Source of the DNA: Aquipuribacter sp. SD81 | GTDB taxonomy: Bacteria; Actinomycetota; Actinomycetes; Actinomycetales; JBBAYJ01 | Reading direction: 5' to 3' | NCBI RefSeq assembly: GCF_037153975.1 | Contig: NZ_JBBAYJ010000005.1 | Location: 1 to 64,000 of the forward strand | Length of the DNA: 64,000 bases | Shown: one piece after another, positions 1 to 64,000 of the stretch | How the letters are laid out: every line of letters starts with the position of its first letter | Position numbering within the stretch: position 1 is the stretch's first letter | Program-made: the position numbers and the translations under genes | Notes under the pieces: model-generated | Databases searched by the model: none | Seen by the model: the letters and a program-made list of their open reading frames with translations, nothing else | What the model was told of the DNA's origin: nothing

Positions 1-1
1 C

Positions 2-724
2 CCGGGCGCGCCGGGCGGACGGGGGCCCTCGGGGGTGCGCCCGACCGGCAGCCGGCCGCCGCGCCGGCGGCCCGCGGGCGCCGGTGCGGGCGTCGCCGTC
101 GTCCTCGTCATGGGCGCCGTCGTGGTCGGTGCCCTCGTGTACGGCCTCGACCGTCTCCGCGACCCCACCGTCGCCGCGCCCCAGCCCACCGTGACGCAGA
201 CCGTCCAGCCGTCCGCGGCGGAGCCGAGCCCCGAGCCCAGCGAGCCCGCGCCGAGCGAGCCGGAGCCGAGCGGGCCGGTGGAGCCGGAGTTCGTGAGCCC
301 CGCGGGCGTCCAGCCGCTCGACCCGCTGGGCGACGGCGAGGAGAACGACCAGGAGGCCCCGCGCGCCATCGACGGCGACCCGTCGAGCGCGTGGACCACG
401 CAGCGCTACAACTCGCAGGCCTTCGGCGGGCTCAAGGACGGCCTCGGCCTCGCCTTCGACCTCGGGGAGCCGCGGCTCGTGTCGGGGGTCAGCGTCGTCG
501 CGCCCGGCAGCGACGGGGCCCTCGAGGTGCGGACCGCACCGGACGCGTCGTACGACGGCTCGGAGGTCGTCGGGACGCTCGGGACGGGCGGCGGCGAGCA
601 GGTCGTCGAGCTCGACGAGCCCGTCGAGGCCCAGTTCGTCGTCCTGTGGTTCACGTCGCTGCCGGAGAACGAGGGCGACTGGCGCGCGCTCGTCAGCGAG
701 GTCCAGGTGCAGGTCGCGCCGTGA
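2..724 (+). CDS. Membrane-anchored discoidin-like protein, 5'-truncated
   Basis: The frame is open to the window edge, so the gene probably begins upstream; the first start codon inside the window is the GTG at 35. Counting from that GTG, a basic stretch is followed by one membrane segment (about residues 17-38), a Pro/Glu/Ser-rich stalk to about residue 85, then an outward domain of about 140 residues with a 'AIDGDPSSAWTTQ' motif typical of galactose-binding/discoidin folds. In related actinobacteria a gene of this type, often with a degenerate kinase domain at its N-terminus, lies between murJ and sigM; that upstream part cannot be seen here. The stop overlaps the sigM start (GTGA), so the two are probably translationally coupled. 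Ligand unknown. Confidence 0.7.
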   Translation, partial: PGAPGGRGPSGVRPTGSRPPRRRPAGAGAGVAVVLVMGAVVVGALVYGLDRLRDPTVAAPQPTVTQTVQPSAAEPSPEPSEPAPSEPEPSGPVEPEFVSPAGVQPLDPLGDGEENDQEAPRAIDGDPSSAWTTQRYNSQAFGGLKDGLGLAFDLGEPRLVSGVSVVAPGSDGALEVRTAPDASYDGSEVVGTLGTGGGEQVVELDEPVEAQFVVLWFTSLPENEGDWRALVSEVQVQVAP

Positions 725-1419
725 CCGCCGGCGGGAGCGACGCCGCCCTGCTCGACGCGCACCTCGCGGGTGACCCCGACGCGTTCGCCGAGCTGGTGCG
801 CCGGCACCGGGACGTGCTGTGGGCCGTCGCCGTGCGCACCACGGGCAACCCCGCCGACGCGGAGGACGCGCTGCAGGAGGCGCTGGTCTCCGCCCTGCGC
901 TCCGTCGAGCGCTTCGAGCGGCGGTCGGCGGTCCGCACGTGGCTGTACCGCATCGTCGTCAACGCGTCCCTGGACCGCCTGCGCCGCGCCGCCGCGCGAC
1001 CCACCACCCCGCTGGACGAGCGGGTCGACCCCCCGTCCGGGGTCGACGAGCCGGCCCGCACCGCGGAGCGGCTCGACGTCGACGCCGCGCTGCGCACGCT
1101 GAGCCCCGGGCAGCGCGCCGCCGTCGTGCTCGTCCACATGCACGGGCTGTCGGTCGCCCAGGCGGCCGAGGTGCTCGAGCTGCCGGAGGGGACGGTCAAG
1201 TCGCGCTGCTCGCGCGGGCGCGCCCAGCTCGCCCGCGTGCTCCGGCCCGGCGGTGACGAGGAGCGCGCCGGTCCCGGCGACGACCACGCCGGCAGTGACG
1301 CGCACCACGCCGGGACGGGCGAGGGGAACCCGCGCGCCGACCACGACGTCCAACCCGGGACGCCTCCGACCGGGGGCGCGCGACCGCACGCGACGGGGAC
1401 GGCAGGTGAGAACCGGTGA
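721..1419 (+). CDS. sigM: ECF RNA polymerase sigma factor, SigM-like
   Basis: 232 residues from the GTG that overlaps the preceding stop. Sigma region 2 spans about residues 10-85, with a DAEDALQEAL helix and a VRTWLYRIVVN segment for -10 recognition and melting. Region 4 spans about 118-172, with LSPGQRAAVVLV and a helix-turn-helix ending in EGTVKSRCSRGR for -35 contact. There is no region 1 or 3, as expected for an extracytoplasmic-function sigma factor. A Gly/Asp/His-rich tail of about 60 residues follows region 4, longer than usual. Position (before trxB-trxA) and architecture match SigM of mycobacteria and Streptomyces. The stop overlaps the next start by four bases, so the partner is co-translated; activity is presumably held by that membrane protein. 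Confidence 0.9.
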   Translation: MTAGGSDAALLDAHLAGDPDAFAELVRRHRDVLWAVAVRTTGNPADAEDALQEALVSALRSVERFERRSAVRTWLYRIVVNASLDRLRRAAARPTTPLDERVDPPSGVDEPARTAERLDVDAALRTLSPGQRAAVVLVHMHGLSVAQAAEVLELPEGTVKSRCSRGRAQLARVLRPGGDEERAGPGDDHAGSDAHHAGTGEGNPRADHDVQPGTPPTGGARPHATGTAGENR

Positions 1420-2765
1420 GCACGCACGACGACGACGCCTGGGTGGCCGAGCTGCTGGCCGCCGCGCCGCCGCCGGCCCTGCCGGACGACGTGGCCGCCC
1501 GCCTCGACCGCGCGGTCCGCGACGCCGTGGCCGGCCACCCCTCCGCAGGTGCCGCCCCGGCCGTCGTGAGCGCACCCACGGGAGCCGGTGCCCCCGCCGT
1601 GGCCACCGCGGCCACCGAGCCCACCGAGCCCACCGAGCCCACCGAGCCCACCGGGCCGGCGGACGGGCCGAGCGCGACGGACGCGACGGACCCGACCGCC
1701 ACGACAGGTGCCGCGGGCGCCGCGGGGGGTGCCACAGGTGGTGCCACAGGTGGTGCCGCGGGTGCCGCCGCGGCGACGCCGCCCGCCGCGTCGGCCCCCA
1801 CCCTCGGTGGTGCGGCAGCCGCCGTGCCGCTGCGCGGCGACGTCCCGCCCGCCGCGGCGGTCCCGCCCCGAGCCGCGGTCCCGCCGGCCGCGGCGCCGAC
1901 GCCCGTCCCGTCCGGCGGGGCCGGTGACCCGGAGGGCGCCGACGGCCCCCTCCCCCGCGACCCGGACGCCGCGGACCCGGCCGCGGTGGGGGCCGAGGGC
2001 GGCCCGCGCCCGACGCCCGTCGCCGCCGTGCTCGGGACGTCCGCGGGGTCGGCCTCGCGGCGCGAGCAGCGCGAGGAGCAGCAGGACGAGCGGCGTCGCG
2101 CCCTCGCCACCCGGTGGCTGCCCGTGGCGGCCGGCGTCCTCGTGCTCGGCGTCGCCGGCGCCGTCGCGGTCGGTCAGCTCGGCGGCGGCGACGACGCGGC
2201 CGTCACCGAGGCCGCGGACGCGGGCGGGGCGGAGTCGGCCCTCGCCGACGCCCCGGCCCCGCGGGCCCTCGTCGCGACCGGCACCGACTACGCGACCGCC
2301 GACGAGGCCGCGTTCGCCGCGCAGGTCGACGCCCTCGTCGCCGCGGCGGCGTCGGGCTCCCCCGGCGAGATCGCCGAGGTCACCCCCGAGGACAGCGCCG
2401 GGGCCGCCGCGGAGGCCGAGGCGGGCGCGGACACCGCCGTCGGCGGGGACAGCACCGTGGCGCCGGAGGAGCCCGGGAGCGAGGAGGGCGAGCTGCTGAG
2501 CAGCGCGGGCGCGGCCGACTCGCGGTTCGACGCCCGGGCGGGTGCCGTGGGCAGCCCCCTCGCCGACCCCGCGCTGCTCGGCGAGTGCGTCGCCTCGCTG
2601 CACGGCAGCGAGGCGCCGGCCGCGGCGGTCGACGTCTCCGCGACGGTCGACGGCCTCGAGTCCACGGTCGTCGTGGTCCCCGACGCGTCGGGGCAGGGCT
2701 ACTTCGTCTACGTCACCGCGCCGGACTGCGGCGACCTGCGCAACTTCTACCGCGTCGGCGGCTGA
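1416..2765 (+). CDS. Probable membrane anti-sigma factor partner of SigM
   Basis: 449 residues, starting at the GTG overlapping the sigM stop. The first ~45 residues (DDAWVAELLAAAPPPALPDDVAARL) look like the short cytosolic segment of SigM-linked anti-sigma factors. About 190 Pro/Ala/Thr-rich residues follow, including a 9-nt tandem repeat coding Glu-Pro-Thr. A single membrane segment lies at about 233-253, and the acidic outer domain of ~190 residues contains two Cys near the C-terminus (LLGECVAS, PDCGDL) that could form a disulfide. I infer sigma-factor sequestration from the overlap with sigM and the topology; no zinc-binding anti-sigma motif (HxxxCxxC) is visible. The low-complexity linker is unlikely to be conserved. 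Confidence 0.6.
   Translation: MSTHDDDAWVAELLAAAPPPALPDDVAARLDRAVRDAVAGHPSAGAAPAVVSAPTGAGAPAVATAATEPTEPTEPTEPTGPADGPSATDATDPTATTGAAGAAGGATGGATGGAAGAAAATPPAASAPTLGGAAAAVPLRGDVPPAAAVPPRAAVPPAAAPTPVPSGGAGDPEGADGPLPRDPDAADPAAVGAEGGPRPTPVAAVLGTSAGSASRREQREEQQDERRRALATRWLPVAAGVLVLGVAGAVAVGQLGGGDDAAVTEAADAGGAESALADAPAPRALVATGTDYATADEAAFAAQVDALVAAAASGSPGEIAEVTPEDSAGAAAEAEAGADTAVGGDSTVAPEEPGSEEGELLSSAGAADSRFDARAGAVGSPLADPALLGECVASLHGSEAPAAAVDVSATVDGLESTVVVVPDASGQGYFVYVTAPDCGDLRNFYRVGG
1613..1657 (+). repeat. 9-nt tandem repeat coding Glu-Pro-Thr
   Basis: Four exact copies of CACCGAGCC and a fifth with one change (CACCGGGCC) lie in frame inside the probable anti-sigma gene and encode a run of Glu-Pro-Thr. 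Repeats of this kind can change copy number without breaking the frame. Confidence 0.85.
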
Positions 2766-2840
2766 GCCGACGGGCCGCGCTGCGCCGGTCGGGTGCCCGC
2801 CCCGGGGTCGCGGCCGGGCCCGGAACACCGGGACCGCCCG

Positions 2841-2846
2841 TAGTGT
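2841..2846 (+). promoter_or_regulatory. Candidate -10 element for trxB
   Basis: TAGTGT fits the actinobacterial TANNNT -10 pattern and lies 40 bases upstream of the trxB ATG, in the 121-nt gap after the anti-sigma gene. No convincing -35 is visible. A strong Shine-Dalgarno (AGGAGG) precedes trxB. Confidence 0.35.
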
Positions 2847-2886
2847 TGACGACCCCGGAACCCGCTGATGTGCAGGAGGCGCACGC

Positions 2887-3948
2887 ATGAGCACCGCCAC
2901 GACCGTCACCGACGGCCAGGTCCGCGAGGTCGTCGTCGTCGGCTCCGGCCCCGCCGGCTACACCGCCGCCATCTACGCCGCCCGGGCGGAGCTCGCCCCG
3001 CTGGTCTTCGAGTCGTCGGTCGAGTCCGGCGGCGCCCTCATGAACACCACCGAGGTCGAGAACTACCCCGGCTTCCCCACCGGTGTCATGGGCCCGGACC
3101 TCATGGAGCAGCTCCGCGCGCAGGCCGAGCGCTTCGGCGCCGAGCTCGTCGCCGACGACGTCGTGGAGATGCGGCTCGCCGGCGAGGTCAAGGAGCTCGT
3201 CACCGGCAGCGGCGACACCGTCCGCGCCCGGACCGTCATCCTCGCGACCGGCAGCGCGTACCGCGAGCTGGGCCTGCCCGACGAGAAGCGGCTGTCCGGT
3301 CGCGGCGTCAGCTGGTGCGCCACCTGTGACGGCTTCTTCTTCAAGGAGAAGGACATCATCGTGGTCGGCGGCGGCGACTCCGCCGTCGAGGAGGCGACCT
3401 TCCTCACCCGGTTCGCCCGGTCCGTCACCATCGTGCACCGCCGCGACGAGCTGCGCGCCAGCAAGATCATGCAGCGCCGGGCGTTCAACGACCCGAAGAT
3501 CTCGTTCCGCTGGAACAGCGAGGTCGCGGCGATCCTCGGCGACTCCTCGGTGACCGGGGTGCGTCTGCGCGACACCGTCACCGGCGAGGAGAGCGAGCTC
3601 GAGGTGAGCGGCGTCTTCGTCGCCATCGGGCACGACCCGCGCACCGACCTGGTCCGCGAGCAGCTCGAGCTCGACGAGAACGGCTTCGTCGTCGTCGAGG
3701 GCCGCTCCGGCAAGACGTCCCTGCCCGGGGTGTTCGCCGCCGGCGACGTGCTCGACCACGAGTACATGCAGGCCATCACCGCCGCCGGCTCCGGCTGCGC
3801 GGCCGCCCTGGACGCCGAGCGCTACCTCGCCGCGCTCGACGACACCGACGACGTGGAGACCGCGGTCGAGACCGCCTTCCCGGAGGCGACCGAGGAGCAC
3901 CTGCAGCACGACCGGCCCGGCGAGCACGTCCTCGCCAGCGCCGACTGA
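2887..3948 (+). CDS. trxB: Thioredoxin-disulfide reductase
   Basis: 353-residue cytosolic flavoenzyme that transfers electrons from NADPH through FAD to thioredoxin. It shows the FAD-binding GSGPAG loop (about residues 19-24), the redox-active CATC pair (Cys144 and Cys147), the NADPH loop [10 protein letters not shown], and the C-terminal FAD motif GVFAAGDV. Length is slightly above the usual 310-335 because of a short N-terminal extension and an acidic tail of ~30 residues. The ATG has AGGAGG eight bases upstream. thioredoxin follows 63 nt downstream, the normal partner arrangement; in Streptomyces this pair is in the SigR thiol-stress regulon, though I see no SigR-type promoter. Confidence 0.97.
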
Positions 3949-4011
3949 CCCACCCCACCGACCCACCACCACCACACCGACCACCGGGACCACCCGGGGA
4001 GAGGGAGCGAC

Positions 4012-4335
4012 ATGCCCACCAAGGCCACGACCGACGCCGACTTCGACAAGGACGTCCTGCAGTCCGACAAGCCCGTGCTCGTCGACTTCTGGGCCACCTG
4101 GTGCGGCCCGTGCCGGCAGGTCGCCCCGATCCTCGAGGAGCTGTCGAACGAGTACGCCGACAAGATCGACGTGGTGAAGGTCGACACCGACCAGAACCCC
4201 CGTACCGCGGCCGCGTACGGCGTCGTCAGCATCCCCACGCTCAACGTCTACAAGAACGGCGAGCTGGTGAAGAGCCTCGTCGGCGCCCACCCCAAGCCGC
4301 GCCTCGTCAAGGAGCTCGAGGAGTTCCTGGGCTGA
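4012..4335 (+). CDS. trxA: Thioredoxin
   Basis: 107 residues, exactly family length, with the active site W30-C31-G-P-C34, buried Asp25 (VDFWATWCGPC context), and the cis-proline in VVSIPTLNVYKNGE. It reduces protein disulfides in the cytosol and is recharged by the upstream reductase. Start ATG follows a purine-rich GGGGAGAGGGAG ribosome-binding region. A strong terminator hairpin follows the stop, so it ends the trxB-trxA unit. Confidence 0.97.
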   Translation: MPTKATTDADFDKDVLQSDKPVLVDFWATWCGPCRQVAPILEELSNEYADKIDVVKVDTDQNPRTAAAYGVVSIPTLNVYKNGELVKSLVGAHPKPRLVKELEEFLG

Positions 4336-4361
4336 GAGGGGCCGCCTCCGGCCCCGCGACA

Positions 4362-4398
4362 CGAGGACCCGTCCACCCTCTGGGTGGGCGGGTCCTCG
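4362..4398 (+). terminator. Hairpin terminator after trxA
   Basis: A 17-bp stem (CGAGGACCCG arm and its partner CGGGTCCTCG, continued by CCACCC/GGGTGG) closes a three-base TCT loop, with one G-T wobble. No U tract follows, as is common in high-GC actinobacteria. A GTG at 4384 lies inside the stem, which argues against it as the start of the next gene. Confidence 0.85.
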
Positions 4399-4412
4399 CA
4401 CGTCGTGCGTGA

Positions 4413-4418
4413 CAGACT
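4413..4418 (+). promoter_or_regulatory. Candidate -10 box of a leaderless promoter
   Basis: CAGACT lies seven bases before the GTG at 4426, with no Shine-Dalgarno between. The same spacing recurs at several genes in this window, suggesting transcription starts at or next to the start codon. Confidence 0.4.
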
Positions 4419-4425
4419 TCGCCGG

Positions 4426-5724
4426 GTGACGGGCACGCGACTCGACCGGTGGCACGGCGCGTACAGCCGCCGCGCGACCGGCATGACCGCGTCCGAGATC
4501 CGCGCGCTGTTCGCCGTCGCGAGCCGGCCCGAGGTGGTGAGCCTCGCGGGGGGCATGCCGACGCTCGACGCGCTGCCGCTGGACGAGGTGGGCGCGATCG
4601 TGCGCCGCTGTGTCGAGGAGTCCGCCGCCACCGCCCTGCAGTACGGCTCGGGGCAAGGCGATGTCCTTGCGCAAGAGCAGATCGCGGACGTCATGACCAC
4701 GGTCGGCTCCGACGTCGACCCGGACGACGTCGTCGTGACGACCGGCTCGCAGCACGCGCTCGACCTGCTCGTGCGCGTCATGGTCGACCCCGGTGACGTC
4801 GTCGTCGTGGAGTCCCCGAGCTACGTGGGGGCGCTCGGCGTCCTGCGCTCCTACGAGGCCGCAGTGCGCCACGTGGCCACCGACGAGGCGGGGGTCGTGC
4901 CGGACGCCCTCACGGAGCTCGTCGCGCGCGAGCGTGCGGCGGGCCGTCAGGTGAAGGCGCTGTACGTCGTGCCGCACCACCAGAACCCCAGCGGCGTGAC
5001 GACGAGCGCGGCCCGGCGCGACGAGCTCGTCGACGTGTGCCGCCGGCTCGGCCTGCTGCTCGTCGAGGACGACCCGTACGCCCTCCTCGGCTTCGACAGC
5101 GAGCCGCTGGCCTCCCTGCACTCCCGCGACACGGACGGGGTCGTCTACCTCGGCTCGTTCTCCAAGACCTTCGCCCCGGGCCTCCGTGTCGGCTGGGCGG
5201 TCGCCCCGCCGGCGCTGCGGGCCAAGCTCGTGCTCGCCGCCGAGGCGTCGGTGCTCTGCCCGTCCGCCTTCAGCCAGCGCGTCGTCGCGACGTACCTGCG
5301 GGGCAGCGACTGGCGCGCCCACGTCAAGGTGCTGCGCGGGCTGTACCGGGAGCGCCGCGACGCCCTGCTCGGTGCCCTCGCACGCCACCTCCCGGACGCG
5401 CACGTCACCCGGCCCGACGGCGGCTTCTTCACGTGGGTCCGTCTGCCCGACGGCCTCGACACCGCCGCGATGCTGCCCCGGGCCGTCGCCGCCCGGGTCG
5501 CCTACGTGCCGGGGACCGCCTTCCACGCCGACGGCGGCGGGGCCGCCTTCGCGCGGCTCTCCTTCTGCTACCCCCCGCCGGACCGCATCGTGGAGGGGGT
5601 GCGCCGGCTGGCGACGGTCGTCGCGGCCGAGCAGGAGCTCGTCGCCACCTTCGGTGCCTCGCCGACGGGCGTGCCGCGGGTGCCCGCCGGCGACGCCGAC
5701 CGTCCCGCGACGGACACCGCATGA
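4426..5724 (+). CDS. PLP-dependent aminotransferase (MocR/2-aminoadipate type fold)
   Basis: 432 residues of the fold-type I, class I/II aminotransferase family. Visible are the substrate-side SLAGGMPTLD motif, the QYGSGQGDVLAQEQ segment, the PHHQNPSGV cofactor-binding motif, VEDDPYALL, the SFSKTFAPGLRVGW segment in which Lys247 should form the Schiff base with PLP, and a late Arg in FARLSFCYPPPD. There is no GntR DNA-binding domain, so this is an enzyme, not a MocR regulator. Closest functional labels would be 2-aminoadipate/aromatic aminotransferases, but the substrate cannot be read from sequence. Start GTG 4426 was chosen because the upstream GTG lies in the trxA terminator. The stop overlaps the ligase gene (ATGA). 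Confidence 0.88.
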   Translation: MTGTRLDRWHGAYSRRATGMTASEIRALFAVASRPEVVSLAGGMPTLDALPLDEVGAIVRRCVEESAATALQYGSGQGDVLAQEQIADVMTTVGSDVDPDDVVVTTGSQHALDLLVRVMVDPGDVVVVESPSYVGALGVLRSYEAAVRHVATDEAGVVPDALTELVARERAAGRQVKALYVVPHHQNPSGVTTSAARRDELVDVCRRLGLLLVEDDPYALLGFDSEPLASLHSRDTDGVVYLGSFSKTFAPGLRVGWAVAPPALRAKLVLAAEASVLCPSAFSQRVVATYLRGSDWRAHVKVLRGLYRERRDALLGALARHLPDAHVTRPDGGFFTWVRLPDGLDTAAMLPRAVAARVAYVPGTAFHADGGGAAFARLSFCYPPPDRIVEGVRRLATVVAAEQELVATFGASPTGVPRVPAGDADRPATDTA

Positions 5725-6719
5725 CGGCCGTCGAGGCCGGGCGCGGCCGGGCGGGCGGGGAGCGACCGGCGGCGACCACCCAGGTGCTCGTGCTCGCCGG
5801 CGGCCTGTCCGCCGAGCGCGAGGTGTCGCTGCAGTCCGGTCGCGGCGTCGTCTCCGCCCTCGCCGAGGTCGGGGTGGACGCGGGTGTCGCCGACGTCGGC
5901 GCCGACCTGCTCGACGTCGTGCGTCGCCACGCGCCCGACGTCGTCTGGCCCGTCCTGCACGGGGCCGGTGGCGAGGACGGCACCCTGCCGCAGGTGCTCG
6001 AGCTGCTCCGCGTCCCGTTCGTCGGCTCGCCGTCCGGCGCGGCCCGGCTCGCGTGGGACAAGACGGCGGCCGCCGAGGTCGCGGCCCGGGCCGGTGCCGC
6101 CGTGCCGCCGTCGGTCACGCTGCCGCAGAGCCTCGTCCGTGACGTCGGCCCCGCCCGGCTGCTCCCGCTCGTCGCCGAGCGCATCCCCGGTCCCGTCGTG
6201 GTGAAGCCGGTCCACGGCGGCTCGAGCCTCGGGGTCGGTGTCGTGCACGACCCGGGGGACCTGCCGCACGCGATGGTGAGCGCCCTGGGGCACGACAGCC
6301 AGTGCCGGGTGGAGCGGTTCGTGCCCGGGACCGAGGTCGCCGTCACGGTCGTCGACGACGGCGGGGGTCCGGTCGCCGCGCCCGCCGTCGAGATCGCCCC
6401 GGACTCCGGGGCCTACGACTACGGCTCCCGCTACACCGCCGGCGCCACGGTCTTCCACTGCCCGGCCCGCCTGCCCGACGACGTCGCGCAGCGGCTGCTC
6501 GCGCAGGCCGTCGCGGTCCACGTGGCGCTCGGGCTCGGCCACCTGAGCCGCAGCGACTGGATCGTCGACGCCGACGGGCGGGCCTGGTTCCTCGAGGTCA
6601 ACACCTCTCCCGGGATGACGGGGACGAGCCTCGTCCCCCAGGCGCTGCAGGAGCAGGGCGGCGCGGCCGCGGTCTACGCCCGCCTCGTCGCCGCGGCCGG
6701 AGCCTCCTCAGCGGGCTGA
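5721..6719 (+). CDS. ddl: D-alanine--D-alanine ligase
   Basis: 332-residue ATP-grasp enzyme that joins two D-alanines for peptidoglycan precursors. Visible features: N-terminal [13 protein letters not shown] motif, [15 protein letters not shown] loop, the ATP-grasp lysines in [19 protein letters not shown], and the C-terminal metal/nucleotide motif [18 protein letters not shown]. It starts at an ATG overlapping the aminotransferase stop, so the two form an operon. A second, more canonical ddl usually lies elsewhere in actinobacterial genomes; whether this copy is housekeeping is unknown. Its 3' end overlaps the convergent parB by 12 nt, leaving no room for a separate terminator. Confidence 0.9.
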
Positions 6720-7829
6720 GTACTCCTCGTCGGCAGAACCGGACGACCCGTCCGTGCTCCCGCCCCGGAGGCCGGGACCGCCGGGGTCGAGCACCGCCAG
6801 GATGCGGTCGAGGTCCTCGACCGTGGCGAACTCCACGGTGAGGCGGCCACGGTTCCGGCCGAGCGCGACCTTGACGCGGGTGTCGAGCCGGTCCGACAGC
6901 CGGCTCGCGACGTCGTCGAGCAGCGGCATGTGCCGGCCCGCGCGGGGACCGCGCGCCCGGGCCGGTCGCGCGCCGCCGCTGGCGACGATCTCCTCGACCG
7001 CCCGGACCGACAGCCCTTCGGCGACGATGCGGGAGGCGAGCCGCTCCGCCGCCTCCTCGTCGTCGAGCGCGAGCAGAGCGCGGGCGTGGCCGGCGCTCAG
7101 CACCCCGGCCGCCACACGTCGCTGCACGGCCGGTGGCAGCCGGAGCAGGCGCAGCGTGTTCGACACCTGCGGGCGGGACCGGCCGATGCGGCGCGACAGC
7201 TCGTCCTGCGTGCACCCGAAGTCGTCGAGCAGCTGCTGGTAGGCGGCCGCCTCCTCGAGCGGGTTGAGCTCGCTGCGGTGCAGGTTCTCCAGCAGGGCGT
7301 CACGCAGGAGGTCGTCGTCCTCGGTCGCGCGCACGACCGCCGGGACGGTGGCGAGACCGGCCTCGCCCGAGGCGCGCCAGCGGCGCTCACCCATGATGAG
7401 CTCGTACCGGACCTCGCCCTCGGGCTCGGAGAGGGGGCGTACGACGACGGGCTGCAGCACGCCGATCTCGCCGACGCTGTGCACGAGCTCGGCCATCTCG
7501 TCCGCATCGAAGACCTGTCGCGGCTGACGGGGGTTCGGCCGGATCTCCCCGAGCGGGATCTCGGCGAAGGTGGCGCCCGGCACGGCGACGAGGTCCGCAC
7601 CGGCCGACGCCGTTTCACGTGAAACACCGGTGCTCGCGCGGTCGTCGACCGTCTCGTCGTCCGGCGCCACGGCGACGCGGTCGTCTTCCGAGGCGGGCCG
7701 CGTCACCGAGGGGAAGAACACGTCGACGGGACGCTCGCTCGGCGGAGCGACGACCGGGCGTGCCGCGGCCGGCGCGGGAGGGATGAGGGCGCCGATACCT
7801 CGGCCGAGCCCGCGTCGGGGGGTGCTCAC
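6708..7829 (-). CDS. parB: Chromosome-partitioning protein ParB
   Basis: 373 residues. N-terminal signature [17 protein letters not shown], a variable acidic linker that contains a parS site, then the ParB/Srx CTPase domain ([33 protein letters not shown] as the box-II GERR motif), a helix-turn-helix ([24 protein letters not shown]), and a C-terminal dimerisation region. It binds parS, slides as a CTP-loaded clamp and positions the origin with ParA. The stop overlaps ddl; the start overlaps the parA stop (ATGA), so parA-parB are one operon. In this family the linker length varies, and this one is within range. Confidence 0.97.
7612..7625. other. parS: parS site 1, inside parB
   Basis: GTTTCACGTGAAAC, a perfect 14-nt palindrome matching the ParB-binding core. 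It is read in parB as Val-Ser-Arg-Glu-Thr in the linker between the N-terminal motif and the CTPase domain. Confidence 0.92.
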
Positions 7830-9229
7830 GTGGCAGCTCCTCGCATGGCGATCTCCTGCGCGGCCTCGAGGTAGGAGAGCGCGCCGCTGGACGTCGGATC
7901 GTAGGTCATGACGGTCTGCAGGTGGCTGGGCGCCTCGCTCACGCGCACCGAGCGCGGGATGTTCGTCCGCAGCACGCGCTCCCCGAAGACCTCACGCACC
8001 TGGGCGGCGACGTCGGCGGACAAGCGGGTGCGGCCGTCGAACATCGTGAGCACGACCGTCGACACGTCGAGGTCCGGGTTGAGGTTCTGCTGCACGAGCT
8101 CGACCGTGCGCATGAGCTGGCTGACCCCCTCGAGCGCGTAGTACTCGCACTGGATGGGGATGAGGACCTCGCGGGCCGCGACCAGCGCGTTGAGGGTCAG
8201 CAGCCCGAGGCTCGGTGGGCTGTCGACGAGGACGTAGTGGGGAGGCTCGTCGCACGCCGCCACGTAGCGGTCGATCGCCTTGCGCAGCCGGTACTCGCGG
8301 GCGACGACCGGGACGAGCTCGATCTCGGCACCCGACAGGTCGAGGGTGGCCGGGGCGCACGACACCCCGCTCACGTGGGGGCAGGGGCTGACGACGTCCG
8401 CGAGCCCCACCTCGTCGAGCAGCACGTCGTAGACCCCGGCCACGTCGCCGTGGTGGTCGACCCCGAGCGCCGTGCTCGCGTTGCCCTGCGGGTCCGCGTC
8501 GACCACGAGCACTCGCAGCCCACCCTGCGCGAGAGCCGCGGCGAGGTTGACCGTGGTCGTCGTCTTCCCCACCCCGCCCTTCTGGTTCGCGACGGTGATG
8601 ATCCGGGTGGTGGTCGGCGCCGGGAAGGTCCGGCCGTGCAGCGCGATACGCCTCCGTGCGTCGGTCGCGAGCTCGCGGGCCAGCGGCGTCTCCTCGTCGG
8701 GCGACGGCAGCGCGGAGGCGAGCTCGTCGCGCCAGCCGTCGTCACCGGCCGCCGCGGCCCCGTCGAGACGGCTGGCACTCCCGGACGAGGCCTCCGACGA
8801 CGTCGATGTTTCACGTGGAACGGCGGGCGCGGACGACGAGTCGTTCGCGTCGGTGGCGGTTCCGTCTACCTGCGGGCTCCCTACGGGGGCGGATGCCCCG
8901 TCCACCGCGACGGCCGGCGCGGGGTCGACGGTCGACGTTTCACGTGAAACGTCCGCCGCCCCCGCCTCATGTGCCTCGGAGCCCACCGACGTGGTCTCCG
9001 GGCGTGCGGCGCCGGTCCCAGTGCCCACAGGAGCGTCCGCTCCCGCCGCGTCGCTGTCCGCGGGTTCGTGCGTCGTCGCCCCAGCGACACCGGGGTCACG
9101 CTCGCCGCGGGACTCGACCGACTCGGCTGTTCCACGTGAGACGTCGTCGTCGGTACCGGCCGCCGGGACGACCGACGCCCCGTTCACGGGCGCCACCGTT
9201 GCCGCTGCTCGACGCGGGTCAGCGGCCAC
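7826..9229 (-). CDS. parA: Chromosome-partitioning ATPase ParA with long N-terminal extension
   Basis: 467 residues from a GTG overlapping the end of rsmG by 11 nt. The catalytic core begins near residue 205: deviant Walker [10 protein letters not shown] at about 217-225, VVDADPQGN, the Walker B-like [10 protein letters not shown], and [12 protein letters not shown] near the end. It is a deviant-Walker ATPase that forms DNA-bound dimers and pulls ParB-parS complexes. The first ~195 residues are low-complexity Asp/Ala/Pro/Ser-rich sequence holding three parS-like sites read as V-S/P-R-E/G-T. The family is normally ~260-320 residues, so the extension is large and the true start is uncertain: no good Shine-Dalgarno is visible and an internal GTG is possible. 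Overlap with parB indicates one operon. Confidence 0.93.
8808..8821. other. parS: parS site 2, inside parA
   Basis: GTTTCACGTGGAAC, which with its flanking T matches the classic TGTTTCACGTGGAAC form of parS. It codes Val-Pro-Arg-Glu-Thr at about residues 137-141 of ParA. Confidence 0.92.
8937..8950. other. parS: parS site 3, inside parA
   Basis: GTTTCACGTGAAAC, a perfect palindrome coding Val-Ser-Arg-Glu-Thr at about residues 94-98 of the ParA N-terminal extension. Confidence 0.92.
9129..9142. other. parS: parS-like site 4 (degenerate), inside parA
   Basis: GTTCCACGTGAGAC differs from the strict palindrome by one base in the right arm (GAGAC for GAAAC). It codes Val-Ser-Arg-Gly-Thr at about residues 30-34 of ParA. 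Binding may be weaker than at the other three. Confidence 0.7.
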
Positions 9230-9851
9230 GACGGCGTCGGCGGTACGCAACGACGACCGTCGTCTCTTCTGCCAGTACCCCACTCCCGCATCGTGCCACG
9301 CGCGCACCCGGCTCCCAGTCCGTCCACAGACGGGCCGGGACCGCAGCCATCTCCTCGCCGGCGGAGGCTCCCTTGAGCGCGAGCAGCAGACCGCCGTCGC
9401 GCACGAGGGGGGCACTCATCGGCAGCAGCCGCTCGAGCGCCGTGACCGCCCGAGCCGTGACGACGTCGGCGTCCCGGCCGCGCGCGGCCGCCGCCCGAGC
9501 CCGTGTGACGGTCACCCGGTCGGCGAGGCCGAGCTCGTCGACGACCTCCTCCAGCCAGGTCGTGCGGCGCAGCAACGGTTCGAGCAGCTCGACGGTGAGG
9601 TCCGGCCGCGCGACGGCGAGGGGGATGCCCGGCAGACCGGCCCCGCTGCCGACGTCGAGGACACCGGCCCCGTGGGGCACGAGCTCGGCGACGACGGCGC
9701 AGTTGAGCACGTGACGCTCCCACATGCGTCCGTGCTCCCGCGGCCCGACGAGGCCGCGCTCGGTCCCGGAGCCCTCGAGCAGACCGACGTAGGCCGCCGC
9801 GACGTCGACCCGCTCACCGAAGACGGCACGAGCCGCCTCGGGGACGGTCAC
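9219..9851 (-). CDS. rsmG: 16S rRNA (guanine527-N7)-methyltransferase
   Basis: 210 residues. SAM-dependent Rossmann methyltransferase that modifies G527 of 16S rRNA (E. coli numbering). Motif I VLDVGSGAGLPGIPLA, acidic motif TVELLEPLLRR, and DVVTARAVTALERLL and GGLLLALKG are all typical of RsmG (GidB). It starts at a GTG one base after the jag stop and overlaps parA by 11 nt at its end, placing it in the rpmH-to-parB gene string. Loss of rsmG gives low-level streptomycin resistance in other actinobacteria (family knowledge). Confidence 0.95.
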   Translation of the reverse strand: MTVPEAARAVFGERVDVAAAYVGLLEGSGTERGLVGPREHGRMWERHVLNCAVVAELVPHGAGVLDVGSGAGLPGIPLAVARPDLTVELLEPLLRRTTWLEEVVDELGLADRVTVTRARAAAARGRDADVVTARAVTALERLLPMSAPLVRDGGLLLALKGASAGEEMAAVPARLWTDWEPGARVARCGSGVLAEETTVVVAYRRRRRGR

Positions 9852-9852
9852 C

Positions 9853-10455
9853 TCAGTCGGGCAGGACGACGACGAAGCGGTTGGGCTCGACGCCGTCGGA
9901 CTCGCTACGCAGGCCGGCCTCGGCCACGGCGTCGTGCACCGCCTTCCGCTGGTACGCCGGCATCGGCTCGAGCTCCACGCTCTCGCCGGTCGCCCGCGCC
10001 CGCTCGACCGCCTCCGCCGCGATGCGCGAGGCGGTGCTGCGCCGCTGCTCCCGCCAGCCCGCGATGTCGAGCAGCAGGCGGGACCGCTCACCCGTCTTCG
10101 CCTGTGCCGCCAGCCGGGCCAGCTCCTGCAGCGCCTCGAGGACCTCGCCGTCCCGTCCGACCAGGCGGAGCAGGTCCTTGGCGTCGGAGCCGTCGGCCAC
10201 GACCGCGACGCTCGCCCGGCCGTTCTCGACGTCGATGTCGATGTCGCCGTCGAGGTCGACGATGTCGAGGAGCTCCTCGAGGTAGTCCGCGGCGGCGTCG
10301 CCCTCCTGGTCGAGCAGCTGCTGACGCCTGGAGGGGCTGCGCTCCTCCTCGGCCGACCCGCTCGCGCCGGCCCCCGCCGTCGTGGCGCTCGCCGCACCGG
10401 GCTCCGCGCCCTCGGCCGTCGCCGTGCCTGTCGTCTCGTCCGCGGTGCTGTCCAC
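9853..10455 (-). CDS. jag: RNA-binding protein Jag/KhpB (KH-R3H)
   Basis: 200 residues. An acidic, Ala/Thr/Gly-rich N-terminal ~50 residues precede a type-II KH-like domain (DLDGDIDIDVENGRAS ... LVGRDGEVLEALQ) and a C-terminal R3H domain (SVELEPMPAYQRKAVHDAV with the Arg-Lys-x-x-His core). It binds RNA and is always linked to yidC; in firmicutes the homologue affects cell elongation. GTG start with AGGAG about seven bases upstream. The usual N-terminal Jag_N domain is missing, which is normal for actinobacterial members. Confidence 0.93.
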   Translation of the reverse strand: MDSTADETTGTATAEGAEPGAASATTAGAGASGSAEEERSPSRRQQLLDQEGDAAADYLEELLDIVDLDGDIDIDVENGRASVAVVADGSDAKDLLRLVGRDGEVLEALQELARLAAQAKTGERSRLLLDIAGWREQRRSTASRIAAEAVERARATGESVELEPMPAYQRKAVHDAVAEAGLRSESDGVEPNRFVVVLPD

Positions 10456-10615
10456 GGTCGCTCCTGTCCTGCGTCCGCCCCGGGCGGGCGCCTCGTGCCC
10501 CGCTGCTGCGGTGGCTCCACGTGTTCCCGCTCGTCAGTGGTGCGTGGTCCTCGCCGACCGGGGCGGGAGACCCGGTCGACGACGGCTCGTGGGGCGGTTC
10601 GCGGACCGCCGTCCG

Positions 10616-11596
10616 TCAGGGGGTGCCGGTCTTGCGCTTGCTCCGGGTCTGCCGCTTGGGCTGGACGCGCTTGACGGGGTCGGCCGTGCTCGCGGCGGGG
10701 TCGGGCTCGGGGAGGCCGAGCACCTCCTCGACGCTCTTGCCGGTCCGGGCCGCCGTGCGCTCCGCCTTCTTCCGGCGCCGCGCCTCGAGCTCCTTCTCGG
10801 CGGGCGAGCCGGGCGCGGGCAGGCTGCGGATGACGATGGTCTGCTGCACGGCGCTGTAGATGTTGGTGACGCACCAGTACAGGACCAGGCCGATGGCGAA
10901 GCCGACGCCGGAGACGGCGAACACCAGCGGCAGGATGTACAGCAGCATCTTCTGCTGCTTGAAGAACGGGCTGTCCATCGCGGCCGGGCTCATGTTCTTG
11001 GTCATGAGCATGCGCTGCACGTAGAACTGGGACAGCGTCATGATGATGACGAGAATCGTCGCCACCAGGTACGTCCACGGGCTCGTCGCGCTGAGCATGG
11101 TGTCCGACAGCGGCGCCCCGAAGAAGCGCGCCTGCGCCGCCTCGTTCTGCAGCTGCTCGGAGAACGGACCGATCGCCCCGGCGTCGGGGTTGCGCAGCCG
11201 GTTGAGCACCCGGAAGAGGCCGAAGAAGATCGGCATCTGGATGAGGATCGGCAGGCAGGAGGCGAAGGGGTTCGTCTTGGAGCTCCGGTAGAGCTCCATC
11301 GTCTCCTTGGTCATGGCCTCGCGGGAGGCCTGGTCGTTCTTGCCCTTGTACCGGTCCTGGATCTTCTTGATCTCGGGCTGGATGATCTGCATCGCCCGGG
11401 ACGCCTTGATCTGGCGCACGAACAGCGGGATGAGCAGCGTGCGCACGACGAGCACGACGGACACGATCGACAGCGTCCACGCGGGTCCGCCGTCGGGCTC
11501 GAAGCCGAGGTTGACGAGCAGGGTGTGCGTGCCGACCATCACCGTCGCCACGAACCACTCGATGGGGTAGAGGATGGTCGCGAAGAAGTCGCCCAT
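10616..11596 (-). CDS. yidC: Membrane protein insertase YidC
   Basis: 326 residues, OxaI/YidC family. It inserts and folds membrane proteins with or without SecYEG. Several hydrophobic segments are visible: one near the N-terminus, one at ~42-60 (TLSIVSVVLVVRTLLIPLF with the conserved Arg of the hydrophilic groove), then SCLPILIQMPIFFGLF, the TYLVATILVIIMTLS segment, and a last pair around YILPLVFAVSGVGF and LVLYWCVTNIYS. The C-terminal ~70 residues are basic (KRRKK, QPKRQTRSKRK), as in members that contact the ribosome. No large periplasmic domain, typical for Gram-positives. It sits 16 nt before yidD on the same strand. Confidence 0.96.
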   Translation of the reverse strand: MGDFFATILYPIEWFVATVMVGTHTLLVNLGFEPDGGPAWTLSIVSVVLVVRTLLIPLFVRQIKASRAMQIIQPEIKKIQDRYKGKNDQASREAMTKETMELYRSSKTNPFASCLPILIQMPIFFGLFRVLNRLRNPDAGAIGPFSEQLQNEAAQARFFGAPLSDTMLSATSPWTYLVATILVIIMTLSQFYVQRMLMTKNMSPAAMDSPFFKQQKMLLYILPLVFAVSGVGFAIGLVLYWCVTNIYSAVQQTIVIRSLPAPGSPAEKELEARRRKKAERTAARTGKSVEEVLGLPEPDPAASTADPVKRVQPKRQTRSKRKTGTP

Positions 11597-11611
11597 CGGG
11601 TCCTGGTCCTC

Positions 11612-11965
11612 CTAGGACGCCGCGCGACGGTCCGCGTCGGACCGGGCGGCGCTCGTGTTCTCGTGGCGGTGCTCGTTGCCGTCGTGCTCGTGCTGGTGGT
11701 CCCCGCGACGCTCGGGCACCGGGTCCCAGCCGCCCGGGTTCCACGGGTGGCAGCGCAGCAGCCGTCGGACGGTGAGCCAGCTGCCGTGCAGGACCCCGTA
11801 CCGGCGCACCGCCGTCACAGCGTACGACGAGCACGAGGGGGCGAACCGACACACCGGTCCCAGCACCGGCGACAGCGTGAGCTGGTACAGCCGGATGACG
11901 AGGACGAGCGCCTCGCGGGGCAGGCGCCACAGCAGGACCCCCGCCCGACGCGCGCGCTCAGCCAT
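11612..11965 (-). CDS. yidD: Membrane protein insertion efficiency factor YidD
   Basis: 117 residues. The core has the family motif [11 protein letters not shown], the conserved Cys-containing [19 protein letters not shown], and [16 protein letters not shown]. It is a small membrane-associated protein that helps YidC-dependent insertion. A His/Asp/Arg-rich tail of ~35 residues extends past the usual end. The start overlaps the rnpA stop by eight nt, so the two are translationally linked. Confidence 0.94.
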
Positions 11966-12371
11966 CCCGGCCGTCCCGGGTCAGGGCGCCTGCGCGCTCC
12001 AGCGCCCGGACGAGCGCGTGCGCGACGTCGTCGACGCTCGCGTCGGTGCTGCCGGGCAGGTAGCGGACCACGACGTCGGCCGGCGCCACGTCGCGCTCGC
12101 GCAACACCTGCAGCAGGGCAGCGTGCCCCCGTCGCCGCACCCGGTTGCGGAGGACGGCACCGCCGACCGCGCGCGGGGTGACCGACGCGAGCCGTACTGC
12201 GCCACCCGGCGCGGCTCGCTCGGCGGGTCGGGCGTCAGGGGGTGCCGGGGTCGCGGCGGAGCGCCGCCGCACGTGGACCACGACCGGACCGGTGCCGGTG
12301 CGCCGGCCACCCCGCACGGTCGCGGTGATGTCGGCGGAGCGGCGCAGCCGGTGCCGGGCGGGCAGCGACAT
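11958..12371 (-). CDS. rnpA: Ribonuclease P protein component
   Basis: 137 residues from ATG 12371 ([15 protein letters not shown], the usual N-terminus). It carries the RNR signature ([14 protein letters not shown]) and is highly basic. It binds the catalytic RNase P RNA and tRNA precursors. An insertion of ~15 Pro/Ala residues in the middle is common in high-GC members. In-frame start codons exist further upstream but would read into the rpmH-rnpA hairpin, so they were rejected. Confidence 0.94.
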
Positions 12372-12387
12372 CAGGCCCGGACGCGAC

Positions 12388-12433
12388 AGCACCCTCGGGC
12401 CGACGTCGTGGTGACGTCCGGCACGAGGGTGCT
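12388..12433 (-). terminator. Hairpin between rpmH and rnpA
   Basis: AGCACCCTCG pairs with CGAGGGTGCT around a 26-nt loop, and the stem can extend with CGCGA/CGCG past a one-base bulge. It lies in the 85-nt gap downstream of rpmH. It probably acts as a partial terminator or RNA-processing site that lowers expression of rnpA relative to L34. Confidence 0.65.
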
Positions 12434-12456
12434 CGCGCGGCAGCTGGCTCGCCCGC

Positions 12457-12594
12457 TCAGGCGGAGAGCTCGGTACGGCCCTTGGCGCGGCGCGCGGCGA
12501 TGATCGCCCGGCCCGCACGCGTACGCATCCGCGCACGGAAGCCGTGGGTGCGGGCGCGCCGACGGTTCTTCGGCTGGAACGTGCGCTTGCTCAC
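12457..12594 (-). CDS. rpmH: 50S ribosomal protein L34
   Basis: 45 residues starting at GTG 12594: [18 protein letters not shown] followed by [17 protein letters not shown] and KGRTELSA. This is the complete, highly basic L34 of the large ribosomal subunit. GAGAGG sits six bases before the start. It is the first gene of the minus-strand rpmH-rnpA-yidD-yidC-jag-rsmG-parA-parB string, divergent from dnaA. Confidence 0.97.
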
Positions 12595-12659
12595 TGGGGA
12601 CCTCTCAGCGTCTCGACTCCGGCGTCACCGCGTGCAGGCGCACGGGTGACAACCGCACA

Positions 12660-12689
12660 AAGGTACGGGGGGCCCGCGGACACGGTCAA
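12660..12689 (-). promoter_or_regulatory. rpmH promoter
   Basis: On the minus strand TTGACC (12684-12689) and TACCTT (12660-12665) are separated by 18 bases, a good sigma-70-type match. Transcription would start near 12652, about 58 bases before the rpmH start. Confidence 0.65.
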
Positions 12690-12908
12690 ACGAACGGCCT
12701 GCCGTGCCCGGGCGGCCGCCTCGTCGGCGGACCCGTGGAAGCCGTCAGCGTAGCGCCGCCGGCGGCCGCCGACATCCGTCCACAGCGGCCGCCCGAGAGG
12801 GCTGCACGCCCGGCGGCGAACCGTCTACAGTCGCACGAGCGCCGAGGAACGACAGCGAGGCGCGCGGAACGAAGGGCTCGGGGGCGAGGCCGGGGAGGGT
12901 CCCGGTGG

Positions 12909-12938
12909 TTGCACCGGGTGAGCCGACCACGTTACGTT
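12909..12938 (+). promoter_or_regulatory. dnaA promoter
   Basis: TTGCAC (12909-12914) and TACGTT (12933-12938) with an 18-base spacer. Transcription would start near 12946, immediately before a cluster of DnaA boxes, which fits autoregulation. The rest of the 418-nt rpmH-dnaA gap holds the divergent rpmH promoter, one isolated box (CCGTCCACA at 12776-12784) and no gene. Confidence 0.55.
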
Positions 12939-12956
12939 CCGTGCCGCCCTCCGTCG

Positions 12957-12988
12957 CAGTCCACACCTGTGGACAGAGGTGTGGACGA
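12957..12988. promoter_or_regulatory. DnaA-box cluster upstream of dnaA
   Basis: Three nine-base boxes close to TTGTCCACA lie within 32 nt: CAGTCCACA (plus strand, 12957-12965), CTGTCCACA (minus, 12968-12976) and TCGTCCACA (minus, 12980-12988). They fall in the predicted dnaA leader and probably mediate repression of dnaA by its own product. Confidence 0.7.
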
Positions 12989-13012
12989 CCAGCGACGACG
13001 GAGGGGCAGCAC

Positions 13013-14539
13013 GTGACGGAGGCAGGACCGGCGGCATCGCTGGACGAGCTGGCCGACACGTGGGCCGCGAGCATCCACGCGATGCCGAAGGACCTCTCGC
13101 CGCTGCACCGGGGCCAGCTCCGCTCGGCCCGGCTCGTGGCCCTCGACGGCGACACCGCGCAGGTGGCCGTCGCCTCCTCCTTCGACCGGCAGCTGCTCGA
13201 GACCAAGCTGCTCGACACCGTCACCGAGGCCCTGCAGGTGACGACCGGGTCCACGTGGCGCCTGGAGGTCGTGGTCGACCCTCGCCTCGGCGCCCTCGAC
13301 GGCGAGCACGTGCTGCAGGTCGACTCCCGGGCGTGGGTGCCCGCCGACCCCGGTGCCGACCACGGCGACCCCGGTGCCGACCACGACGCCGACGACGTGC
13401 TCGACCTCACCGCCGCCGACCAGGTCCGCGGTGGGCGCCACGCGCAGGCGCTCGCCTCGCCGCGCCCCGCGACCCGGCGCCGCACCCTCGCGGAGGAGGC
13501 CGAGGCGCGGCTCAACCCGCGCTACACCTTCGAGTCCTTCGTCATCGGTGCGTCCAACCGCTTCGCCCACGCCGCCGCGGTCGCCGTGGCGGAGGCGCCG
13601 GCCAAGGCGTACAACCCGCTGTTCGTCTACGGCGACTCCGGCCTCGGCAAGACGCACCTGCTCCACGCGATCGGGCACTACGTGCAGAGCCTGTACGGCG
13701 GCATGCGGGTGCGGTACGTGAACTCCGAGGAGTTCACCAACGACTTCATCAACTCGATCCGCGACGACCGCGCGGCGGCGTTCCACTCCCGCTACCGCGA
13801 GGTGGACGTCCTCCTCATCGACGACATCCAGTTCCTGCAGAACAAGGTGCAGACGCAGGAGGAGTTCTTCCACACCTTCAACGCGCTGCACAACGCGAAC
13901 AAGCAGGTCGTCATCACGAGCGACGTCCCGCCCAAGCAGCTGCAGGGCTTCGAGGACCGCATGCGCAGCCGCTTCGAGTGGGGCCTGCTCACCGACGTGC
14001 AGCCGCCGGACCTCGAGACGCGCATCGCGATCCTGCGCAAGAAGGCGATCGTCGACTCCCTCGCCGTGCCCGACGAGATCATGGAGTACATCGCCTCTCG
14101 GATCTCGACGAACATCCGCGAGCTCGAGGGCGCCCTCATCAGGGTCACGGCCTTCGCGAGCCTGCACCGCCAGCCGCTCACCACCCAGCTCGCCGACGTC
14201 GTGCTCCGCGACCTCATCCCGTCCGCGGACCAGCCGGCGATCACGTCGTCGCAGATCATGGCGGAGACGGCGAGCTACTTCGGCGTGAGCGTCGACGACC
14301 TCCACGGCTCCAGCCGGTCCCGTGTGCTCGTCAACGCACGGCAGATCGCCATGTACCTGTGCCGCGAGCTGACGGAGATGTCGCTGCCCAAGATCGGGCA
14401 GGCCTTCGGTGGCCGTGACCACACGACCGTCATGCACGCCGAGCGCAAGATCCGGTCCCTCATGAGCGAGCGGATGGCGGTGTACAACCAGGTCACGGAG
14501 CTGACGAGCCGCCTCAAGCGGCAGTCCGGGAACCGCTGA
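13013..14539 (+). CDS. dnaA: Chromosomal replication initiator DnaA
   Basis: 508 residues from GTG 13013, with GGAGGGG eight bases upstream. Domain I covers about residues 1-95. A short Asp-rich domain II ([17 protein letters not shown]) joins to the AAA+ core: Walker [12 protein letters not shown], Walker [14 protein letters not shown], sensor and box VII motifs in [22 protein letters not shown]. The C-terminal domain IV carries the DNA-binding signature [16 protein letters not shown]. It binds DnaA boxes, melts oriC and loads the helicase. Domain II is shorter than in Streptomyces, which argues against that genus. Confidence 0.98.
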
Positions 14540-15111
14540 CCCCCGCCCCCGACCGACCCTTCCTGCCCGCCGTGCGGGCTCGGCCCGCAGCCGTGCCCTG
14601 GCCCGCCCCGGGCCCTGTCTCCACAGGTTTGTCCACAACCTGTGCGTTCCGGCGCACCCGCGTGGGACAGGTCCGCGCCCGCACTTCTCGCCGGGAGCGT
14701 GCCGCGGCGACCCCTCGACCGCGTCGGGACGGCGTCCACACCCCCTGGGGAGGAGCTGTGCACGACGGGCGTCCGCTGTGGGCCGGGGCCGTCGCCGGGG
14801 CCGTCGCCGACCACAGGTCCGCGGCCGGCGTCCCGTCCGTACCCAGGTGCCCACGGCTCGCCGCCCCGTCGTGCACACCGCGTCCCCAGCCCCCGCGCGG
14901 GCGACGCCGCTGGCCACGTCGCGCGTCGCGCCAGGTGTCCACAGCGTCCACACGCCCTATGGAGAAGACGAGACTTCTCTGCTGGAGTGGAGGTGGGGAC
15001 GCGCACAGGGCTGTGGAGCGCGACGAGGTGCCCGACGGCCCTGGCGCCGTCGGGCCGTCCGACTAGGCTCGGCACCCCCATCGACGTGTCGTGCCCGCAA
15101 CTGGAGGTTCC
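14540..15111. other. oriC: Replication origin oriC (dnaA-dnaN spacer)
   Basis: A 572-nt spacer without a gene. It contains a perfect box TTGTCCACA (14629-14637) next to TGTCTCCACA (14616-14625), then GCGTCCACA (14732-14740), and a close pair GTGTCCACA (14935-14943) and GCGTCCACA (14944-14952), plus weaker inverted matches such as CTGTGGAGC near 15012. The stretch after the last pair (14957-14985, GGAGAAGACGAGACTTCTCTG) is the least GC-rich part and could be the unwinding element. TAGGCT at 15064-15069 is a likely -10 for dnaN. Gene order and divergent transcription support this as the chromosomal origin. Confidence 0.85.
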
Positions 15112-16233
15112 GTGCGACTGCAGATCGACCGTGACGTGCTCGCGGAGGCCGTGGCGTGGACCACGCGCGTCCTCCCGGCCCGCCCGCCGGTCCCCGTCCT
15201 CACGGGCGTCCTCCTCGTGGCCGTGCCCGACGGCCTGCAGCTGTCGGCCTTCGACTACGAGGTCTCGGCCCGCATGACGGCGCCCGCGCAGGTCGAGGAC
15301 GAGGGCCGGGTGCTCGTGCAGGGCCGGCTGCTCGCCGACATCGCCCGCGCCCTGCCCAGCCGGCCGGTCACGCTGCACCTCGACGGCGCCAAGCTGCGCG
15401 TCGAGGCGGGCTCGAGCCGCTTCGCGCTCCCCGTCATGCCCGTCGAGGAGTACCCGCAGCTGCCGCCGCCGCCGCAGCGCGTCGGCACGGTGCCAGGCGA
15501 GGTGTTCGCGGCCGCCGTCTCGCAGGTCGCCGTCGCCGCGGCCCGCGACGAGACCCCGCCGGTGCTCACCGCCGTCCGGGTCGAGGTCGACGGGGGCTCG
15601 CTGAGCCTCGTCGCCACGGATCGCTACCGGCTCGCGCTGCGCGACGTCGAGTGGCACGCGGACGACCCGGGCACCGCGACGGACTTCCTCGTCCGCGCGC
15701 GCACGCTCAACGACATCGCCCGCAGCCTCGGCGGCACCGAGGTGGAGATCGGCCTGTCGAGCGGGCCGGGCGAGCTCCTCGGCATCTCCGCCGGCGGCCG
15801 TCGCACGACCGTCCCGCTCATGGACGGCGAGTACCCGCCGGTGCGGCGCCTGTTCCCCGACAGCTCCGACACGACGGTCGTCGTCGAGGCCGCCGCGCTC
15901 GTCGACGGGGTGAGGCGCATGGCCCTCATCGGCGACCGGTCCCCGGTCCGGCTCACCGTCGGCAGCGACGAGATCGTGCTGGAGGCCGGCACGGGCGAGG
16001 ACGCGCAGGCGACCGACGCGCTCGCCGTGGAGGCCGTCGACGGCCCCGGGCTGTCGATCGCGTTCAACGCGCAGTACCTGATGGACGGTCTCGGCGCGGC
16101 CGGCAGCAAGTACGTGAAGCTGTCGTTCACCCAGCCGTCGAAGCCCGCGCTGCTGTCGGGGCACGACCAGGCCGACGCCTCGGACACCCGCGGGTACACG
16201 TACCTGCTCATGCCGATCCGCATGGCCGGCTGA
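15112..16233 (+). CDS. dnaN: DNA polymerase III beta sliding clamp
   Basis: 373 residues from GTG 15112, preceded by GGAGG at 15103-15107; an earlier GTG at 15091 lacks a site. Three clamp repeats are visible: residues ~1-118, ~125-245, ~250-373, ending in the usual C-terminal YTYLLMPIRMAG. It forms a ring that tethers polymerase III and clamp-loader partners to DNA. Slightly shorter than the 375-400 norm. It follows oriC in the standard order. Confidence 0.97.
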   Translation: MRLQIDRDVLAEAVAWTTRVLPARPPVPVLTGVLLVAVPDGLQLSAFDYEVSARMTAPAQVEDEGRVLVQGRLLADIARALPSRPVTLHLDGAKLRVEAGSSRFALPVMPVEEYPQLPPPPQRVGTVPGEVFAAAVSQVAVAAARDETPPVLTAVRVEVDGGSLSLVATDRYRLALRDVEWHADDPGTATDFLVRARTLNDIARSLGGTEVEIGLSSGPGELLGISAGGRRTTVPLMDGEYPPVRRLFPDSSDTTVVVEAAALVDGVRRMALIGDRSPVRLTVGSDEIVLEAGTGEDAQATDALAVEAVDGPGLSIAFNAQYLMDGLGAAGSKYVKLSFTQPSKPALLSGHDQADASDTRGYTYLLMPIRMAG

Positions 16234-16273
16234 GAGTGGCCGTCGCGGCTCCGGGGGGCCAGGCTTGCCCGAC

Positions 16274-17272
16274 ATGAGCGAGCCCAGCAGCCAGCACACC
16301 AACGACCCGGTCCGTCACCTCGGCCTCGTGGGCCTCGGCAAGATGGGCGGCAACATGCGCACCCGGCTCCGCGAGGCCGGCCTAGAGGTGACCGGCTACG
16401 CCCCGGACCCCTCGACCACCGACGTGGAGACGCTCGAGGACCTCGTCGCCGCGCTGCCGACGCCGCGCACCGTGTGGGTGATGGTGCCGAGCGGCGAGCC
16501 GACCCGGCAGACGGTCGCGCGGCTCGGGGAGCTGCTCGAGGCGGGCGATCTCGTCATCGAGGGCGGCAACTCCCGCTTCACCGACGACCGTGAGCACGCC
16601 GCCCACCTGCACGAGCGCGGCATCCGCTACGTCGACGTCGGCGTGTCCGGCGGCGTCTGGGGCGTCACGGAGGGCTACGGCCTCATGGCCGGCGGCGACG
16701 CCGCCGACGTGGAGCGGGCGATGCCCGTCTTCGACGCGCTGCGTCCGGAGGGTCCGCGCGAGGAGGGCTTCTCCCACGCCGGCCCGGTCGGTGCGGGCCA
16801 CTACGCGAAGATGGTCCACAACGGCATCGAGTACGCCGTCATGCAGGCCTTCGCGGAGGGCTACGAGCTGCTCGCCGCCAGCGACGCCGTCGACGACGTC
16901 ACCACCATCTTCGGCGGCTGGCGGCGCGGCACCGTCGTGCGGTCCTGGCTGCTCGACCTGCTCGTGCGCGCGCTCGAGGAGGACCCGGGCCTGGCCAAGG
17001 TGAGCGGCTACGCCGAGGACTCCGGCGAGGGCCGCTGGACGGTCATCGAGGGCATCGCGAACGCGGTGCCCACGCCGACCATCGCGGCGTCGCTGTACGC
17101 GCGCTTCGTGTCGCGGCAGGAGGAGAGCCCGGCGATGAAGGCGATCGCCGCGCTGCGCAACCAGTTCGGCGGTCACGCGGTCCGGTCCACCCCGCCCGGC
17201 TCCAGCGAGCAGGTGCAGGCCTCCGTGCAGGAGGGCGCGCAGGCCGACCAGGAGCCCACGGGCCCGGCGTGA
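16274..17272 (+). CDS. gnd: 6-phosphogluconate dehydrogenase (decarboxylating), short type
   Basis: 332 residues, ATG 16274. The N-terminal NAD(P)-binding loop is [16 protein letters not shown]; substrate-binding and catalytic motifs include [22 protein letters not shown] (family YVDCGTSGGVWG), and [23 protein letters not shown] with the catalytic Lys. It oxidises 6-phosphogluconate to ribulose 5-phosphate and CO2. The short (~300-335) form, rather than the 470-residue one, is the type found between dnaN and recF in actinobacteria. It lies two nt before the recF start, so both are probably co-transcribed. Confidence 0.95.
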
Positions 17273-17273
17273 C

Positions 17274-18451
17274 GTGCACGTCGAGCACCTCTCGCTGAGC
17301 GACTTCCGCTCCTACCCCGCCGCCGAGGTCGAGCTCGGCCCCGGCGCGACGACGCTGGTCGGCGACAACGGCCAGGGCAAGACGAACGTCGTGGAGGCGC
17401 TCGGCTACCTCGCGACCCTCGGCAGCCACCGGGTCGCGACCGACGCCGCGCTCGTGCGCGCCGGCGCCGAGCGCGCCGTCGTGCGCGGCCGGGTGCGCCG
17501 CGGCGGGCGCACCGCGCTCGTCGAGCTCGAGATCACGCCCGGGCGCGCCAACCGCGCGCGGGTCAACAAGGCCCCCGTGCGGCCGCGGGAGGTGCTCGGC
17601 CTTCTCCGCACGGTCCTGTTCGCCCCCGAGGACCTCGCGGTCGTCAAGGGCGAGCCGGACCAGCGGCGGCGCTTCGTCGACGACCTCCTCGTCGCGCTGC
17701 AGCCCCGGACGGCCGGTGTCCGTGCGGACTACGAGCGCGTCGTCCGGCAGCGCAGCGCCCTGCTGCGCAGCGGCCGGGGGCTGCGCGGGTCCGCCGCCGC
17801 CGGCGTCGAGAGCACGCTGGAGGTGTGGGACGCGCAGCTCGCGCAGCTGGGCGCCGACCTGCTCGCCGCGCGGCTGGACACGCTCGAGCAGCTCGCCCCG
17901 TACGCCGAGGCCGCCTACGGCGCGGTGTCCGGGGTGCCGGGGGCGCTCACGACGAGGTACCGCCCGCGCGGGCTGCACCCCCAGGTGCGCAGCGCCGACG
18001 CGGGCTCCCTGCCGGACCCGCCGCGCGAGCGGGCCGAGCTGCGCGACGCGCTGCTGGCCGCCGCCGCGGCTGCGCGACGCGCCGAGCTCGACCGCGGCAC
18101 GACGCTCGTCGGCCCGCACCGCGACGACGTCGACCTGCTCGTCAACGCGATGCCCGCCCGCGGCTACGCGAGCCACGGCGAGTCGTGGTCGGCCGCGCTC
18201 GCGCTGCGCCTGGGCTCCTTCGACCTGCTCACCGAGACCGGCGGGGAGGACGGCGAGCCCGTGCTCGTCCTCGACGACGTCTTCGCCGAGCTGGACGCCC
18301 GGCGCCGTGGCCACCTCGCCGAGCGTGCCCTGCGGGCCGAGCAGGTCCTCGTCACCGCGGCGGTCGCCGAGGACGTGCCCCCGGGCCTCGCCGGCCGGGT
18401 GCTGCGCGTCGAGCGCGACCTCGCGACCGGCACGAGCACGGTGGCCGCGGC

Positions 18452-18455
<4 letters not shown>
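17274..18455 (+). CDS. recF: DNA replication and repair protein RecF
   Basis: 393-residue SMC-like ATPase that, with RecO and RecR, loads RecA at gaps. Start GTG 17274: [20 protein letters not shown] is the family N-terminus. Walker [15 protein letters not shown] (about residues 24-37), the ABC-type signature region [22 protein letters not shown], and Walker [18 protein letters not shown] near residue 335 are all present. Length is normal. The stop overlaps the start of the DUF721 gene (GTGA). Confidence 0.96.
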
Positions 18456-19153
<698 letters not shown>

Positions 19154-19289
19154 GCGCCGTCTCGCGTCACGGACCCCCGCGCCCGTGTCCCCCCTCACGG
19201 AAGGGGTCCGCGCGGCTCCTGGGCGCCCTGGCGCGACGCGATCCGGCTCCCCGGCCTGTGGGTGACCGGATCGGCGAGCCCGGCAGGAG

Positions 19290-21422
<2,133 letters not shown>

Positions 21423-21498
21423 GCGGCCACCGCGCGCCCGCCCCCGGGCCCGCGCGACCGCCGTCCCGCGCCCACCCACCTGACGGAGGCCCTCCACC

Positions 21499-24254
<2,756 letters not shown>

Positions 24255-24258
<4 letters not shown>

Positions 24259-25157
24259 GCACGACCGAGGGGACGAGCTCTCCCAGCACGGCGGGGCCCC
24301 GTCCGGGTGGCGCGTCCGCGCCCTCGGGCGCGCGTGAGCAGTCCGGTGGTCGTCCGGTGACGGGCAGCCAGCCGACGGCACGGCCCGCCGCGCGTACCGG
24401 CGACCCCCGCGACCTCCCGCCGGGGACGCCGGGCCGGGGCAGTGGACCGCGCCCGACCGGCGAGCACCGCCGCACGGCCCCCGACGGCTGGGCCGCGTCG
24501 GGTGCGGCGCGCACCGCGCCGTCCGGCCCCCAGGCGCGCAACGGCGCTCCGCGGCCGCAGCCCGGTGCACCGGCGCGTCCGGGTCAGCCGGGTCAGCCCG
24601 GTCCGTACGGCGAGCCCGCGGCGCGCGCCGGTCAGCCGGGCCAGGGCGCCCGCCCGGGCCAGCCGCGTCCCGGTCAGCCTGGTCAGCCCGTCCGTGCCGG
24701 TCAGCCCCGTCCCGGTCAGCCGCGTCCCGGTCAGCCCGGTCAGCCGCGTCCCGGTCAGCCGGGCGCGGCGCGCGGCGCGCGGCCGGGGGTGCGACGAGGT
24801 CCGCGCAAGGCGCGCCTGTCGGTGGCGAGACTCGACCCGTGGTCGGTGCTCAAGCTGTCGTTCCTGCTGGCCGTCGCCCTCGGCATCGTCGGGGTCGTCG
24901 TCACCGCGGTCGTGTGGAACGTCGTCAACGGCATGGGCGTCTTCTCCGACGTCAACGAGATCGTGCGGCAGGTCGACGGCAGCAACCGCTTCGACATCCT
25001 CGCCTACGTCGGGTTCGAGCGGGTCCTGTCGCTCGCGGTCGTCGTCTCGGTCGCGAACATCGTCATCCTCACCGCGCTGTCGACGCTGTTCGCCTTCGTC
25101 TACAACATCAGCTCCGGCCTGGTGGGCGGGCTGCACGTCACCCTCACCGACGAATGA
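24255..25157 (+). CDS. DUF3566 membrane protein with Gly-Gln-Pro-rich tail
   Basis: 300 residues starting at the GTG overlapping the gyrA stop. Residues 1-~175 are disordered; from about residue 105 to 175 they consist of repeated Pro-Gly-Gln-Pro/Arg-Pro-Gly-Gln-Pro units. The C-terminal ~110 residues form the DUF3566 domain: [20 protein letters not shown] with a first membrane helix, [18 protein letters not shown] outside, and a second helix in [10 protein letters not shown]. The domain follows gyrA in almost all actinobacteria. Function unknown; in Corynebacterium-type genomes it is a small two-TM protein. No regulation is visible apart from coupling to gyrA. Confidence 0.88.
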
Positions 25158-25224
25158 GGACTCGGTAGACGATTTCGGAGCCTCCTCGCGCGTGCAGTAC
25201 CCTCGGCGTGCGCACGAGCGCAGC

Positions 25225-25298
25225 GGGCCTATAGCTCAGTCGGTCAGAGCGCTTCCCTGATAAGGAAGAGGTCGGTGGTTCAAGTCCACCTAGGCCCA
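25225..25298 (+). tRNA. tRNA-Ile (anticodon GAT)
   Basis: A 74-nt cloverleaf. Acceptor GGGCCTA pairs with TAGGCCC plus discriminator A at 25298; anticodon loop CTGATAA (anticodon 25259-25261); T arm GGTGG-TTCAAGT-CCACC. CCA is not encoded. Upstream, TTCGGA (25174-25179) and TACCCT (25198-25203) with 18 bases between could be its promoter. tRNA-Ile after the gyrA block is the standard actinobacterial arrangement. Confidence 0.97.
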
Positions 25299-25306
25299 CC
25301 CACGTC

Positions 25307-26326
25307 CTACGTCGGGTTGTCGCCCGCTCGGCGAACGGGCGTCCCGCCCTTCGCTCTCCGCCACCAGCCGTGGACCAGGTCCAGGTCGGGGCCGAGCACG
25401 ACGACCTCCTCGCCGGAGGTCAGTTCGAGGACGGTCTCCGGGTCGTAGCGGCCCCTGCGTCGTACGTCGCGGACGTCGGACCACGCCGTGGTCCGCGCCC
25501 GCCAGCCCGGTCGGGTGAGGCCGTGCGTGTCGGCACGGTAGGCCGCGGCGTGCGGGAAGCGGGTCATCGCCAGCCCGAAGCCGCCCGCCACGACGAGGTA
25601 GGCGGCGACCACCCACGTGAAGGGCAGCTCGAAGACGATGCCGACCAGGTTCGGCAGCTGCAGACCCAGCGCGAGCAGCACGAACGGCGAGCCGAGCTGC
25701 GCGTGCACCTGCTCCCTGGGCAACCGCCACACCTGCGGCAGCGTGTCCTCCGGCCGGGCGCCGTCGAAGCGGTGCCGCCACGCCTCGACCAGCCCGCCGG
25801 GGGTGCGCCGCGGCAGGCGCAGCAGCTCGCCGGTGTCCCGCTCCAGGTGCAGGTCGAGGTGGTCGAACCCGACCGCGCCCTGGGTCCGCACCCGACGGAG
25901 CTCCTCCCACCGCAGGTCGACGGAGGACCGGCGGGTCGCGAGCTCGACGCCCGCCTCGGACGCGGCCACCCGACGGGGCCGGCGCCCTTCCGCGACGACG
26001 AGGGCGGCGCCCGTGAGCGCCGCGGCCACGGTCAGGGCGACCCAGCCGAGGTCGGTCGACCGCACCGTCATGGCCGCGGACACGAGCACGAGCAGACCGG
26101 CCGCGCCCACGCCCACCCACCACCAGCGCGACGGCGCGCGCTCGTACGCCGGCTCGCCCGTCAGTCCGGCGGCGCCGGGCGGCGGACCGGTCGGTCGAGC
26201 CGTCCGGGGCGCGACCGGTCGCGTCCGCGACGACCGGGACGCTCGCGGGGCCTCCGCCCGGTCCGGAGCGTCGTCGGTCCCGGCGTCGTCGGGGTCCCAC
26301 CAGGCGCCGAGGTCGCGTGGGGTCAT
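25307..26326 (-). CDS. Membrane protein with PH-like domain, function unknown
   Basis: 339 residues from ATG 26326. Residues 1-~75 are Asp/Arg/Pro-rich. Two membrane segments follow at about 80-125, then a soluble part (VELATRRSSVDLRWEELRRVRTQ ... DLHLERDTGELLRLPRR is split by short gaps) reminiscent of bacterial PH domains. A second pair of membrane helices lies near 215-255 (SPFVLLALGLQLPNLVG, FTWVVAAYLVVAGG), followed by another PH-like stretch with WSDVRDVRRRGRYDPE. I recognise the architecture only loosely; no enzyme motif is seen. It lies tail-to-tail with tRNA-Ile and is separated from the next minus-strand gene by 40 nt. Confidence 0.7.
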   Translation of the reverse strand: MTPRDLGAWWDPDDAGTDDAPDRAEAPRASRSSRTRPVAPRTARPTGPPPGAAGLTGEPAYERAPSRWWWVGVGAAGLLVLVSAAMTVRSTDLGWVALTVAAALTGAALVVAEGRRPRRVAASEAGVELATRRSSVDLRWEELRRVRTQGAVGFDHLDLHLERDTGELLRLPRRTPGGLVEAWRHRFDGARPEDTLPQVWRLPREQVHAQLGSPFVLLALGLQLPNLVGIVFELPFTWVVAAYLVVAGGFGLAMTRFPHAAAYRADTHGLTRPGWRARTTAWSDVRDVRRRGRYDPETVLELTSGEEVVVLGPDLDLVHGWWRRAKGGTPVRRAGDNPT

Positions 26327-26366
26327 ACCGGGTGCACCCCTCGGCTCGGACCCACGAGTCGGGGTC

Positions 26367-26771
26367 TCAGCGGCGCGTGAGCTCGAGCACCGGGATGACG
26401 CGGTCGGTCCGCTTCTCGTAGTCGGCGAAGCCCGGCGCCTCGGACGTGATCCGTCGCCAGGCGACGGCGCGCTCGTCCGGGTCGAGCTCGCGCACCTGCA
26501 CCGCGACCTCGCCCTCGTCGGGCGCCTCGAGCGTCGTCGACGGGTTCGCGAGCAGGTTGCGGTACCAGGCCGGGTGCTCCGGCGCCCCGGCCTTGGACGC
26601 GACGACGAGCCAGCCGGCGTCGGTGGGGAAGCCCATGACGGGCGACACCCGCTCCGTCCCGGTGCGTGCACCGACGTGGTGCACGAGGACGAGGCTCCGG
26701 CCGAACTGCTCGACCTCGCCGCCGTTGGCGCGGAACGCCTCGATGATGCGCTGGTTCCAGTCCTCCGCCAT
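26367..26771 (-). CDS. Deazaflavin (F420)-dependent nitroreductase family protein
   Basis: 134 residues, full length for the Ddn/DUF385 family of split-barrel proteins. Typical features are the N-terminal NQRIIEAFRANGGEV helix, LVLVHHVGARTGTERVSPVM for cofactor phosphate contact, WLVVASKAGAPEHPAWYRNLLANP, and RELDPDERAVAWRRI. These proteins use coenzyme F420 to reduce enones, quinones or nitro compounds; M. tuberculosis Ddn activates pretomanid. The physiological substrate here cannot be inferred. It is probably transcribed alone or with the following membrane gene. Confidence 0.88.
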   Translation of the reverse strand: MAEDWNQRIIEAFRANGGEVEQFGRSLVLVHHVGARTGTERVSPVMGFPTDAGWLVVASKAGAPEHPAWYRNLLANPSTTLEAPDEGEVAVQVRELDPDERAVAWRRITSEAPGFADYEKRTDRVIPVLELTRR

Positions 26772-26879
26772 GCCGTCCCCCTCGCCGCGACGCCGCTCCT
26801 GCCGCGACGGACGCTACCGTCGCCCGGCCTGCGCCGCGTCCGGACGGCGCCCTCGCGCCCCGTCGCTACGGTCACCGGC

Positions 26880-27461
26880 ATGAGCGCAGACGACCGGTCC
26901 ATGCGCGAGCGCATGCTCGCCGGCGACCCGTACCTCGCTGACGACCCGGAGCTCGCGGCGGCGACGACCGCGGCGATGGACCTCGCGGCCGCGTACAACG
27001 CGACGACGACGCGGCAGCAGCCGCTGCGCCGCGCGCTTCTCGAGCAGCTGCTGGGTGCCGTCGGCGAGGGCGCGGACATCCGCCCGCCGTTGCACGTGGA
27101 CTACGGGACGAACATCCGCATCGGGGCCCGCTGCTTCGCCAACTTCGGGCTCGTCGCCCTCGACGTCGCCGCCATCACGATCGGCGACGACGTGCAGATG
27201 GGCCCCAACGTGCAGCTGCTCACCCCGACCCACCCGCTGGACCCCCGCCTGCGCCGGGACAAGTGGGAGGCGGCGGAGCCCATCACCATCGGCGACAACG
27301 TGTGGCTCGGCGGCGGGGTCATCGTCCTGCCGGGCGTCAGCATCGCCGACCACACCGTGGTCGGCGCCGGCTCGGTCGTCACGCGCGACCTGCCCGCCGG
27401 GGTCGTCGCGGTCGGCAACCCGGCCCGCGTCGTCCGCCACCTCGAGGTGCCGGAGGACTGA
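26880..27461 (+). CDS. Maltose/galactoside O-acetyltransferase family protein
   Basis: 193 residues. An N-terminal Mac domain (MRERMLAGDPYLADDPELAAA, residues ~7-55) is followed by left-handed beta-helix hexapeptide repeats: YGTNIRIGARCFANFG, ITIGDDVQMGPNVQLLTPTHPLD with the catalytic His, and ITIGDNVWLGGGVIVLPGVSIADHTVVGAGSVVTRD. It transfers acetyl from acetyl-CoA to a sugar hydroxyl. Length matches Maa/LacA. TACGGT lies seven bases before the ATG with no Shine-Dalgarno, suggesting a leaderless transcript. A strong terminator follows. Confidence 0.9.
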   Translation: MSADDRSMRERMLAGDPYLADDPELAAATTAAMDLAAAYNATTTRQQPLRRALLEQLLGAVGEGADIRPPLHVDYGTNIRIGARCFANFGLVALDVAAITIGDDVQMGPNVQLLTPTHPLDPRLRRDKWEAAEPITIGDNVWLGGGVIVLPGVSIADHTVVGAGSVVTRDLPAGVVAVGNPARVVRHLEVPED

Positions 27462-27473
27462 CGACACCGTCGC

Positions 27474-27517
27474 GCACGACGGAGCCCCCGACCGTCCGGC
27501 CGGGGGCTCCGTCGTGC
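27474..27517. terminator. Bidirectional hairpin terminator
   Basis: A 17-bp perfect stem (GCACGACGGAGCCCCCG with CGGGGGCTCCGTCGTGC) closes a loop of about ten bases between two converging genes. It serves both the acetyltransferase and the amidase. Confidence 0.9.
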
Positions 27518-27539
27518 AGGCCGTCAGGCCGTCAGGCCG

Positions 27540-29237
27540 TCAGGGCAGCTCGGGGGCCGTGGTCGGCGCCTGCCGGGCGAGGTCGGTGCCCTCGACCGCC
27601 TCCTGGTAGCCGTAGGCGAGGCGCAGCAGGGTCGGCTCGTCGAACTCGCGACCGAGCAGCTCCATGCCCACGGGCAGCGCGGGCCGCGTGGCCGTCGCCT
27701 CGGTGAAGCCGGCGGGCATCGACAGCGCCGGGAAGCCGCTGTACGGGCTCAGCCGGTTGTTCGAGCCGGACGACGGGGACCCGCCGACCCGCGGCAGCGA
27801 CACCACCGACGGGTACAGCAGGGCGTCGTAGGGCTCGCCGAGGGCGGTGCCGTCGAGGGTCGTGTTGTCGAGCGCCGCCTCCAGGCGCGGGCGCACGTAG
27901 CCGGGGCGCTCGAGGGTGTTGAGGTCGTAGTCCGGGTTGGCGTAGCGGTCGGTGCCGAACACGTCGTACGAGGCGAACGTCGACTGCCGGGACGGGGTGA
28001 GCGCACGCACCTCGTCGAAGGTCCGCGGGTAGCCGTCGACGGGCCGGTCGGACAGGTACCGGGTGAGGTGGTCCTTGAACTCGAACCGGGAGTTGCTCGT
28101 GAACGACGTGACAACGCCGAGGTCGGGGACGGTGACGTCCTCCACCGTCGCGCCGGCCGCCTCCATCGCGGCGATGGCCTCCTCCATGGTGGCGATCACC
28201 TCGGGGTCGTTGCCGAAGAGGGCGCGGACCACGCCGACGCGGGCGTTGCGCAGCCCCTGCGGCTTCAGCGCCTTGGTGTACGCGTCCGGCCGCACGCCGA
28301 CGACCTCGGCGTAGGCGGCCTCGGACCCCAGCAGGACGCCACGGTCGTCGCGCTGCTGCGGCAGCGTGTACTGCCCGGAGCTGTCGGCGTCGTCGAAGCC
28401 GGCCATGACCTGCAGCGTGAGCGCGCAGTCCTCGACCGCGCGGCACATGGGACCGGCGGTGTCCTGGAACAGCGCGAGCGGGATGATCCCGTCCTGGGAG
28501 ACCAGGCGCATCGTCGGGCGGATGCCGACGAGGCCCTCGACGGAGGACGGCACGCGCACCGAGCCGCCCGTGTCGGTGCCGAGGCCGACCATCGCGAGGC
28601 TCGCGGCGACGGCGGCGCCGGTGCCGGAGCTCGAGCCACCCGGACCGCGGGTGAGGTCGTAGACGTTGCTCACCTGGCCGCCGAGGGCGCTGGCGCCGCC
28701 GAAGCCGAAGGCGAACTCGTCGAGGTTCGCCTTGCCGAGCACGATCGCGCCCGCGTCGGTCAGCTGCTCGGTGACGAACGCGTCGTCGGGCGGCAGCATG
28801 CCGGCGAGGACGGGCGAGCCCGCGGTCGTCGGCAGCCCCTCGACGTCGATGTTGTCCTTGAGCACGACCGGCACGCAGAACAGCGGCGGGGTCGTGGCGC
28901 CGCGGGTCGCCTTCTGAGCGTCCAGGGCCGCCGCCTCGGCGAGCGCGGTGTCGCTGAGCTCGATGTAGCTGAGGTACTGGTCGTCGTAGGCCTCGATGCG
29001 CTCGAGGTAGCCCTCGACCACCTCGGTGCACGTCGTGCGACCGGTGACGAGCGCCTTCTGCAGCTCGTCGATGGTCGCCTCCACCAGCTGCAGCTCCTGC
29101 TGCGGCGGGACGGGACGGTCGGCGGGACGGGCCTGCGCGGGAGCGGTCACGAGCCCGGCCGTCGCGGTCGTCGCCGCGAGAACGGCCGCGCCGACGACCG
29201 GTGTGAGGCGTCTGCGGGCAGGGGAGGGCAGGGTCAC
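27540..29237 (-). CDS. Secreted amidase-signature enzyme
   Basis: 565 residues. Signal peptide in residues 1-~36 (RRR, hydrophobic Ala/Thr/Val stretch, cleavage near AQA-RP). The amidase-signature Ser-cisSer-Lys triad is visible as Lys in PVVLKDNIDV, Ser in TDTGGSVRVPSS, and the nucleophile region GPGGSSSGTGAAVAA. It hydrolyses a carbon-nitrogen amide bond outside the cell; substrate unknown. GTG start with GGAGG five bases upstream. The last codons run into a 9-nt tandem repeat (GTCAGGCCG at ~27522-27545). Confidence 0.9.
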   Translation of the reverse strand: MTLPSPARRRLTPVVGAAVLAATTATAGLVTAPAQARPADRPVPPQQELQLVEATIDELQKALVTGRTTCTEVVEGYLERIEAYDDQYLSYIELSDTALAEAAALDAQKATRGATTPPLFCVPVVLKDNIDVEGLPTTAGSPVLAGMLPPDDAFVTEQLTDAGAIVLGKANLDEFAFGFGGASALGGQVSNVYDLTRGPGGSSSGTGAAVAASLAMVGLGTDTGGSVRVPSSVEGLVGIRPTMRLVSQDGIIPLALFQDTAGPMCRAVEDCALTLQVMAGFDDADSSGQYTLPQQRDDRGVLLGSEAAYAEVVGVRPDAYTKALKPQGLRNARVGVVRALFGNDPEVIATMEEAIAAMEAAGATVEDVTVPDLGVVTSFTSNSRFEFKDHLTRYLSDRPVDGYPRTFDEVRALTPSRQSTFASYDVFGTDRYANPDYDLNTLERPGYVRPRLEAALDNTTLDGTALGEPYDALLYPSVVSLPRVGGSPSSGSNNRLSPYSGFPALSMPAGFTEATATRPALPVGMELLGREFDEPTLLRLAYGYQEAVEGTDLARQAPTTAPELP

Positions 29238-29358
29238 GGGGACCTCCGGGGTCGGGGTGGGGGGTCGGCGACGGGTTCGTCGGCGCCGTCGACGAACCTA
29301 GGAACCGTCCGTGACGGTCGTGTGACGGCGAGGTTCCGGCGGTGTGCGGGGTCTGTGC

Positions 29359-29364
29359 GAGACT
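29359..29364 (+). promoter_or_regulatory. Candidate leaderless -10 box of the DLW-39 gene
   Basis: GAGACT, six bases before the GTG start. Compare the same box and spacing at 41616-41621. Confidence 0.4.
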
Positions 29365-29370
29365 TGCGCC

Positions 29371-29487
29371 GTGAAGCGGATGCTCGTCGCCCTGGTCGCG
29401 GGACTGGCCGCCTTCGCCGCCTGGCGGAAGTGGACGGACCGCAAGCACGAGGCCGAGCTGTGGGCCGAGGCGACCGACCCGGTCTGA
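29371..29487 (+). CDS. DLW-39 family small protein
   Basis: 38 residues from GTG 29371: KRMLVALVAGLAAFAAWRKW, then DRKHEAELWAEATDPV. One N-terminal hydrophobic helix is followed by a charged tail ending in the family's Leu-Trp-Ala-Glu-Ala-Thr-Asp signature (here ELW in place of DLW). This peptide is conserved near gyrA/tRNA-Ala in actinobacteria and its function is unknown. GAGACT lies six bases before the start, with no Shine-Dalgarno, pointing to a leaderless mRNA. Confidence 0.85.
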   Translation: MKRMLVALVAGLAAFAAWRKWTDRKHEAELWAEATDPV

Positions 29488-29535
29488 CCGCCTCCCGCAC
29501 CGCCAGCACCAACGGGTCCCGGCCCGTCACCACCC

Positions 29536-29608
29536 GGGGGCGTGGCGCAATTGGTAGCGCACCTGCTTTGCAAGCAGGGGGTTAGGGGTTCGAGTCCCCT
29601 CGCCTCCA
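29536..29608 (+). tRNA. tRNA-Ala (anticodon TGC)
   Basis: A 73-nt cloverleaf: acceptor GGGGGCG pairs with CGCCTCC (one G-T) plus A at 29608; anticodon stem-loop CCTGC-TTTGCAA-GCAGG, anticodon 29569-29571; T arm AGGGG-TTCGAGT-CCCCT. CCA is not encoded. The gene is intact. Its 3' half from the anticodon loop onward is repeated imperfectly at 36214-36261, marking it as the integration target of the downstream island. Confidence 0.97.
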
Positions 29609-29614
29609 CCCAGG
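29567..29614 (+). repeat. attL-like repeat (3' half of tRNA-Ala)
   Basis: Starts in the anticodon loop (TTTGCAAGCA) and runs through the T arm and acceptor to CACCCAGG. Aligned without gaps to 36214-36261, the longest shared blocks are GCAAGCA, GAGTC, TCGCCT and CACCCAGG. Confidence 0.8.
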
Positions 29615-29655
29615 CCAGAGGCCCTCTCGGCTCGCCGCGAAGGGCCTCTGGCCTG
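29611..29655 (+). terminator. Terminator after tRNA-Ala
   Basis: CAGGCCAGAGGCCCT pairs with AGGGCCTCTGGCCTG (15 bp) around a 15-nt loop, followed by TTCT. It lies just inside the left edge of the island. Confidence 0.88.
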
Positions 29656-29729
29656 TTCTGATAGCAGCGGAGTACAGCTGTCCGCCCAAGCTTCGCGTAC
29701 TGCCAGACAGCAGCAGGCTGCATCGGAGT

Positions 29730-30930
29730 GTGCCCGCGGTCGTTGGTTGAGGGTGTCAGCGGTCCTGGGTTCGAGATCCGGAGACGCTGCGGGGCTGGGT
29801 CGCCCAGGTCGAGGTCGACGAGAGCGCCCGAGCGGGCACCACGACCGATGCGCTCGACGGCTGGCCGAGCTGGAGCGCGAGAACAAGGAGCTGCGCCGGA
29901 CGAACGCGATCCTGCGCCGCGCGTCGGCCTTCTTCGCGGCGGAGCTCAACCGCCTACAGCGGTGATCGTCGACTACATCGACGCCCCACAAAAAGGAGCA
30001 CGGGGTCGAGCCGATGTGCAGCGCCCTTAATGAGGCCGGCGTCACGATCGCCCCGAGCACCTACTACGCCGCCAGGGTCCGGCCACCGTCGCAGCGGTCG
30101 CGTCAGGACGTGGTCACGACCGAGGCGATCCGGACGCTTTACGCCCACAAGTACGGCGTCTACGGCGCCCGTAAGGCCCACGCCGATCCCCGCCGGACAG
30201 GGCACGTCGTCGACCGCGGCGACGGACCCCGACCGGTCGCGCGCTGTACGGTCGAGCGGCTCATGCGCGCCGCCGGCCTGCGGGGCATCACCCGCGCCAG
30301 AGTGGCCGCGCAAACCATCGTCCCCGGCCAGGGGCCGGACGGGCGACACGACCTGGTCCAGCGCGCCTTCGCCGCGACCGCCCCGGACCAGCTTTAGGCG
30401 TCCGACATCTTCTACTGCCGCACGTTCGCCGTCTGGGTCTACGCGGCGTTCGTCATCGACGTCTTCAGTCGGCGGGTCCTGGGCTGACAGCTGTCTAAGA
30501 GCCTGCGCACCGACCGCGCTCTCGACGCCCTCGAGATGGGGATAAGGACGCGGAATCACGCCGGGCACGCATCACCGGCCCTACCCACCCCAGCGACAAG
30601 AGCGTCCAGTAGGTCGCCGTCCGCTACACCCAGCGCCTCGCCGAGGCCGGCGCGGTCGCCTCGGTCGGCTCCAGCGGAGGCAGCTACGACAACGCCCTGG
30701 CCGAAGCGTTCAACTCTCTCTTCAAGGCCGAGCTGGCCCGGAATAAGGGCCTCTGGAGTCCATCGACGACCTCGAGATCGCCGTCGCGGAGGACATCGAC
30801 TGTTTCAACCACAGGCGTCTGCACGAAGAGATCAGCCTCGTTCGACCCGCCAAGCTCGAGGACGCCCACTACCGTCACGACCCCGCCCCGACCATCGTCG
30901 AGGCGTTAATTCGGAGCCTCGACTGAACGC
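29730..30930 (+). pseudogene. Decayed IS3-family transposase (orfA/orfB)
   Basis: Pieces of both IS3 reading frames can be followed in shifting frames. OrfA: PETLRGWVAQVEVDESARAG (29782-29840), then after a frameshift RLAELERENKELRRTN and RASAFFAAELNR. OrfB: VDYIDA, frameshift, EAGVTIAPSTYYAARVRPPS, YGVYGARKAHAD, VARCTVERLMRAAGLRGI, then TAG where the family has Trp (DQL-W). It continues as VWVYAAFVIDVFSRRVLG, then TGA again replacing Trp, and SLRTDRALDALEM. A further shift leads to ASVGSSGGSYDNALAEAFN and DDLEIAVAEDIDCFNHRRLHEEI. The DDE core is broken, so no active transposase is made. The ends were not resolved. Confidence 0.85.
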
Positions 30931-30970
30931 AGGGCGAGCCAGAACGCCTTTAAGCGCCAAGCCGTCGGAT

Positions 30971-31468
30971 CTACCGCTCGAAGACTGCCTGCGGTTTAGG
31001 CGGTGTTCGGGGCTCTCTCGGCAAACTGAGCGCCTCGGTGACGAGGCGCACGGCCTCCTTGAGCTCGAGGTGCTCCCAGACACGGACGACTGTCCACCCG
31101 GCTCCGCCGAGAGCCTCGTCTGCGGCACGGTCTCGGACGGCCGTTCGAGCCAACTTCGGGCCCCAGTAGGACTGATTCGTAGTTGGTGCTCGGCCGTGAA
31201 TAGGGCATGAGTGCCAGAAGCAGCCGTCGACGAAAACGGCAACACGACGTCTTGTGAAGACGACATCGGGTCGCACTGTCTTGCCCTCCAGTTCAAGACG
31301 AAGGTCCTTCCGGAACCGCAGGCCAGCTGCATGGAGGGCAGCCCGCAGGCGCAGCTCTGGCTTGGTGTCGGCCCGCTTGATCGCGCGCATGTTGCGGGAG
31401 CGACCCGGGCTGACAGCCGGCAGAGCACCCTCGACCGGATCAGGAGCATCCGTCGAGGGGGAGGGCAT
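30971..31468 (-). CDS. Very short patch repair-type (Vsr) endonuclease 1
   Basis: 165 residues. SRNMRAIKRADTKPEL near residues 24-39 is the Vsr N-terminal signature; RPDVVF holds the metal-binding Asp68; VDGCFWHSCPIHG (residues 80-92) carries the catalytic/zinc residues Cys83, His86, Cys88 and His91; GWTVVRVWEHLE closes the fold. Vsr nicks 5' of the T in T:G mismatches that arise by deamination of 5-methylcytosine, so the gene normally accompanies a C5-methyltransferase, which is present here and divergent with a 99-nt gap. A C-terminal Pro/Lys/Arg-rich tail of ~18 residues is extra. ATG 31468 chosen because it precedes the conserved start by ~23 residues. Confidence 0.92.
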   Translation of the reverse strand: MPSPSTDAPDPVEGALPAVSPGRSRNMRAIKRADTKPELRLRAALHAAGLRFRKDLRLELEGKTVRPDVVFTRRRVAVFVDGCFWHSCPIHGRAPTTNQSYWGPKLARTAVRDRAADEALGGAGWTVVRVWEHLELKEAVRLVTEALSLPREPRTPPKPQAVFER

Positions 31469-31567
31469 GAGCCACCACGATGCCCGTGTGGCGTCCTGGG
31501 CGCCAGACCTAGGCTGTACCAGGATGGCCCCCACGCCACGTGTTCCATCTCGATCGAGGAGCCAAAG

Positions 31568-32842
31568 TTGTCTGAGCTGACTGTCATCGAAGTCTGCGCT
31601 GGTGCAGGAGGACAGGCACTGGGCCTTGAGCAGGCAGGCTTCGCGCACCGACTCGCGATTGAGCTCGACTCCTGGGCCGCTAAGACGCTGCGGTCCAACC
31701 TTGGAGCCGACGTGGTGAAGGAGGGGGACGTCGCGGACCGAACCGTCTTCAACCCCCTCGACCATGTGGGGCAGGTGGATCTTCTCGCCGGCGGCGTGCC
31801 GTGCCCTCCGTTCTCGGTGGCCGGACGCCAGCTCGGCGCGTCGGATGAACGCGATCTCTTTGCTTGGGCCGTGGAGACGGCCTCGCAGCTTGAGCCGAGA
31901 GCACTACTCCTTGAGAACGTGCGCGGACTATCCGCGCCTCGCTTTCGCGGTTACCGCCAGCATGTGCTCGACCGTCTCAAGAAGTTCGGCTACGTCGCTG
32001 AATGGCGTTTACTCCACGCGGCTGACTATGGAGTTCCTCAACTACGTCCCCGCTTCGTCTTGGTTGCGCTCCGACCTGAAGATTGGCCGTTCTTCTCTTG
32101 GCCGACACGAATCGAGAATACGACTACCGTGGGAACGTCGCTACGAGACCTCATGGCGGCTAATTCCTGGGAGCACGCTGACGAGTGGATGGAAATGGCG
32201 CGAGGTATCGCCCCGACCATCGTTGGCGGCAGTAAGAAGCACGGTGGCGCTGACTTGGGGCCAACTCGCGCCAAGGCTGCTTGGCGTTTGCTCGGGGTGG
32301 ACGCCTTAGGAGTGGCGGACGATGCGCCCCAACAGTCTGCGCCGCATCCAAGTGTTCGGTTGCCTCGTCTCACAGTGGGGATGGTTGCGCGTATTCAGGG
32401 CTGGGTTCGAGAGGATCAGCGCCATCAAGTTTGGCTGGAGAACTTGGCGGGCCGAAAGACTGCGCAATACCGCCAGATTGGTAATGCATTCCCGCCGCCA
32501 GTAGCCCGCGCGCTGGGCGACTCCCTTATATCGGCACTCCGGCACGAAAAGGAGCACGAAGTACTACCGACAAGCAGCGAGACGCAGGACGGGATCTACA
32601 GAGTGCTGAGCGCGTCTCGCTCGTTCCTCACTTCCGAATTGATCATGGAGCAAGCCTCCGAGCAACTCACGCTCCGCCAGTTCGAGCGGCGCATTGCCCA
32701 TCTGTCCGAAGATTTTCATGTTGAGACTCGTGAGACCCCTGGTGGACCCGCCTACCGAATCTCAGGCTTCAAGGCTTTCGTCGGCCAGGATGGCCACGGA
32801 CGTCATGAATACATGCGCACACATCGCAGCCGGGTGAGTTGA
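31568..32842 (+). CDS. DNA (cytosine-5)-methyltransferase 1 with C-terminal winged-helix domain
   Basis: 424 residues from TTG 31568, with GAGGAG six bases upstream; the frame is open further up but that part lies over vsr1. Motif I EVCAGAGGQALGL, motif IV GGVPCPPFS with nucleophile Cys79 (Pro replaces the usual Gln after Cys-Pro/Gln), motif VI ENVRGL, motif VIII QLRPRF, motif X QIGNAFPPPVARALG. It methylates C5 of a cytosine in an unknown site. After residue ~340 there is an added domain of ~75 residues (FLTSELIMEQASEQLTLRQ, then FERRIAHLSEDFHVE) that looks like a winged helix related to the one in the next gene. First gene of the island operon; AT-richer than the backbone. Confidence 0.92.
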   Translation: MSELTVIEVCAGAGGQALGLEQAGFAHRLAIELDSWAAKTLRSNLGADVVKEGDVADRTVFNPLDHVGQVDLLAGGVPCPPFSVAGRQLGASDERDLFAWAVETASQLEPRALLLENVRGLSAPRFRGYRQHVLDRLKKFGYVAEWRLLHAADYGVPQLRPRFVLVALRPEDWPFFSWPTRIENTTTVGTSLRDLMAANSWEHADEWMEMARGIAPTIVGGSKKHGGADLGPTRAKAAWRLLGVDALGVADDAPQQSAPHPSVRLPRLTVGMVARIQGWVREDQRHQVWLENLAGRKTAQYRQIGNAFPPPVARALGDSLISALRHEKEHEVLPTSSETQDGIYRVLSASRSFLTSELIMEQASEQLTLRQFERRIAHLSEDFHVETRETPGGPAYRISGFKAFVGQDGHGRHEYMRTHRSRVS

Positions 32843-32847
32843 GTCAT

Positions 32848-33603
32848 GTGGGCGGCACTCGAGACCATGGGCAGTACACCTTCTCTTTCGACAGCCCCGA
32901 AGGGATAAAACCAAGGAGTCCGCGCCCGCCATCGACGTCTGCTGAACAACCGAAATCGCAGAGGTCTACGTCCAATCTTTCAGGAGGTAGTCCGATTAAC
33001 AGGAACATTGCAAGCGCGAAGGCCGCAGTGGAGCGGTTTGCGGGGCGCCTCGAGAAGCAGACCGAGTTCGACGAAAGTCTAGCTCTTGAGTACAACCGCC
33101 TCAAACGGGCCTTGGCTGCGAGCTTTCAAGAGATGGCGTTAGAAACCGTACCTCGAGATCAATACCCACTGAACGAGGTCAAGAGCGCGGTCATCTCCCA
33201 GATGCGGAGTCTATTTGCCGGTAGGGCCGACTCACATCTGCTCGTCATTCGGCGGTACACAACGCCGCATCCAGACCTATACGCGCTTCTTGCGGCAAAG
33301 GTGAACGAGCCGGTCCCGGCTTGGCGACTGCGCCTTCTGAGCGGCGACAAAACTCACACGGAAAGGAGAACCCGGGAACTCCGAGATCTCGGCCTCGAAA
33401 TCGAAGTACTGGGAGAAGATGACGAGCCAACGTATCGGCTGGTGTCCTTGCAGCCTGACTTGATCTACGGCGCAGCGTATCAATTGCGCGAGAACGTGAT
33501 TAAGTCTCGCACGTTGTCGGCGTTCGAAAAGGAGCTTCTCCGAAGGCTGGCCGAAGAGACAGCTGAACTCCCGCCTAGAAGGAGTGCCAACGATGGCGAT
33601 TGA
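32848..33603 (+). CDS. Winged-helix protein of the methyltransferase operon, function unknown
   Basis: 251 residues from GTG 32848 (a TTG at 32839 overlapping the methyltransferase stop is the alternative). I do not recognise a named family. Residues ~1-45 are Pro/Ser-rich and disordered; ~50-110 form a charged helical region (AKAAVERFAGRLEKQTEFDE); ~140-195 form a winged helix: LYALLAAKVNEPVPAWRLRL, then ERRTRELRDLGLEIEVLGED and YRLVS, the pattern common in C-terminal domains of restriction-associated HNH proteins. No nuclease motif is visible. The overlap with both neighbours indicates a co-translated subunit. It could set DNA specificity or recruit the nuclease. Confidence 0.75.
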   Translation: MGGTRDHGQYTFSFDSPEGIKPRSPRPPSTSAEQPKSQRSTSNLSGGSPINRNIASAKAAVERFAGRLEKQTEFDESLALEYNRLKRALAASFQEMALETVPRDQYPLNEVKSAVISQMRSLFAGRADSHLLVIRRYTTPHPDLYALLAAKVNEPVPAWRLRLLSGDKTHTERRTRELRDLGLEIEVLGEDDEPTYRLVSLQPDLIYGAAYQLRENVIKSRTLSAFEKELLRRLAEETAELPPRRSANDGD

Positions 33604-35542
33604 AGCCGACCGTCTGAGTGAGGACTCCACATCGCTCTTTGATGCGCCACGCCCCCTTCGGCTAGTTCCGGAGTTGCCCGATGGCCGGTCGCGTCGCTCA
33701 TTTCAGACTACGTTGCAGCGGAGAGGATTGCGTAAGGAGAGCGCGGCAGCGGTCGCGCGGGCGGTTGTGCGCCCCGAAGTAGCACAGGCGAACCTCTCCA
33801 GTCCTACGTCATACCGTGTCCCGGGTGCGGAGCTGCTGGTCATCAGGGTTGAGGTCTATACGAACAGGGTCATCACGGATGCCACCAACCCGCGTATCCT
33901 CAACCACATCTTGTTTCCCGCTGCAGTTGCCCCCGGTAATCAGCGTGCGCTCTTCGAGCCGCTCGAGCCCCCCATCTCCCGGGAGAACGATTTTAGCATC
34001 GTCGTGAAGAGTCTTGAGCAACTGATCTGGCAACTTGATACAACAGTGCAAGCAACAATAAAGCAGAATGTTCCGCGCCCTCCCCTGATCGAGCAGGGCA
34101 TCATGGAGCCGCCGCTGGCTGTGCCTGCTTCGATCGAACAAGCGGATGGCAAGGTACTGGCTGGGACTGTGCTGATTCGCGAAGGCAGTACGCGGGTAAG
34201 TCACGCCCAACATATCCTCGGGTTGACTTCCCGTGATGTTCTCGTTCGCTATTCCGAAGAGCAAGAGCAGGCCTCCCTGATTGCCGAGCTAAACACCATA
34301 GCGCAGTCGTCGGCATCCAGCATCTCGTTGAATGACGCCGGGCGAGTTCGAGTTGTGACCATGCCGGTGGACTTGGTTATTGGCGTACAGCCGGATGCAG
34401 GAGCTTCCACGACTCTCGGGGAGGCGGTTGCTGCGAAGGTCGCCCAGGACCATCTGAACCACAAGAAGCAGTGGGACGAATCGGCCAAGGATGTCCATCT
34501 CGGCGAATCTTGCCTGATCGCTTTGCGCGACGAATCGCTTCTTAGTGACGAGATGTACCACTGGTTGACTGGGCGGATGGCCGCGGGCACCAAGGTTGAC
34601 GGACAAGCCGTTCATGAGGACGACCGTTGGACGGAACTTATCTGGTTGTTCACTACACGGAAGCGCCCCCAGTCCACCGTCATCAAGCGTCCGATCGCAA
34701 CGGTGCTCGAACGCGAAGAAGGACGACGGTCGGTACGGAATAGAACCGACAAGGTGCCCCTCGCAGTGGCGCTCGCGATGCGATCCAGGCGCGGGGCGAT
34801 CACCGAATCGGCGGTGGAGCGCGAGAGCCGGGTGCTTGAGGGAGCCGTCTTCAGCGCGGTCTTCGAGGTGACCTGGGTTCCGACGTCGACTTCGCTCGAT
34901 GATCTCGCTGCGCGAGCGATCGATGCCGCCGGAAGCCGTAGTCCAAGCGCCGCCGGTGTGGAGTTGGCAGTCCGCGCGATGTGGTATCTAGCGAGGCATG
35001 GGCAATTATCTATGCCGCGAAACGACCTAGGACCTGGGGGGGACCGTAGGACGCCTGGTGAGCTTGTCACGGGCATGCTTGCCTCGAAGCAGGGGATTCA
35101 GCAGTTGCTGCGAACCATTCAGGATGGCAGGGCTGGCGAGAAGGCCGGCTACGTCGTCGATGAAGCTGGTCGCGTGGACATCAGTGGGATTGGGTCGCCG
35201 GTTGCACTGAGGGACGACCTCATCCGAACACAGCTGGTCCCAAGGTCGGGTCCGCCGGCTCCTCTGGCTCGCAACCCACGTGAAGAGTTCATGGACTCGA
35301 TCGCAGCATTAACCCGCCAACTTCACTCAGTGGTCGCTGCGGATGATCACCTCCGTGGAATAGATGATGGCCACAGCAGACCTATGCACGAAGTTGAGGG
35401 CATCCCGTCAGCCCAAGCTGCTGACCTGTTGGAGTTGATTGACAACCTTAGGACTCATGTCGCTCAGTACGAGATCAACTGGCGCGTGGCAGAGGCGATA
35501 CGTTCTCAAGGTGGGACCGGGCCACAAGAAGCATCGCCATGA
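33593..35542 (+). CDS. ParB/Srx-like protein of the methyltransferase operon, function unknown
   Basis: 649 residues from ATG 33593, with AAGGAG eight bases upstream; it overlaps the preceding gene by 11 nt. Not a family I can name. Residues ~155-212 resemble the ParB/sulfiredoxin box: VPRPPLIEQGIMEPPLAVPA, then EQADGKVLAGTVLIREGSTR and VSHAQHILGL, comparable to G-x-x-x-P...DG...GxxRxxAA-xxLG of ParB (inference). The middle (~330-380) has WTELIWLFTTRKRPQST; the C-terminal third is helical and ends ...YEINWRVAEAIRSQGG. No Walker or helicase motif is found, so it is not a Type I/III motor. It may sense DNA state or use nucleotide as ParB does. Its stop overlaps the GIY-YIG gene (ATGA). Confidence 0.7.
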   Translation: MAIEADRLSEDSTSLFDAPRPLRLVPELPDGRSRRSFQTTLQRRGLRKESAAAVARAVVRPEVAQANLSSPTSYRVPGAELLVIRVEVYTNRVITDATNPRILNHILFPAAVAPGNQRALFEPLEPPISRENDFSIVVKSLEQLIWQLDTTVQATIKQNVPRPPLIEQGIMEPPLAVPASIEQADGKVLAGTVLIREGSTRVSHAQHILGLTSRDVLVRYSEEQEQASLIAELNTIAQSSASSISLNDAGRVRVVTMPVDLVIGVQPDAGASTTLGEAVAAKVAQDHLNHKKQWDESAKDVHLGESCLIALRDESLLSDEMYHWLTGRMAAGTKVDGQAVHEDDRWTELIWLFTTRKRPQSTVIKRPIATVLEREEGRRSVRNRTDKVPLAVALAMRSRRGAITESAVERESRVLEGAVFSAVFEVTWVPTSTSLDDLAARAIDAAGSRSPSAAGVELAVRAMWYLARHGQLSMPRNDLGPGGDRRTPGELVTGMLASKQGIQQLLRTIQDGRAGEKAGYVVDEAGRVDISGIGSPVALRDDLIRTQLVPRSGPPAPLARNPREEFMDSIAALTRQLHSVVAADDHLRGIDDGHSRPMHEVEGIPSAQAADLLELIDNLRTHVAQYEINWRVAEAIRSQGGTGPQEASP

Positions 35543-35922
35543 ACTACGACGCGATTGCTCTGTATGCGGGCAAGTACCTGCAGCAAGCCACTCCGATAGC
35601 TGTGGAGGTCGGGCGCGGCGAAACGATACCCGACTCCCCGGTGGGCGTGTATGTAGCCGTAGGTCTTGACGGCACGGTTCTTTACGTTGGCTCGGTTTAC
35701 CGACCCCTTAATGATCGGGGGGTGCAAACCCGCGTCAACGAACATCTTAAGCGTCAGGATAGGTTTGAAACTTGGGACAAGGTCTTCGTCGTCACGCTTC
35801 GCCCGGACACTCCATTGGAAGCGGTCCGTCGGATCGAGGGTAGAATTGGGGCCCACTTGGCGCCAAGCGGTTCGAAGGCGCTACCTAGGTTGAAGTCTAC
35901 CAAACGCCGTGACGTAGGCTAA
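35539..35922 (+). CDS. GIY-YIG nuclease-like protein
   Basis: 127 residues. The GIY-YIG core is seen as G36-V-Y38 and, eleven residues later, Y49-V-G51, then Arg65 and His69 in RVNEHLKRQ, and Glu100 in VRRIEGRIG. This is the order of catalytic residues known for small GIY-YIG restriction enzymes (R.Eco29kI, R.Hpy188I). The final conserved Asn is not evident: the expected place reads HLAPSGSKALP. It is the last gene of the operon and the only clear nuclease besides Vsr, so it is the likely cutter. Function as a restriction enzyme is inference. Confidence 0.78.
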   Translation: MNYDAIALYAGKYLQQATPIAVEVGRGETIPDSPVGVYVAVGLDGTVLYVGSVYRPLNDRGVQTRVNEHLKRQDRFETWDKVFVVTLRPDTPLEAVRRIEGRIGAHLAPSGSKALPRLKSTKRRDVG

Positions 35923-36213
35923 CGAGTTGGACGGCGAGCCGTCAGGTGCCCGCCCATGAGGTCGCCTGGCCCTCCACCGAGCAGCTCTAGCGGTAGGCCC
36001 CAATCGGCCCCGCGAGAAAGGCGCCAAGAGACGTGTCCATGGGCGGCCCATCGGGCCGGAGGGACACTGCTGCAATGACCTTCGCGACAGAGACGACCTG
36101 GGCGAGTCGTACAGCAGTGGGTACAGCAATCGCAACAATCAGTGCTAACCCTCGGCGGATCGAGATCCTGTCTAAGCAGCCACGACGCTCGTATCAACCC
36201 TTCCGGCCGCGAC
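35923..36213. other. Island right-end spacer, no gene recognised
   Basis: About 290 nt between the GIY-YIG gene and the right repeat. Stops in all frames limit any product to fragments. It contains two nearby GTACAGCA-type motifs (AGCAGTGGGTACAGCA at ~36113-36128), and a related AGCAGCGGAGTACAGC lies just inside the left end (29664-29679); these could be remnants of integrase arm sites. No integrase residues could be identified. Confidence 0.4.
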
Positions 36214-36261
36214 TTCGCAAGCAATGGCTTCAGGGTTAGAGTCCTCTCGCCTTCACCCAGG
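36214..36261 (+). repeat. attR-like repeat, degenerate copy of the tRNA-Ala 3' half
   Basis: TTCGCAAGCA ... GAGTCCTCTCGCCTTCACCCAGG in split form aligns without gaps to 29567-29614 at 39 of 48 positions. Changes fall in the T arm and acceptor, so this copy cannot be a working tRNA end. It marks the right island boundary; the backbone resumes 54 nt before the next gene. Confidence 0.75.
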
Positions 36262-36315
36262 GTCGGGCGTCCGTCCCGCTCCGTTCCACCATCGTTCCGC
36301 CTCGGAGGTGCCGGC

Positions 36316-36501
36316 ATGAGCGATCGGTCCCGCAGCCGGCTCGGCCGGGTGCTCTGCGCCTTCGGTCTGCACCGCCACGTGCGGCGCGTGCAGCCCGGGA
36401 CCTCGGGCAACGGCACGTACTTCGAGTGCGTCCGCTGCGGTCACGACGCGACCCCGGGCCGCCCGGAGAACACGTGGGGCATGGTCCCCGACGACCGCTG
36501 A
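36316..36501 (+). CDS. Small zinc-ribbon-like protein
   Basis: 61 residues from ATG 36316 with GGAGG seven bases upstream. Pattern: CAFGLHRHVRR near residue 13, then YFECVRCGHD near 40, giving Cys-x4-His and Cys-x2-Cys, a likely zinc site. Similar short proteins (CAFGLHRW...CxRCG) occur in actinobacterial genomes and phages without known function. First backbone gene after the island; codon use is again very GC-rich. Confidence 0.75.
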   Translation: MSDRSRSRLGRVLCAFGLHRHVRRVQPGTSGNGTYFECVRCGHDATPGRPENTWGMVPDDR

Positions 36502-36521
36502 GGCGATTCGCAGGGTCGGAG

Positions 36522-37256
36522 TCACGCGCAGCCGGTCTCCGTCGCGGGTCCGACTGACAGGCGAACGACCTCACCCTCGACGGTGCGCAGCTCGGCTCGG
36601 CCGGACACCGGACCCATCGCCACCACGACGTCGATCGGGTAGCCGAGGCGGAGGCAGTCGTCGAGCGGCGTCGGCGCCCCCGTTCGGTGGATTCGCAGCA
36701 CCACCGTCTCGCCCGGTCGGAGCGGTGTGTCGAGCACGGCGTGCGCCTCGAGCACGTCCGCGGGCGCGACGTGGGGGTCCGGTTCGACGCCGAGCCGTCC
36801 GGCCACGGGGGTCACCTTCGGGCCGTCGCCGACAGCGGCCCAGTAGACGACCGGTGTGCTGCCGGACCTGCCCGGGCCCCCGACGGCGTCCTCCACCGCG
36901 CGCAGCGTCACCGGCACCCGGGACGTGTTCGTCAGCTGCGTGACGAACGTGCAGCCCGTGCCAGGCGCCAGCCGCGCCGCGGTCGGCAGGCGTGCCGGGT
37001 CGTCGAAGCCGTCCGGCTCCTCGCTGGGCCCGCCGCGACCGCCCACCTCGCAGTCCCACCACGGCTGCGTGCCGGTCACCCTGCCGGCGACGGCGGGCGG
37101 CACGACGAGGGCCGCCGCGGTCCCGGCCACGACCAGACCGGTCAGCACGGCGAGCGCCAGCCCGTTCCGCAGGCGCCGCCGGGCGCCCTCGTCACGGCTC
37201 TCGCGCGGAGGGCGCGCGTAGGACGGGCCCTCCGGCCACCGCTGCAGCGAGCTCAT
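36522..37256 (-). CDS. Single-pass membrane protein, function unknown
   Basis: 244 residues from ATG 37256. A basic cytosolic segment (~1-38) precedes one membrane helix (~41-62) and an outward domain with four Cys (WWDCEVGG, GTGCTFVTQ, LDDCLRLG, TETGCA), suggesting two disulfides. The extracellular part has TNTSRVPVTLRAVED and RPGETVVLRIHRTG, reminiscent of immunoglobulin-like or DUF-type beta domains. Not recognised. It diverges from the next gene with about 100 nt between starts. Confidence 0.7.
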   Translation of the reverse strand: MSSLQRWPEGPSYARPPRESRDEGARRRLRNGLALAVLTGLVVAGTAAALVVPPAVAGRVTGTQPWWDCEVGGRGGPSEEPDGFDDPARLPTAARLAPGTGCTFVTQLTNTSRVPVTLRAVEDAVGGPGRSGSTPVVYWAAVGDGPKVTPVAGRLGVEPDPHVAPADVLEAHAVLDTPLRPGETVVLRIHRTGAPTPLDDCLRLGYPIDVVVAMGPVSGRAELRTVEGEVVRLSVGPATETGCA

Positions 37257-37354
37257 CCGACCTCCGTGGACCTGTCGGGCGGAGCCTGCCAGCCCCCGCA
37301 ACGCACGTCCACGGTGTCGGGACGGGCGGGACGGCGCACGCGTACGGTCACGCC

Positions 37355-37918
37355 GTGGACGCCCTCGAGCACGCCCGGCACGACCTGGCGGCCGGGCGTC
37401 CGTGGCTCGCCCGCGACCGGCTGCTCGGGACGCTCGGAACGCGCCACGGCGACCGGGACGCGCTGCTGCTCCTCGGCGAGGTCCACCTGGCCATGAACGA
37501 CCTGCCGGCGGCCGGGGCGGCGTGGCTCCTCACGGACCGCGACGACGCGGCGGCGACGACGGCGGCCGACGCCTTCCGCGAGCGGTACCGGAAGCCGGCG
37601 GCGAGGGCCGAGCGGCTGCCGATGCACCGACCGCTCACCGAGTACCCGCCGGACGCGGTGGCCCGCGTCAGGGCCCTACGCGCCGAGCTCACCGCCGAGG
37701 GATGGACGTGGCACCCGCCCGCCCGGGCGCAGCCTCCGGGCCGAGCCCGCGAACGTCGACACCGCGACTCGTTCCCGGAGGTCGACGCCCCGCCCCGCGG
37801 CTGGCCGCGACGGCTCCGCGACATCGGGCTCGGCGCGCTGCTCGTCTACCTGGTCGTCGGGTTCCTCGCCGTCTGGGTCATCGGCTTCGTCACCGCGCTG
37901 CGCTGGATCTGGGGCTGA
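37355..37918 (+). CDS. DUF6584-like protein with C-terminal membrane helix
   Basis: 187 residues from GTG 37355. The N-terminal half is TPR-like: LEHARHDLAAGRPWLARDRL, GTRHGDRDALLLLGEVHLAM, GAAWLLTDRDDAAA. A conserved-looking ERYRKPAARAERLPMHRPL segment follows, then a Pro/Arg linker, and one membrane segment at the end (LGALLVYLVVGFLAVWVIGF). I associate the first part with DUF6584 from memory, not certainty. TACGGT lies six bases before the start and no Shine-Dalgarno is present, so a leaderless transcript is likely. Confidence 0.65.
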   Translation: MDALEHARHDLAAGRPWLARDRLLGTLGTRHGDRDALLLLGEVHLAMNDLPAAGAAWLLTDRDDAAATTAADAFRERYRKPAARAERLPMHRPLTEYPPDAVARVRALRAELTAEGWTWHPPARAQPPGRARERRHRDSFPEVDAPPRGWPRRLRDIGLGALLVYLVVGFLAVWVIGFVTALRWIWG

Positions 37919-37960
37919 CCCGTCACGCCGGGCCCGACGTCGACGTGACCGACACCCGGT

Positions 37961-38479
37961 TCAGGACGCCGGAACGGCTGTCGTCCGCCGGGAGGCCCGC
38001 GCGGCCACGGCCGCCCACGCGACCAGGGCGGCGCACGCCACGAGGGGTAGCAGTGCCATGACGGGGTAGCCCACGTGCAGACCGGCCAGCGTCACGGCTT
38101 CCGTCCGACACCCGTCACCCGTCAGAACCCCGTCGCGGCACACCGACGACCACGTGACCGGGTACAGCACCAACAGGACCGCGCTCGCGCCGGCCAGGGG
38201 CAGCAGCACGCAGCGTCCGGCCAGCTGGACCGGGGAGGGTCGGGGGGCCGGACCCAGGGCGACGCGGGCGGCCGTCGCCAGGAGGACGGCGGCGGAGACG
38301 GCCACGGCCGCTGCTCCGAGGCCGTCCGGCAGGGGAACACCGATCAGCGAGGTGAAGCCGCCGGCCTCGCACGTGTCGCCGCAGGAGAGCCAGAACGTCA
38401 CCGGCCACAGCGCGACGAGGGCCACTGCGGCGACCACGGGCGCCGCCACCGCCCTCACCACCCGCACGGCCGCCATCAT
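37961..38479 (-). CDS. Four-helix membrane protein, function unknown
   Basis: 172 residues from tandem ATG codons at 38479 and 38476. Four hydrophobic segments are visible (about 10-28, 50-70, 88-108, 138-160). Cys pairs in the outer loops (SCGDTCEAGG; SVCRDGVLTGDGCR) could be disulfide-bonded. No family recognised. It lies 42 nt from the convergent TPR-like gene and 46 nt downstream of the SH3 protein gene. Confidence 0.7.
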   Translation of the reverse strand: MMAAVRVVRAVAAPVVAAVALVALWPVTFWLSCGDTCEAGGFTSLIGVPLPDGLGAAAVAVSAAVLLATAARVALGPAPRPSPVQLAGRCVLLPLAGASAVLLVLYPVTWSSVCRDGVLTGDGCRTEAVTLAGLHVGYPVMALLPLVACAALVAWAAVAARASRRTTAVPAS

Positions 38480-38525
38480 CCCCGCGGGACGGGCGTCGCG
38501 AGCCAGGATCCAGTGGCGGAGCGCC

Positions 38526-39518
38526 TCAGCGCACGCTGACGTGCACGTGGTCGTAGTGGTTGGCCGTGGCGCCGCCGCGGTCCTCCATCCACTCCCACGC
38601 ACCCTTGGAGCTGCCGGCCATCCAGATCTGCTGCTCGTAGATCACGTAGGTGACACCGAGCTCGCCGGCGTGGGCCTGCACGAAGCGCGCGATCTCCCAG
38701 CCGGGCTGCCCGGACACCATGATGTCGACGGCGCGGCCCGACCCGTGGTCGCCGCTGTCGCCCGGGCGCAGCCCGCCGAAGGACGACACGGAACCGCCGT
38801 ACGCCGCGCACACGGCCCGGTACACCGCGCGGGCGTTGCTCGTCAGGCTCGACTCGATCCCGGGGTTCTTCGAGCACGAGGCGCCGGAGACGGCCGGGTC
38901 GTCGGCCTCCTCGGCCTCCTCCGCCTGGGCGGCGGGCTCCGGCTCGGGCTCCGGCTCGGGCTTCGCGTCCGCGAGGTAGGAGCCGTTGACCCAGCCCGCA
39001 CGCTCGTCGAGCACGACCTGCAGCCAGCCGTCCGCGCTCTCGCCGGTCACACCGACGGACTCCGCGCCGGCGAGGGAGCCGATGCGCTCGCTGCCGGCGG
39101 ACGGGCTGGAGCGCACGTTGACGGCCTGCGTCGCCCACATCTCGTCGACGACCTCGGGCACCGGCGTCGGCGTGGGCGTCGGGGTGGCGGTGGGGGACGG
39201 CGACGCGCTCGGGGTGGCGCTCGGCTCGGCCGACGGCTCGGGTGACGGCGACGGCGAGGCGCTCAGGGTGGAGCGGGCGTCGCTGCGGCTGGCCTGCGCG
39301 TCCTCCCGCGCCCGCAGCGCGGACAGCTCGACCGCGTCGGCGCGGTCGGCCTCGGCGGCCTGCGTGGGCACGGTCGGCACGTCGGGCTCGACGGGCTGGC
39401 TGGGCATGGCGGCGACCAGGAGCGGTCCGCCGAGCATCGTCCCGGCCACCACGACGCCCAGCAGGGGCTGGACGAGCGGTCGCCGGACGGGCGCGTTGCG
39501 GTGACGGCCTCGGGCCAC
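38526..39518 (-). CDS. Secreted SH3b protein with cell-wall-type C-terminal domain
   Basis: 330 residues from GTG 39518 with GGAG seven bases upstream. N-terminal basic stretch and hydrophobic signal/anchor (~16-38), a Ser/Pro/Thr/Glu-rich linker, a bacterial SH3 domain (~125-185: QAVNVRSSPSAGSERIGSL ... GWVNGSYL), an Ala/Glu/Pro linker, and a C-terminal domain of ~110 residues (GLRPGDSGDHGSGRAVDIM, NHYDHVHVSVR). That last domain is the ARB_07466/VanY-like type with a His-x-x-x-Asp...His-x-His metal pattern. It probably binds or cleaves peptidoglycan. TACGAT on the minus strand near 39557 may be its -10. Confidence 0.83.
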   Translation of the reverse strand: MARGRHRNAPVRRPLVQPLLGVVVAGTMLGGPLLVAAMPSQPVEPDVPTVPTQAAEADRADAVELSALRAREDAQASRSDARSTLSASPSPSPEPSAEPSATPSASPSPTATPTPTPTPVPEVVDEMWATQAVNVRSSPSAGSERIGSLAGAESVGVTGESADGWLQVVLDERAGWVNGSYLADAKPEPEPEPEPAAQAEEAEEADDPAVSGASCSKNPGIESSLTSNARAVYRAVCAAYGGSVSSFGGLRPGDSGDHGSGRAVDIMVSGQPGWEIARFVQAHAGELGVTYVIYEQQIWMAGSSKGAWEWMEDRGGATANHYDHVHVSVR

Positions 39519-39632
39519 GAGCGTTCTCCGGAGGGGGTTTCGGGAGCGGAGGACGGGCCATCGTAACCATTTCTTGACCTTCCGAGTGCCGGGCGACGTC
39601 GGCACGGCTCCTCGGGGGCCCTCCTGCAGGCC

Positions 39633-39965
39633 TCAGACGGGCCGGTCGGGCGGCCCTGCCGCGGTCCCCAGGCGCCCGTCCGCGCGGGCGCCGTCGACCG
39701 ACGACGTGAAGGGGAGGACCGCCTCGGCGAGCGGGGCCACGACGGGCTTGCCGAGGGCGTGGCCCATGCCACGGATGCTGACGGACCGCAGCCGGTCGGG
39801 GTGGTCGAGCAGCAGCAGCTGGGCGAGGGTCCCGCCGAGCGACATGCCGACGACGTGGGCGCGGTCCACGTCGCACGCGTCGAGCACGGCCACCGCGTCC
39901 TCGGCGAGGTCCGCGACGGCGTAGGGCCGCTCGTCGAGGGGCGTCGCGCGGCCGGTGTCGCCGGC
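39633..39965 (-). pseudogene. Decayed alpha/beta hydrolase
   Basis: Only ~110 codons remain. DTGRATPLDERPYAVADLAE and VVGMSLGGTLAQLLLLDHPD are from the nucleophile-elbow region; SVSI then joins directly to GMGHALGKPVVAPLAEAVLP, which resembles the C-terminal catalytic-His region. This implies an internal loss of about 130 residues. Upstream, a TGA (tca at 39966-39968) stands where homologues read an Arg/Tyr-Asp-His-Arg segment, and no start is present. The central catalytic Asp is gone, so no activity is expected. Confidence 0.75.
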
Positions 39966-39998
39966 TCACAGCCCCGACCGGTGGCCGTCCACCAGGTT

Positions 39999-40050
39999 TC
40001 AGCGGCCTCAGCGGCCTCAGCGGCCTCAGCGGCCTCAGCGGCCTCAGCGG
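39999..40050. repeat. 9-nt minisatellite (TCAGCGGCC x 5.8)
   Basis: Five perfect copies and a seven-base partial copy in direct tandem. It sits between the remnant hydrolase and the 3' end of the next minus-strand gene, whose stop codon lies in the final unit. Confidence 0.95.
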
Positions 40051-40376
40051 GTCGTGGTCCTCGCCTCGGTCGCGGAGCGCGAGGCGGGCAGCCGCGGCGG
40101 TGCGCCCGCGCGGTCGGTCTGGTCGCCGACCCACGCCACGATCTGCAGCCCCCGGCCGAGCCCGACCACGACGAGCGCGGCGAGCAGCGACCCGAGGACG
40201 ACGAGCACGAACAGCGGGACGGAGAACCGGTCCCCAGCCGCCGCGACGAAGAGACCCACGACGACACCCACGAGCAGGACGAGCCAGCCCACCGTCGCGA
40301 GGAGGGTCCCGAGTCGGGCGGCTCGGGAGAAGTCGGGCGTCGGCACGCGCTGCCCGGCCGTCGGCGTCGTCGGCAC
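40044..40376 (-). CDS. Two-helix membrane protein, function unknown
   Basis: 110 residues from GTG 40376 (an ATG 90 nt further upstream is less likely because of composition). Two long hydrophobic segments (about 22-45 and 52-78: GWLVLLVGVVVGLFVAAAG and FVLVVLGSLLAALVVVGL) are followed by a polar tail ending in the 9-nt repeat region. No family recognised. The stop (tca at 40044-40046) is the last unit of the minisatellite, so repeat length could alter the C-terminus. Confidence 0.6.
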   Translation of the reverse strand: MPTTPTAGQRVPTPDFSRAARLGTLLATVGWLVLLVGVVVGLFVAAAGDRFSVPLFVLVVLGSLLAALVVVGLGRGLQIVAWVGDQTDRAGAPPRLPASRSATEARTTTR

Positions 40377-40508
40377 GGGACCACCGTACGCACGCCGGAC
40401 CTGTCGTGGCCGGATGTCCTCGCAGGTCACACGGCGTGGCGCGGTGGGTCGGAGGGTGTGGTGCACGGCGGTGCACAGCCCCGTACCGGCCCTGTACCGA
40501 CCGTGACG

Positions 40509-40546
40509 ACGACGGCCCCCTCCCGTGAGCGGGAGGGGGCCGTCGT
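40509..40546. terminator. Hairpin terminator
   Basis: ACGACGGCCCCCTCCCG pairs with CGGGAGGGGGCCGTCGT (17 bp) around a four-base TGAG loop, 15 nt from the 3' end of the adjacent minus-strand gene. Confidence 0.88.
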
Positions 40547-40560
40547 GGACGCGGGTCGGG

Positions 40561-41424
40561 TCAGGACCGCTCGTCGTCGTCCTTCGCGCCGTCGTCGGTC
40601 ACCGTGTGCTCGCCGGGGGCGATCTCGGCGATGTCCGTCTCGGGACGCTGCTCCTCGTCGTCCGCGTCGTCGTCGCCCTCGCTGCCGCCACCGGTCGTGG
40701 GCGAGGCGGGGGCGGACGCCGGGGCGGGGCTGCCGTTCGGAGACGTCGTGCTCGAGGCGTCGCCGTCGGCGGCGGAGCCCGTGGGCGGGATCGGCGCGGG
40801 CGGGTAGGTCGGGTAGGGCTGCGCCCACGGGTCGCTCGCGTCGTCCTGCCGACGCAGCAGCACGGCCGCGACGGCCGCGAGCGCACCGAGGACGCCCAGC
40901 ACCCACCACACCTTGCGCCCACGGCGCTTGGCCGGCTTCACGACGGCCTTGCCGCGCAGCACGTCGACGGCACCCGAGCCGCGCTCGCCGGCCGTCGCCT
41001 TCGCGGCGGCGGCCGCGGCGGCCGCCGCACCGACGCCCTCGACGACCTTCGGCAGCCACTCGTCGACGACCTTGTCCCGCGCGGAGTCCACGGCGGGGGC
41101 GATGCGGTCGGCGGCGGCCTCCACCTTGGGAGCCGCGTACGAGGCGGTCGCGTCCGCGGCGTGGCGCAGGCGGGGCTCCGCCCAGTCCTTGGCGCTGTGC
41201 AGGCGCGGCTCCGCCCAGTCCTTCGCGGTGGTGAGCCGAGGCTCGGCCCAGTCCTTCGCGCTGCTCAGGCGGGGCTCGGCCCAGTCCCTGGCGGCATCCA
41301 CCCTGGGGCGCGCCGCGGCCTCGGCAGCACCGGCGACCGCGCCGACCCGCGCGGCGGCCCTGTGGGCGGCCTTGTCCGCGGTCTTCTCTGCCTTGCGGCG
41401 GGCCTTGGTGCTGCTCCTCGACAC
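40561..41424 (-). CDS. Membrane protein with 11-residue amphipathic repeats
   Basis: 287 residues from GTG 41424, with AGGAGG six bases upstream. Residues ~38-82 contain four tandem 11-mers of the form xxAKDWAEPRL. They are followed by a related helical stretch (YAAPKVEAAADRIAP), a basic-flanked membrane helix at ~165-185 (KVWWVLGVLGALAAVAAVLL), and an acidic, Pro/Ser/Gly-rich C-terminus that would lie outside. 11-residue amphipathic repeats are known from apolipoproteins, LEA proteins and synuclein, which bind membranes; whether this one does is inference. Related Ala-rich proteins occur next to ppiA in actinobacteria. Confidence 0.75.
   Translation of the reverse strand: MSRSSTKARRKAEKTADKAAHRAAARVGAVAGAAEAAARPRVDAARDWAEPRLSSAKDWAEPRLTTAKDWAEPRLHSAKDWAEPRLRHAADATASYAAPKVEAAADRIAPAVDSARDKVVDEWLPKVVEGVGAAAAAAAAAKATAGERGSGAVDVLRGKAVVKPAKRRGRKVWWVLGVLGALAAVAAVLLRRQDDASDPWAQPYPTYPPAPIPPTGSAADGDASSTTSPNGSPAPASAPASPTTGGGSEGDDDADDEEQRPETDIAEIAPGEHTVTDDGAKDDDERS
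41167..41298 (-). repeat. Four 33-nt tandem repeats coding xxAKDWAEPRL
   Basis: Units at 41167-41199, 41200-41232, 41233-41265 and 41266-41298. They keep the amino-acid core DWAEPRL while third positions and the first two residues vary, so selection on protein sequence is likely. Confidence 0.9.
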
Positions 41425-41615
41425 GGGTCCTCCTCGCGGTTCTGGTGCCGGTCGTGTGGTGCCGGTCCCCACACCGGGGCGGTCGCCCCGGGCGTGCGTC
41501 CGCCCATCCTGCCGCTACCGGGCGACGGACGCACCCAGTCACGTCGGTACCCGGTCGCCGCCGCGCCTACTCCTGCCGGCAGCCACCGGCGACGCACCCA
41601 GTCGGTGCCGCCTGA

Positions 41616-41621
41616 GAGACT
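41616..41621 (+). promoter_or_regulatory. Candidate leaderless -10 box of ppiA
   Basis: GAGACT, six bases before the ppiA ATG, no Shine-Dalgarno between. A direct repeat GACGCACCCAGTC (41528-41540 and 41591-41603) lies upstream; its role is unknown. Confidence 0.4.
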
Positions 41622-41627
41622 GTGCCC

Positions 41628-42158
41628 ATGCTTGCGACGCAGACCGCGACCATCTCCACGTCCAAGGGCGACATCCGCGTGGAGCTGTACGGCAACCACG
41701 CGCCGAAGACCGTCGCCAACTTCACCGGCCTCGCCTCGGGCGAGAAGCAGTGGGAGGACCCGAAGACCGGCCAGAAGCGCAACGACCCGTTCTTCGACGG
41801 GCTCGCCTTCCACCGCGTCATCGACGGGTTCATGGTGCAGGGCGGCTGCCCGCTCGGTACCGGCACCGGCGGCCCCGGCTACACCTTCGACGACGAGATC
41901 AACCCCGAGCTGACGTTCCAGGAGCCGTACCTGCTCGCCATGGCCAACGCCGGCAAGCGGATGGGCAAGGGCACGAACGGCTCGCAGTTCTTCATCACCG
42001 TCGTGCCGACCCCGCACCTGCAGGGCAAGCACACGATCTTCGGCAAGGTGGCCGACGCGGAGTCGCGCGCTGTCGTCGACGCCATCGCCACGAGCGCCAC
42101 CGACATGCGCGACCGCCCGGTCGAGGACATCACCATCACCGGTGTCCAGCTCTCCTGA
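41628..42158 (+). CDS. ppiA: Cyclophilin-type peptidyl-prolyl cis-trans isomerase
   Basis: 176 residues, cytosolic (no signal). Cyclophilin motifs: [37 protein letters not shown] with the catalytic Arg, [20 protein letters not shown], and GKHTIFGKV. It accelerates Xaa-Pro isomerisation. Length and sequence match actinobacterial PpiA, which is commonly located between gyrA and crgA. The rhomboid gene begins inside its last codons (17-nt overlap). Confidence 0.95.
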
Positions 42159-43056
42159 CGCACCCGGGACGGCCGGGTCCGACGACGGACCCGGCCGCTC
42201 CGACCCGCGCGACGGTCCCGCGCAGGCGCCACCCGTCTGTCCGCGCCACCCCGACCGGGTCGCCTACGTGCGCTGCCAGCGCTGCGAGCGCCCGGCGTGC
42301 CCGGACTGCCAGCGCCCCGCGGCCGTGGGCGTGCACTGCGTCGACTGCGTCCGCTCGAACCCTGCCGTCCGCGCCCGTTCCGTCGCCGGCGCCGCCCTGG
42401 GTGACGGGCGTCCTCGCCTCACGCAGGGCCTCCTCGTCGGGCTCGTGCTCGTCTACCTCGGCCAGCTGACCGTGCCGGGGCTCACCTCCGCGCTCGGGTT
42501 CAGCCCCGTGCTGTCGCAGGCCGAGCCGTGGCGGTTCCTCACCGTCGGCCTCGTGCACTCCCCGGGCTGGCCGTTCCACCTGCTCCTCAACGGCTTCGCG
42601 CTGTGGGTCGTGGGCCGCGAGCTCGAGCCACTGCTCGGCCGGCTGCGGCTGGCCGCGGTGCTGCTCGTGTCGACCGTCGCCTCGGCGGTCGCGGTGCTGT
42701 GGCTGACACCGGTCGCCTCCGGCGGCTGGGTCGGCCTGACGGTCGGCGCGTCCGGCGCCGTCTTCGGCCTGCTCGGCACCGGTGTCGTGCTCGACGCGCG
42801 GCGCGGCGCGCGGGTCGGACGCCAGGTGGGTGTGCTCGCGGCGCTCGCCCTCGCGGGCTTCCTGCTGCCCGGCATCTCGTGGCAGGGCCACGTGGGCGGG
42901 CTCGTCGGCGGGCTCGCCTCCGCGGCCGTCCTCCTGCTCGCGCCCCGGTCCCGCCGCGGCACCTGGCAGGTGCTCGGCCTCGTCGCCGTCGTCGTGCTGC
43001 TCGTGCTCGCGGTGCTGCTCCGCTGGGCGACCGTGCCCGCCGGCTTCCTCCTCTGA
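42142..43056 (+). CDS. Rhomboid family intramembrane serine protease with zinc finger
   Basis: 304 residues. Residues ~32-72 form a B-box-like zinc finger ([20 protein letters not shown], then CPDCQRP and HCVDC). Six membrane helices follow; the catalytic Ser is in [12 protein letters not shown] and the catalytic His in [11 protein letters not shown]. It cleaves membrane-embedded segments; substrate unknown. Its GTG start overlaps the ppiA end, so both are co-transcribed. The ppiA-rhomboid-crgA order is conserved in actinobacteria. Confidence 0.93.
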
Positions 43057-43636
43057 GGGCCCTCGGGACCGTCCGTGGCGCCGTGGCGCCCCCCGCGGCT
43101 GTCGGACCCCTCGGGCACCCTCAAGGTGCCGCTGGTTCGTGCCGAGGTGTCCCGGGTACTCCCGTACCAGGTCGTGGGAGCGATCTCGGGCGCCCGCGGG
43201 GCTGTGACTGGGTTCTCCACACTGTGGAGGACGGCTGGGGACAACTTCCACCGATGTAGTTCGGCTGCTCATCCCCCGCTTCGTCTGGTCGTGCGTCCAA
43301 TTGCGGCCGTCCGGCGTTCTCCACACTGTGGACAAGGCCTGGGGAAAACCGCTGACGGTCGTGACAAGGGCCTCTGCCGGGACGGCGGGACGGCCGTCGG
43401 CGGTGGGTGCCGACGGGCCGCCGCGCGCGACGACGCCGCGGACGGACGGCGTCGTCCGGGCGTCGGCGGTGGCGCGCGGCGACGGTCAGGCGCGGCGACG
43501 GTCAGGCGCGTCGGCGGTCGGGCACGCCGGAGGTCGGGGGCGCGCACCGTCGGGCCGGGGAGCCCCGCCTGCCGGGCTGCGAGGCGGGGCGGGGCTAGGC
43601 GGGGCGAGCGGGGCGAGGTGCGGGTGGCGCGCGGCC
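43057..43636. other. 580-nt spacer with DnaA-box inverted repeats
   Basis: No gene is supported. Two related segments carry GTTCTCCACACTGTGGA: 43212-43228 (followed by ...GGCTGGGGACAAC) and 43316-43332 (followed by CAAGGCCTGGGGAAAAC). The second contains a perfect minus-strand DnaA box TTGTCCACA (43327-43335) opposed by TTCTCCACA (43317-43325). The rest (43370-43630) is a GC-only tract with short tandem motifs such as GGCGACGGTCAGGCGC. It lies between the convergent ends of the rhomboid and crgA genes. Confidence 0.7.
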
Positions 43637-43885
43637 TCAGCGCCAGCGCGTCGTCATGAGGAAGCCGGCCATCGCGATGGCGAAGCCGATGCCGAGGTTC
43701 CACAGGTTGATGCCGGGGATCGGGTAGGCCTGCTGCGTCACGTAGAACACGACGATCCACACGAGCCCGACGACCATGAGCACGACCATGAGCGGCGCCC
43801 ACCACTGCGGGCTCCGCGTGGGGGCCTTCGAGCGGGCGGCGGGCTCGGCCGCCGGCTTCTTGCGCGGCGGGGTGGACTCCGGCAC
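43637..43885 (-). CDS. crgA: Cell division protein CrgA
   Basis: 82 residues from GTG 43885, with GAGGAG eight bases upstream. A basic Pro/Lys N-terminus (TPPRKKPAAEP) is followed by SPQWWAPLMVVLMVVGLVWI (first helix), the conserved FYVTQQAYPIPGINLWNLG loop, and a second helix ending MAGFLMTTRWR. CrgA is a two-TM septum protein that interacts with FtsZ and PBPs in mycobacteria and controls septation in Streptomyces. Divergent from the DUF881 gene. Confidence 0.95.
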   Translation of the reverse strand: MPESTPPRKKPAAEPAARSKAPTRSPQWWAPLMVVLMVVGLVWIVVFYVTQQAYPIPGINLWNLGIGFAIAMAGFLMTTRWR

Positions 43886-44001
43886 GGACGGTCTCCTCGG
43901 GTGGACGGCCCGGGACGTCCCCGGGTCCTCGCTGGCAGGTACGGGGGCCAGGGTACGGCGAGCGGCCACGGCATCCGTCGAGGCAGGTGACAATGGGGAC
44001 G

Positions 44002-44802
44002 ATGCACCCGCCCACGCCACCGCCCGACGACGCGCCGGACGCGCCGGACGCCCCGGACGCGCCCGTCGCGCGGCCGGGCGTGCTGCGCCGGCTGCGCAGC
44101 GGCCCGGGCCTCGGGGTCGCGGCGACCCTCGGCGCCGCGGGGATGCTCTTCGTCGCCGGCGGTACGACCGCGCAGGGCACCGACCTGCGCAACGACAGCG
44201 CCGACCTCGCCTCGCTCGTCGCGGGCGAGCGCCGGCAGAACGAGCGGACCACGACGCTCGTGGAGTCCCTGCGCGAGGAGGTCACGCGGCTGGAGGCCGC
44301 CACCGGCGAGACCGACCCCGGGCTCGAGGAGGCGTTGGCGTCGATGACGCAGGCCGCGGGTATCGAGCCCGTCACCGGCCCGGCCGTGCAGGTGGTCCTC
44401 GACGACGCGGACCCCACGACCAACCGGGCGCAGCGCGCGGAGTCGCCGGACGACCTCGTCGTGCACCAGCAGGACGTCCAGGCCGTCGTCAACGCGCTGT
44501 GGCTCGGCGGTGCGGAGGCGATGATGCTCATGGACCAGCGCGTCATCTCCACCAGCGCCGTGCGCTGCGTCGGCAACACGCTGAGCCTGCAGGGCCAGCC
44601 GTACTCCCCGCCGTACGTCGTGACGGCCGTCGGCGACACCGAGGCGATGCTCGCCGCGCTGGAGCAGTCCGCGGGCGTCGGCACCTACCGGACCTATGTC
44701 GAGGCCTTCGGCCTGGGCTACGAGGTGAGCGAGCTGGCCGACGCCGACCTGCCCGCCTACACCGGTCCTCTCGAGCTGCGCTATGCGCAGGTCGTCGGGT
44801 GA
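44002..44802 (+). CDS. DUF881 family membrane protein
   Basis: 266 residues from ATG 44002. GACAAT (43989-43994) sits seven bases upstream, like other leaderless starts here, so 44002 was preferred over GTG 43987 and ATG 43993. A Pro/Asp-rich cytosolic start, one membrane helix (~35-55), a coiled-coil segment (~60-100: ERRQNERTTTLVESLREEV) and the DUF881 core (GPAVQVVLDDADPTT, LVVHQQDVQAVVNALWLGGAEAM, TYRTYVEAFGLGY). DUF881 is YlxW/YlxX-like and linked to division clusters; role unknown. Confidence 0.88.
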   Translation: MHPPTPPPDDAPDAPDAPDAPVARPGVLRRLRSGPGLGVAATLGAAGMLFVAGGTTAQGTDLRNDSADLASLVAGERRQNERTTTLVESLREEVTRLEAATGETDPGLEEALASMTQAAGIEPVTGPAVQVVLDDADPTTNRAQRAESPDDLVVHQQDVQAVVNALWLGGAEAMMLMDQRVISTSAVRCVGNTLSLQGQPYSPPYVVTAVGDTEAMLAALEQSAGVGTYRTYVEAFGLGYEVSELADADLPAYTGPLELRYAQVVG

Positions 44803-44833
44803 GCGTCGAGGTGGCCGAAGCGGTGGACGTCCG

Positions 44834-45553
44834 GTGAGCCTCGCGCGCGGCGCCGTGCGCGTCAGCGGCGAGCTGCTCATGACGACCGGGGTTCTGCTCC
44901 TGCTCTTCCTCGCCTGGCAGCTGTGGTGGACCGACGTGGAGGCCGACCGGGCGCAGGCCCGCACGACCGCGGCGTTGGAGCGGCAGTGGCAGGCGGCCGC
45001 GGCGGAGCCGGCGGAGCCCGAGGGCACGGCGCCCGCGGAGGCGCCCGCGCCGCCGGCGGAGCCGGTGCTCGCCTCGCTGCCGACCGAGGCGGTCGCGCTG
45101 CTGCGGGTGCCGGCCTTCGGCGAGGACTACGTGCGCCCCGTCGTCGCGGGCACCGGCGAGCTCGAGCTGCAGCAGGGCGTCGGGCACTACGACGGCACCG
45201 CCGACCCCGGCGAGGTCGGCAACTTCGCCGTCGCGGGGCACCGCACCACCTACGGTGCGCCGTTCAACCCGATCGCCGAGCTCCGGCCCGGCGACCCCGT
45301 CGTCGTGGAGACCGCGACGGAGTTCCACGTGTACCGGGTCGAGCGCTCGGAGATCGTGCTGCCGACCGACGTGGAGGTCATCGCGCCCGTCCCGGACCGC
45401 CCGGGCGAGGAGCCGACGGAGGCCTGGCTCACCATGACGTCCTGCCACCCGATGTACAGCGCACGCGAGCGCTACGTCGTCCACGCGCTGCTGGAGTCGA
45501 CGACCGCGCGCGCCGACGGGCCGCCCGCCGTGCTCGCCGGGGCGGGCGCCTGA
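44834..45553 (+). CDS. Class E sortase
   Basis: 239 residues from GTG 44834. N-terminal membrane anchor (~14-35), an Ala/Glu/Pro linker, then the sortase beta-barrel: catalytic His in FAVAGHRTTYGAPF, catalytic Cys in TMTSCHPMYS and Arg in SARERYVV. Class E enzymes attach LAXTG-type proteins to peptidoglycan in high-GC actinobacteria; no substrate gene is seen beside it. The stop overlaps the next start (TGATG), making DUF881-sortase-small protein-pabA one operon. Confidence 0.93.
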   Translation: MSLARGAVRVSGELLMTTGVLLLLFLAWQLWWTDVEADRAQARTTAALERQWQAAAAEPAEPEGTAPAEAPAPPAEPVLASLPTEAVALLRVPAFGEDYVRPVVAGTGELELQQGVGHYDGTADPGEVGNFAVAGHRTTYGAPFNPIAELRPGDPVVVETATEFHVYRVERSEIVLPTDVEVIAPVPDRPGEEPTEAWLTMTSCHPMYSARERYVVHALLESTTARADGPPAVLAGAGA

Positions 45554-45729
45554 TGTACGGGGCGCTGTTCCGTGCGCTGCCCGGCCCGACGGCGCTGCGG
45601 GTCGTGCAGCTGCTCGTGCTCGTGCTCGCGGTCGTCGCGGTCTGCTTCCTGTGGCTGTTCCCGGCCGTGGCACCGTACGTGCCGTTCAACGACCAGACCG
45701 TCGACGCAGGAGAGGCACCGGCCCCGTGA
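45553..45729 (+). CDS. Small membrane protein of the sortase operon
   Basis: 58 residues from the ATG that overlaps the sortase stop. One membrane helix (~15-38: RVVQLLVLVLAVVAVCFLWL) and a conserved-looking tail FPAVAPYVPFNDQTVD. Proteins ending in this tail are found between sortase and pabA in other actinobacteria; function unknown. Its stop overlaps pabA (GTGA). Confidence 0.8.
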   Translation: MYGALFRALPGPTALRVVQLLVLVLAVVAVCFLWLFPAVAPYVPFNDQTVDAGEAPAP

Positions 45730-46373
45730 CCGCGACACCCCCCACCGACGGCCCGCGCGTGCTCGTCGTCGACAGCTACGACTCGTTCGTGTTCACCCTC
45801 GTCGGCTACCTCCGTCAGCTCGGCGCGCAGGTCGACGTCGTCCGCAACGACGAGGTGGGACCCGAGCACGCCGACTCCTACGACGGCGTCCTGCTGTCGC
45901 CCGGCCCGGGCACGCCGTCGGGGGCGGGGATCCTCGTCGCGACGGTGCGCCGCGCCGCCGAGCGCGGCCAGCCGCTGCTCGGGGTGTGCCTGGGCCACCA
46001 GGCGCTCGCGGAGGCGTTCGGCGCGACCGTCACGCACGCCCCGGAGCTGCTGCACGGCAAGACGAGCCCGGTCGTCCACGACGGCGCCGGCGTGCTGGCC
46101 GCGCTGCCGTCGCCGTTCACCGCGACGCGCTACCACTCCCTCGCGGTCGTCGACGGCACCGTCCCCGACGAGCTCCGGGTCACCGGACGCACGCCGGGCG
46201 GGGTCGTGATGGCCCTGCAGCACGTCGACCTGCCCCTGCACGGCGTGCAGTTCCACCCGGAGTCCGTGCTCACCGAGGGCGGGCACCTCCTGCTGGCGAA
46301 CTGGCTCGCGGAGATCGGCGACACCGACGCACCCGCGCGCGCGGCGGGCCTCAGCCCGCTCGTGCGCCGCTGA
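45726..46373 (+). CDS. pabA: Aminodeoxychorismate/anthranilate synthase component II
   Basis: 215-residue class I glutamine amidotransferase. VVDSYDSFVFTLVGYL at the N-terminus, oxyanion SPGPGTP, nucleophile Cys in LGVCLGHQALAEAFG, and His-x-Glu in GVQFHPESVLTEGG. It supplies ammonia from glutamine to PabB or TrpE. In actinobacteria this copy next to pknB is usually annotated as PabA/TrpG; no component I is adjacent. It converges on pknB with a 51-nt gap. Confidence 0.93.
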   Translation: MTATPPTDGPRVLVVDSYDSFVFTLVGYLRQLGAQVDVVRNDEVGPEHADSYDGVLLSPGPGTPSGAGILVATVRRAAERGQPLLGVCLGHQALAEAFGATVTHAPELLHGKTSPVVHDGAGVLAALPSPFTATRYHSLAVVDGTVPDELRVTGRTPGGVVMALQHVDLPLHGVQFHPESVLTEGGHLLLANWLAEIGDTDAPARAAGLSPLVRR

Positions 46374-46424
46374 GGGACCGCCCGCCGGGAGCGCCCGAGC
46401 GGCGCCGCGCGGCCGCCCGGGGCC

Positions 46425-48326
46425 CTAGCCGTCCTCGGCCGTGGGCTCCCCGGACGGCTCCGGCTCGGGCTCCGGCTCGGGCTCCTCGGTTGTCGGCTCG
46501 GGCTCGGGGTCGGGCTCCTCGTCCGCCGACGTGACGGTCTCGGTGACGGTCGTCGGCGTGGGCGGCGGCGGCACGGCGACGCCGATGACGACCTCGGTGC
46601 CGATGTCGAGGCGGCGGCCCGCCGTGCTCCCCTGGTCGACGACGGTGCCGGGGTCCTCGGGGCTCTCGACGGACTCCGTCGACACGGCGAAGCCGGCGTC
46701 CTGCAGCGCCTGGATCGCCTGCGTCTGCTCCGTGCCGATGACGTCGGGCACGGTGTTCTGGCCGCTCGCGAGCACGAGCGTGACGTCGGAGCCCTCGGTG
46801 ACGACGGCCCCCTCCTCCGGGTCGGTGCGCAGCACCACGCCGCGCTCGGTGTCGGGGGAGTCCTCCTCCGAGGTGCCGGCGAACACGAGCCCGGCCGCCA
46901 CGAGCGCGTCGCGCGCCTCGGCCTGCTCCAGCCCCGCGACGTCCGGCACCTCCACGTCGCCCGGTCCGCTGGCCACGGTGAGCACGACCGGGGTGTCGAC
47001 CCCCACCGTCTCGAGCGTGTCGGAGGGCGCCGGGTCCTGGGCGGTCACCTCGCCCGCCTCCACCTCGGAGTTGTCCTCCGGCACGGTCGAGACGTCGGTG
47101 AAGCCGAGCTCCTCGAGCTCGTCGACCGCGACGTCCTGCTGGAGGCCGACCACGTCGGGCATGCGGACCTGCTCGACGGTCGGCTCGTCGTCGCCGCCGG
47201 CGAACAGCCAGAACAGGACGCCGATCAGACCGAGCGCGAGCAGGACGAGGAGCACGTACAGCCACACGCGCCGCTTCGGCTCCTCGTCATCGGCGAGGTC
47301 GTCGGCGTACGGGTCCCGCGGGCCGGTCGGCCAGCCCGGGTCGGTCTCGGTGACGGTCCGCTGCAGGCGCTGCGTGGCGGCCGCACCCGCGGCGGCGGGC
47401 ATGAGCGCGGTCGCGGCCCCGGCGACGCCCGCGGGGGGCGGTGCGGCCACGGGCAGCCCCGTCGCCACCCGGTCGAGGTCGGCTATGAAGTCGCCGGCGT
47501 CCTGGTAGCGCTCGTCGCGGCCCTTCGCGAGCGCGTGGAGCACGACGTTGTCGAGGTCGCCCGGCACCTCGGGGTTGAGGCTGCTCGGCGGCTGCGGGGT
47601 CTCGCCCACGTGCTGGTAGGCGAGCGCGAGGGCGTTCTCGCCGACGAAGGGCGGCCGGCCGGTCAGCAGCTCGTACAGCAGGCAGCCGGCGGAGTAGATG
47701 TCGGAGCGCTCGTCGACGGTCTCCCCGCGCGCCTGCTCCGGCGACAGGTACTGCGCGGTGCCGAGCACGGCGTTCGTGCCCGTCATCGTCGCCGACGTGT
47801 CGGCCATCGCCCGCGCGATGCCGAAGTCCATGACCTTGACCTCGCCGGCGTCGGTCACCATGACGTTGCCCGGCTTGATGTCGCGGTGGATGATCCCCGA
47901 GCGGTGGCTGTACTGCAGCGCGTCGAGCACGCCCGCGCTGATCCGCATCGCGTCCTCGACGTCCAGCGGCGAGGACTCCTGCAGGATCTGCTTCACCGTC
48001 CGGCCGTGCACCTGCTCCATGACGATGAACGGCTGCGGGGCGGGGTTGCCGTAGGGGTCGGTCGCGGTGTCCTCGCCCGTGTCGTACACCGACACGATCG
48101 ACGGGTGGTTGAGCGAGGCCGAGGACTGCGCCTCGCGCTTGAAGCGGGCCTGGAACGACGGGTCGCGCGCGAGGTCGGTGCGCAGCAGCTTGACGGCGAC
48201 GGACCGGCCGAGCCGGGAGTCGCGGGCGGCCCAGACCTCGGCCATGCCGCCGCGGCCGATCTGCTCGGTGAGCTCGTAGCGGCCGCCCACCAGCCGGGCG
48301 CCGCCGGGCGTCGTCTGATCCGTCAT
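46425..48326 (-). CDS. pknB: Serine/threonine protein kinase PknB (Stk1) with PASTA domains
   Basis: 633 residues from ATG 48326. Kinase domain ~14-280: glycine loop GRGGMAEVW, VAVKLLR, HRDIKPGN, DFG and activation-loop Thr residues in TSATMTGTNAVLGTAQYLSPEQ (seen in parts). Membrane helix ~358-378. Three PASTA repeats follow (VPDVVGL/VPDVAGL/VPDVIGT type starts), fewer than the four in M. tuberculosis PknB, then a Thr/Glu/Pro-rich tail of ~55 residues. It senses muropeptides/lipid II and controls wall synthesis and division. Its start overlaps the pknA stop (ATGA). Confidence 0.97.
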   Translation of the reverse strand: MTDQTTPGGARLVGGRYELTEQIGRGGMAEVWAARDSRLGRSVAVKLLRTDLARDPSFQARFKREAQSSASLNHPSIVSVYDTGEDTATDPYGNPAPQPFIVMEQVHGRTVKQILQESSPLDVEDAMRISAGVLDALQYSHRSGIIHRDIKPGNVMVTDAGEVKVMDFGIARAMADTSATMTGTNAVLGTAQYLSPEQARGETVDERSDIYSAGCLLYELLTGRPPFVGENALALAYQHVGETPQPPSSLNPEVPGDLDNVVLHALAKGRDERYQDAGDFIADLDRVATGLPVAAPPPAGVAGAATALMPAAAGAAATQRLQRTVTETDPGWPTGPRDPYADDLADDEEPKRRVWLYVLLVLLALGLIGVLFWLFAGGDDEPTVEQVRMPDVVGLQQDVAVDELEELGFTDVSTVPEDNSEVEAGEVTAQDPAPSDTLETVGVDTPVVLTVASGPGDVEVPDVAGLEQAEARDALVAAGLVFAGTSEEDSPDTERGVVLRTDPEEGAVVTEGSDVTLVLASGQNTVPDVIGTEQTQAIQALQDAGFAVSTESVESPEDPGTVVDQGSTAGRRLDIGTEVVIGVAVPPPPTPTTVTETVTSADEEPDPEPEPTTEEPEPEPEPEPSGEPTAEDG

Positions 48327-49663
48327 CGTCCGTCCTCGTGGTCCGCCAGAAGGGTCGAGCGTGTCACATCGGGGCCGCCGGCCCGTGCCGCGACGGCGTC
48401 GGTGTCGCCCGCGTCGCCGCCGCGACCGAGCAGGCCGAGGGCCTGCAGGAGCGCGACGAGCAGCAGCAGCGCGACGAGCGCGAGCAGCGCGACGAGCGGC
48501 GGGCGCAGCGCGCGCCGGCGCCTCCGCGGGGCGCGCGGCACGACGCGGTGGGCGACGGGAGGGTAGCCGGCCCCGGTGCCGCGGCCGGCGGGCCGACCGA
48601 CCCCGACGGGCCCGGGGCGCTCCCCGCCTGCCCCCCGGCCGGGCGCGGTCCCGCGGGCGGGGGCGGTGCCGTCCTGCACGGCGACGGGCACGGTGGGGCG
48701 CAGCGGCGCCCGACCGGCCGGGGCCGTCGCCGGCACCTGCGCGGCGGCCCGCTCCTCGCGCGCGTCCGGCACGCCCGCGGGCTCGGCCCACGACCCCTCG
48801 CCCGGGGCGTCGAGCCCCTCGCCGCGCCCCAGGGCGCGCAGCCGTTCGGCGAGCGCGGCGACGTCGGGCCGCTCCGCCGGGTCCTTGGCGAGGCAGCGCA
48901 GCACCGTCGCGCGCATCCCGGCCGGGACGGCGCGCGGGCCGTCGTCCGGCAGGGGCGGCACCGGGTCGTGCACGTGCGCGCGGGCGACCTCCGCCGGGTT
49001 CGCCGCGGTGAACGGCGGGTCGCCCGTCAGCAGCTCGTAGGCGACGACCCCGAGGGAGTAGACGTCGGAGCGGGTGGTCGCGCGCCGGCCGCGCGCCTGC
49101 TCCGGCGACAGGTACTCCGCCGTCCCCATCACCAGGCCCGTGCGCGTGACCGGGACCGCGTCGGCGGCGCGGGCGATGCCGAAGTCGGTGACGCTCACGT
49201 GCCCGTCGCACTCCACGAGGTTGGCGGGCTTGACGTCGCGGTGCACGAGGCCGATGCGGTGGGCGGCCGCGAGCGCGTCGGCGACCTGCGCGAGCAGGCC
49301 GGCGACCTCGGTGGCCGGCAGCGGGCCGCGCTCGGCGAGCAGGTCGCCGAGGGTCCGCCCCTCGAGCAGGTCCATGACGAGGTAGGCCACCGACCCCTCC
49401 GGCGTCGGTGCCTCGTCCTCGCCGTAGTCGTGCACCGCCGCCACGTGCGGGTGCCGCACCGAGGCGGCGTGGCGCGCCTCCCCACGGAAGCGCTCGAGGA
49501 ACACCGCGTCGTCGGCGAGCTCCGGGCGCAGCACCTTGACCGCGACGTCGCGGTCGAGGGTGTCGTCGTGGGCGCGCCACACCTCGCCCATCGCCCCGAC
49601 CGCGACCTGGTCGAGCAGGCGGTAGCGGCCGGCGAGCACGAGCCCCGGCCCGGGCACGCTCAC
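48323..49663 (-). CDS. pknA: Serine/threonine protein kinase PknA
   Basis: 446 residues from GTG 49663, overlapping the pbpA stop. Kinase domain ~10-270: VAVGAMGEVWRA, VAVKVLR, HRDVKPANLVE, DFGIARA, GTAEYLSPEQARG. A long Pro/Ala/Arg/Gly-rich juxtamembrane region, one membrane helix (~392-415) and a short outer tail without PASTA domains. PknA works with PknB on division and elongation proteins. The domain order matches PknA rather than a second PknB. Confidence 0.95.
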   Translation of the reverse strand: MSVPGPGLVLAGRYRLLDQVAVGAMGEVWRAHDDTLDRDVAVKVLRPELADDAVFLERFRGEARHAASVRHPHVAAVHDYGEDEAPTPEGSVAYLVMDLLEGRTLGDLLAERGPLPATEVAGLLAQVADALAAAHRIGLVHRDVKPANLVECDGHVSVTDFGIARAADAVPVTRTGLVMGTAEYLSPEQARGRRATTRSDVYSLGVVAYELLTGDPPFTAANPAEVARAHVHDPVPPLPDDGPRAVPAGMRATVLRCLAKDPAERPDVAALAERLRALGRGEGLDAPGEGSWAEPAGVPDAREERAAAQVPATAPAGRAPLRPTVPVAVQDGTAPARGTAPGRGAGGERPGPVGVGRPAGRGTGAGYPPVAHRVVPRAPRRRRRALRPPLVALLALVALLLLVALLQALGLLGRGGDAGDTDAVAARAGGPDVTRSTLLADHEDGR

Positions 49664-51114
49664 GGTGCGAGCACCGCCTCCATGACCGCGCGGGCGATCG
49701 GGGCGGCCACGCGGCCGCCGCTGGTCTCGCTGCCGAGGTCGCCGCCGTTCTCCACGACGACGGCCACGGCGACCTGCGGGTCGTCGGCGGGGGCGAAGGA
49801 CGTGAACCACGCGTGCGGGTCGGTGTCGTTGCCGGTCTGCGCCGTGCCGGTCTTGCCCGCGACCACGACGCCGGCGATCTGCGCGCTCGTGCCGGTCCCG
49901 GCCTCGACGACCTGCACCATCATGTCCGTGAGCTGCTGGGCGGTCTCGGGGGAGACGGCGGCGCCGATCGCCTCGGGCTGCGGCTCGTCGACGACCTGCA
50001 GGTCCGGACCGCGCACGGTCCGCACGAGCTGCGGGCGCATGACGACGCCGTCGTTGGCGATGCCGGCGCTCACCATCGCGACGTGCAGGGGGCTCACCCG
50101 CACGTCGAACTGCCCGATCGCGGCCTGCGCGCTCTGGGGGGCGTTCAGGTCGCCCGGCACGACGGCGGGCGTCGCGGTGAGCGGGATCTCGAGCTGCTCG
50201 AGGATGCCGAAGGCCGCGGCCTGGTCCCGGATGGCCCCGGCGCCGAGGTCGATGCCGATCTGGCCGAAGGCGGGGTTGCACGAGGTGCGCAGCGCGTCGG
50301 CGAGCGTCGTGAGGTCGTCCGGGCCGCACGGCACGCGGCCGTAGTTCGGCAGCGTCGTGGTCGTCTGCGGCAGGTCGAGCTCGGCGGGTCCGGGCAGCTG
50401 GGTCTCCGGGGTGTACTGCCCGCTCTCCAGGGCCGCCGACGCCGTGACGATCTTGAACACCGAGCCGGGCGGGTACAGCCGGCCCGCGATCGCGCGGTTC
50501 TCCAGCGGCCGCGACTCGGCCTCGTTGAGCTCCTGCCACGCCTGCCGCACGTCGCCGAGGTCGTGCGAGGACAGCCGGTCCGGGTCGTAGGACGGGCTGC
50601 TCACCATGGCGAGCACGCGCCCGGTCGCGGGCTCGAGCGCGACGACGGCGCCGCGCTGCTCGCCGAGCGCCTCGGCGGCGACCTGCTGGACCTCCGGGTC
50701 GAGCGTGAGCTGCACGGAGCCGCCCGAGGGGTCCTGTCCGGTGAGCACCTGCCCGATGCGGCTGTAGAACAACGAGTCGGCGGTGCCGGCGAGCACGTCG
50801 TTGTACGCGCGCTCCATGGCGCTCGTGCCGTAGACGATCGAGTAGTAGCCGGTCGTGTGCGCGTACAGCGGGCCCTGCGGGTACTGCCGCAGGTAGCGGT
50901 AGGCGCCGTCGACCTCGACGCTCTCCGCCACCGGCTGCCCCGCGACCACGATGGGACCGCGCTCGCGACCGAACTCGCGGTACACCTCGCGGACGTTGCC
51001 CTGGCCGGCGGAGACCCCCGCGGCGTCGACGAACTGCACCCACGAGGTCGACAGGAGCAGGCTGCCGAGGAGCAGGGCGACGACGACGGCGAGCCGGCGC
51101 AGCGGGCCGTTCAC
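49660..51114 (-). CDS. pbpA: Class B penicillin-binding protein PbpA
   Basis: 484 residues from GTG 51114. N-terminal membrane anchor (~7-27), a short PBP dimer-like domain (~45-140) and the transpeptidase: SxxK in PPGSVFKIV, SxN as RTSCNPAFG, and KTG in VVVAGKTGTAQTG. It cross-links peptidoglycan; in mycobacteria PbpA acts at the septum and is phosphorylated by PknB. It overlaps both the SEDS gene upstream and pknA downstream. Confidence 0.96.
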   Translation of the reverse strand: MNGPLRRLAVVVALLLGSLLLSTSWVQFVDAAGVSAGQGNVREVYREFGRERGPIVVAGQPVAESVEVDGAYRYLRQYPQGPLYAHTTGYYSIVYGTSAMERAYNDVLAGTADSLFYSRIGQVLTGQDPSGGSVQLTLDPEVQQVAAEALGEQRGAVVALEPATGRVLAMVSSPSYDPDRLSSHDLGDVRQAWQELNEAESRPLENRAIAGRLYPPGSVFKIVTASAALESGQYTPETQLPGPAELDLPQTTTTLPNYGRVPCGPDDLTTLADALRTSCNPAFGQIGIDLGAGAIRDQAAAFGILEQLEIPLTATPAVVPGDLNAPQSAQAAIGQFDVRVSPLHVAMVSAGIANDGVVMRPQLVRTVRGPDLQVVDEPQPEAIGAAVSPETAQQLTDMMVQVVEAGTGTSAQIAGVVVAGKTGTAQTGNDTDPHAWFTSFAPADDPQVAVAVVVENGGDLGSETSGGRVAAPIARAVMEAVLAP

Positions 51115-52514
51115 GGCAGCCTCACCACCTGCGTGGGGTTCTCGTCCTGCGGCGAGGCGGGGGCGAGGGCGGCGCCCGGACGGGCCGGCGGCAGGTCGGG
51201 ACGGCGCGCGAGGTCTGACACGCGCAGCAGCAGGGCGACGACGATCCACGAGCCGAGCAGCGACGAGCCGCCGTAGGCGAGGAACGGCATCGTGAGGCCG
51301 GTGAGGGGGATCACCCCGGTGACGCCGCCCGCCACGACGAAGACCTGCAGCGCGATGGAGAACGCGAGACCGGCGGCGAGCAGCTTGCCGAAGCCGTCAC
51401 GGACGCCGATCGCCGTACGCAGGCCGCGCTGCACGAGGATCCCGTACAGCACGAGGATCGCGAACAGCCCGGCGAGGCCGAGCTCCTCGCCCAGCGCGGC
51501 GAAGATGAAGTCGCTCTCGGCGAAGGGGACGATGTCGGGGCTGCCACGGCCGAGGCCGGTGCCGAGCAGGCCGCCGTCGGCCATGCCGTACAGCCCCTGC
51601 ACGACCTGGTACGACCCGCCGGGCGCGTCGATGAGCTCGGGGTCGAACGGGTCGAGCCACACGCGGACGCGGTTCTGCACGTGGCCGAACAGCTGGTAGG
51701 CGACCGCGCACCCGGCGACGAACAGCCCGAGGCCGATGACGATCCACGAGACCCGCTCGGTGGCGACGTAGAGCATCGCGACGAAGATCCCGAAGAACAG
51801 CAGCGAGGTCCCGAGGTCGCGCTCGAAGACGAGGACCCCGACGCTCGCGAGCCACGCGACGAGGATCGGGCCGAGGTCGCGGGCCCGCGGCAGCCGCAGC
51901 CCGAGCACCTTCGGCCCGACCAGCGACAGCGTGTCCCGGGCGACGACGAGGTAGCCGGCGAAGAAGACGATGATGGCGATCTTGCCGAGCTCGGCGGGCT
52001 GGAACGTCGTGACGCCGAGGTCGATCCAGATCCGCGCGCCGTTGACCTGGCGCCCGAGGCCGGGCACGAGCGGCAGCAGGAGCAGCACGAGGCCGACGAC
52101 CATCGCGGTGTACGTGCGCGCGCGCAGCCTGCGGTGGTCGCGGAGCACGACGAGCACGATCCCTGCGACCACGATGCTGATCGCGGCGGCCCCGAGCTGG
52201 CGCACCGCGAGCGACGTGCCGTCGGCCAGGTCGAGCCGGTGGATCATGACGAGCCCGAGGCCGTTGACGAGCAGCGCGATCGGCACGATGACGGGGTCGG
52301 CGTAGGGGGCGGCGAAGCGGACGACGAGGTGCAGCGCGACCCCGAGCCCGAGCAGGCCCCCGCCGATGGCGAGCAGGCGGACCGGCAGCGTGCCGTCGAC
52401 CCCGAGCCCGACGAGGGCGTACGCGGCGCACGACACGACGACGGCCGCGACGATGAGCAGCAGCTCGAAGCCGCGCCGGGTGCCGGGGGAGAACGCGGTG
52501 ACGATCGTCGTCAT
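51111..52514 (-). CDS. rodA: SEDS family peptidoglycan glycosyltransferase (RodA/FtsW-type)
   Basis: 467 residues from ATG 52514, with ten or more membrane helices. SEDS signatures: RQVNGARIWIDLG, FQPAELGKIA (the conserved Pro-Ala-Glu-x-x-Lys), FERDLGTSLL with the functional Asp, AESDFIFAALGEELG, TGLTMPFLAYGGSS. It polymerises lipid II together with the neighbouring PbpA. By position (pstP-rodA-pbpA) it corresponds to mycobacterial RodA. Overlaps pstP and pbpA by four nt each. Confidence 0.95.
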   Translation of the reverse strand: MTTIVTAFSPGTRRGFELLLIVAAVVVSCAAYALVGLGVDGTLPVRLLAIGGGLLGLGVALHLVVRFAAPYADPVIVPIALLVNGLGLVMIHRLDLADGTSLAVRQLGAAAISIVVAGIVLVVLRDHRRLRARTYTAMVVGLVLLLLPLVPGLGRQVNGARIWIDLGVTTFQPAELGKIAIIVFFAGYLVVARDTLSLVGPKVLGLRLPRARDLGPILVAWLASVGVLVFERDLGTSLLFFGIFVAMLYVATERVSWIVIGLGLFVAGCAVAYQLFGHVQNRVRVWLDPFDPELIDAPGGSYQVVQGLYGMADGGLLGTGLGRGSPDIVPFAESDFIFAALGEELGLAGLFAILVLYGILVQRGLRTAIGVRDGFGKLLAAGLAFSIALQVFVVAGGVTGVIPLTGLTMPFLAYGGSSLLGSWIVVALLLRVSDLARRPDLPPARPGAALAPASPQDENPTQVVRLP

Positions 52515-53836
52515 CGGCCGCTCCCCGGGGCCGAGGCCCCGCCCGTCGGCTCGGGGGCCGCCGTCGCCGCCGTCGTGCCCGTGCCTGTCGTGCCTGTCGT
52601 GCCCGTGCCCGTCGCGCTCGTGGACTGCGGCGCCGGGAGCCGCAGGCCCTCGGCGCGGGAGCGGGCGTCGTCGAGGCCGGAGGCGGTGATGCCCTCGCTC
52701 ACGGGCCCGCGCTGGTACACGGGCAGCTGCTCGAGGGGGATGTCGGTGACCTCCACGACGCTGGACAGCCGCAGCGGCCCGAGGTCCTGCGGCAGCCCGC
52801 GGTACACCGCGACCACCTCGGTGCCGTCCTGGGCCTGGGCGACCCCGACGAAGTACTGCTGCTGCGACCACGTCCACGCCGCCCACACCGAGCCGGCGAG
52901 CCCGGCGACGAGCACGGCGACGACCGCCCAGAACACCCAGCGGCGCCCGAGCGGGGTGTCGTCGTCGTCCTCGTCGTCGGCGTCGGCCTGCCGGGTGAGC
53001 GAGGCCGCGCGCTGCGCCGGGGAGTCCGCCGCGGCGGCCGCGGCAGGACCGCCGCGGGTGCGGGCGGCGGCCGCCCCGACGACCTGCGGCGCGGTGGACG
53101 GCGGGTCGTCGAGGTCGACGACGTCGGCGACGACGACGGTGATGTTGTCCTGGCCGCCGCCGCGCAGTGCGAGGCGCACGAGGTTCTCCGCCGTCTGGGC
53201 GGGCGGGTCGCCGGCGGCGAGGGTGTCGTGGAGCGTGTCGTGGGACACGAAGCCGGACAGCCCGTCGGAGCACAGCAGCCAGCGGTCGCCGGGCCTGCCC
53301 TCGCGCACGGACAGGTCGGGCTCGTCGCCGTGCTCGCCGGTGAGCACGCGCATGACGACGTTGCGCTGCGGGTGGTTCTCGGCCTCCTCGGCCGTGATGC
53401 GGCCCGCGTCGACGAGGCTCTGCACGTACGTGTGGTCGGCCGTGACCTGCACGAGCTCGCCCTGGCGGAGCAGGTAGGCCCGGGAGTCGCCGATGTGGGC
53501 GAGGATCAGCCGGCTGCCCGCCCGCAGCAGGGCCGTGACGGTCGTGCCCATGCCCGCGAGGTCAGGGTCCTCGCGCACCCGGTCCTGCAGGGCCACGTTC
53601 GTGCGGCGCAGCACCTGCGCGAGGCGGGTCTGCCCCTCGCTGCTGCTGAGGGCCTCCCCGTCGAGCGCGGCGAGCTGGCCGACGGCGAGGGACGACGCGA
53701 CGTCGCCGCCCGCGTGCCCGCCCATGCCGTCGGCGACGACGAGCAGGTGCGGCCCGGCGTAGCCGGAGTCCTGGTTGTTGACGTAGCGACCGAGGCCGAT
53801 GTCGCTGCGCGCGGCGTAGCGGAGGGCGATGGACAC
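52511..53836 (-). CDS. pstP: PP2C-type serine/threonine phosphatase PstP
   Basis: 441 residues from GTG 53836. PPM phosphatase domain ~1-235: VVADGMGGHAGGDVASS, GMGTTVTALL, AHIGDSRAYLLR, LCSDGLSGF, GGGQDNITVVVADV, giving the metal-binding aspartates. A membrane helix at ~298-320 and an extracellular domain of ~110 residues with a Thr/Gly-rich tail follow. It dephosphorylates PknA, PknB and their substrates. Overlaps the SEDS gene and, by a single base, fhaB. Confidence 0.96.
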   Translation of the reverse strand: MSIALRYAARSDIGLGRYVNNQDSGYAGPHLLVVADGMGGHAGGDVASSLAVGQLAALDGEALSSSEGQTRLAQVLRRTNVALQDRVREDPDLAGMGTTVTALLRAGSRLILAHIGDSRAYLLRQGELVQVTADHTYVQSLVDAGRITAEEAENHPQRNVVMRVLTGEHGDEPDLSVREGRPGDRWLLCSDGLSGFVSHDTLHDTLAAGDPPAQTAENLVRLALRGGGQDNITVVVADVVDLDDPPSTAPQVVGAAAARTRGGPAAAAAADSPAQRAASLTRQADADDEDDDDTPLGRRWVFWAVVAVLVAGLAGSVWAAWTWSQQQYFVGVAQAQDGTEVVAVYRGLPQDLGPLRLSSVVEVTDIPLEQLPVYQRGPVSEGITASGLDDARSRAEGLRLPAPQSTSATGTGTTGTTGTGTTAATAAPEPTGGASAPGSGR

Positions 53837-54384
53837 TAGGCCCTCAGCTCCAGCACGGTGCGGCCGATGCGGATCGGCACCCGCACCTGCAGCGGGACCG
53901 TGCCCTGCACCTGCTCCTTGCGCACGTAGGTGCCGTTGGTCGAGCCGAGGTCCTCCAGCACCCACTGCCCGTCGGCGCGGGAGATGCGCGCGTGACGGCC
54001 CGAGGCGTACTCGTCGTCCACGACGAGGGTGCAGTCCGCGGCGCGCCCGATGGTGATCGCGCTCGTGCCGAGGGTGATGGTCGTGCCGCGCAGCGACCCC
54101 TCGGTGACGACGAGCTGGCGCGGCAGGGCCGGCTGCCGGGGCGCGGCCGGCTGCTGCGGGGCGGCCTGCTGGGGCTGCGCCGGCTGCCCGGAGGGCACGG
54201 GCTGGGCCGGCTGGTTCTGGCCGCGGGCGCCGCGGGCCGGCGCCTCGCGCGCCTGCCGCGGCTGCCGCACCGCGACGCGCGTGCCGTAGAGGTCGCCGCG
54301 CAGCACGCCGACCACCCCGAGGACGAACAGCCAGAGCAGGACCAGCAGGCCGAGCTGGAGCACGGTGAGGGTGAGCTCGCTCAT
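53836..54384 (-). CDS. fhaB: FHA-domain membrane protein FhaB (FipA)
   Basis: 182 residues from ATG 54384. N-terminal helix (~7-28), a Gln/Pro/Ala-rich linker, and a C-terminal forkhead-associated domain (~95-180): TIGRAADCTLVVDDEYASGRH (in two parts), RISRADGQWVLEDLGSTNGTYV. It reads phosphothreonine marks made by PknA/PknB and binds FtsZ/FtsQ in mycobacteria. The TAG stop shares its first base with the pstP GTG. Confidence 0.95.
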   Translation of the reverse strand: MSELTLTVLQLGLLVLLWLFVLGVVGVLRGDLYGTRVAVRQPRQAREAPARGARGQNQPAQPVPSGQPAQPQQAAPQQPAAPRQPALPRQLVVTEGSLRGTTITLGTSAITIGRAADCTLVVDDEYASGRHARISRADGQWVLEDLGSTNGTYVRKEQVQGTVPLQVRVPIRIGRTVLELRA

Positions 54385-54394
54385 GCGCCGGCCC

Positions 54395-55117
54395 TCACCC
54401 CGCGTCCCGCACGACGATGCGCGTGCGCCCGACGTGCACGGTGTCGCCGACCTCCAGGGCCTGGTGCCCGACCTGCTGCTCGGAGCCGTCGGGGTCGCCG
54501 GCCGCGGACACGTACGTGCCGTTCGTCGACCCGAGGTCGAGGACCGACAGGACGGTGCGGCCCGCACCGGGCTCCACGCGCAACTCGGCGTGCCGGCGGG
54601 ACACCCCGGTGTCGTCGAGGACGATGTCGGCGTCCGAGCCGCGCCCGACCGTCGTGACCGGGCCGGTGAGCACGTAGGCGCGTCCGTCGACCTCGATGAC
54701 GGGGCGTCCGGCGGTGCTCGTGCGGCTCGTCGCGGGCGCGACCGCGCCCTTGACCGTCTGGCTGCCGACGTCGAAGAGGCCGACCTCGAGGTCCTCGTCG
54801 CGGTCGAGCACGACCGTCACGGGGCCGACGAAGGCGTAGCGCTGCTTGTCGGCGTGCTCCATGACCGCGGCGGCGAGCTCGTCGGACAGCGCGTCCTCCC
54901 ACTCGGCGAGCCGGTCGTGGTCCTCGCCGGACAGCGTGACGGTGAACGCGTTCGGCACCAGCGTGCGGCCGCGGCCGAGGACGGCGGCCCGGTCGTCGAG
55001 CTCGCGGCGCAGCGCGGAGGCGATCTCCACCGGCTGCACCTTCGACTTGAAGGTGCGGGCGAAGACGCTGCTCACGGCGCGCTCCACGCCCTTCTCGAAA
55101 CGGTCGAGCAGACCCAC
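54395..55117 (-). CDS. fhaA: FHA-domain protein FhaA (DUF3662)
   Basis: 240 residues from GTG 55117, with GGAGGAGG about nine bases upstream. An N-terminal DUF3662 domain (GLLDRFEKGVERAVSSVFAR, TFKSKVQPVEIASALRREL) is followed by a C-terminal FHA domain (TVGRGSDADIVLDDTGVSRRH in two parts, DLGSTNGTYV). In mycobacteria FhaA binds the phosphorylated pseudokinase domain of MviN/MurJ and slows wall synthesis. The linker is much shorter than in M. tuberculosis FhaA (~530 residues). First gene of the fhaA-to-pknB operon. Confidence 0.95.
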   Translation of the reverse strand: MGLLDRFEKGVERAVSSVFARTFKSKVQPVEIASALRRELDDRAAVLGRGRTLVPNAFTVTLSGEDHDRLAEWEDALSDELAAAVMEHADKQRYAFVGPVTVVLDRDEDLEVGLFDVGSQTVKGAVAPATSRTSTAGRPVIEVDGRAYVLTGPVTTVGRGSDADIVLDDTGVSRRHAELRVEPGAGRTVLSVLDLGSTNGTYVSAAGDPDGSEQQVGHQALEVGDTVHVGRTRIVVRDAG

Positions 55118-55283
55118 GGTCGGTCCACCTCCTCCCACTGTGTGCTGGTTCGTGCGTGCCGGTGCGAGGGCACGACGGCGCACCGGGGCACGCCCGGCCG
55201 CTTCGCACAGTACCGGCGGGGGTGCCGGGCAGCAGCACGCGCGGTCCGTCGCAGGGGGTGCGTCGGTGTACTCTCGTCGCTGC

Positions 55284-55367
55284 GCGCGAGTGGCGGAATA
55301 GGCAGACGCGCACGGTTCAGGTCCGTGTGCCCGAAAGGGCGTGGGGGTTCAACTCCCCCCTCGCGCA
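55284..55367 (+). tRNA. tRNA-Leu (anticodon CAG)
   Basis: An 84-nt class II tRNA. Acceptor GCGCGAG pairs with CTCGCGC plus A at 55367; anticodon stem-loop CACGG-TTCAGGT-CCGTG (anticodon 55318-55320); variable arm around GCCCGAAAGGGC; T arm GGGGG-TTCAACT-CCCCC. CCA is not encoded. TACTCT at 55269-55274 may be the -10. A terminator and a restriction-type locus follow directly. Confidence 0.96.
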
Positions 55368-55376
55368 CGCGCAGCA

Positions 55377-55402
55377 GGCCGGGGCACCGAGGTGCCCCGG
55401 CC
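55377..55402. terminator. Bidirectional terminator after tRNA-Leu
   Basis: GGCCGGGGCACC pairs perfectly with GGTGCCCCGGCC around a two-base loop, followed by TCT. It separates the tRNA from the convergent vsr gene, whose stop is five bases away. Confidence 0.88.
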
Positions 55403-55407
55403 TCTCG

Positions 55408-55890
55408 TCAGTCCTGGCGCGGCCGAACGACTGGGGACCTGCCAGTGAGGGCGGCGACTACGAGCCCTGCGGCGTGTTCCGGGGCCTCGTGCTCCCACAC
55501 CCTCAGGACGTCCCACCCGAGGTCGCGCAGGACCCGGGTCGAATCGGCGTCCCGCGCTTGGTTGGCGGCGATCTTGGTGGCCCACCACGCGCTGTTGCTG
55601 CCACCCGGGCGGGTCCCGTGCGCGGGGCAGCCGTGCCAGAAGCACCCGTCGACGAAGACAGCAAGACGCCTGCGCGTGAAGGCGATGTCGATCGTGCGCC
55701 GCCGCTGACCCGGGATCGGGTAGGCGACGCGGTACCGCAGCCCCTGGGCGTGGAGCAGCCGCCGGAGCTCCAGCTCGGGACGGGTGTCCCTGCGCCTCAG
55801 TCCGCTCATCCGACGCGAGACGTGCTCGGCTGCCCCGCCGGGGTGGGCGGGGACGGCTTGTGGCACCGTCCGTGGTGGGCAAGGGTCCAT
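55408..55890 (-). CDS. Very short patch repair-type (Vsr) endonuclease 2
   Basis: 160 residues from ATG 55890. VSRRMSGLRRRDTRPELELR is the N-terminal signature, TIDIAF holds the metal-binding Asp68, FVDGCFWHGCPAHG carries Cys83, His86, Cys88 and His91, and GWDVLRVWEHEAPE closes the fold. It should repair T:G mismatches from deaminated methylcytosine in the site of the adjacent methyltransferase. It differs widely from the Vsr at 31 kb outside the core motifs, so the two were probably acquired separately. Divergent from the methyltransferase, 149 nt between starts. Confidence 0.92.
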   Translation of the reverse strand: MDPCPPRTVPQAVPAHPGGAAEHVSRRMSGLRRRDTRPELELRRLLHAQGLRYRVAYPIPGQRRRTIDIAFTRRRLAVFVDGCFWHGCPAHGTRPGGSNSAWWATKIAANQARDADSTRVLRDLGWDVLRVWEHEAPEHAAGLVVAALTGRSPVVRPRQD

Positions 55891-55994
55891 GCGTCGATCC
55901 TCGTGGAGCACCGTGCGGACGTCGTGTCCACAGGCGACGTGGCAGCACTCCATCCACATCCGCCGCCGCGTCGCCTTCTCACGGTGGCAGGTGT

Positions 55995-56012
55995 TAGCTA
56001 AGCTCTGAGCTA
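55995..56012. promoter_or_regulatory. Inverted repeat upstream of methyltransferase 2
   Basis: TAGCT and AGCTA flank eight bases (AAGCTCTG) in the vsr2-methyltransferase gap, about 28 nt before the GTG start and within an unusually AT-rich stretch (GTTAGCTAAGCT...ATCACCATAACG). It could be an operator; a methyltransferase that represses its own gene, or a controller protein encoded elsewhere, would fit. Confidence 0.4.
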
Positions 56013-56039
56013 TCACCATAACGAGGAGAGGGGGCTGCG

Positions 56040-57437
56040 GTGGGTCGCCCAGTCGGAACGGCACCATCGGTCGTCAGGCCCGCCAGCGGAGGGCGCGAGA
56101 GCGCCCCCTTCACTTTCGTCGACCTCTTCGCCGGCATCGGCGGCTTCCACGCCGCCCTGTCGGCACTCGGCGGCAGGTGCGTCTACGCATCGGAGATCGA
56201 CCTGGCCGCGGCGCGCGTGTACGAGCGCAACTGGGGTCTTGCGCCGGCGGGTGACATCGTCGAGGCGACCGAGCAGCGGATGGACGTGCCGGAGCACGAT
56301 GTCCTCGTCGCAGGGTTCCCCTGCCAGCCATTCTCGAAGTCAGGCATGCAGCGGGGCATGGACGAGGCGCGCGGCACGCTCTTCTGGAACATCTTGCGGG
56401 TCGTCGAGGAGCGCAGTCCCTCTGTCGTCCTGCTGGAGAACGTCCGCAACCTCGCGGGCCCACGTCACCGGCACGAGTGGCACGTGATCATCAAGTCGTT
56501 GCGCCAGCTCGGCTACCGTGTCTCCTCGGCGCCGGCGGTCTTCTCACCGCACCTCCTCCCGCCGGACCAGGGGGGGCGCCCGCAGGTGCGCGAGCGGGTC
56601 TTCATCGCCGCGACACGGGTCGAGGACCTCGACGACGCCTGGACCGACATGCCTCCCGTCGTGACGCCTCGGGCAGAGGGTTGGGATCCCTCCGTGTGGG
56701 ACATCGAGGACTACCTCGACCCTGAGGGGTCCACGGTCACGCCGGCGACCAGGATGACGGCCGCCGAGGTGCGCTGGGTGTCGGCGTGGGACGACTTCGT
56801 CCAGTCCTTGCGACGCGCGGGCGAGCTGCGGCTGCCGGGGTTCCCGATCTGGGCGGACGAGTTTCGGCTTCCTGAGGACCTCGTCGTCTCCATGGTGACG
56901 CCGACGTGGAAGGCCGGCTTCTTGCGCAAGAACGCTGTCCTGTACGCCCGCCACCGCGACGTCATCGACGCGTGGCTGGACCGCTGGGACGGTTTGGAGG
57001 GGTTCCCGCCCTCCCGTCGCAAGCTCGAGTGGCAGGCACAGGACGCGACCTCGCTGTGGGACACCGTCCTCCACTTCCGCCCCTCGGGCATCAGGGCCAA
57101 ACGGGCCACCTACCTGCCGGCCCTCGTGGCGATCACGCAGACGAGCGTCGTTGCCTCGCGTCGTCGCCGGCTCACGGTTCGCGAGGCCGCGCGGCTGCAG
57201 GGTCTTCCCGAATGGTTCGACTTCGGGGACCAGCGTGACGCGGCGTCGTTCAAGCAGCTCGGGAACGCCGTCAACGTCGGGGTCGTGCACCACGTCCTGA
57301 GGCAGCACGTGCTGCGAGACGCCGACCTGCTGGGCACGAAGAGCCCCCTGGTGCGGGCCGCCGCAGAGGCGTCGCCGGACCCCAGCGCCTTGCTGGACGC
57401 ACACCGAGGTCGAGGAGGGCACCTGGAGGCGTCCTGA
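56040..57437 (+). CDS. DNA (cytosine-5)-methyltransferase 2
   Basis: 465 residues, GTG start after a GAGGAGAGGGGG purine tract. Motif I FVDLFAGIGGFHAAL, motif IV VAGFPCQPFSKSG with the catalytic Cys, motif VI LLENVRNL, motif VIII RPQVRERVF, motif X FKQLGNAVNVGVVHHV. The target-recognition region (~200-345) is long. It methylates C5 of a cytosine in an unknown site. The gene has GC-rich codon use like the backbone, unlike methyltransferase 1. An HNH nuclease gene follows 31 nt downstream, giving a complete restriction-modification pair plus Vsr. Confidence 0.94.
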   Translation: MGRPVGTAPSVVRPASGGRESAPFTFVDLFAGIGGFHAALSALGGRCVYASEIDLAAARVYERNWGLAPAGDIVEATEQRMDVPEHDVLVAGFPCQPFSKSGMQRGMDEARGTLFWNILRVVEERSPSVVLLENVRNLAGPRHRHEWHVIIKSLRQLGYRVSSAPAVFSPHLLPPDQGGRPQVRERVFIAATRVEDLDDAWTDMPPVVTPRAEGWDPSVWDIEDYLDPEGSTVTPATRMTAAEVRWVSAWDDFVQSLRRAGELRLPGFPIWADEFRLPEDLVVSMVTPTWKAGFLRKNAVLYARHRDVIDAWLDRWDGLEGFPPSRRKLEWQAQDATSLWDTVLHFRPSGIRAKRATYLPALVAITQTSVVASRRRRLTVREAARLQGLPEWFDFGDQRDAASFKQLGNAVNVGVVHHVLRQHVLRDADLLGTKSPLVRAAAEASPDPSALLDAHRGRGGHLEAS

Positions 57438-57468
57438 TGGCGCGAAGACCTGCCAGTAGCGTGCGGCC

Positions 57469-58254
57469 ATGGCGAGGGAGTACGGCGTCGAGTATCCCGA
57501 GCGGCCGCTGATGGCCGTCCTGTCCGACCTTCTCGGAATACGGCACTTCAGCACCAGCAACGGCGGCACCGTCCGCAGCGACTTCCTGGGCGCGGTGCTG
57601 GAGGCGCTCGCGGGGGACGCGCGGACCGTCGTCGGGAAGGACGCACTGCTGGTCGCATGCATCGAGGCGGCGACGAGGCAAGACTTCGACCCACGTCTGC
57701 GCAGCCCAGGTGACACCGTCACCAACGCGGCACTCCAGGCGATGGTCGACGGCATTCTCGAGCACGGCGTCCCGGGGCGGCTCGACGCGCGCGGACCTGT
57801 GGACAACCCGACGGAGGGGTCTGATGTCGAGGCGGGCGTCACCTTCGACCCGGGCCTCGTCGGTGACCAGCGCGACCGACGCCTCGCGGAGCAGGCCGCA
57901 CGCGAGGGCCAGGACCGTTTCCGGACGGCAGTCCTGGACGCGTACGGGCAGGTCTGCGCCATCACGGGGACGGACGCGGTGCGTGCGCTCGAGGCAGCCC
58001 ACATAACGCCGTACCGAGGTCCCGCGACGAGCGTCGTACCGAACGGGATATGCCTGCGTGCAGACGTCCACAGGCTCTGGGACGGCGCGCAGCTCGCGGT
58101 GGACGAGAACACGTTCACGGTCCTGCTGGGGTCTGCGGCTCGTGCATCGACGTACGGGGAGCTGCACGGGGCGCGGGTCCGGACTCCCCGCCTGCGCCGC
58201 GACCGCCCTTCACCGCTCGCCCTCAGGAGCCACCGCGAGTGGTGCGGCCTCTAG
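57469..58254 (+). CDS. HNH endonuclease, probable restriction enzyme
   Basis: 261 residues, ATG 57469. An N-terminal ~150-residue part of unknown fold (GIRHFSTSNGGTVRSDFL) precedes an HNH_2-type domain: FRTAVLDAYGQVCAITG, ALEAAHITPYRGPATSV, PNGICLRADVHRLWDGAQLA, with the His/Asn/His set. It most likely cuts the unmethylated site protected by methyltransferase 2. TAGCGT lies six bases before the start and there is no Shine-Dalgarno, so it may have its own leaderless promoter, which would allow delayed expression relative to the methyltransferase. Confidence 0.88.
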   Translation: MAREYGVEYPERPLMAVLSDLLGIRHFSTSNGGTVRSDFLGAVLEALAGDARTVVGKDALLVACIEAATRQDFDPRLRSPGDTVTNAALQAMVDGILEHGVPGRLDARGPVDNPTEGSDVEAGVTFDPGLVGDQRDRRLAEQAAREGQDRFRTAVLDAYGQVCAITGTDAVRALEAAHITPYRGPATSVVPNGICLRADVHRLWDGAQLAVDENTFTVLLGSAARASTYGELHGARVRTPRLRRDRPSPLALRSHREWCGL

Positions 58255-58311
58255 GCCTGCCACGTCCCGTCGCTCCGGTCGGGTGAGTCCGGTCGGTGTG
58301 CCGTCACCCGC

Positions 58312-59361
58312 TCACGGGGTGGCCGCAACTCCCAGCGGTACCGTCCCCGCCTCCAGCCGCCTGCCCTGCGTCGTCTCCACGACGACGTCGAGCGCCGGCA
58401 GCCACCCGACCTCGCCGAGCCGGGCCACGAGGTCCCCGAGGTCCGGCGGGTCGGCGGGGGTGCGCACGCTCACGACCAGGTCCGTGCCGACGACCTGCAC
58501 GTCCGTGACCTCGGTCTGCGCGGCCGGGGCCGCCCACTCCTCGGCGACCGTCCGGGCTCGTGCCGTCGCGACCTCGAGGTAGACCGCCAGCCCCGTGTTG
58601 GCCGCGAGCACCGTCGTGACCACGACGAGCAGGCCGCCGATGGTCGCCCACGCCCGGCGCCGGCCGCGTCGCTCGGCGCGGCGGCGGACCTCCAGCGCCG
58701 CGAAGACGAGCGTGCCCGCGAGCACGAGCGCGAGCAGGTTCGACACGAACAGCAGCCCGGCGCCGAGGGCCAGGTCGGTACGGCCCTGGCCGAGGCACAC
58801 CCCGACGACCGCGAGCGGCGGCACGAGCGAGATCGCGATGGCGACGCCCGGCAGCACGGCGGCCACGTCGCGCCGGGCCAGGCCCACCGCGCCGGCGAGC
58901 CCGGTCGCGAGTGCGGCGACGAGGTCGAGCAGGCCGGGTGAGGTGCGCCCGGCCACCTGGCTGTTGCCGACGAGGTCGTAGACGTCGGGCAGGGTGAGGG
59001 TCGAGGAGGCCCCGACCCCGACCACGAGTGCGACGCCGAGAGCGACGGTGAGCAGCGACCGCAGCATGACGCGGCGCTCGATCCGGGCGATGCCGAGGGC
59101 CGTGCCCATGATCGGCGTCGACAGAGGAGCGATGATCATGGCGCCGATGACGGTCGCCGTGGAGTCCGAGAGCACGCCCGCCGTCGCGATGACGGCCGAC
59201 AGCAGGAGCATCGTCCAGAAGGCCGAGCGCTTGCTGCTCGCGTCGCCGTGGGACAGGTCGAGGTCGCCGGACAGCTCGTCGAGGCTGCGCCGCTGCTGCG
59301 GGGGCAGCACGAGGTCCGTCGCCGTGGTCCGCCACGTGCGTCGCGGTCCCGCCGCGCTCAT
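58312..59361 (-). CDS. DUF389 integral membrane protein
   Basis: 349 residues from ATG 59361 (a GTG at 59412 would add 17). DUF389 core: SSKRSAFWTMLLLSAVIATAGVLSDS, GAMIIAPLSTPIMGTALGI, RRDVAAVLPGVAIAISLVPPLAVVG, ALGAGLLFVSNLLALVLAG (in parts). About eight membrane helices, then a C-terminal soluble part of ~90 residues. Related to the TIGR00341/TIGR00271 families; function unknown. No operon partner; a terminator lies upstream on the other side of the lipoprotein gene. Confidence 0.88.
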   Translation of the reverse strand: MSAAGPRRTWRTTATDLVLPPQQRRSLDELSGDLDLSHGDASSKRSAFWTMLLLSAVIATAGVLSDSTATVIGAMIIAPLSTPIMGTALGIARIERRVMLRSLLTVALGVALVVGVGASSTLTLPDVYDLVGNSQVAGRTSPGLLDLVAALATGLAGAVGLARRDVAAVLPGVAIAISLVPPLAVVGVCLGQGRTDLALGAGLLFVSNLLALVLAGTLVFAALEVRRRAERRGRRRAWATIGGLLVVVTTVLAANTGLAVYLEVATARARTVAEEWAAPAAQTEVTDVQVVGTDLVVSVRTPADPPDLGDLVARLGEVGWLPALDVVVETTQGRRLEAGTVPLGVAATP

Positions 59362-59464
59362 GCGGGGCAGCGTGCCACCGAGTCGGACGTGGCGGAACAG
59401 GCGACCCGTCACGGTCGCGGTCCCGGGACCGGAGGTGAGGGGCGACAGCCGAGTGCGGGACGCA

Positions 59465-59498
59465 GCGGAGCCCCCGACGGGTGCGTCGGGGGCTCTGC
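59465..59498. terminator. Hairpin terminator
   Basis: GGAGCCCCCGACG and CGTCGGGGGCTCT pair around a short loop (GGTG), in the gap between the acidic lipoprotein gene end and the DUF389 gene. It ends the lipoprotein transcript. Confidence 0.85.
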
Positions 59499-59526
59499 TG
59501 TCGGGGGCGGGCTCAGCCCGCGGTGC

Positions 59527-59826
59527 TCACGGCTCGAGGGTGGCCTCGATGTCGGAGAGCTCCTGCGTGGCCTCCGGGTCGAACTCGATCTCGGTCTCGG
59601 TCTCGGTCACCTCGACCTCGACCTCCTCCTCGTCGGTCTCCGTGACGGTCGCGGTCGGCTCGACGGTCACCACGTCCTCGACCACCTCGGTCTCCGTCTC
59701 GGTCGAGACGTCGGTGACCTCCTCGACGACGGTGCCGTCGTCGACCTCGTCACCGCAGGCGGCGAGGCCGAGGCCGAGGAGGAGCGCGGTTCCGAGGGCG
59801 GCGGGTGCGGTGCTCGTGCGTGTCAT
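59527..59826 (-). CDS. Small highly acidic lipoprotein
   Basis: 99 residues from ATG 59826, GGAG eight bases upstream. Signal peptide with lipobox Leu-Ala-Ala-Cys; Cys24 should be lipidated. The mature ~75 residues are almost entirely Glu, Thr, Val and Asp (EEVTDVSTETETEVVED and similar), with no Cys, Trp or Lys. No family recognised. It could be a cation-binding spacer or a disordered wall tether. It is monocistronic between two terminator-like spacers. Confidence 0.75.
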   Translation of the reverse strand: MTRTSTAPAALGTALLLGLGLAACGDEVDDGTVVEEVTDVSTETETEVVEDVVTVEPTATVTETDEEEVEVEVTETETEIEFDPEATQELSDIEATLEP

Positions 59827-59986
59827 GGTGGCAGCTCCGATCTGTCGGGTGCGGGCTTCCACCTAGAGGGCTACCCGCCCGAAAAAGCCCATTCGTCCCA
59901 GACGATCACGAGGGTGTAACGGTCGGGTCGAGGTGCCCCGGGCTCCGGCGGTCACCGGTCTGACGCGCCTCGTCCCGGGCCGGGTC

Positions 59987-61456
59987 TCAGGCCGGGTCGG
60001 CGCCCGACGGGGCCGGCAGGGGCGGCGCCACCGGGTGCGGGCCCGGCACCTCGACGACGGCGCCGTCCGACGGTCCACGGCGCTCGGCCGGACCCGTGCC
60101 GGCGGCTCCGGCGGCGTAGGCGGCGCTGAGCCGACGGTAGGGCCGGCTGAGCAGGGCGGCCGTCGTGAGCAGGAGCCCGAGCAGGCCGGACACGACGAAG
60201 ACGAGGGCGATGCCACGGTCGGCGCCGGTGCCGAACCAGCCGCCGACGAGGTCGGCCGCCGCGCCGTCCGTCATGGACGGGATGACGACGAGCTCGGTGA
60301 AGGGCGCGACGAGGAAGGCGGTCAGCGGGGACGCGGCCAGCTCGACGCTCTGGGCGAAGCCGAACACCCGGCCCTGCCGCTCGTACGGCACGACGCGCTG
60401 CAGGACCGTCTGCTCCGCGGCCTCGGCGAACGGCATGAGCAGCATGAACACGAGCATCCCGGCCGTCAGCAGCACGATGGACGAGCGCATCGGGAAGACG
60501 ATCGTCACCGTCCACAGCACGACGTTGACGAGCAGCAGCGTCCGCACGGGGTTGCTGCCGAGGCCGACCTTCGCCGCAACGAGCCCGCCGACGATGACGC
60601 CGGTGCTGAGCGCACCCCACAGCAGCCCCCACACCTGCACCGAGACCAGCGACAGCCCGTATGCGTCCATCAGCGCCATGAACGCGCCGCCGAGCACGTT
60701 GTTGACGCACGAGAAGACGATGAGCGCGGGCAGCCCCGGCACGCCCCGGACGATTCGCAGCGTGCCGCGCAGGTCGACGCCGTGACCGGCGTCGCCGGCC
60801 CGCGTCCGCACGAGGGCGGGTTCGGGGACGTCGACCCGGGCGAGGTGGACGATCGACGCCCCGAGCACGACGACGCCGAGCAGCAGGACCGATCGCATGC
60901 CGTCGAGGCCGACGAGCAGCCCGCTGATGACGGAGGTGACGAGGAAGCTGACGCCCGTCGCCGTGCCGACGAGGCCGTTCGCCCGGTCGCGGACCGGTTC
61001 CGGCACGAGCAGCGTGACGAGCGTCGGCATGGTGATGGTGCGGAGGTTGCCGGTGATGACGCCGAGCATGAGGAGCACGACGAACCCCCACAGCACGGGG
61101 CTCGCCGGGTCACGGAACAGCTCCGGCGGCGTCAGCAGGTACACGGCGAGGCAGACCGCGTACACGGAGAGCGAGGCCGCGGCCGAGGCCTGCATGACGA
61201 CCTTCTTGCGGTGGTGGTCGACGAGGCTGCCGAACCACACACCGGTCAGCGACGTCGCGGCGAGGAAGATGCCGGCGATGAGGCCGGTGGCGAGCACGGA
61301 GCGCGTCTCCAGGTAGACCCAGAACGTCACCGCGAACCACATGGTCGCGTTGACCACCGCCACGACGGTCGTGCTCGCGAGCGCGTGGGCGAACACCCGC
61401 TGGCCGCCCTCGCGCAGGTCGAGCCGCGGTGCGGCCGCCCCGGTCTCCTCGCTCAC
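59987..61456 (-). CDS. MFS transporter
   Basis: 489 residues from GTG 61456, with GAGGAGG about six bases upstream. Twelve hydrophobic segments. The loop between helices 2 and 3 has the MFS motif GSLVDHHRKKVVMQ, and PYERQGRVFGFAQSVELAASPL is typical of the DHA3 drug-efflux subgroup (MFS_3). A Pro/Gly-rich cytosolic tail of ~45 residues ends it. Exports a small molecule, unidentified; no regulator is adjacent. A 124-nt gap (59863-59986) after it holds nothing recognisable. Confidence 0.88.
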   Translation of the reverse strand: MSEETGAAAPRLDLREGGQRVFAHALASTTVVAVVNATMWFAVTFWVYLETRSVLATGLIAGIFLAATSLTGVWFGSLVDHHRKKVVMQASAAASLSVYAVCLAVYLLTPPELFRDPASPVLWGFVVLLMLGVITGNLRTITMPTLVTLLVPEPVRDRANGLVGTATGVSFLVTSVISGLLVGLDGMRSVLLLGVVVLGASIVHLARVDVPEPALVRTRAGDAGHGVDLRGTLRIVRGVPGLPALIVFSCVNNVLGGAFMALMDAYGLSLVSVQVWGLLWGALSTGVIVGGLVAAKVGLGSNPVRTLLLVNVVLWTVTIVFPMRSSIVLLTAGMLVFMLLMPFAEAAEQTVLQRVVPYERQGRVFGFAQSVELAASPLTAFLVAPFTELVVIPSMTDGAAADLVGGWFGTGADRGIALVFVVSGLLGLLLTTAALLSRPYRRLSAAYAAGAAGTGPAERRGPSDGAVVEVPGPHPVAPPLPAPSGADPA

Positions 61457-61637
61457 GGGCCCTCCTCGTGCGTCGGCGTCAGGTCGGCGTCCGTGGGGTG
61501 GACCGCCGGGCGGGCGCGGACTCATCGCGGCGCGTCCGACGGCCACCCTCGACCTTCTCGACGGTCCCTGCCGTCGCCGTCGTGCCAGACTCCGCGCGGG
61601 GGACGGCGAGGGGCGCCGGTTCCCGGAGGGGGAGCCC

Positions 61638-62300
61638 GTGACCAGCACCGTCCTGCCCGTCGTGCGCGCCGGGGCGCTGGCGGCCACCGTCGTCCTGCTC
61701 GCCTCGTGCACGCTCTCGTCGGGCGAGGAGGGGCCGACCTCCGACGAGGCCGCACCGGCCACCGCCGAGCAGGGCGCCGCCGACGCGCGGGCGGGCGGGG
61801 TGGCGGACACCGTGGACGTCGTCCTCGCCGCGGCCGGGACCGACGAGGTGGCCGTGACCGACGACCTGCCGGTGGTCGCGACGCGCGCGGCCGAGGACGC
61901 GGACGGCGCGTACGAGGTGGACCTCAACGGCGTGGCGGTGCGCGGCGAGCTCATGACGGTCGTCTTCACGCTGCGCGTCCAGACCGTCGCCGGTGGCTCC
62001 TTCACCGTCAACAACCTGTTCGACGACGGCCGGTCGGTGGACGGCCCGGGCGGCCCGTCCTACTTCAGCACGGACGGCGTCTACGTCCTCGACGGAGCGG
62101 AGGGCACCCGCCACCTCGCCGCCTACGACTCCGGGGGACGGTGCGTCTGCTCCGACGCCCTCAACTCGGTCGCGGGGCTGCAGGAGGGGTCCAGCGTCGT
62201 GCTGACCACGACGATGGCCGCCCCGCCGGAGTCGACGAGCACCGTCGACGTCGTCATCCCCGGCGTCGGCGCCTTCGCCGACGTCGCGCTCGAGCGGTGA
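61638..62300 (+). CDS. Lipoprotein of the OmpA-domain pair, function unknown
   Basis: 220 residues from GTG 61638 after GGAGGGGGAG. Lipobox Leu-Ala-Ser-Cys with Cys24. A Glu/Ala/Thr linker precedes a beta-rich domain of ~150 residues (EVDLNGVAVRGELMTVVFTL, FSTDGVYVLDGAEGTRHLAAY, GGRCVCSDALNSV), with one likely disulfide (Cys-Val-Cys). The stop overlaps the OmpA-domain gene (GTGA), so the two are made together. Not recognised beyond that. Confidence 0.8.
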   Translation: MTSTVLPVVRAGALAATVVLLASCTLSSGEEGPTSDEAAPATAEQGAADARAGGVADTVDVVLAAAGTDEVAVTDDLPVVATRAAEDADGAYEVDLNGVAVRGELMTVVFTLRVQTVAGGSFTVNNLFDDGRSVDGPGGPSYFSTDGVYVLDGAEGTRHLAAYDSGGRCVCSDALNSVAGLQEGSSVVLTTTMAAPPESTSTVDVVIPGVGAFADVALER

Positions 62301-62923
62301 GCCGGCCCGCTCGGCGCCACCGCTCCGGTCCGGTCGGCGCCGCCGCCGGAGCGACCGGCCTCCTCGGTGTCCTCCTGCTCGGTCAGGGTGCGGTCGCCGC
62401 CACCTCGCCCGAGGTGGCGCCCCTGGTGGCCCGACCACCCGCCGTCGCCTCCGGCGACGGGGTGATCGCCTCGGTCGACGCGGCCGCCGTCACGGTGGAC
62501 GGCGTCATCGCCGAGGTCGTGCCGCGCACCTCTTCGGAGGACGGCGCCCTCGAGCAGGAGGGCACGAGCGACTTCACGCTCGCGGGCGACGTCTACTTCG
62601 CCTTCGACTCCGCCGACCTCGCCCCGCGGGCCGCGGGCGACCTCGCGGCCGTCGCGGCGCAGCTGAGCGAGGCGGGGGTCGAGGACGTCCTCGTCGTCGG
62701 GCACACCGACTCCATGGGCTCCGACTCCTACAACCAGGAGCTGAGCGAGGCGCGGGCCGCCGCCGTGGTCACGGCGCTCGAGCCTCGGCTGCCGGGCGTC
62801 ACGCTCACCGCCGAGGGACGCGGGGAGTCCGAGCCCGTCGCGGAGGAGCGGACGGAGACCGGTGCGGACGACCCGGAGGGGCGCGCGCTCAACCGTCGCG
62901 TCACCATCAGCCCGGCGGGGTAG
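62297..62923 (+). CDS. OmpA-family peptidoglycan-binding protein
   Basis: 208 residues from the GTG overlapping the lipoprotein stop. N-terminal signal/anchor (~12-34), a short linker, and an OmpA C-terminal domain (~95-205): VYFAFDSADLAPRAAGDLAAV, VVGHTDSMGSDSYNQELSEARA in parts with the diaminopimelate-binding Asp and Arg, and GRALNRRVTI. It should anchor to the cell wall. Pairing with an upstream lipoprotein suggests a lipoprotein-wall tether complex. Overlapping frames continue upstream on this strand but are shadows of the MFS gene. Confidence 0.88.
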   Translation: MSRPARRHRSGPVGAAAGATGLLGVLLLGQGAVAATSPEVAPLVARPPAVASGDGVIASVDAAAVTVDGVIAEVVPRTSSEDGALEQEGTSDFTLAGDVYFAFDSADLAPRAAGDLAAVAAQLSEAGVEDVLVVGHTDSMGSDSYNQELSEARAAAVVTALEPRLPGVTLTAEGRGESEPVAEERTETGADDPEGRALNRRVTISPAG

Positions 62924-62936
62924 CGCGACCCGGTCG

Positions 62937-63839
62937 TCACCGTCCGTCGAGCGCGGAGGCGAACGGCGAGGCGTAGCCGGCGGCACCCGACAGCACCCGG
63001 TCGACGTCGTCGGCGTCGAGCGCGGCCGGGGTCCCGGCCCGCTCGACCGCCCGGACCGTCGCGCCGAGCAGACGCACGTCGCCGGGGGAGGCGATGGCGG
63101 CGACCCCCGGCTCGGCGAGCGCGAAGGCGACCGCCGCGTCGACGTGCTCGGGGTCGTCCCACGGCTCGTACCAGGTGGTGTACGTGTGCTCTGCGCCGTC
63201 CGGCCACAGCCGGCGCGAGACGGTCTTGATCGTGCGCAGCCCCACGTCGCGGGCCTCGCAGTCGGCGACCAGGCCGTGGAACTCGGCGGCGTAGTCCGGG
63301 CGTCGGGCCAGCAGGTGGTTCCACGGCGACAGGACCGTGTCGAAGTCGTGGCGTCGCAGCGCCTCACGGTGCACGGCGGGCGCGGCGTGTCCGTGGCCCG
63401 TGATGCCGACGAAGCGCGTGAGCCCCTCCGTCTGCGCCCGCAGCACCGCCCCGAGCGCGCCCGAGGTCGCCGACCGCGGACCCGTCACCTGGTCGAGCAC
63501 CTCGGTCTCGCCGACGGCGTGCACCTGGAGCAGGTCGACCCGGTCGACTCCCAGTCGGGCGAGCGAGCGCTCGATCGACGCCCACGCCGCCTCGTAGCCG
63601 CGCTCCTCGACCTTGGTCGCGAGGAAGACGTCCGGCGAGGAGAGCCGGTCCGCCCACGGCCGCAGCCGCTCCTCGGACGCGCCGTAGCTCGCCGCCGTGT
63701 CGAACGACGTGATGCCGGCGTCGAACGCCTCCTGCACGGAGGCGTCGGCGGTGTCCTGGTCGACGTCGGACAGCATCGCCGCGCCGTACACGAGCACGGA
63801 CCCGTCGAACCCGGTGCGACCGAAGCGTCGTCGCTGCAT
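62937..63839 (-). CDS. Aldo/keto reductase
   Basis: 300 residues from ATG 63839. AKR barrel: RRFGRTGFDGSVLVYGAAML, FDTAASYGASEERL with catalytic Asp and Tyr, FLATKVEER with Lys, VDLLQVHAVG with His, and GVAAIASPGDV near the end. NADPH-dependent reduction of an aldehyde, ketone or sugar; substrate not inferable. The promoter region is shared with the divergent regulator and contains a double palindrome, so this gene is probably its target. Confidence 0.9.
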   Translation of the reverse strand: MQRRRFGRTGFDGSVLVYGAAMLSDVDQDTADASVQEAFDAGITSFDTAASYGASEERLRPWADRLSSPDVFLATKVEERGYEAAWASIERSLARLGVDRVDLLQVHAVGETEVLDQVTGPRSATSGALGAVLRAQTEGLTRFVGITGHGHAAPAVHREALRRHDFDTVLSPWNHLLARRPDYAAEFHGLVADCEARDVGLRTIKTVSRRLWPDGAEHTYTTWYEPWDDPEHVDAAVAFALAEPGVAAIASPGDVRLLGATVRAVERAGTPAALDADDVDRVLSGAAGYASPFASALDGR

Positions 63840-63909
63840 GGCAGCCACGGTCCTCCCGACCGCGGAGCCGCGCCACCCATGCGGGCCACTGGTGTTGCGC
63901 CACATCATC

Positions 63910-63935
63910 TGAACGTGTTCAACTGAACGTGTTCA
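63910..63935. promoter_or_regulatory. Double palindromic operator
   Basis: Two identical perfect palindromes TGAACGTGTTCA (63910-63921 and 63924-63935) separated by AC, in the 109-nt gap between divergent genes. This geometry is typical of TetR-type operators; the second copy ends 13 nt before the regulator start and overlaps its likely promoter. Confidence 0.85.
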
Positions 63936-63948
63936 GAAGGAGGTCGCC

Positions 63949-64000
63949 ATGCCCGACACCCGGTCGCCCGTCGCCGACGTGCTCGACCCCGACCTCGAGG
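63949..64000 (+). CDS. Transcriptional regulator start (3'-truncated by window)
   Basis: ATG 63949 with AGAAGGAGG five bases upstream; the visible protein is MPDTRSPVADVLDPDLE. Too short to assign. The palindromic operator directly in front and the divergent reductase suggest an autoregulated repressor, TetR type more likely than MarR. Confidence 0.6.
   Translation, partial: MPDTRSPVADVLDPDLE

Follow-up and report, generated by a model that had tools for sequence, protein, structure and literature searches.

A putative restriction island of Aquipuribacter sp. SD81 combines a predicted NaeI/NgoMIV-type modification half with a ParB-like protein and a small GIY-YIG nuclease

Five open genes lie in a low-GC island next to a tRNA-Ala gene

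The window, by which we mean the whole 64,000-nucleotide stretch of Aquipuribacter sp. SD81 DNA analysed here, contains a low-GC island with five genes, all of them open frames: vsr, a C5-cytosine methyltransferase (MTase), a predicted winged-helix protein (WH), a 649-residue protein (BIG) and a GIY-YIG nuclease. A tRNA-Ala (TGC) gene found by ARAGORN (29536..29610, + strand) stands at the left end and is probably the integration site of the island. By blastn, the 3' half of this tRNA gene is the left copy (29566..29614, +) of a 49-nt imperfect direct repeat, whose tRNA-Ala-derived right copy (36213..36261, +) is identical to it at 40 of 49 nucleotides (82%, E 3e-8). The repeat is thus attachment-like, and its right copy, at which GC content climbs from about 0.60 to above 0.71, is probably the right end of the island. 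IS-like remnants are also present within the island.

The MTase, WH, BIG and GIY-YIG genes are closely packed in one operon, with vsr divergent at a distance of 99 nt from the MTase gene. WH and BIG overlap by exactly 11 nt, BIG and GIY-YIG by exactly 4 nt, and the coordinates confirm the tight operon with divergent vsr of the original prediction. Which start is chosen for WH decides whether the MTase/WH junction is a 4-nt overlap or a gap of 5 nt. Good ribosome-binding sites precede the starts of MTase and BIG. No P-loop ATPase family matched the operon proteins, in agreement with the earlier statement that a motor ATPase is lacking, and parA is absent among the five island genes. Neither the list of open reading frames nor domain profiles gave a NaeI, NgoMIV or HNH gene in the island; a NaeI profile did not match anywhere in the genome, a search in which the controls gave no match either.

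The methyltransferase and Vsr resemble the modification half of NaeI/NgoMIV-type systems

The vsr gene (30971..31468, − strand) encodes a very-short-patch repair endonuclease of 165 aa (PF03852, 3.7e-21; TIGR00632, 2.2e-39), as had been proposed, which is 61% identical to the Vsr adjoining NaeI in Rhodococcus opacus. The MTase (31568..32842, +; 424 aa with a C-terminal extension; PF00145, 4.5e-56) starts at a TTG preceded by GAGGAG, and its Cys79, already singled out in the original prediction, sits in a PCPPFS motif. Identity to its relatives is 50–59% and is strong across the target-recognition region, reaching 58% over the full length with a NaeI-adjoining MTase and 53% with an NgoMIV-adjoining one. 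In the neighbourhoods of these relatives, 11 MTases adjoin NaeI and three adjoin NgoMIV, and the pairing of MTase with Vsr recurs with NaeI in actinomycete relatives. Judged by sequence, MTase and Vsr are the predicted modification half of a NaeI/NgoMIV-type (GCCGGC) restriction-modification (RM) system. The recognition site of NaeI is GCCGGC. NgoMIV recognizes the same site (PMC4081073), and family membership makes GCCGGC most likely the target of the island's MTase as well.

While the pairing of C5 MTase and Vsr is what the island has in common with NaeI/NgoMIV-type systems, it differs from them in carrying WH, BIG and GIY-YIG in place of NaeI, NgoMIV or a WH-HNH protein. Avoidance of GCCGGC was considered as support for the RM reading and judged uninformative, as the site occurs in this genome at an observed/expected ratio of 0.915 (rank 8 of 43 palindromes), with no clear avoidance. 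The MTase also matches the PADLOC DruM model (2.4e-188); Druantia type II was rejected, no DruE, DruF or DruG match being found in the operon. A Mesorhizobium homologue is accompanied by just a 22-aa Vsr-like remnant, spotted by eye and not counted as Vsr linkage.

The second gene likely encodes a winged-helix protein

The WH gene (32839..33603, +) encodes 254 aa from a TTG at 32839 or 251 aa from a GTG at 32848, so that the 251 residues given earlier are one of two lengths. The assignment of a winged helix, at about residues 144–207, is weak: a sequence pattern (motif HTERRxRELRxLG) and a profile that weakly matches WH-HNH proteins from the same RM loci suggest that the domain is likely. WH is 34% identical to a 195-aa Streptomyces protein encoded near a related MTase, and its association with MTase recurs once, in two sister loci. 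Another related locus, L103, holds a WH remnant. In Pfam, NCBIfam, PHROGs and PADLOC nothing was above cut-off for WH, a PADLOC AbiEii match (0.008) being judged due to chance. Single-protein pattern scans of viral contigs gave zero relatives of either WH or MTase.

BIG is predicted to adopt a ParB/Srx fold and adjoins a small GIY-YIG nuclease

BIG (33593..35542, +) was modelled with AlphaFold2 (pLDDT 80.6). Foldseek by itself gave no significant match, but comparison with VIA-align matched residues 84–292 (33842..34468, +) to the ParB CTPase fold. The top match was a Myxococcus ParB (Z 7.5, rmsd 2.3 Å over 94 residues), ranks 1–18 (Z 7.5–3.1) were all ParB, Noc, KorB, Srx, SbnI or SspE, and the first unrelated match had Z 3.0. 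In an alignment of 32 BIG homologues, box I (NPR; N99, P100, R101) and box II (GSxR, positions 198–201; G198, S199, R201) are invariant. The model comparison and these motifs together assign BIG to the ParB/Srx superfamily, and the ParB-like box noted in the original prediction is a real one within this fold.

Pfam, NCBIfam, PHROGs and PADLOC held nothing convincing for BIG (a PADLOC REase_II match at 0.014 was judged due to chance), and a PDB sequence search was empty. Pfam GmrSD_N matches none of the 32 family members, in which the DGQQR motif of GmrS is missing; EGSTR (in the window) or EGSSR stands at that place. A single-protein pattern scan of genome contigs with BIG found zero relatives, and a search of genome contigs with profile A4 recovered 30 BIG-family loci.

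The last gene (35539..35922, +) encodes a GIY-YIG nuclease of just 127 aa. Y38, Y49, G51, R55, R65, H69 and E100 are invariant in seven homologues, and the GIY-YIG call made earlier is upheld by the catalytic residues among them (Y38, Y49/G51, R65, H69, E100), invariant in 7–8 homologues and kept also at loci L055, L024 and L138. PF01541 scored E 0.15, 0.033 and 0.039 for three members, all under the Pfam cut-off; Pfam, NCBIfam, PHROGs and PADLOC gave nothing above cut-off, a profile search gave chance matches only and a PDB sequence search with this protein alone was empty.

The BIG/GIY-YIG pair, and not the four-gene set, recurs elsewhere

One check on the original prediction was whether the four genes travel together. 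In the neighbourhood survey the full set was found at the window locus only, and it is the BIG/GIY-YIG pair alone that recurs, mostly without a C5 MTase: the pair is present at 10 of 42 BIG-family loci, the two genes adjoining in nine besides the window. Six of the ten loci are Streptomyces plasmids, which carry no C5 MTase anywhere, and the pair also occurs without one at L024 and L055. It follows from the plasmids that the pair can exist without C5 methylation. Across the family, BIG homologues largely lack the MTase, none being seen in the examined flanks of 39 of 42 loci; this is one of the outcomes that the original prediction had named beforehand as speaking against it. Within the window's taxonomic order, on the other hand, all three BIG loci found carry C5 MTase and Vsr. 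The original prediction is supported in part: its link to restriction stands, and of the four genes as a travelling unit the survey gave no second case.

BIG has its nearest relative (31% over 620 aa, 2e-83; clade support 100/100) in a complete NaeI locus that includes NaeI and Vsr, at a distance of 5.3 kb from a NaeI-type MTase, and another BIG of the same order, with its own GIY-YIG, adjoins Vsr and a Dcm-type C5 MTase. G774 has NaeI, and a GIY-YIG gene was not found next to its BIG, which means that BIG does not replace NaeI at this locus. Both here and in G887, BIG forms a transcription unit of its own, close to an RM system having its own candidate endonuclease. NaeI-type loci also hold GmrSD_N + HEPN pairs (L066, L104, possibly L114). 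Trees testing the partnering with GIY-YIG had long branches.

Comparison with known systems

ParB-fold proteins are CTP-dependent DNA clamps, and their DUF262 form serves as a switch for HNH restriction enzymes. GmrSD, BrxU and SspE are ParB/Srx-fold NTPases that gate nucleases (PMC10952713). The island resembles them in that a ParB/Srx-fold protein is coupled to a nuclease and no motor ATPase takes part, and SspE itself is among the structural matches of BIG (Z 3.5). Unlike these DUF262 + HNH systems, BIG has a ParB-type sequence without DGQQR, and instead of a DUF1524/HNH nuclease, for which no match was found in the operon, there is a GIY-YIG nuclease on its own gene and a C5 MTase in the operon. 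Classical ParABS partition was ruled out, as the operon has no parA.

Eco29kI, Cfr42I and Hpy188I have the same GIY-YIG active-site residues and a methyltransferase alongside, but the island nuclease differs from them in its size of only 127 aa, in that no sequence match to these enzymes was found and in that it accompanies a 649-aa ParB-type protein and a GCCGGC-family MTase. Ahi29725I and Apa233I, N6-methyladenine-dependent enzymes, also bring winged helix and GIY-YIG into one system, but as fused domains, whereas the island has separate proteins plus a ParB-type protein and a C5 MTase. SNIPE likewise uses GIY-YIG for anti-phage DNA cleavage, but is a single membrane protein (DUF4041 + GIY-YIG) with neither ParB-type partner nor MTase.

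Possible function of the island

The island is probably an unusual defence against foreign DNA. The reading that we tentatively prefer is a composite RM system, in which the host's own DNA is marked by methylation and a ParB/GIY-YIG pair, gated by nucleotide, does the cutting. The MTase would methylate cytosine, most likely in GCCGGC, and so mark host DNA, and Vsr would repair the T:G mismatches arising from 5-methylcytosine deamination. WH, BIG and GIY-YIG would make up the restriction arm, standing in for the missing NaeI/NgoMIV endonuclease: WH may aid site recognition, BIG may bind nucleotide and act as a gated clamp or switch on DNA, and on bound DNA without the self mark BIG would license the small GIY-YIG nuclease to cut. 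That these three form one multi-subunit, nucleotide-gated endonuclease (WH target reader, ParB-type clamp of CTPase fold, detached GIY-YIG) which attacks DNA not methylated at GCCGGC, while Vsr protects the sites that are methylated, is a rather doubtful version of this reading.

Nearly as likely as the composite system is that two independent modules share one operon. MTase and Vsr would then be an orphan NaeI-type remnant of an RM system, protecting against GCCGGC-cutting enzymes, and BIG/GIY-YIG a self-contained pair for defence or plasmid competition, with targeting independent of the MTase. Co-transcription would reflect defence-island accretion, and the GmrSD_N + HEPN pairs indicate that NaeI-type loci do draw further defence genes. 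Pairs without C5 MTase on the six Streptomyces plasmids and at L024 and L055 argue in the same direction, as do the separate BIG transcription units of G774 and G887. However, overlaps of 4–11 nt from MTase to GIY-YIG are tighter than usual for chance accretion, and the three of three same-order loci with C5 MTase and Vsr, two of them outside the window, keep a functional link between BIG and MTase alive.

It is rather improbable that the system is Type IV-like, with BIG, perhaps together with WH, sensing a modified base and triggering GIY-YIG cutting. Such a role would fit the occurrence of the pair without an MTase, the fold common to BIG and GmrS, BrxU and SspE (PMC4619093, PMC10952713) and the characterised wH-GIY-YIG fusions requiring N6-methyladenine (PMC11037411). 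But the operon itself encodes a C5 MTase and makes 5-methylcytosine, so that the modification-dependent system suggested originally is disfavoured as far as 5-methylcytosine is concerned: such a nuclease would harm its own host unless sites in the GCCGGC context were exempt. EGSTR in place of the GmrS motif also speaks against this role. Less probable still is that BIG/GIY-YIG has a role in maintaining or transferring plasmids or islands (ParB-like partition, conjugation control) and not in defence, with GIY-YIG as a DNA-processing enzyme; the ParB fold, the frequent location of the pair on linear or conjugative plasmids, some near relaxase genes, and the pairing of other family members with WhiB-like or HicA-like genes are in its favour, but it is at odds with the missing ParA, with chromosomal BIG-family loci in several phyla and with the repeated association of RM genes with BIG in the window's order. 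Finally, a decaying island of no present function could account for the IS-like remnants, the imperfect repeat and the WH remnant at L103, but five open genes with conserved catalytic residues and good ribosome-binding sites before MTase and BIG make decay very improbable.

None of the papers found describes a ParB-type protein that acts together with a GIY-YIG nuclease encoded separately; among them, a survey of the ParB-CTPase fold from 2025 leaves GIY-YIG unmentioned (PMC12704722). The recurrence of the module on Streptomyces plasmids and beside actinomycete C5 MTase/Vsr RM genes makes it a testable candidate for a non-motor, nucleotide-gated nuclease. The island joins the modification half of a familiar type of restriction system to an undescribed pair of putative ParB-like switch and small GIY-YIG nuclease, and it may be a case of an RM system that has swapped its endonuclease yet kept its methyltransferase.

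An apparent genomic island carries a four-gene operon and a divergent vsr gene

The gene layout in the original prediction was confirmed: vsr (30971-31468, minus strand) diverges from an operon of four plus-strand genes, which encode in turn a C5-cytosine methyltransferase (MTase; 31568-32842), a 254-aa predicted winged-helix (WH) protein (32839-33603), a 649-aa protein called BIG here (33593-35542) and a 127-aa GIY-YIG protein (35539-35922), with overlaps of 11 nt (WH/BIG) and 4 nt (BIG/GIY-YIG). GC content is 57-65% in the island genes vs. 73% across the window. The left border is a tRNA-Ala gene (29536-29610), an imperfect copy of whose 3' half lies at the right end (36213-36261; 40/49 nt, E 3e-8), and the segment 29536-36261 looks like a roughly 6.6-kb low-GC genomic island that has inserted at tRNA-Ala. 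Remnants of an IS3-like transposase were seen by eye near 30000-30900 within it.

The MTase most likely targets GCCGGC

The MTase matches PF00145 at 4.5e-56. It also gave a full-length PADLOC match to DruM, yet a Druantia system was rejected, its partners being absent. Among the nearest plasmid relatives, that of Rhodococcus opacus (58% identity) lies beside NaeI, Vsr and HNH genes, and those of Acidovorax, E. coli and Paracoccus (about 53%) lie beside NgoMIV. NaeI adjoins the MTase in ten actinomycete chromosomal relatives, Vsr in about six and a WH-HNH protein in several; counting Rhodococcus, NaeI loci total eleven, and locus L137 of genome G774 is one more. NaeI recognises the same site as NgoMIV. 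As relatives adjoin one or the other enzyme, and NgoMIV cleaves G|CCGGC (PMC4081073), the MTase target is most likely GCCGGC, and Vsr would most likely guard these sites. GCCGGC is only slightly under-represented (observed/expected 0.915, rank 8/43 palindromes) in 464 kb of this genome. No NaeI, NgoMIV or HNH gene was found within the island.

A GmrSD_N (DUF262) and HEPN pair recurs beside NaeI-type restriction-modification (RM) loci (L066 8694-10387, L104 10937-12732, L114 2080-3790), the domains being scanned or annotated in the first two and assigned by resemblance in L114.

The WH protein has one relative among 395 genomes (34% over 154 aa), in Streptomyces, and a sister locus of this one, L103, keeps a WH remnant. 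In the Streptomyces locus (L034 8534-10695) a PIN_8-domain protein precedes the WH relative, 2 kb from a NaeI-family MTase. The WH protein shares its motif ERRxRELRxLG with WH-HNH proteins encoded in the same RM loci; the profile score is only weak.

Models of BIG point to a ParB/Srx fold

Sequence libraries gave no informative match to BIG. A search with a profile of the window protein and its relatives found 30 loci and one viral contig, the loci spanning Alphaproteobacteria, Gammaproteobacteria, Acidobacteria, Chloroflexi, Streptomyces, Mycobacterium and Frankia. The motifs N99-P100-R101 and G198-S199-x-R201, which resemble ParB box I and box II, are kept in 32/32 aligned members. AlphaFold2 models (pLDDT 80.6 for BIG, 81.1 for residues 66-400) were compared with the PDB. 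Foldseek returned no significant match, but with VIA-align rows 1-18 for the domain model all belonged to the ParB/Srx superfamily, the first unrelated row having Z 3.0; the best match was Myxococcus ParB (Z 7.5, 94 residues, 2.3 A), and others were Bacillus ParB, Caulobacter ParB, KorB, Noc, Srx, SbnI and SspE. The ParB-like box proposed originally was thus borne out by the motifs and structural matches, and the models support a ParB/Srx fold well; BIG would be expected to bind nucleotide.

BIG and GIY-YIG can occur as a pair without the MTase

In each of six Streptomyces plasmids with GIY-YIG relatives, a gene of 620-670 aa lies directly upstream, homologous to BIG via intermediates among the plasmid proteins (P0010-P0006, E 1e-17; P0006-P0008, 3e-18; BIG-P0006, 4e-4). 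Those of L008 and L010 are very divergent, and pairwise BLAST gave no link for the L010 protein. Further pairs occur in L024, L055 and L138, and the catalytic GIY-YIG residues are kept in all pair members. As C5 MTases were absent throughout the six plasmids, in a search whose controls were detected in 10/14 genomes, the pair can exist without a window-type MTase.

BIG lies near RM genes in two other loci of the same taxonomic order

The family comprised 42 loci: the window, seven plasmids (L004-L010), L024, 31 loci (L035-L065), L137 and L138. The neighbourhood survey called for originally gave a divided answer: no relative of the window MTase was found in the examined flanks of 39/42, but both other loci found in the window's taxonomic order have a C5 MTase and Vsr nearby. 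L137 reads Vsr, NaeI-family MTase, NaeI, EVE-domain protein, BIG, and its BIG is the closest relative of the window protein (31% identity across 620 aa, E 2e-83; clade support 100/100); L138 (genome G887) reads Vsr, Dcm-type C5 MTase, a 469-aa protein, then the BIG and GIY-YIG pair in convergent orientation. These two loci, the former with NaeI present, show that BIG is not simply a NaeI replacement. Although few loci are involved and defence genes cluster in any case, their association is the strongest evidence that BIG and RM are functionally linked.

The L137 EVE-domain protein (5100-6002; weak Pfam match), between the NaeI system and BIG, has a nuclease-like C-terminus by eye. A short Vsr-like remnant lies upstream of the BIG homologue on Mesorhizobium plasmid L004 (11545-11613). 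In actinomycetes and a Chloroflexi MAG, a gene of one shared family adjoins BIG homologues (downstream in L043, L046, L050, L054 and L057, upstream in L053); the one member scanned (L043) has a WhiB-like domain and HTH, suggesting a second partner type. In Alphaproteobacteria (L036, L039, L040) a small shared-family ORF precedes the homologue, and the one scanned (L039) matches HicA toxin weakly.

A composite RM system is tentatively preferred

HNH nucleases gated by ParB/Srx-type NTPases (GmrSD, BrxU, SspE; PMC10952713, PMC4619093), wH-GIY-YIG fusions (PMC11037411) and Type II enzymes of the GIY-YIG kind (PMC4081073) have been described. In the literature searched, which was largely open-access, we found no description of a system that pairs a ParB-type protein with a separate GIY-YIG nuclease, as occurs here together with a C5 MTase and Vsr.

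An m5C-dependent nuclease is unlikely because a C5 MTase is co-expressed. Two other readings rank near each other. It is quite conceivable, if somewhat less so than the alternative, that an MTase and Vsr remnant merely shares an operon with a self-contained BIG/GIY-YIG module, as the occurrence of such pairs without the MTase would suggest; the operon packing and the same-order association of BIG with C5 MTase and Vsr point instead to a composite RM system, which we tentatively favour for these reasons. In such a composite system, the MTase would mark self DNA, and a nucleotide-gated set of WH, BIG and GIY-YIG proteins, with the WH protein perhaps reading the target site, would cut DNA that is unmarked.
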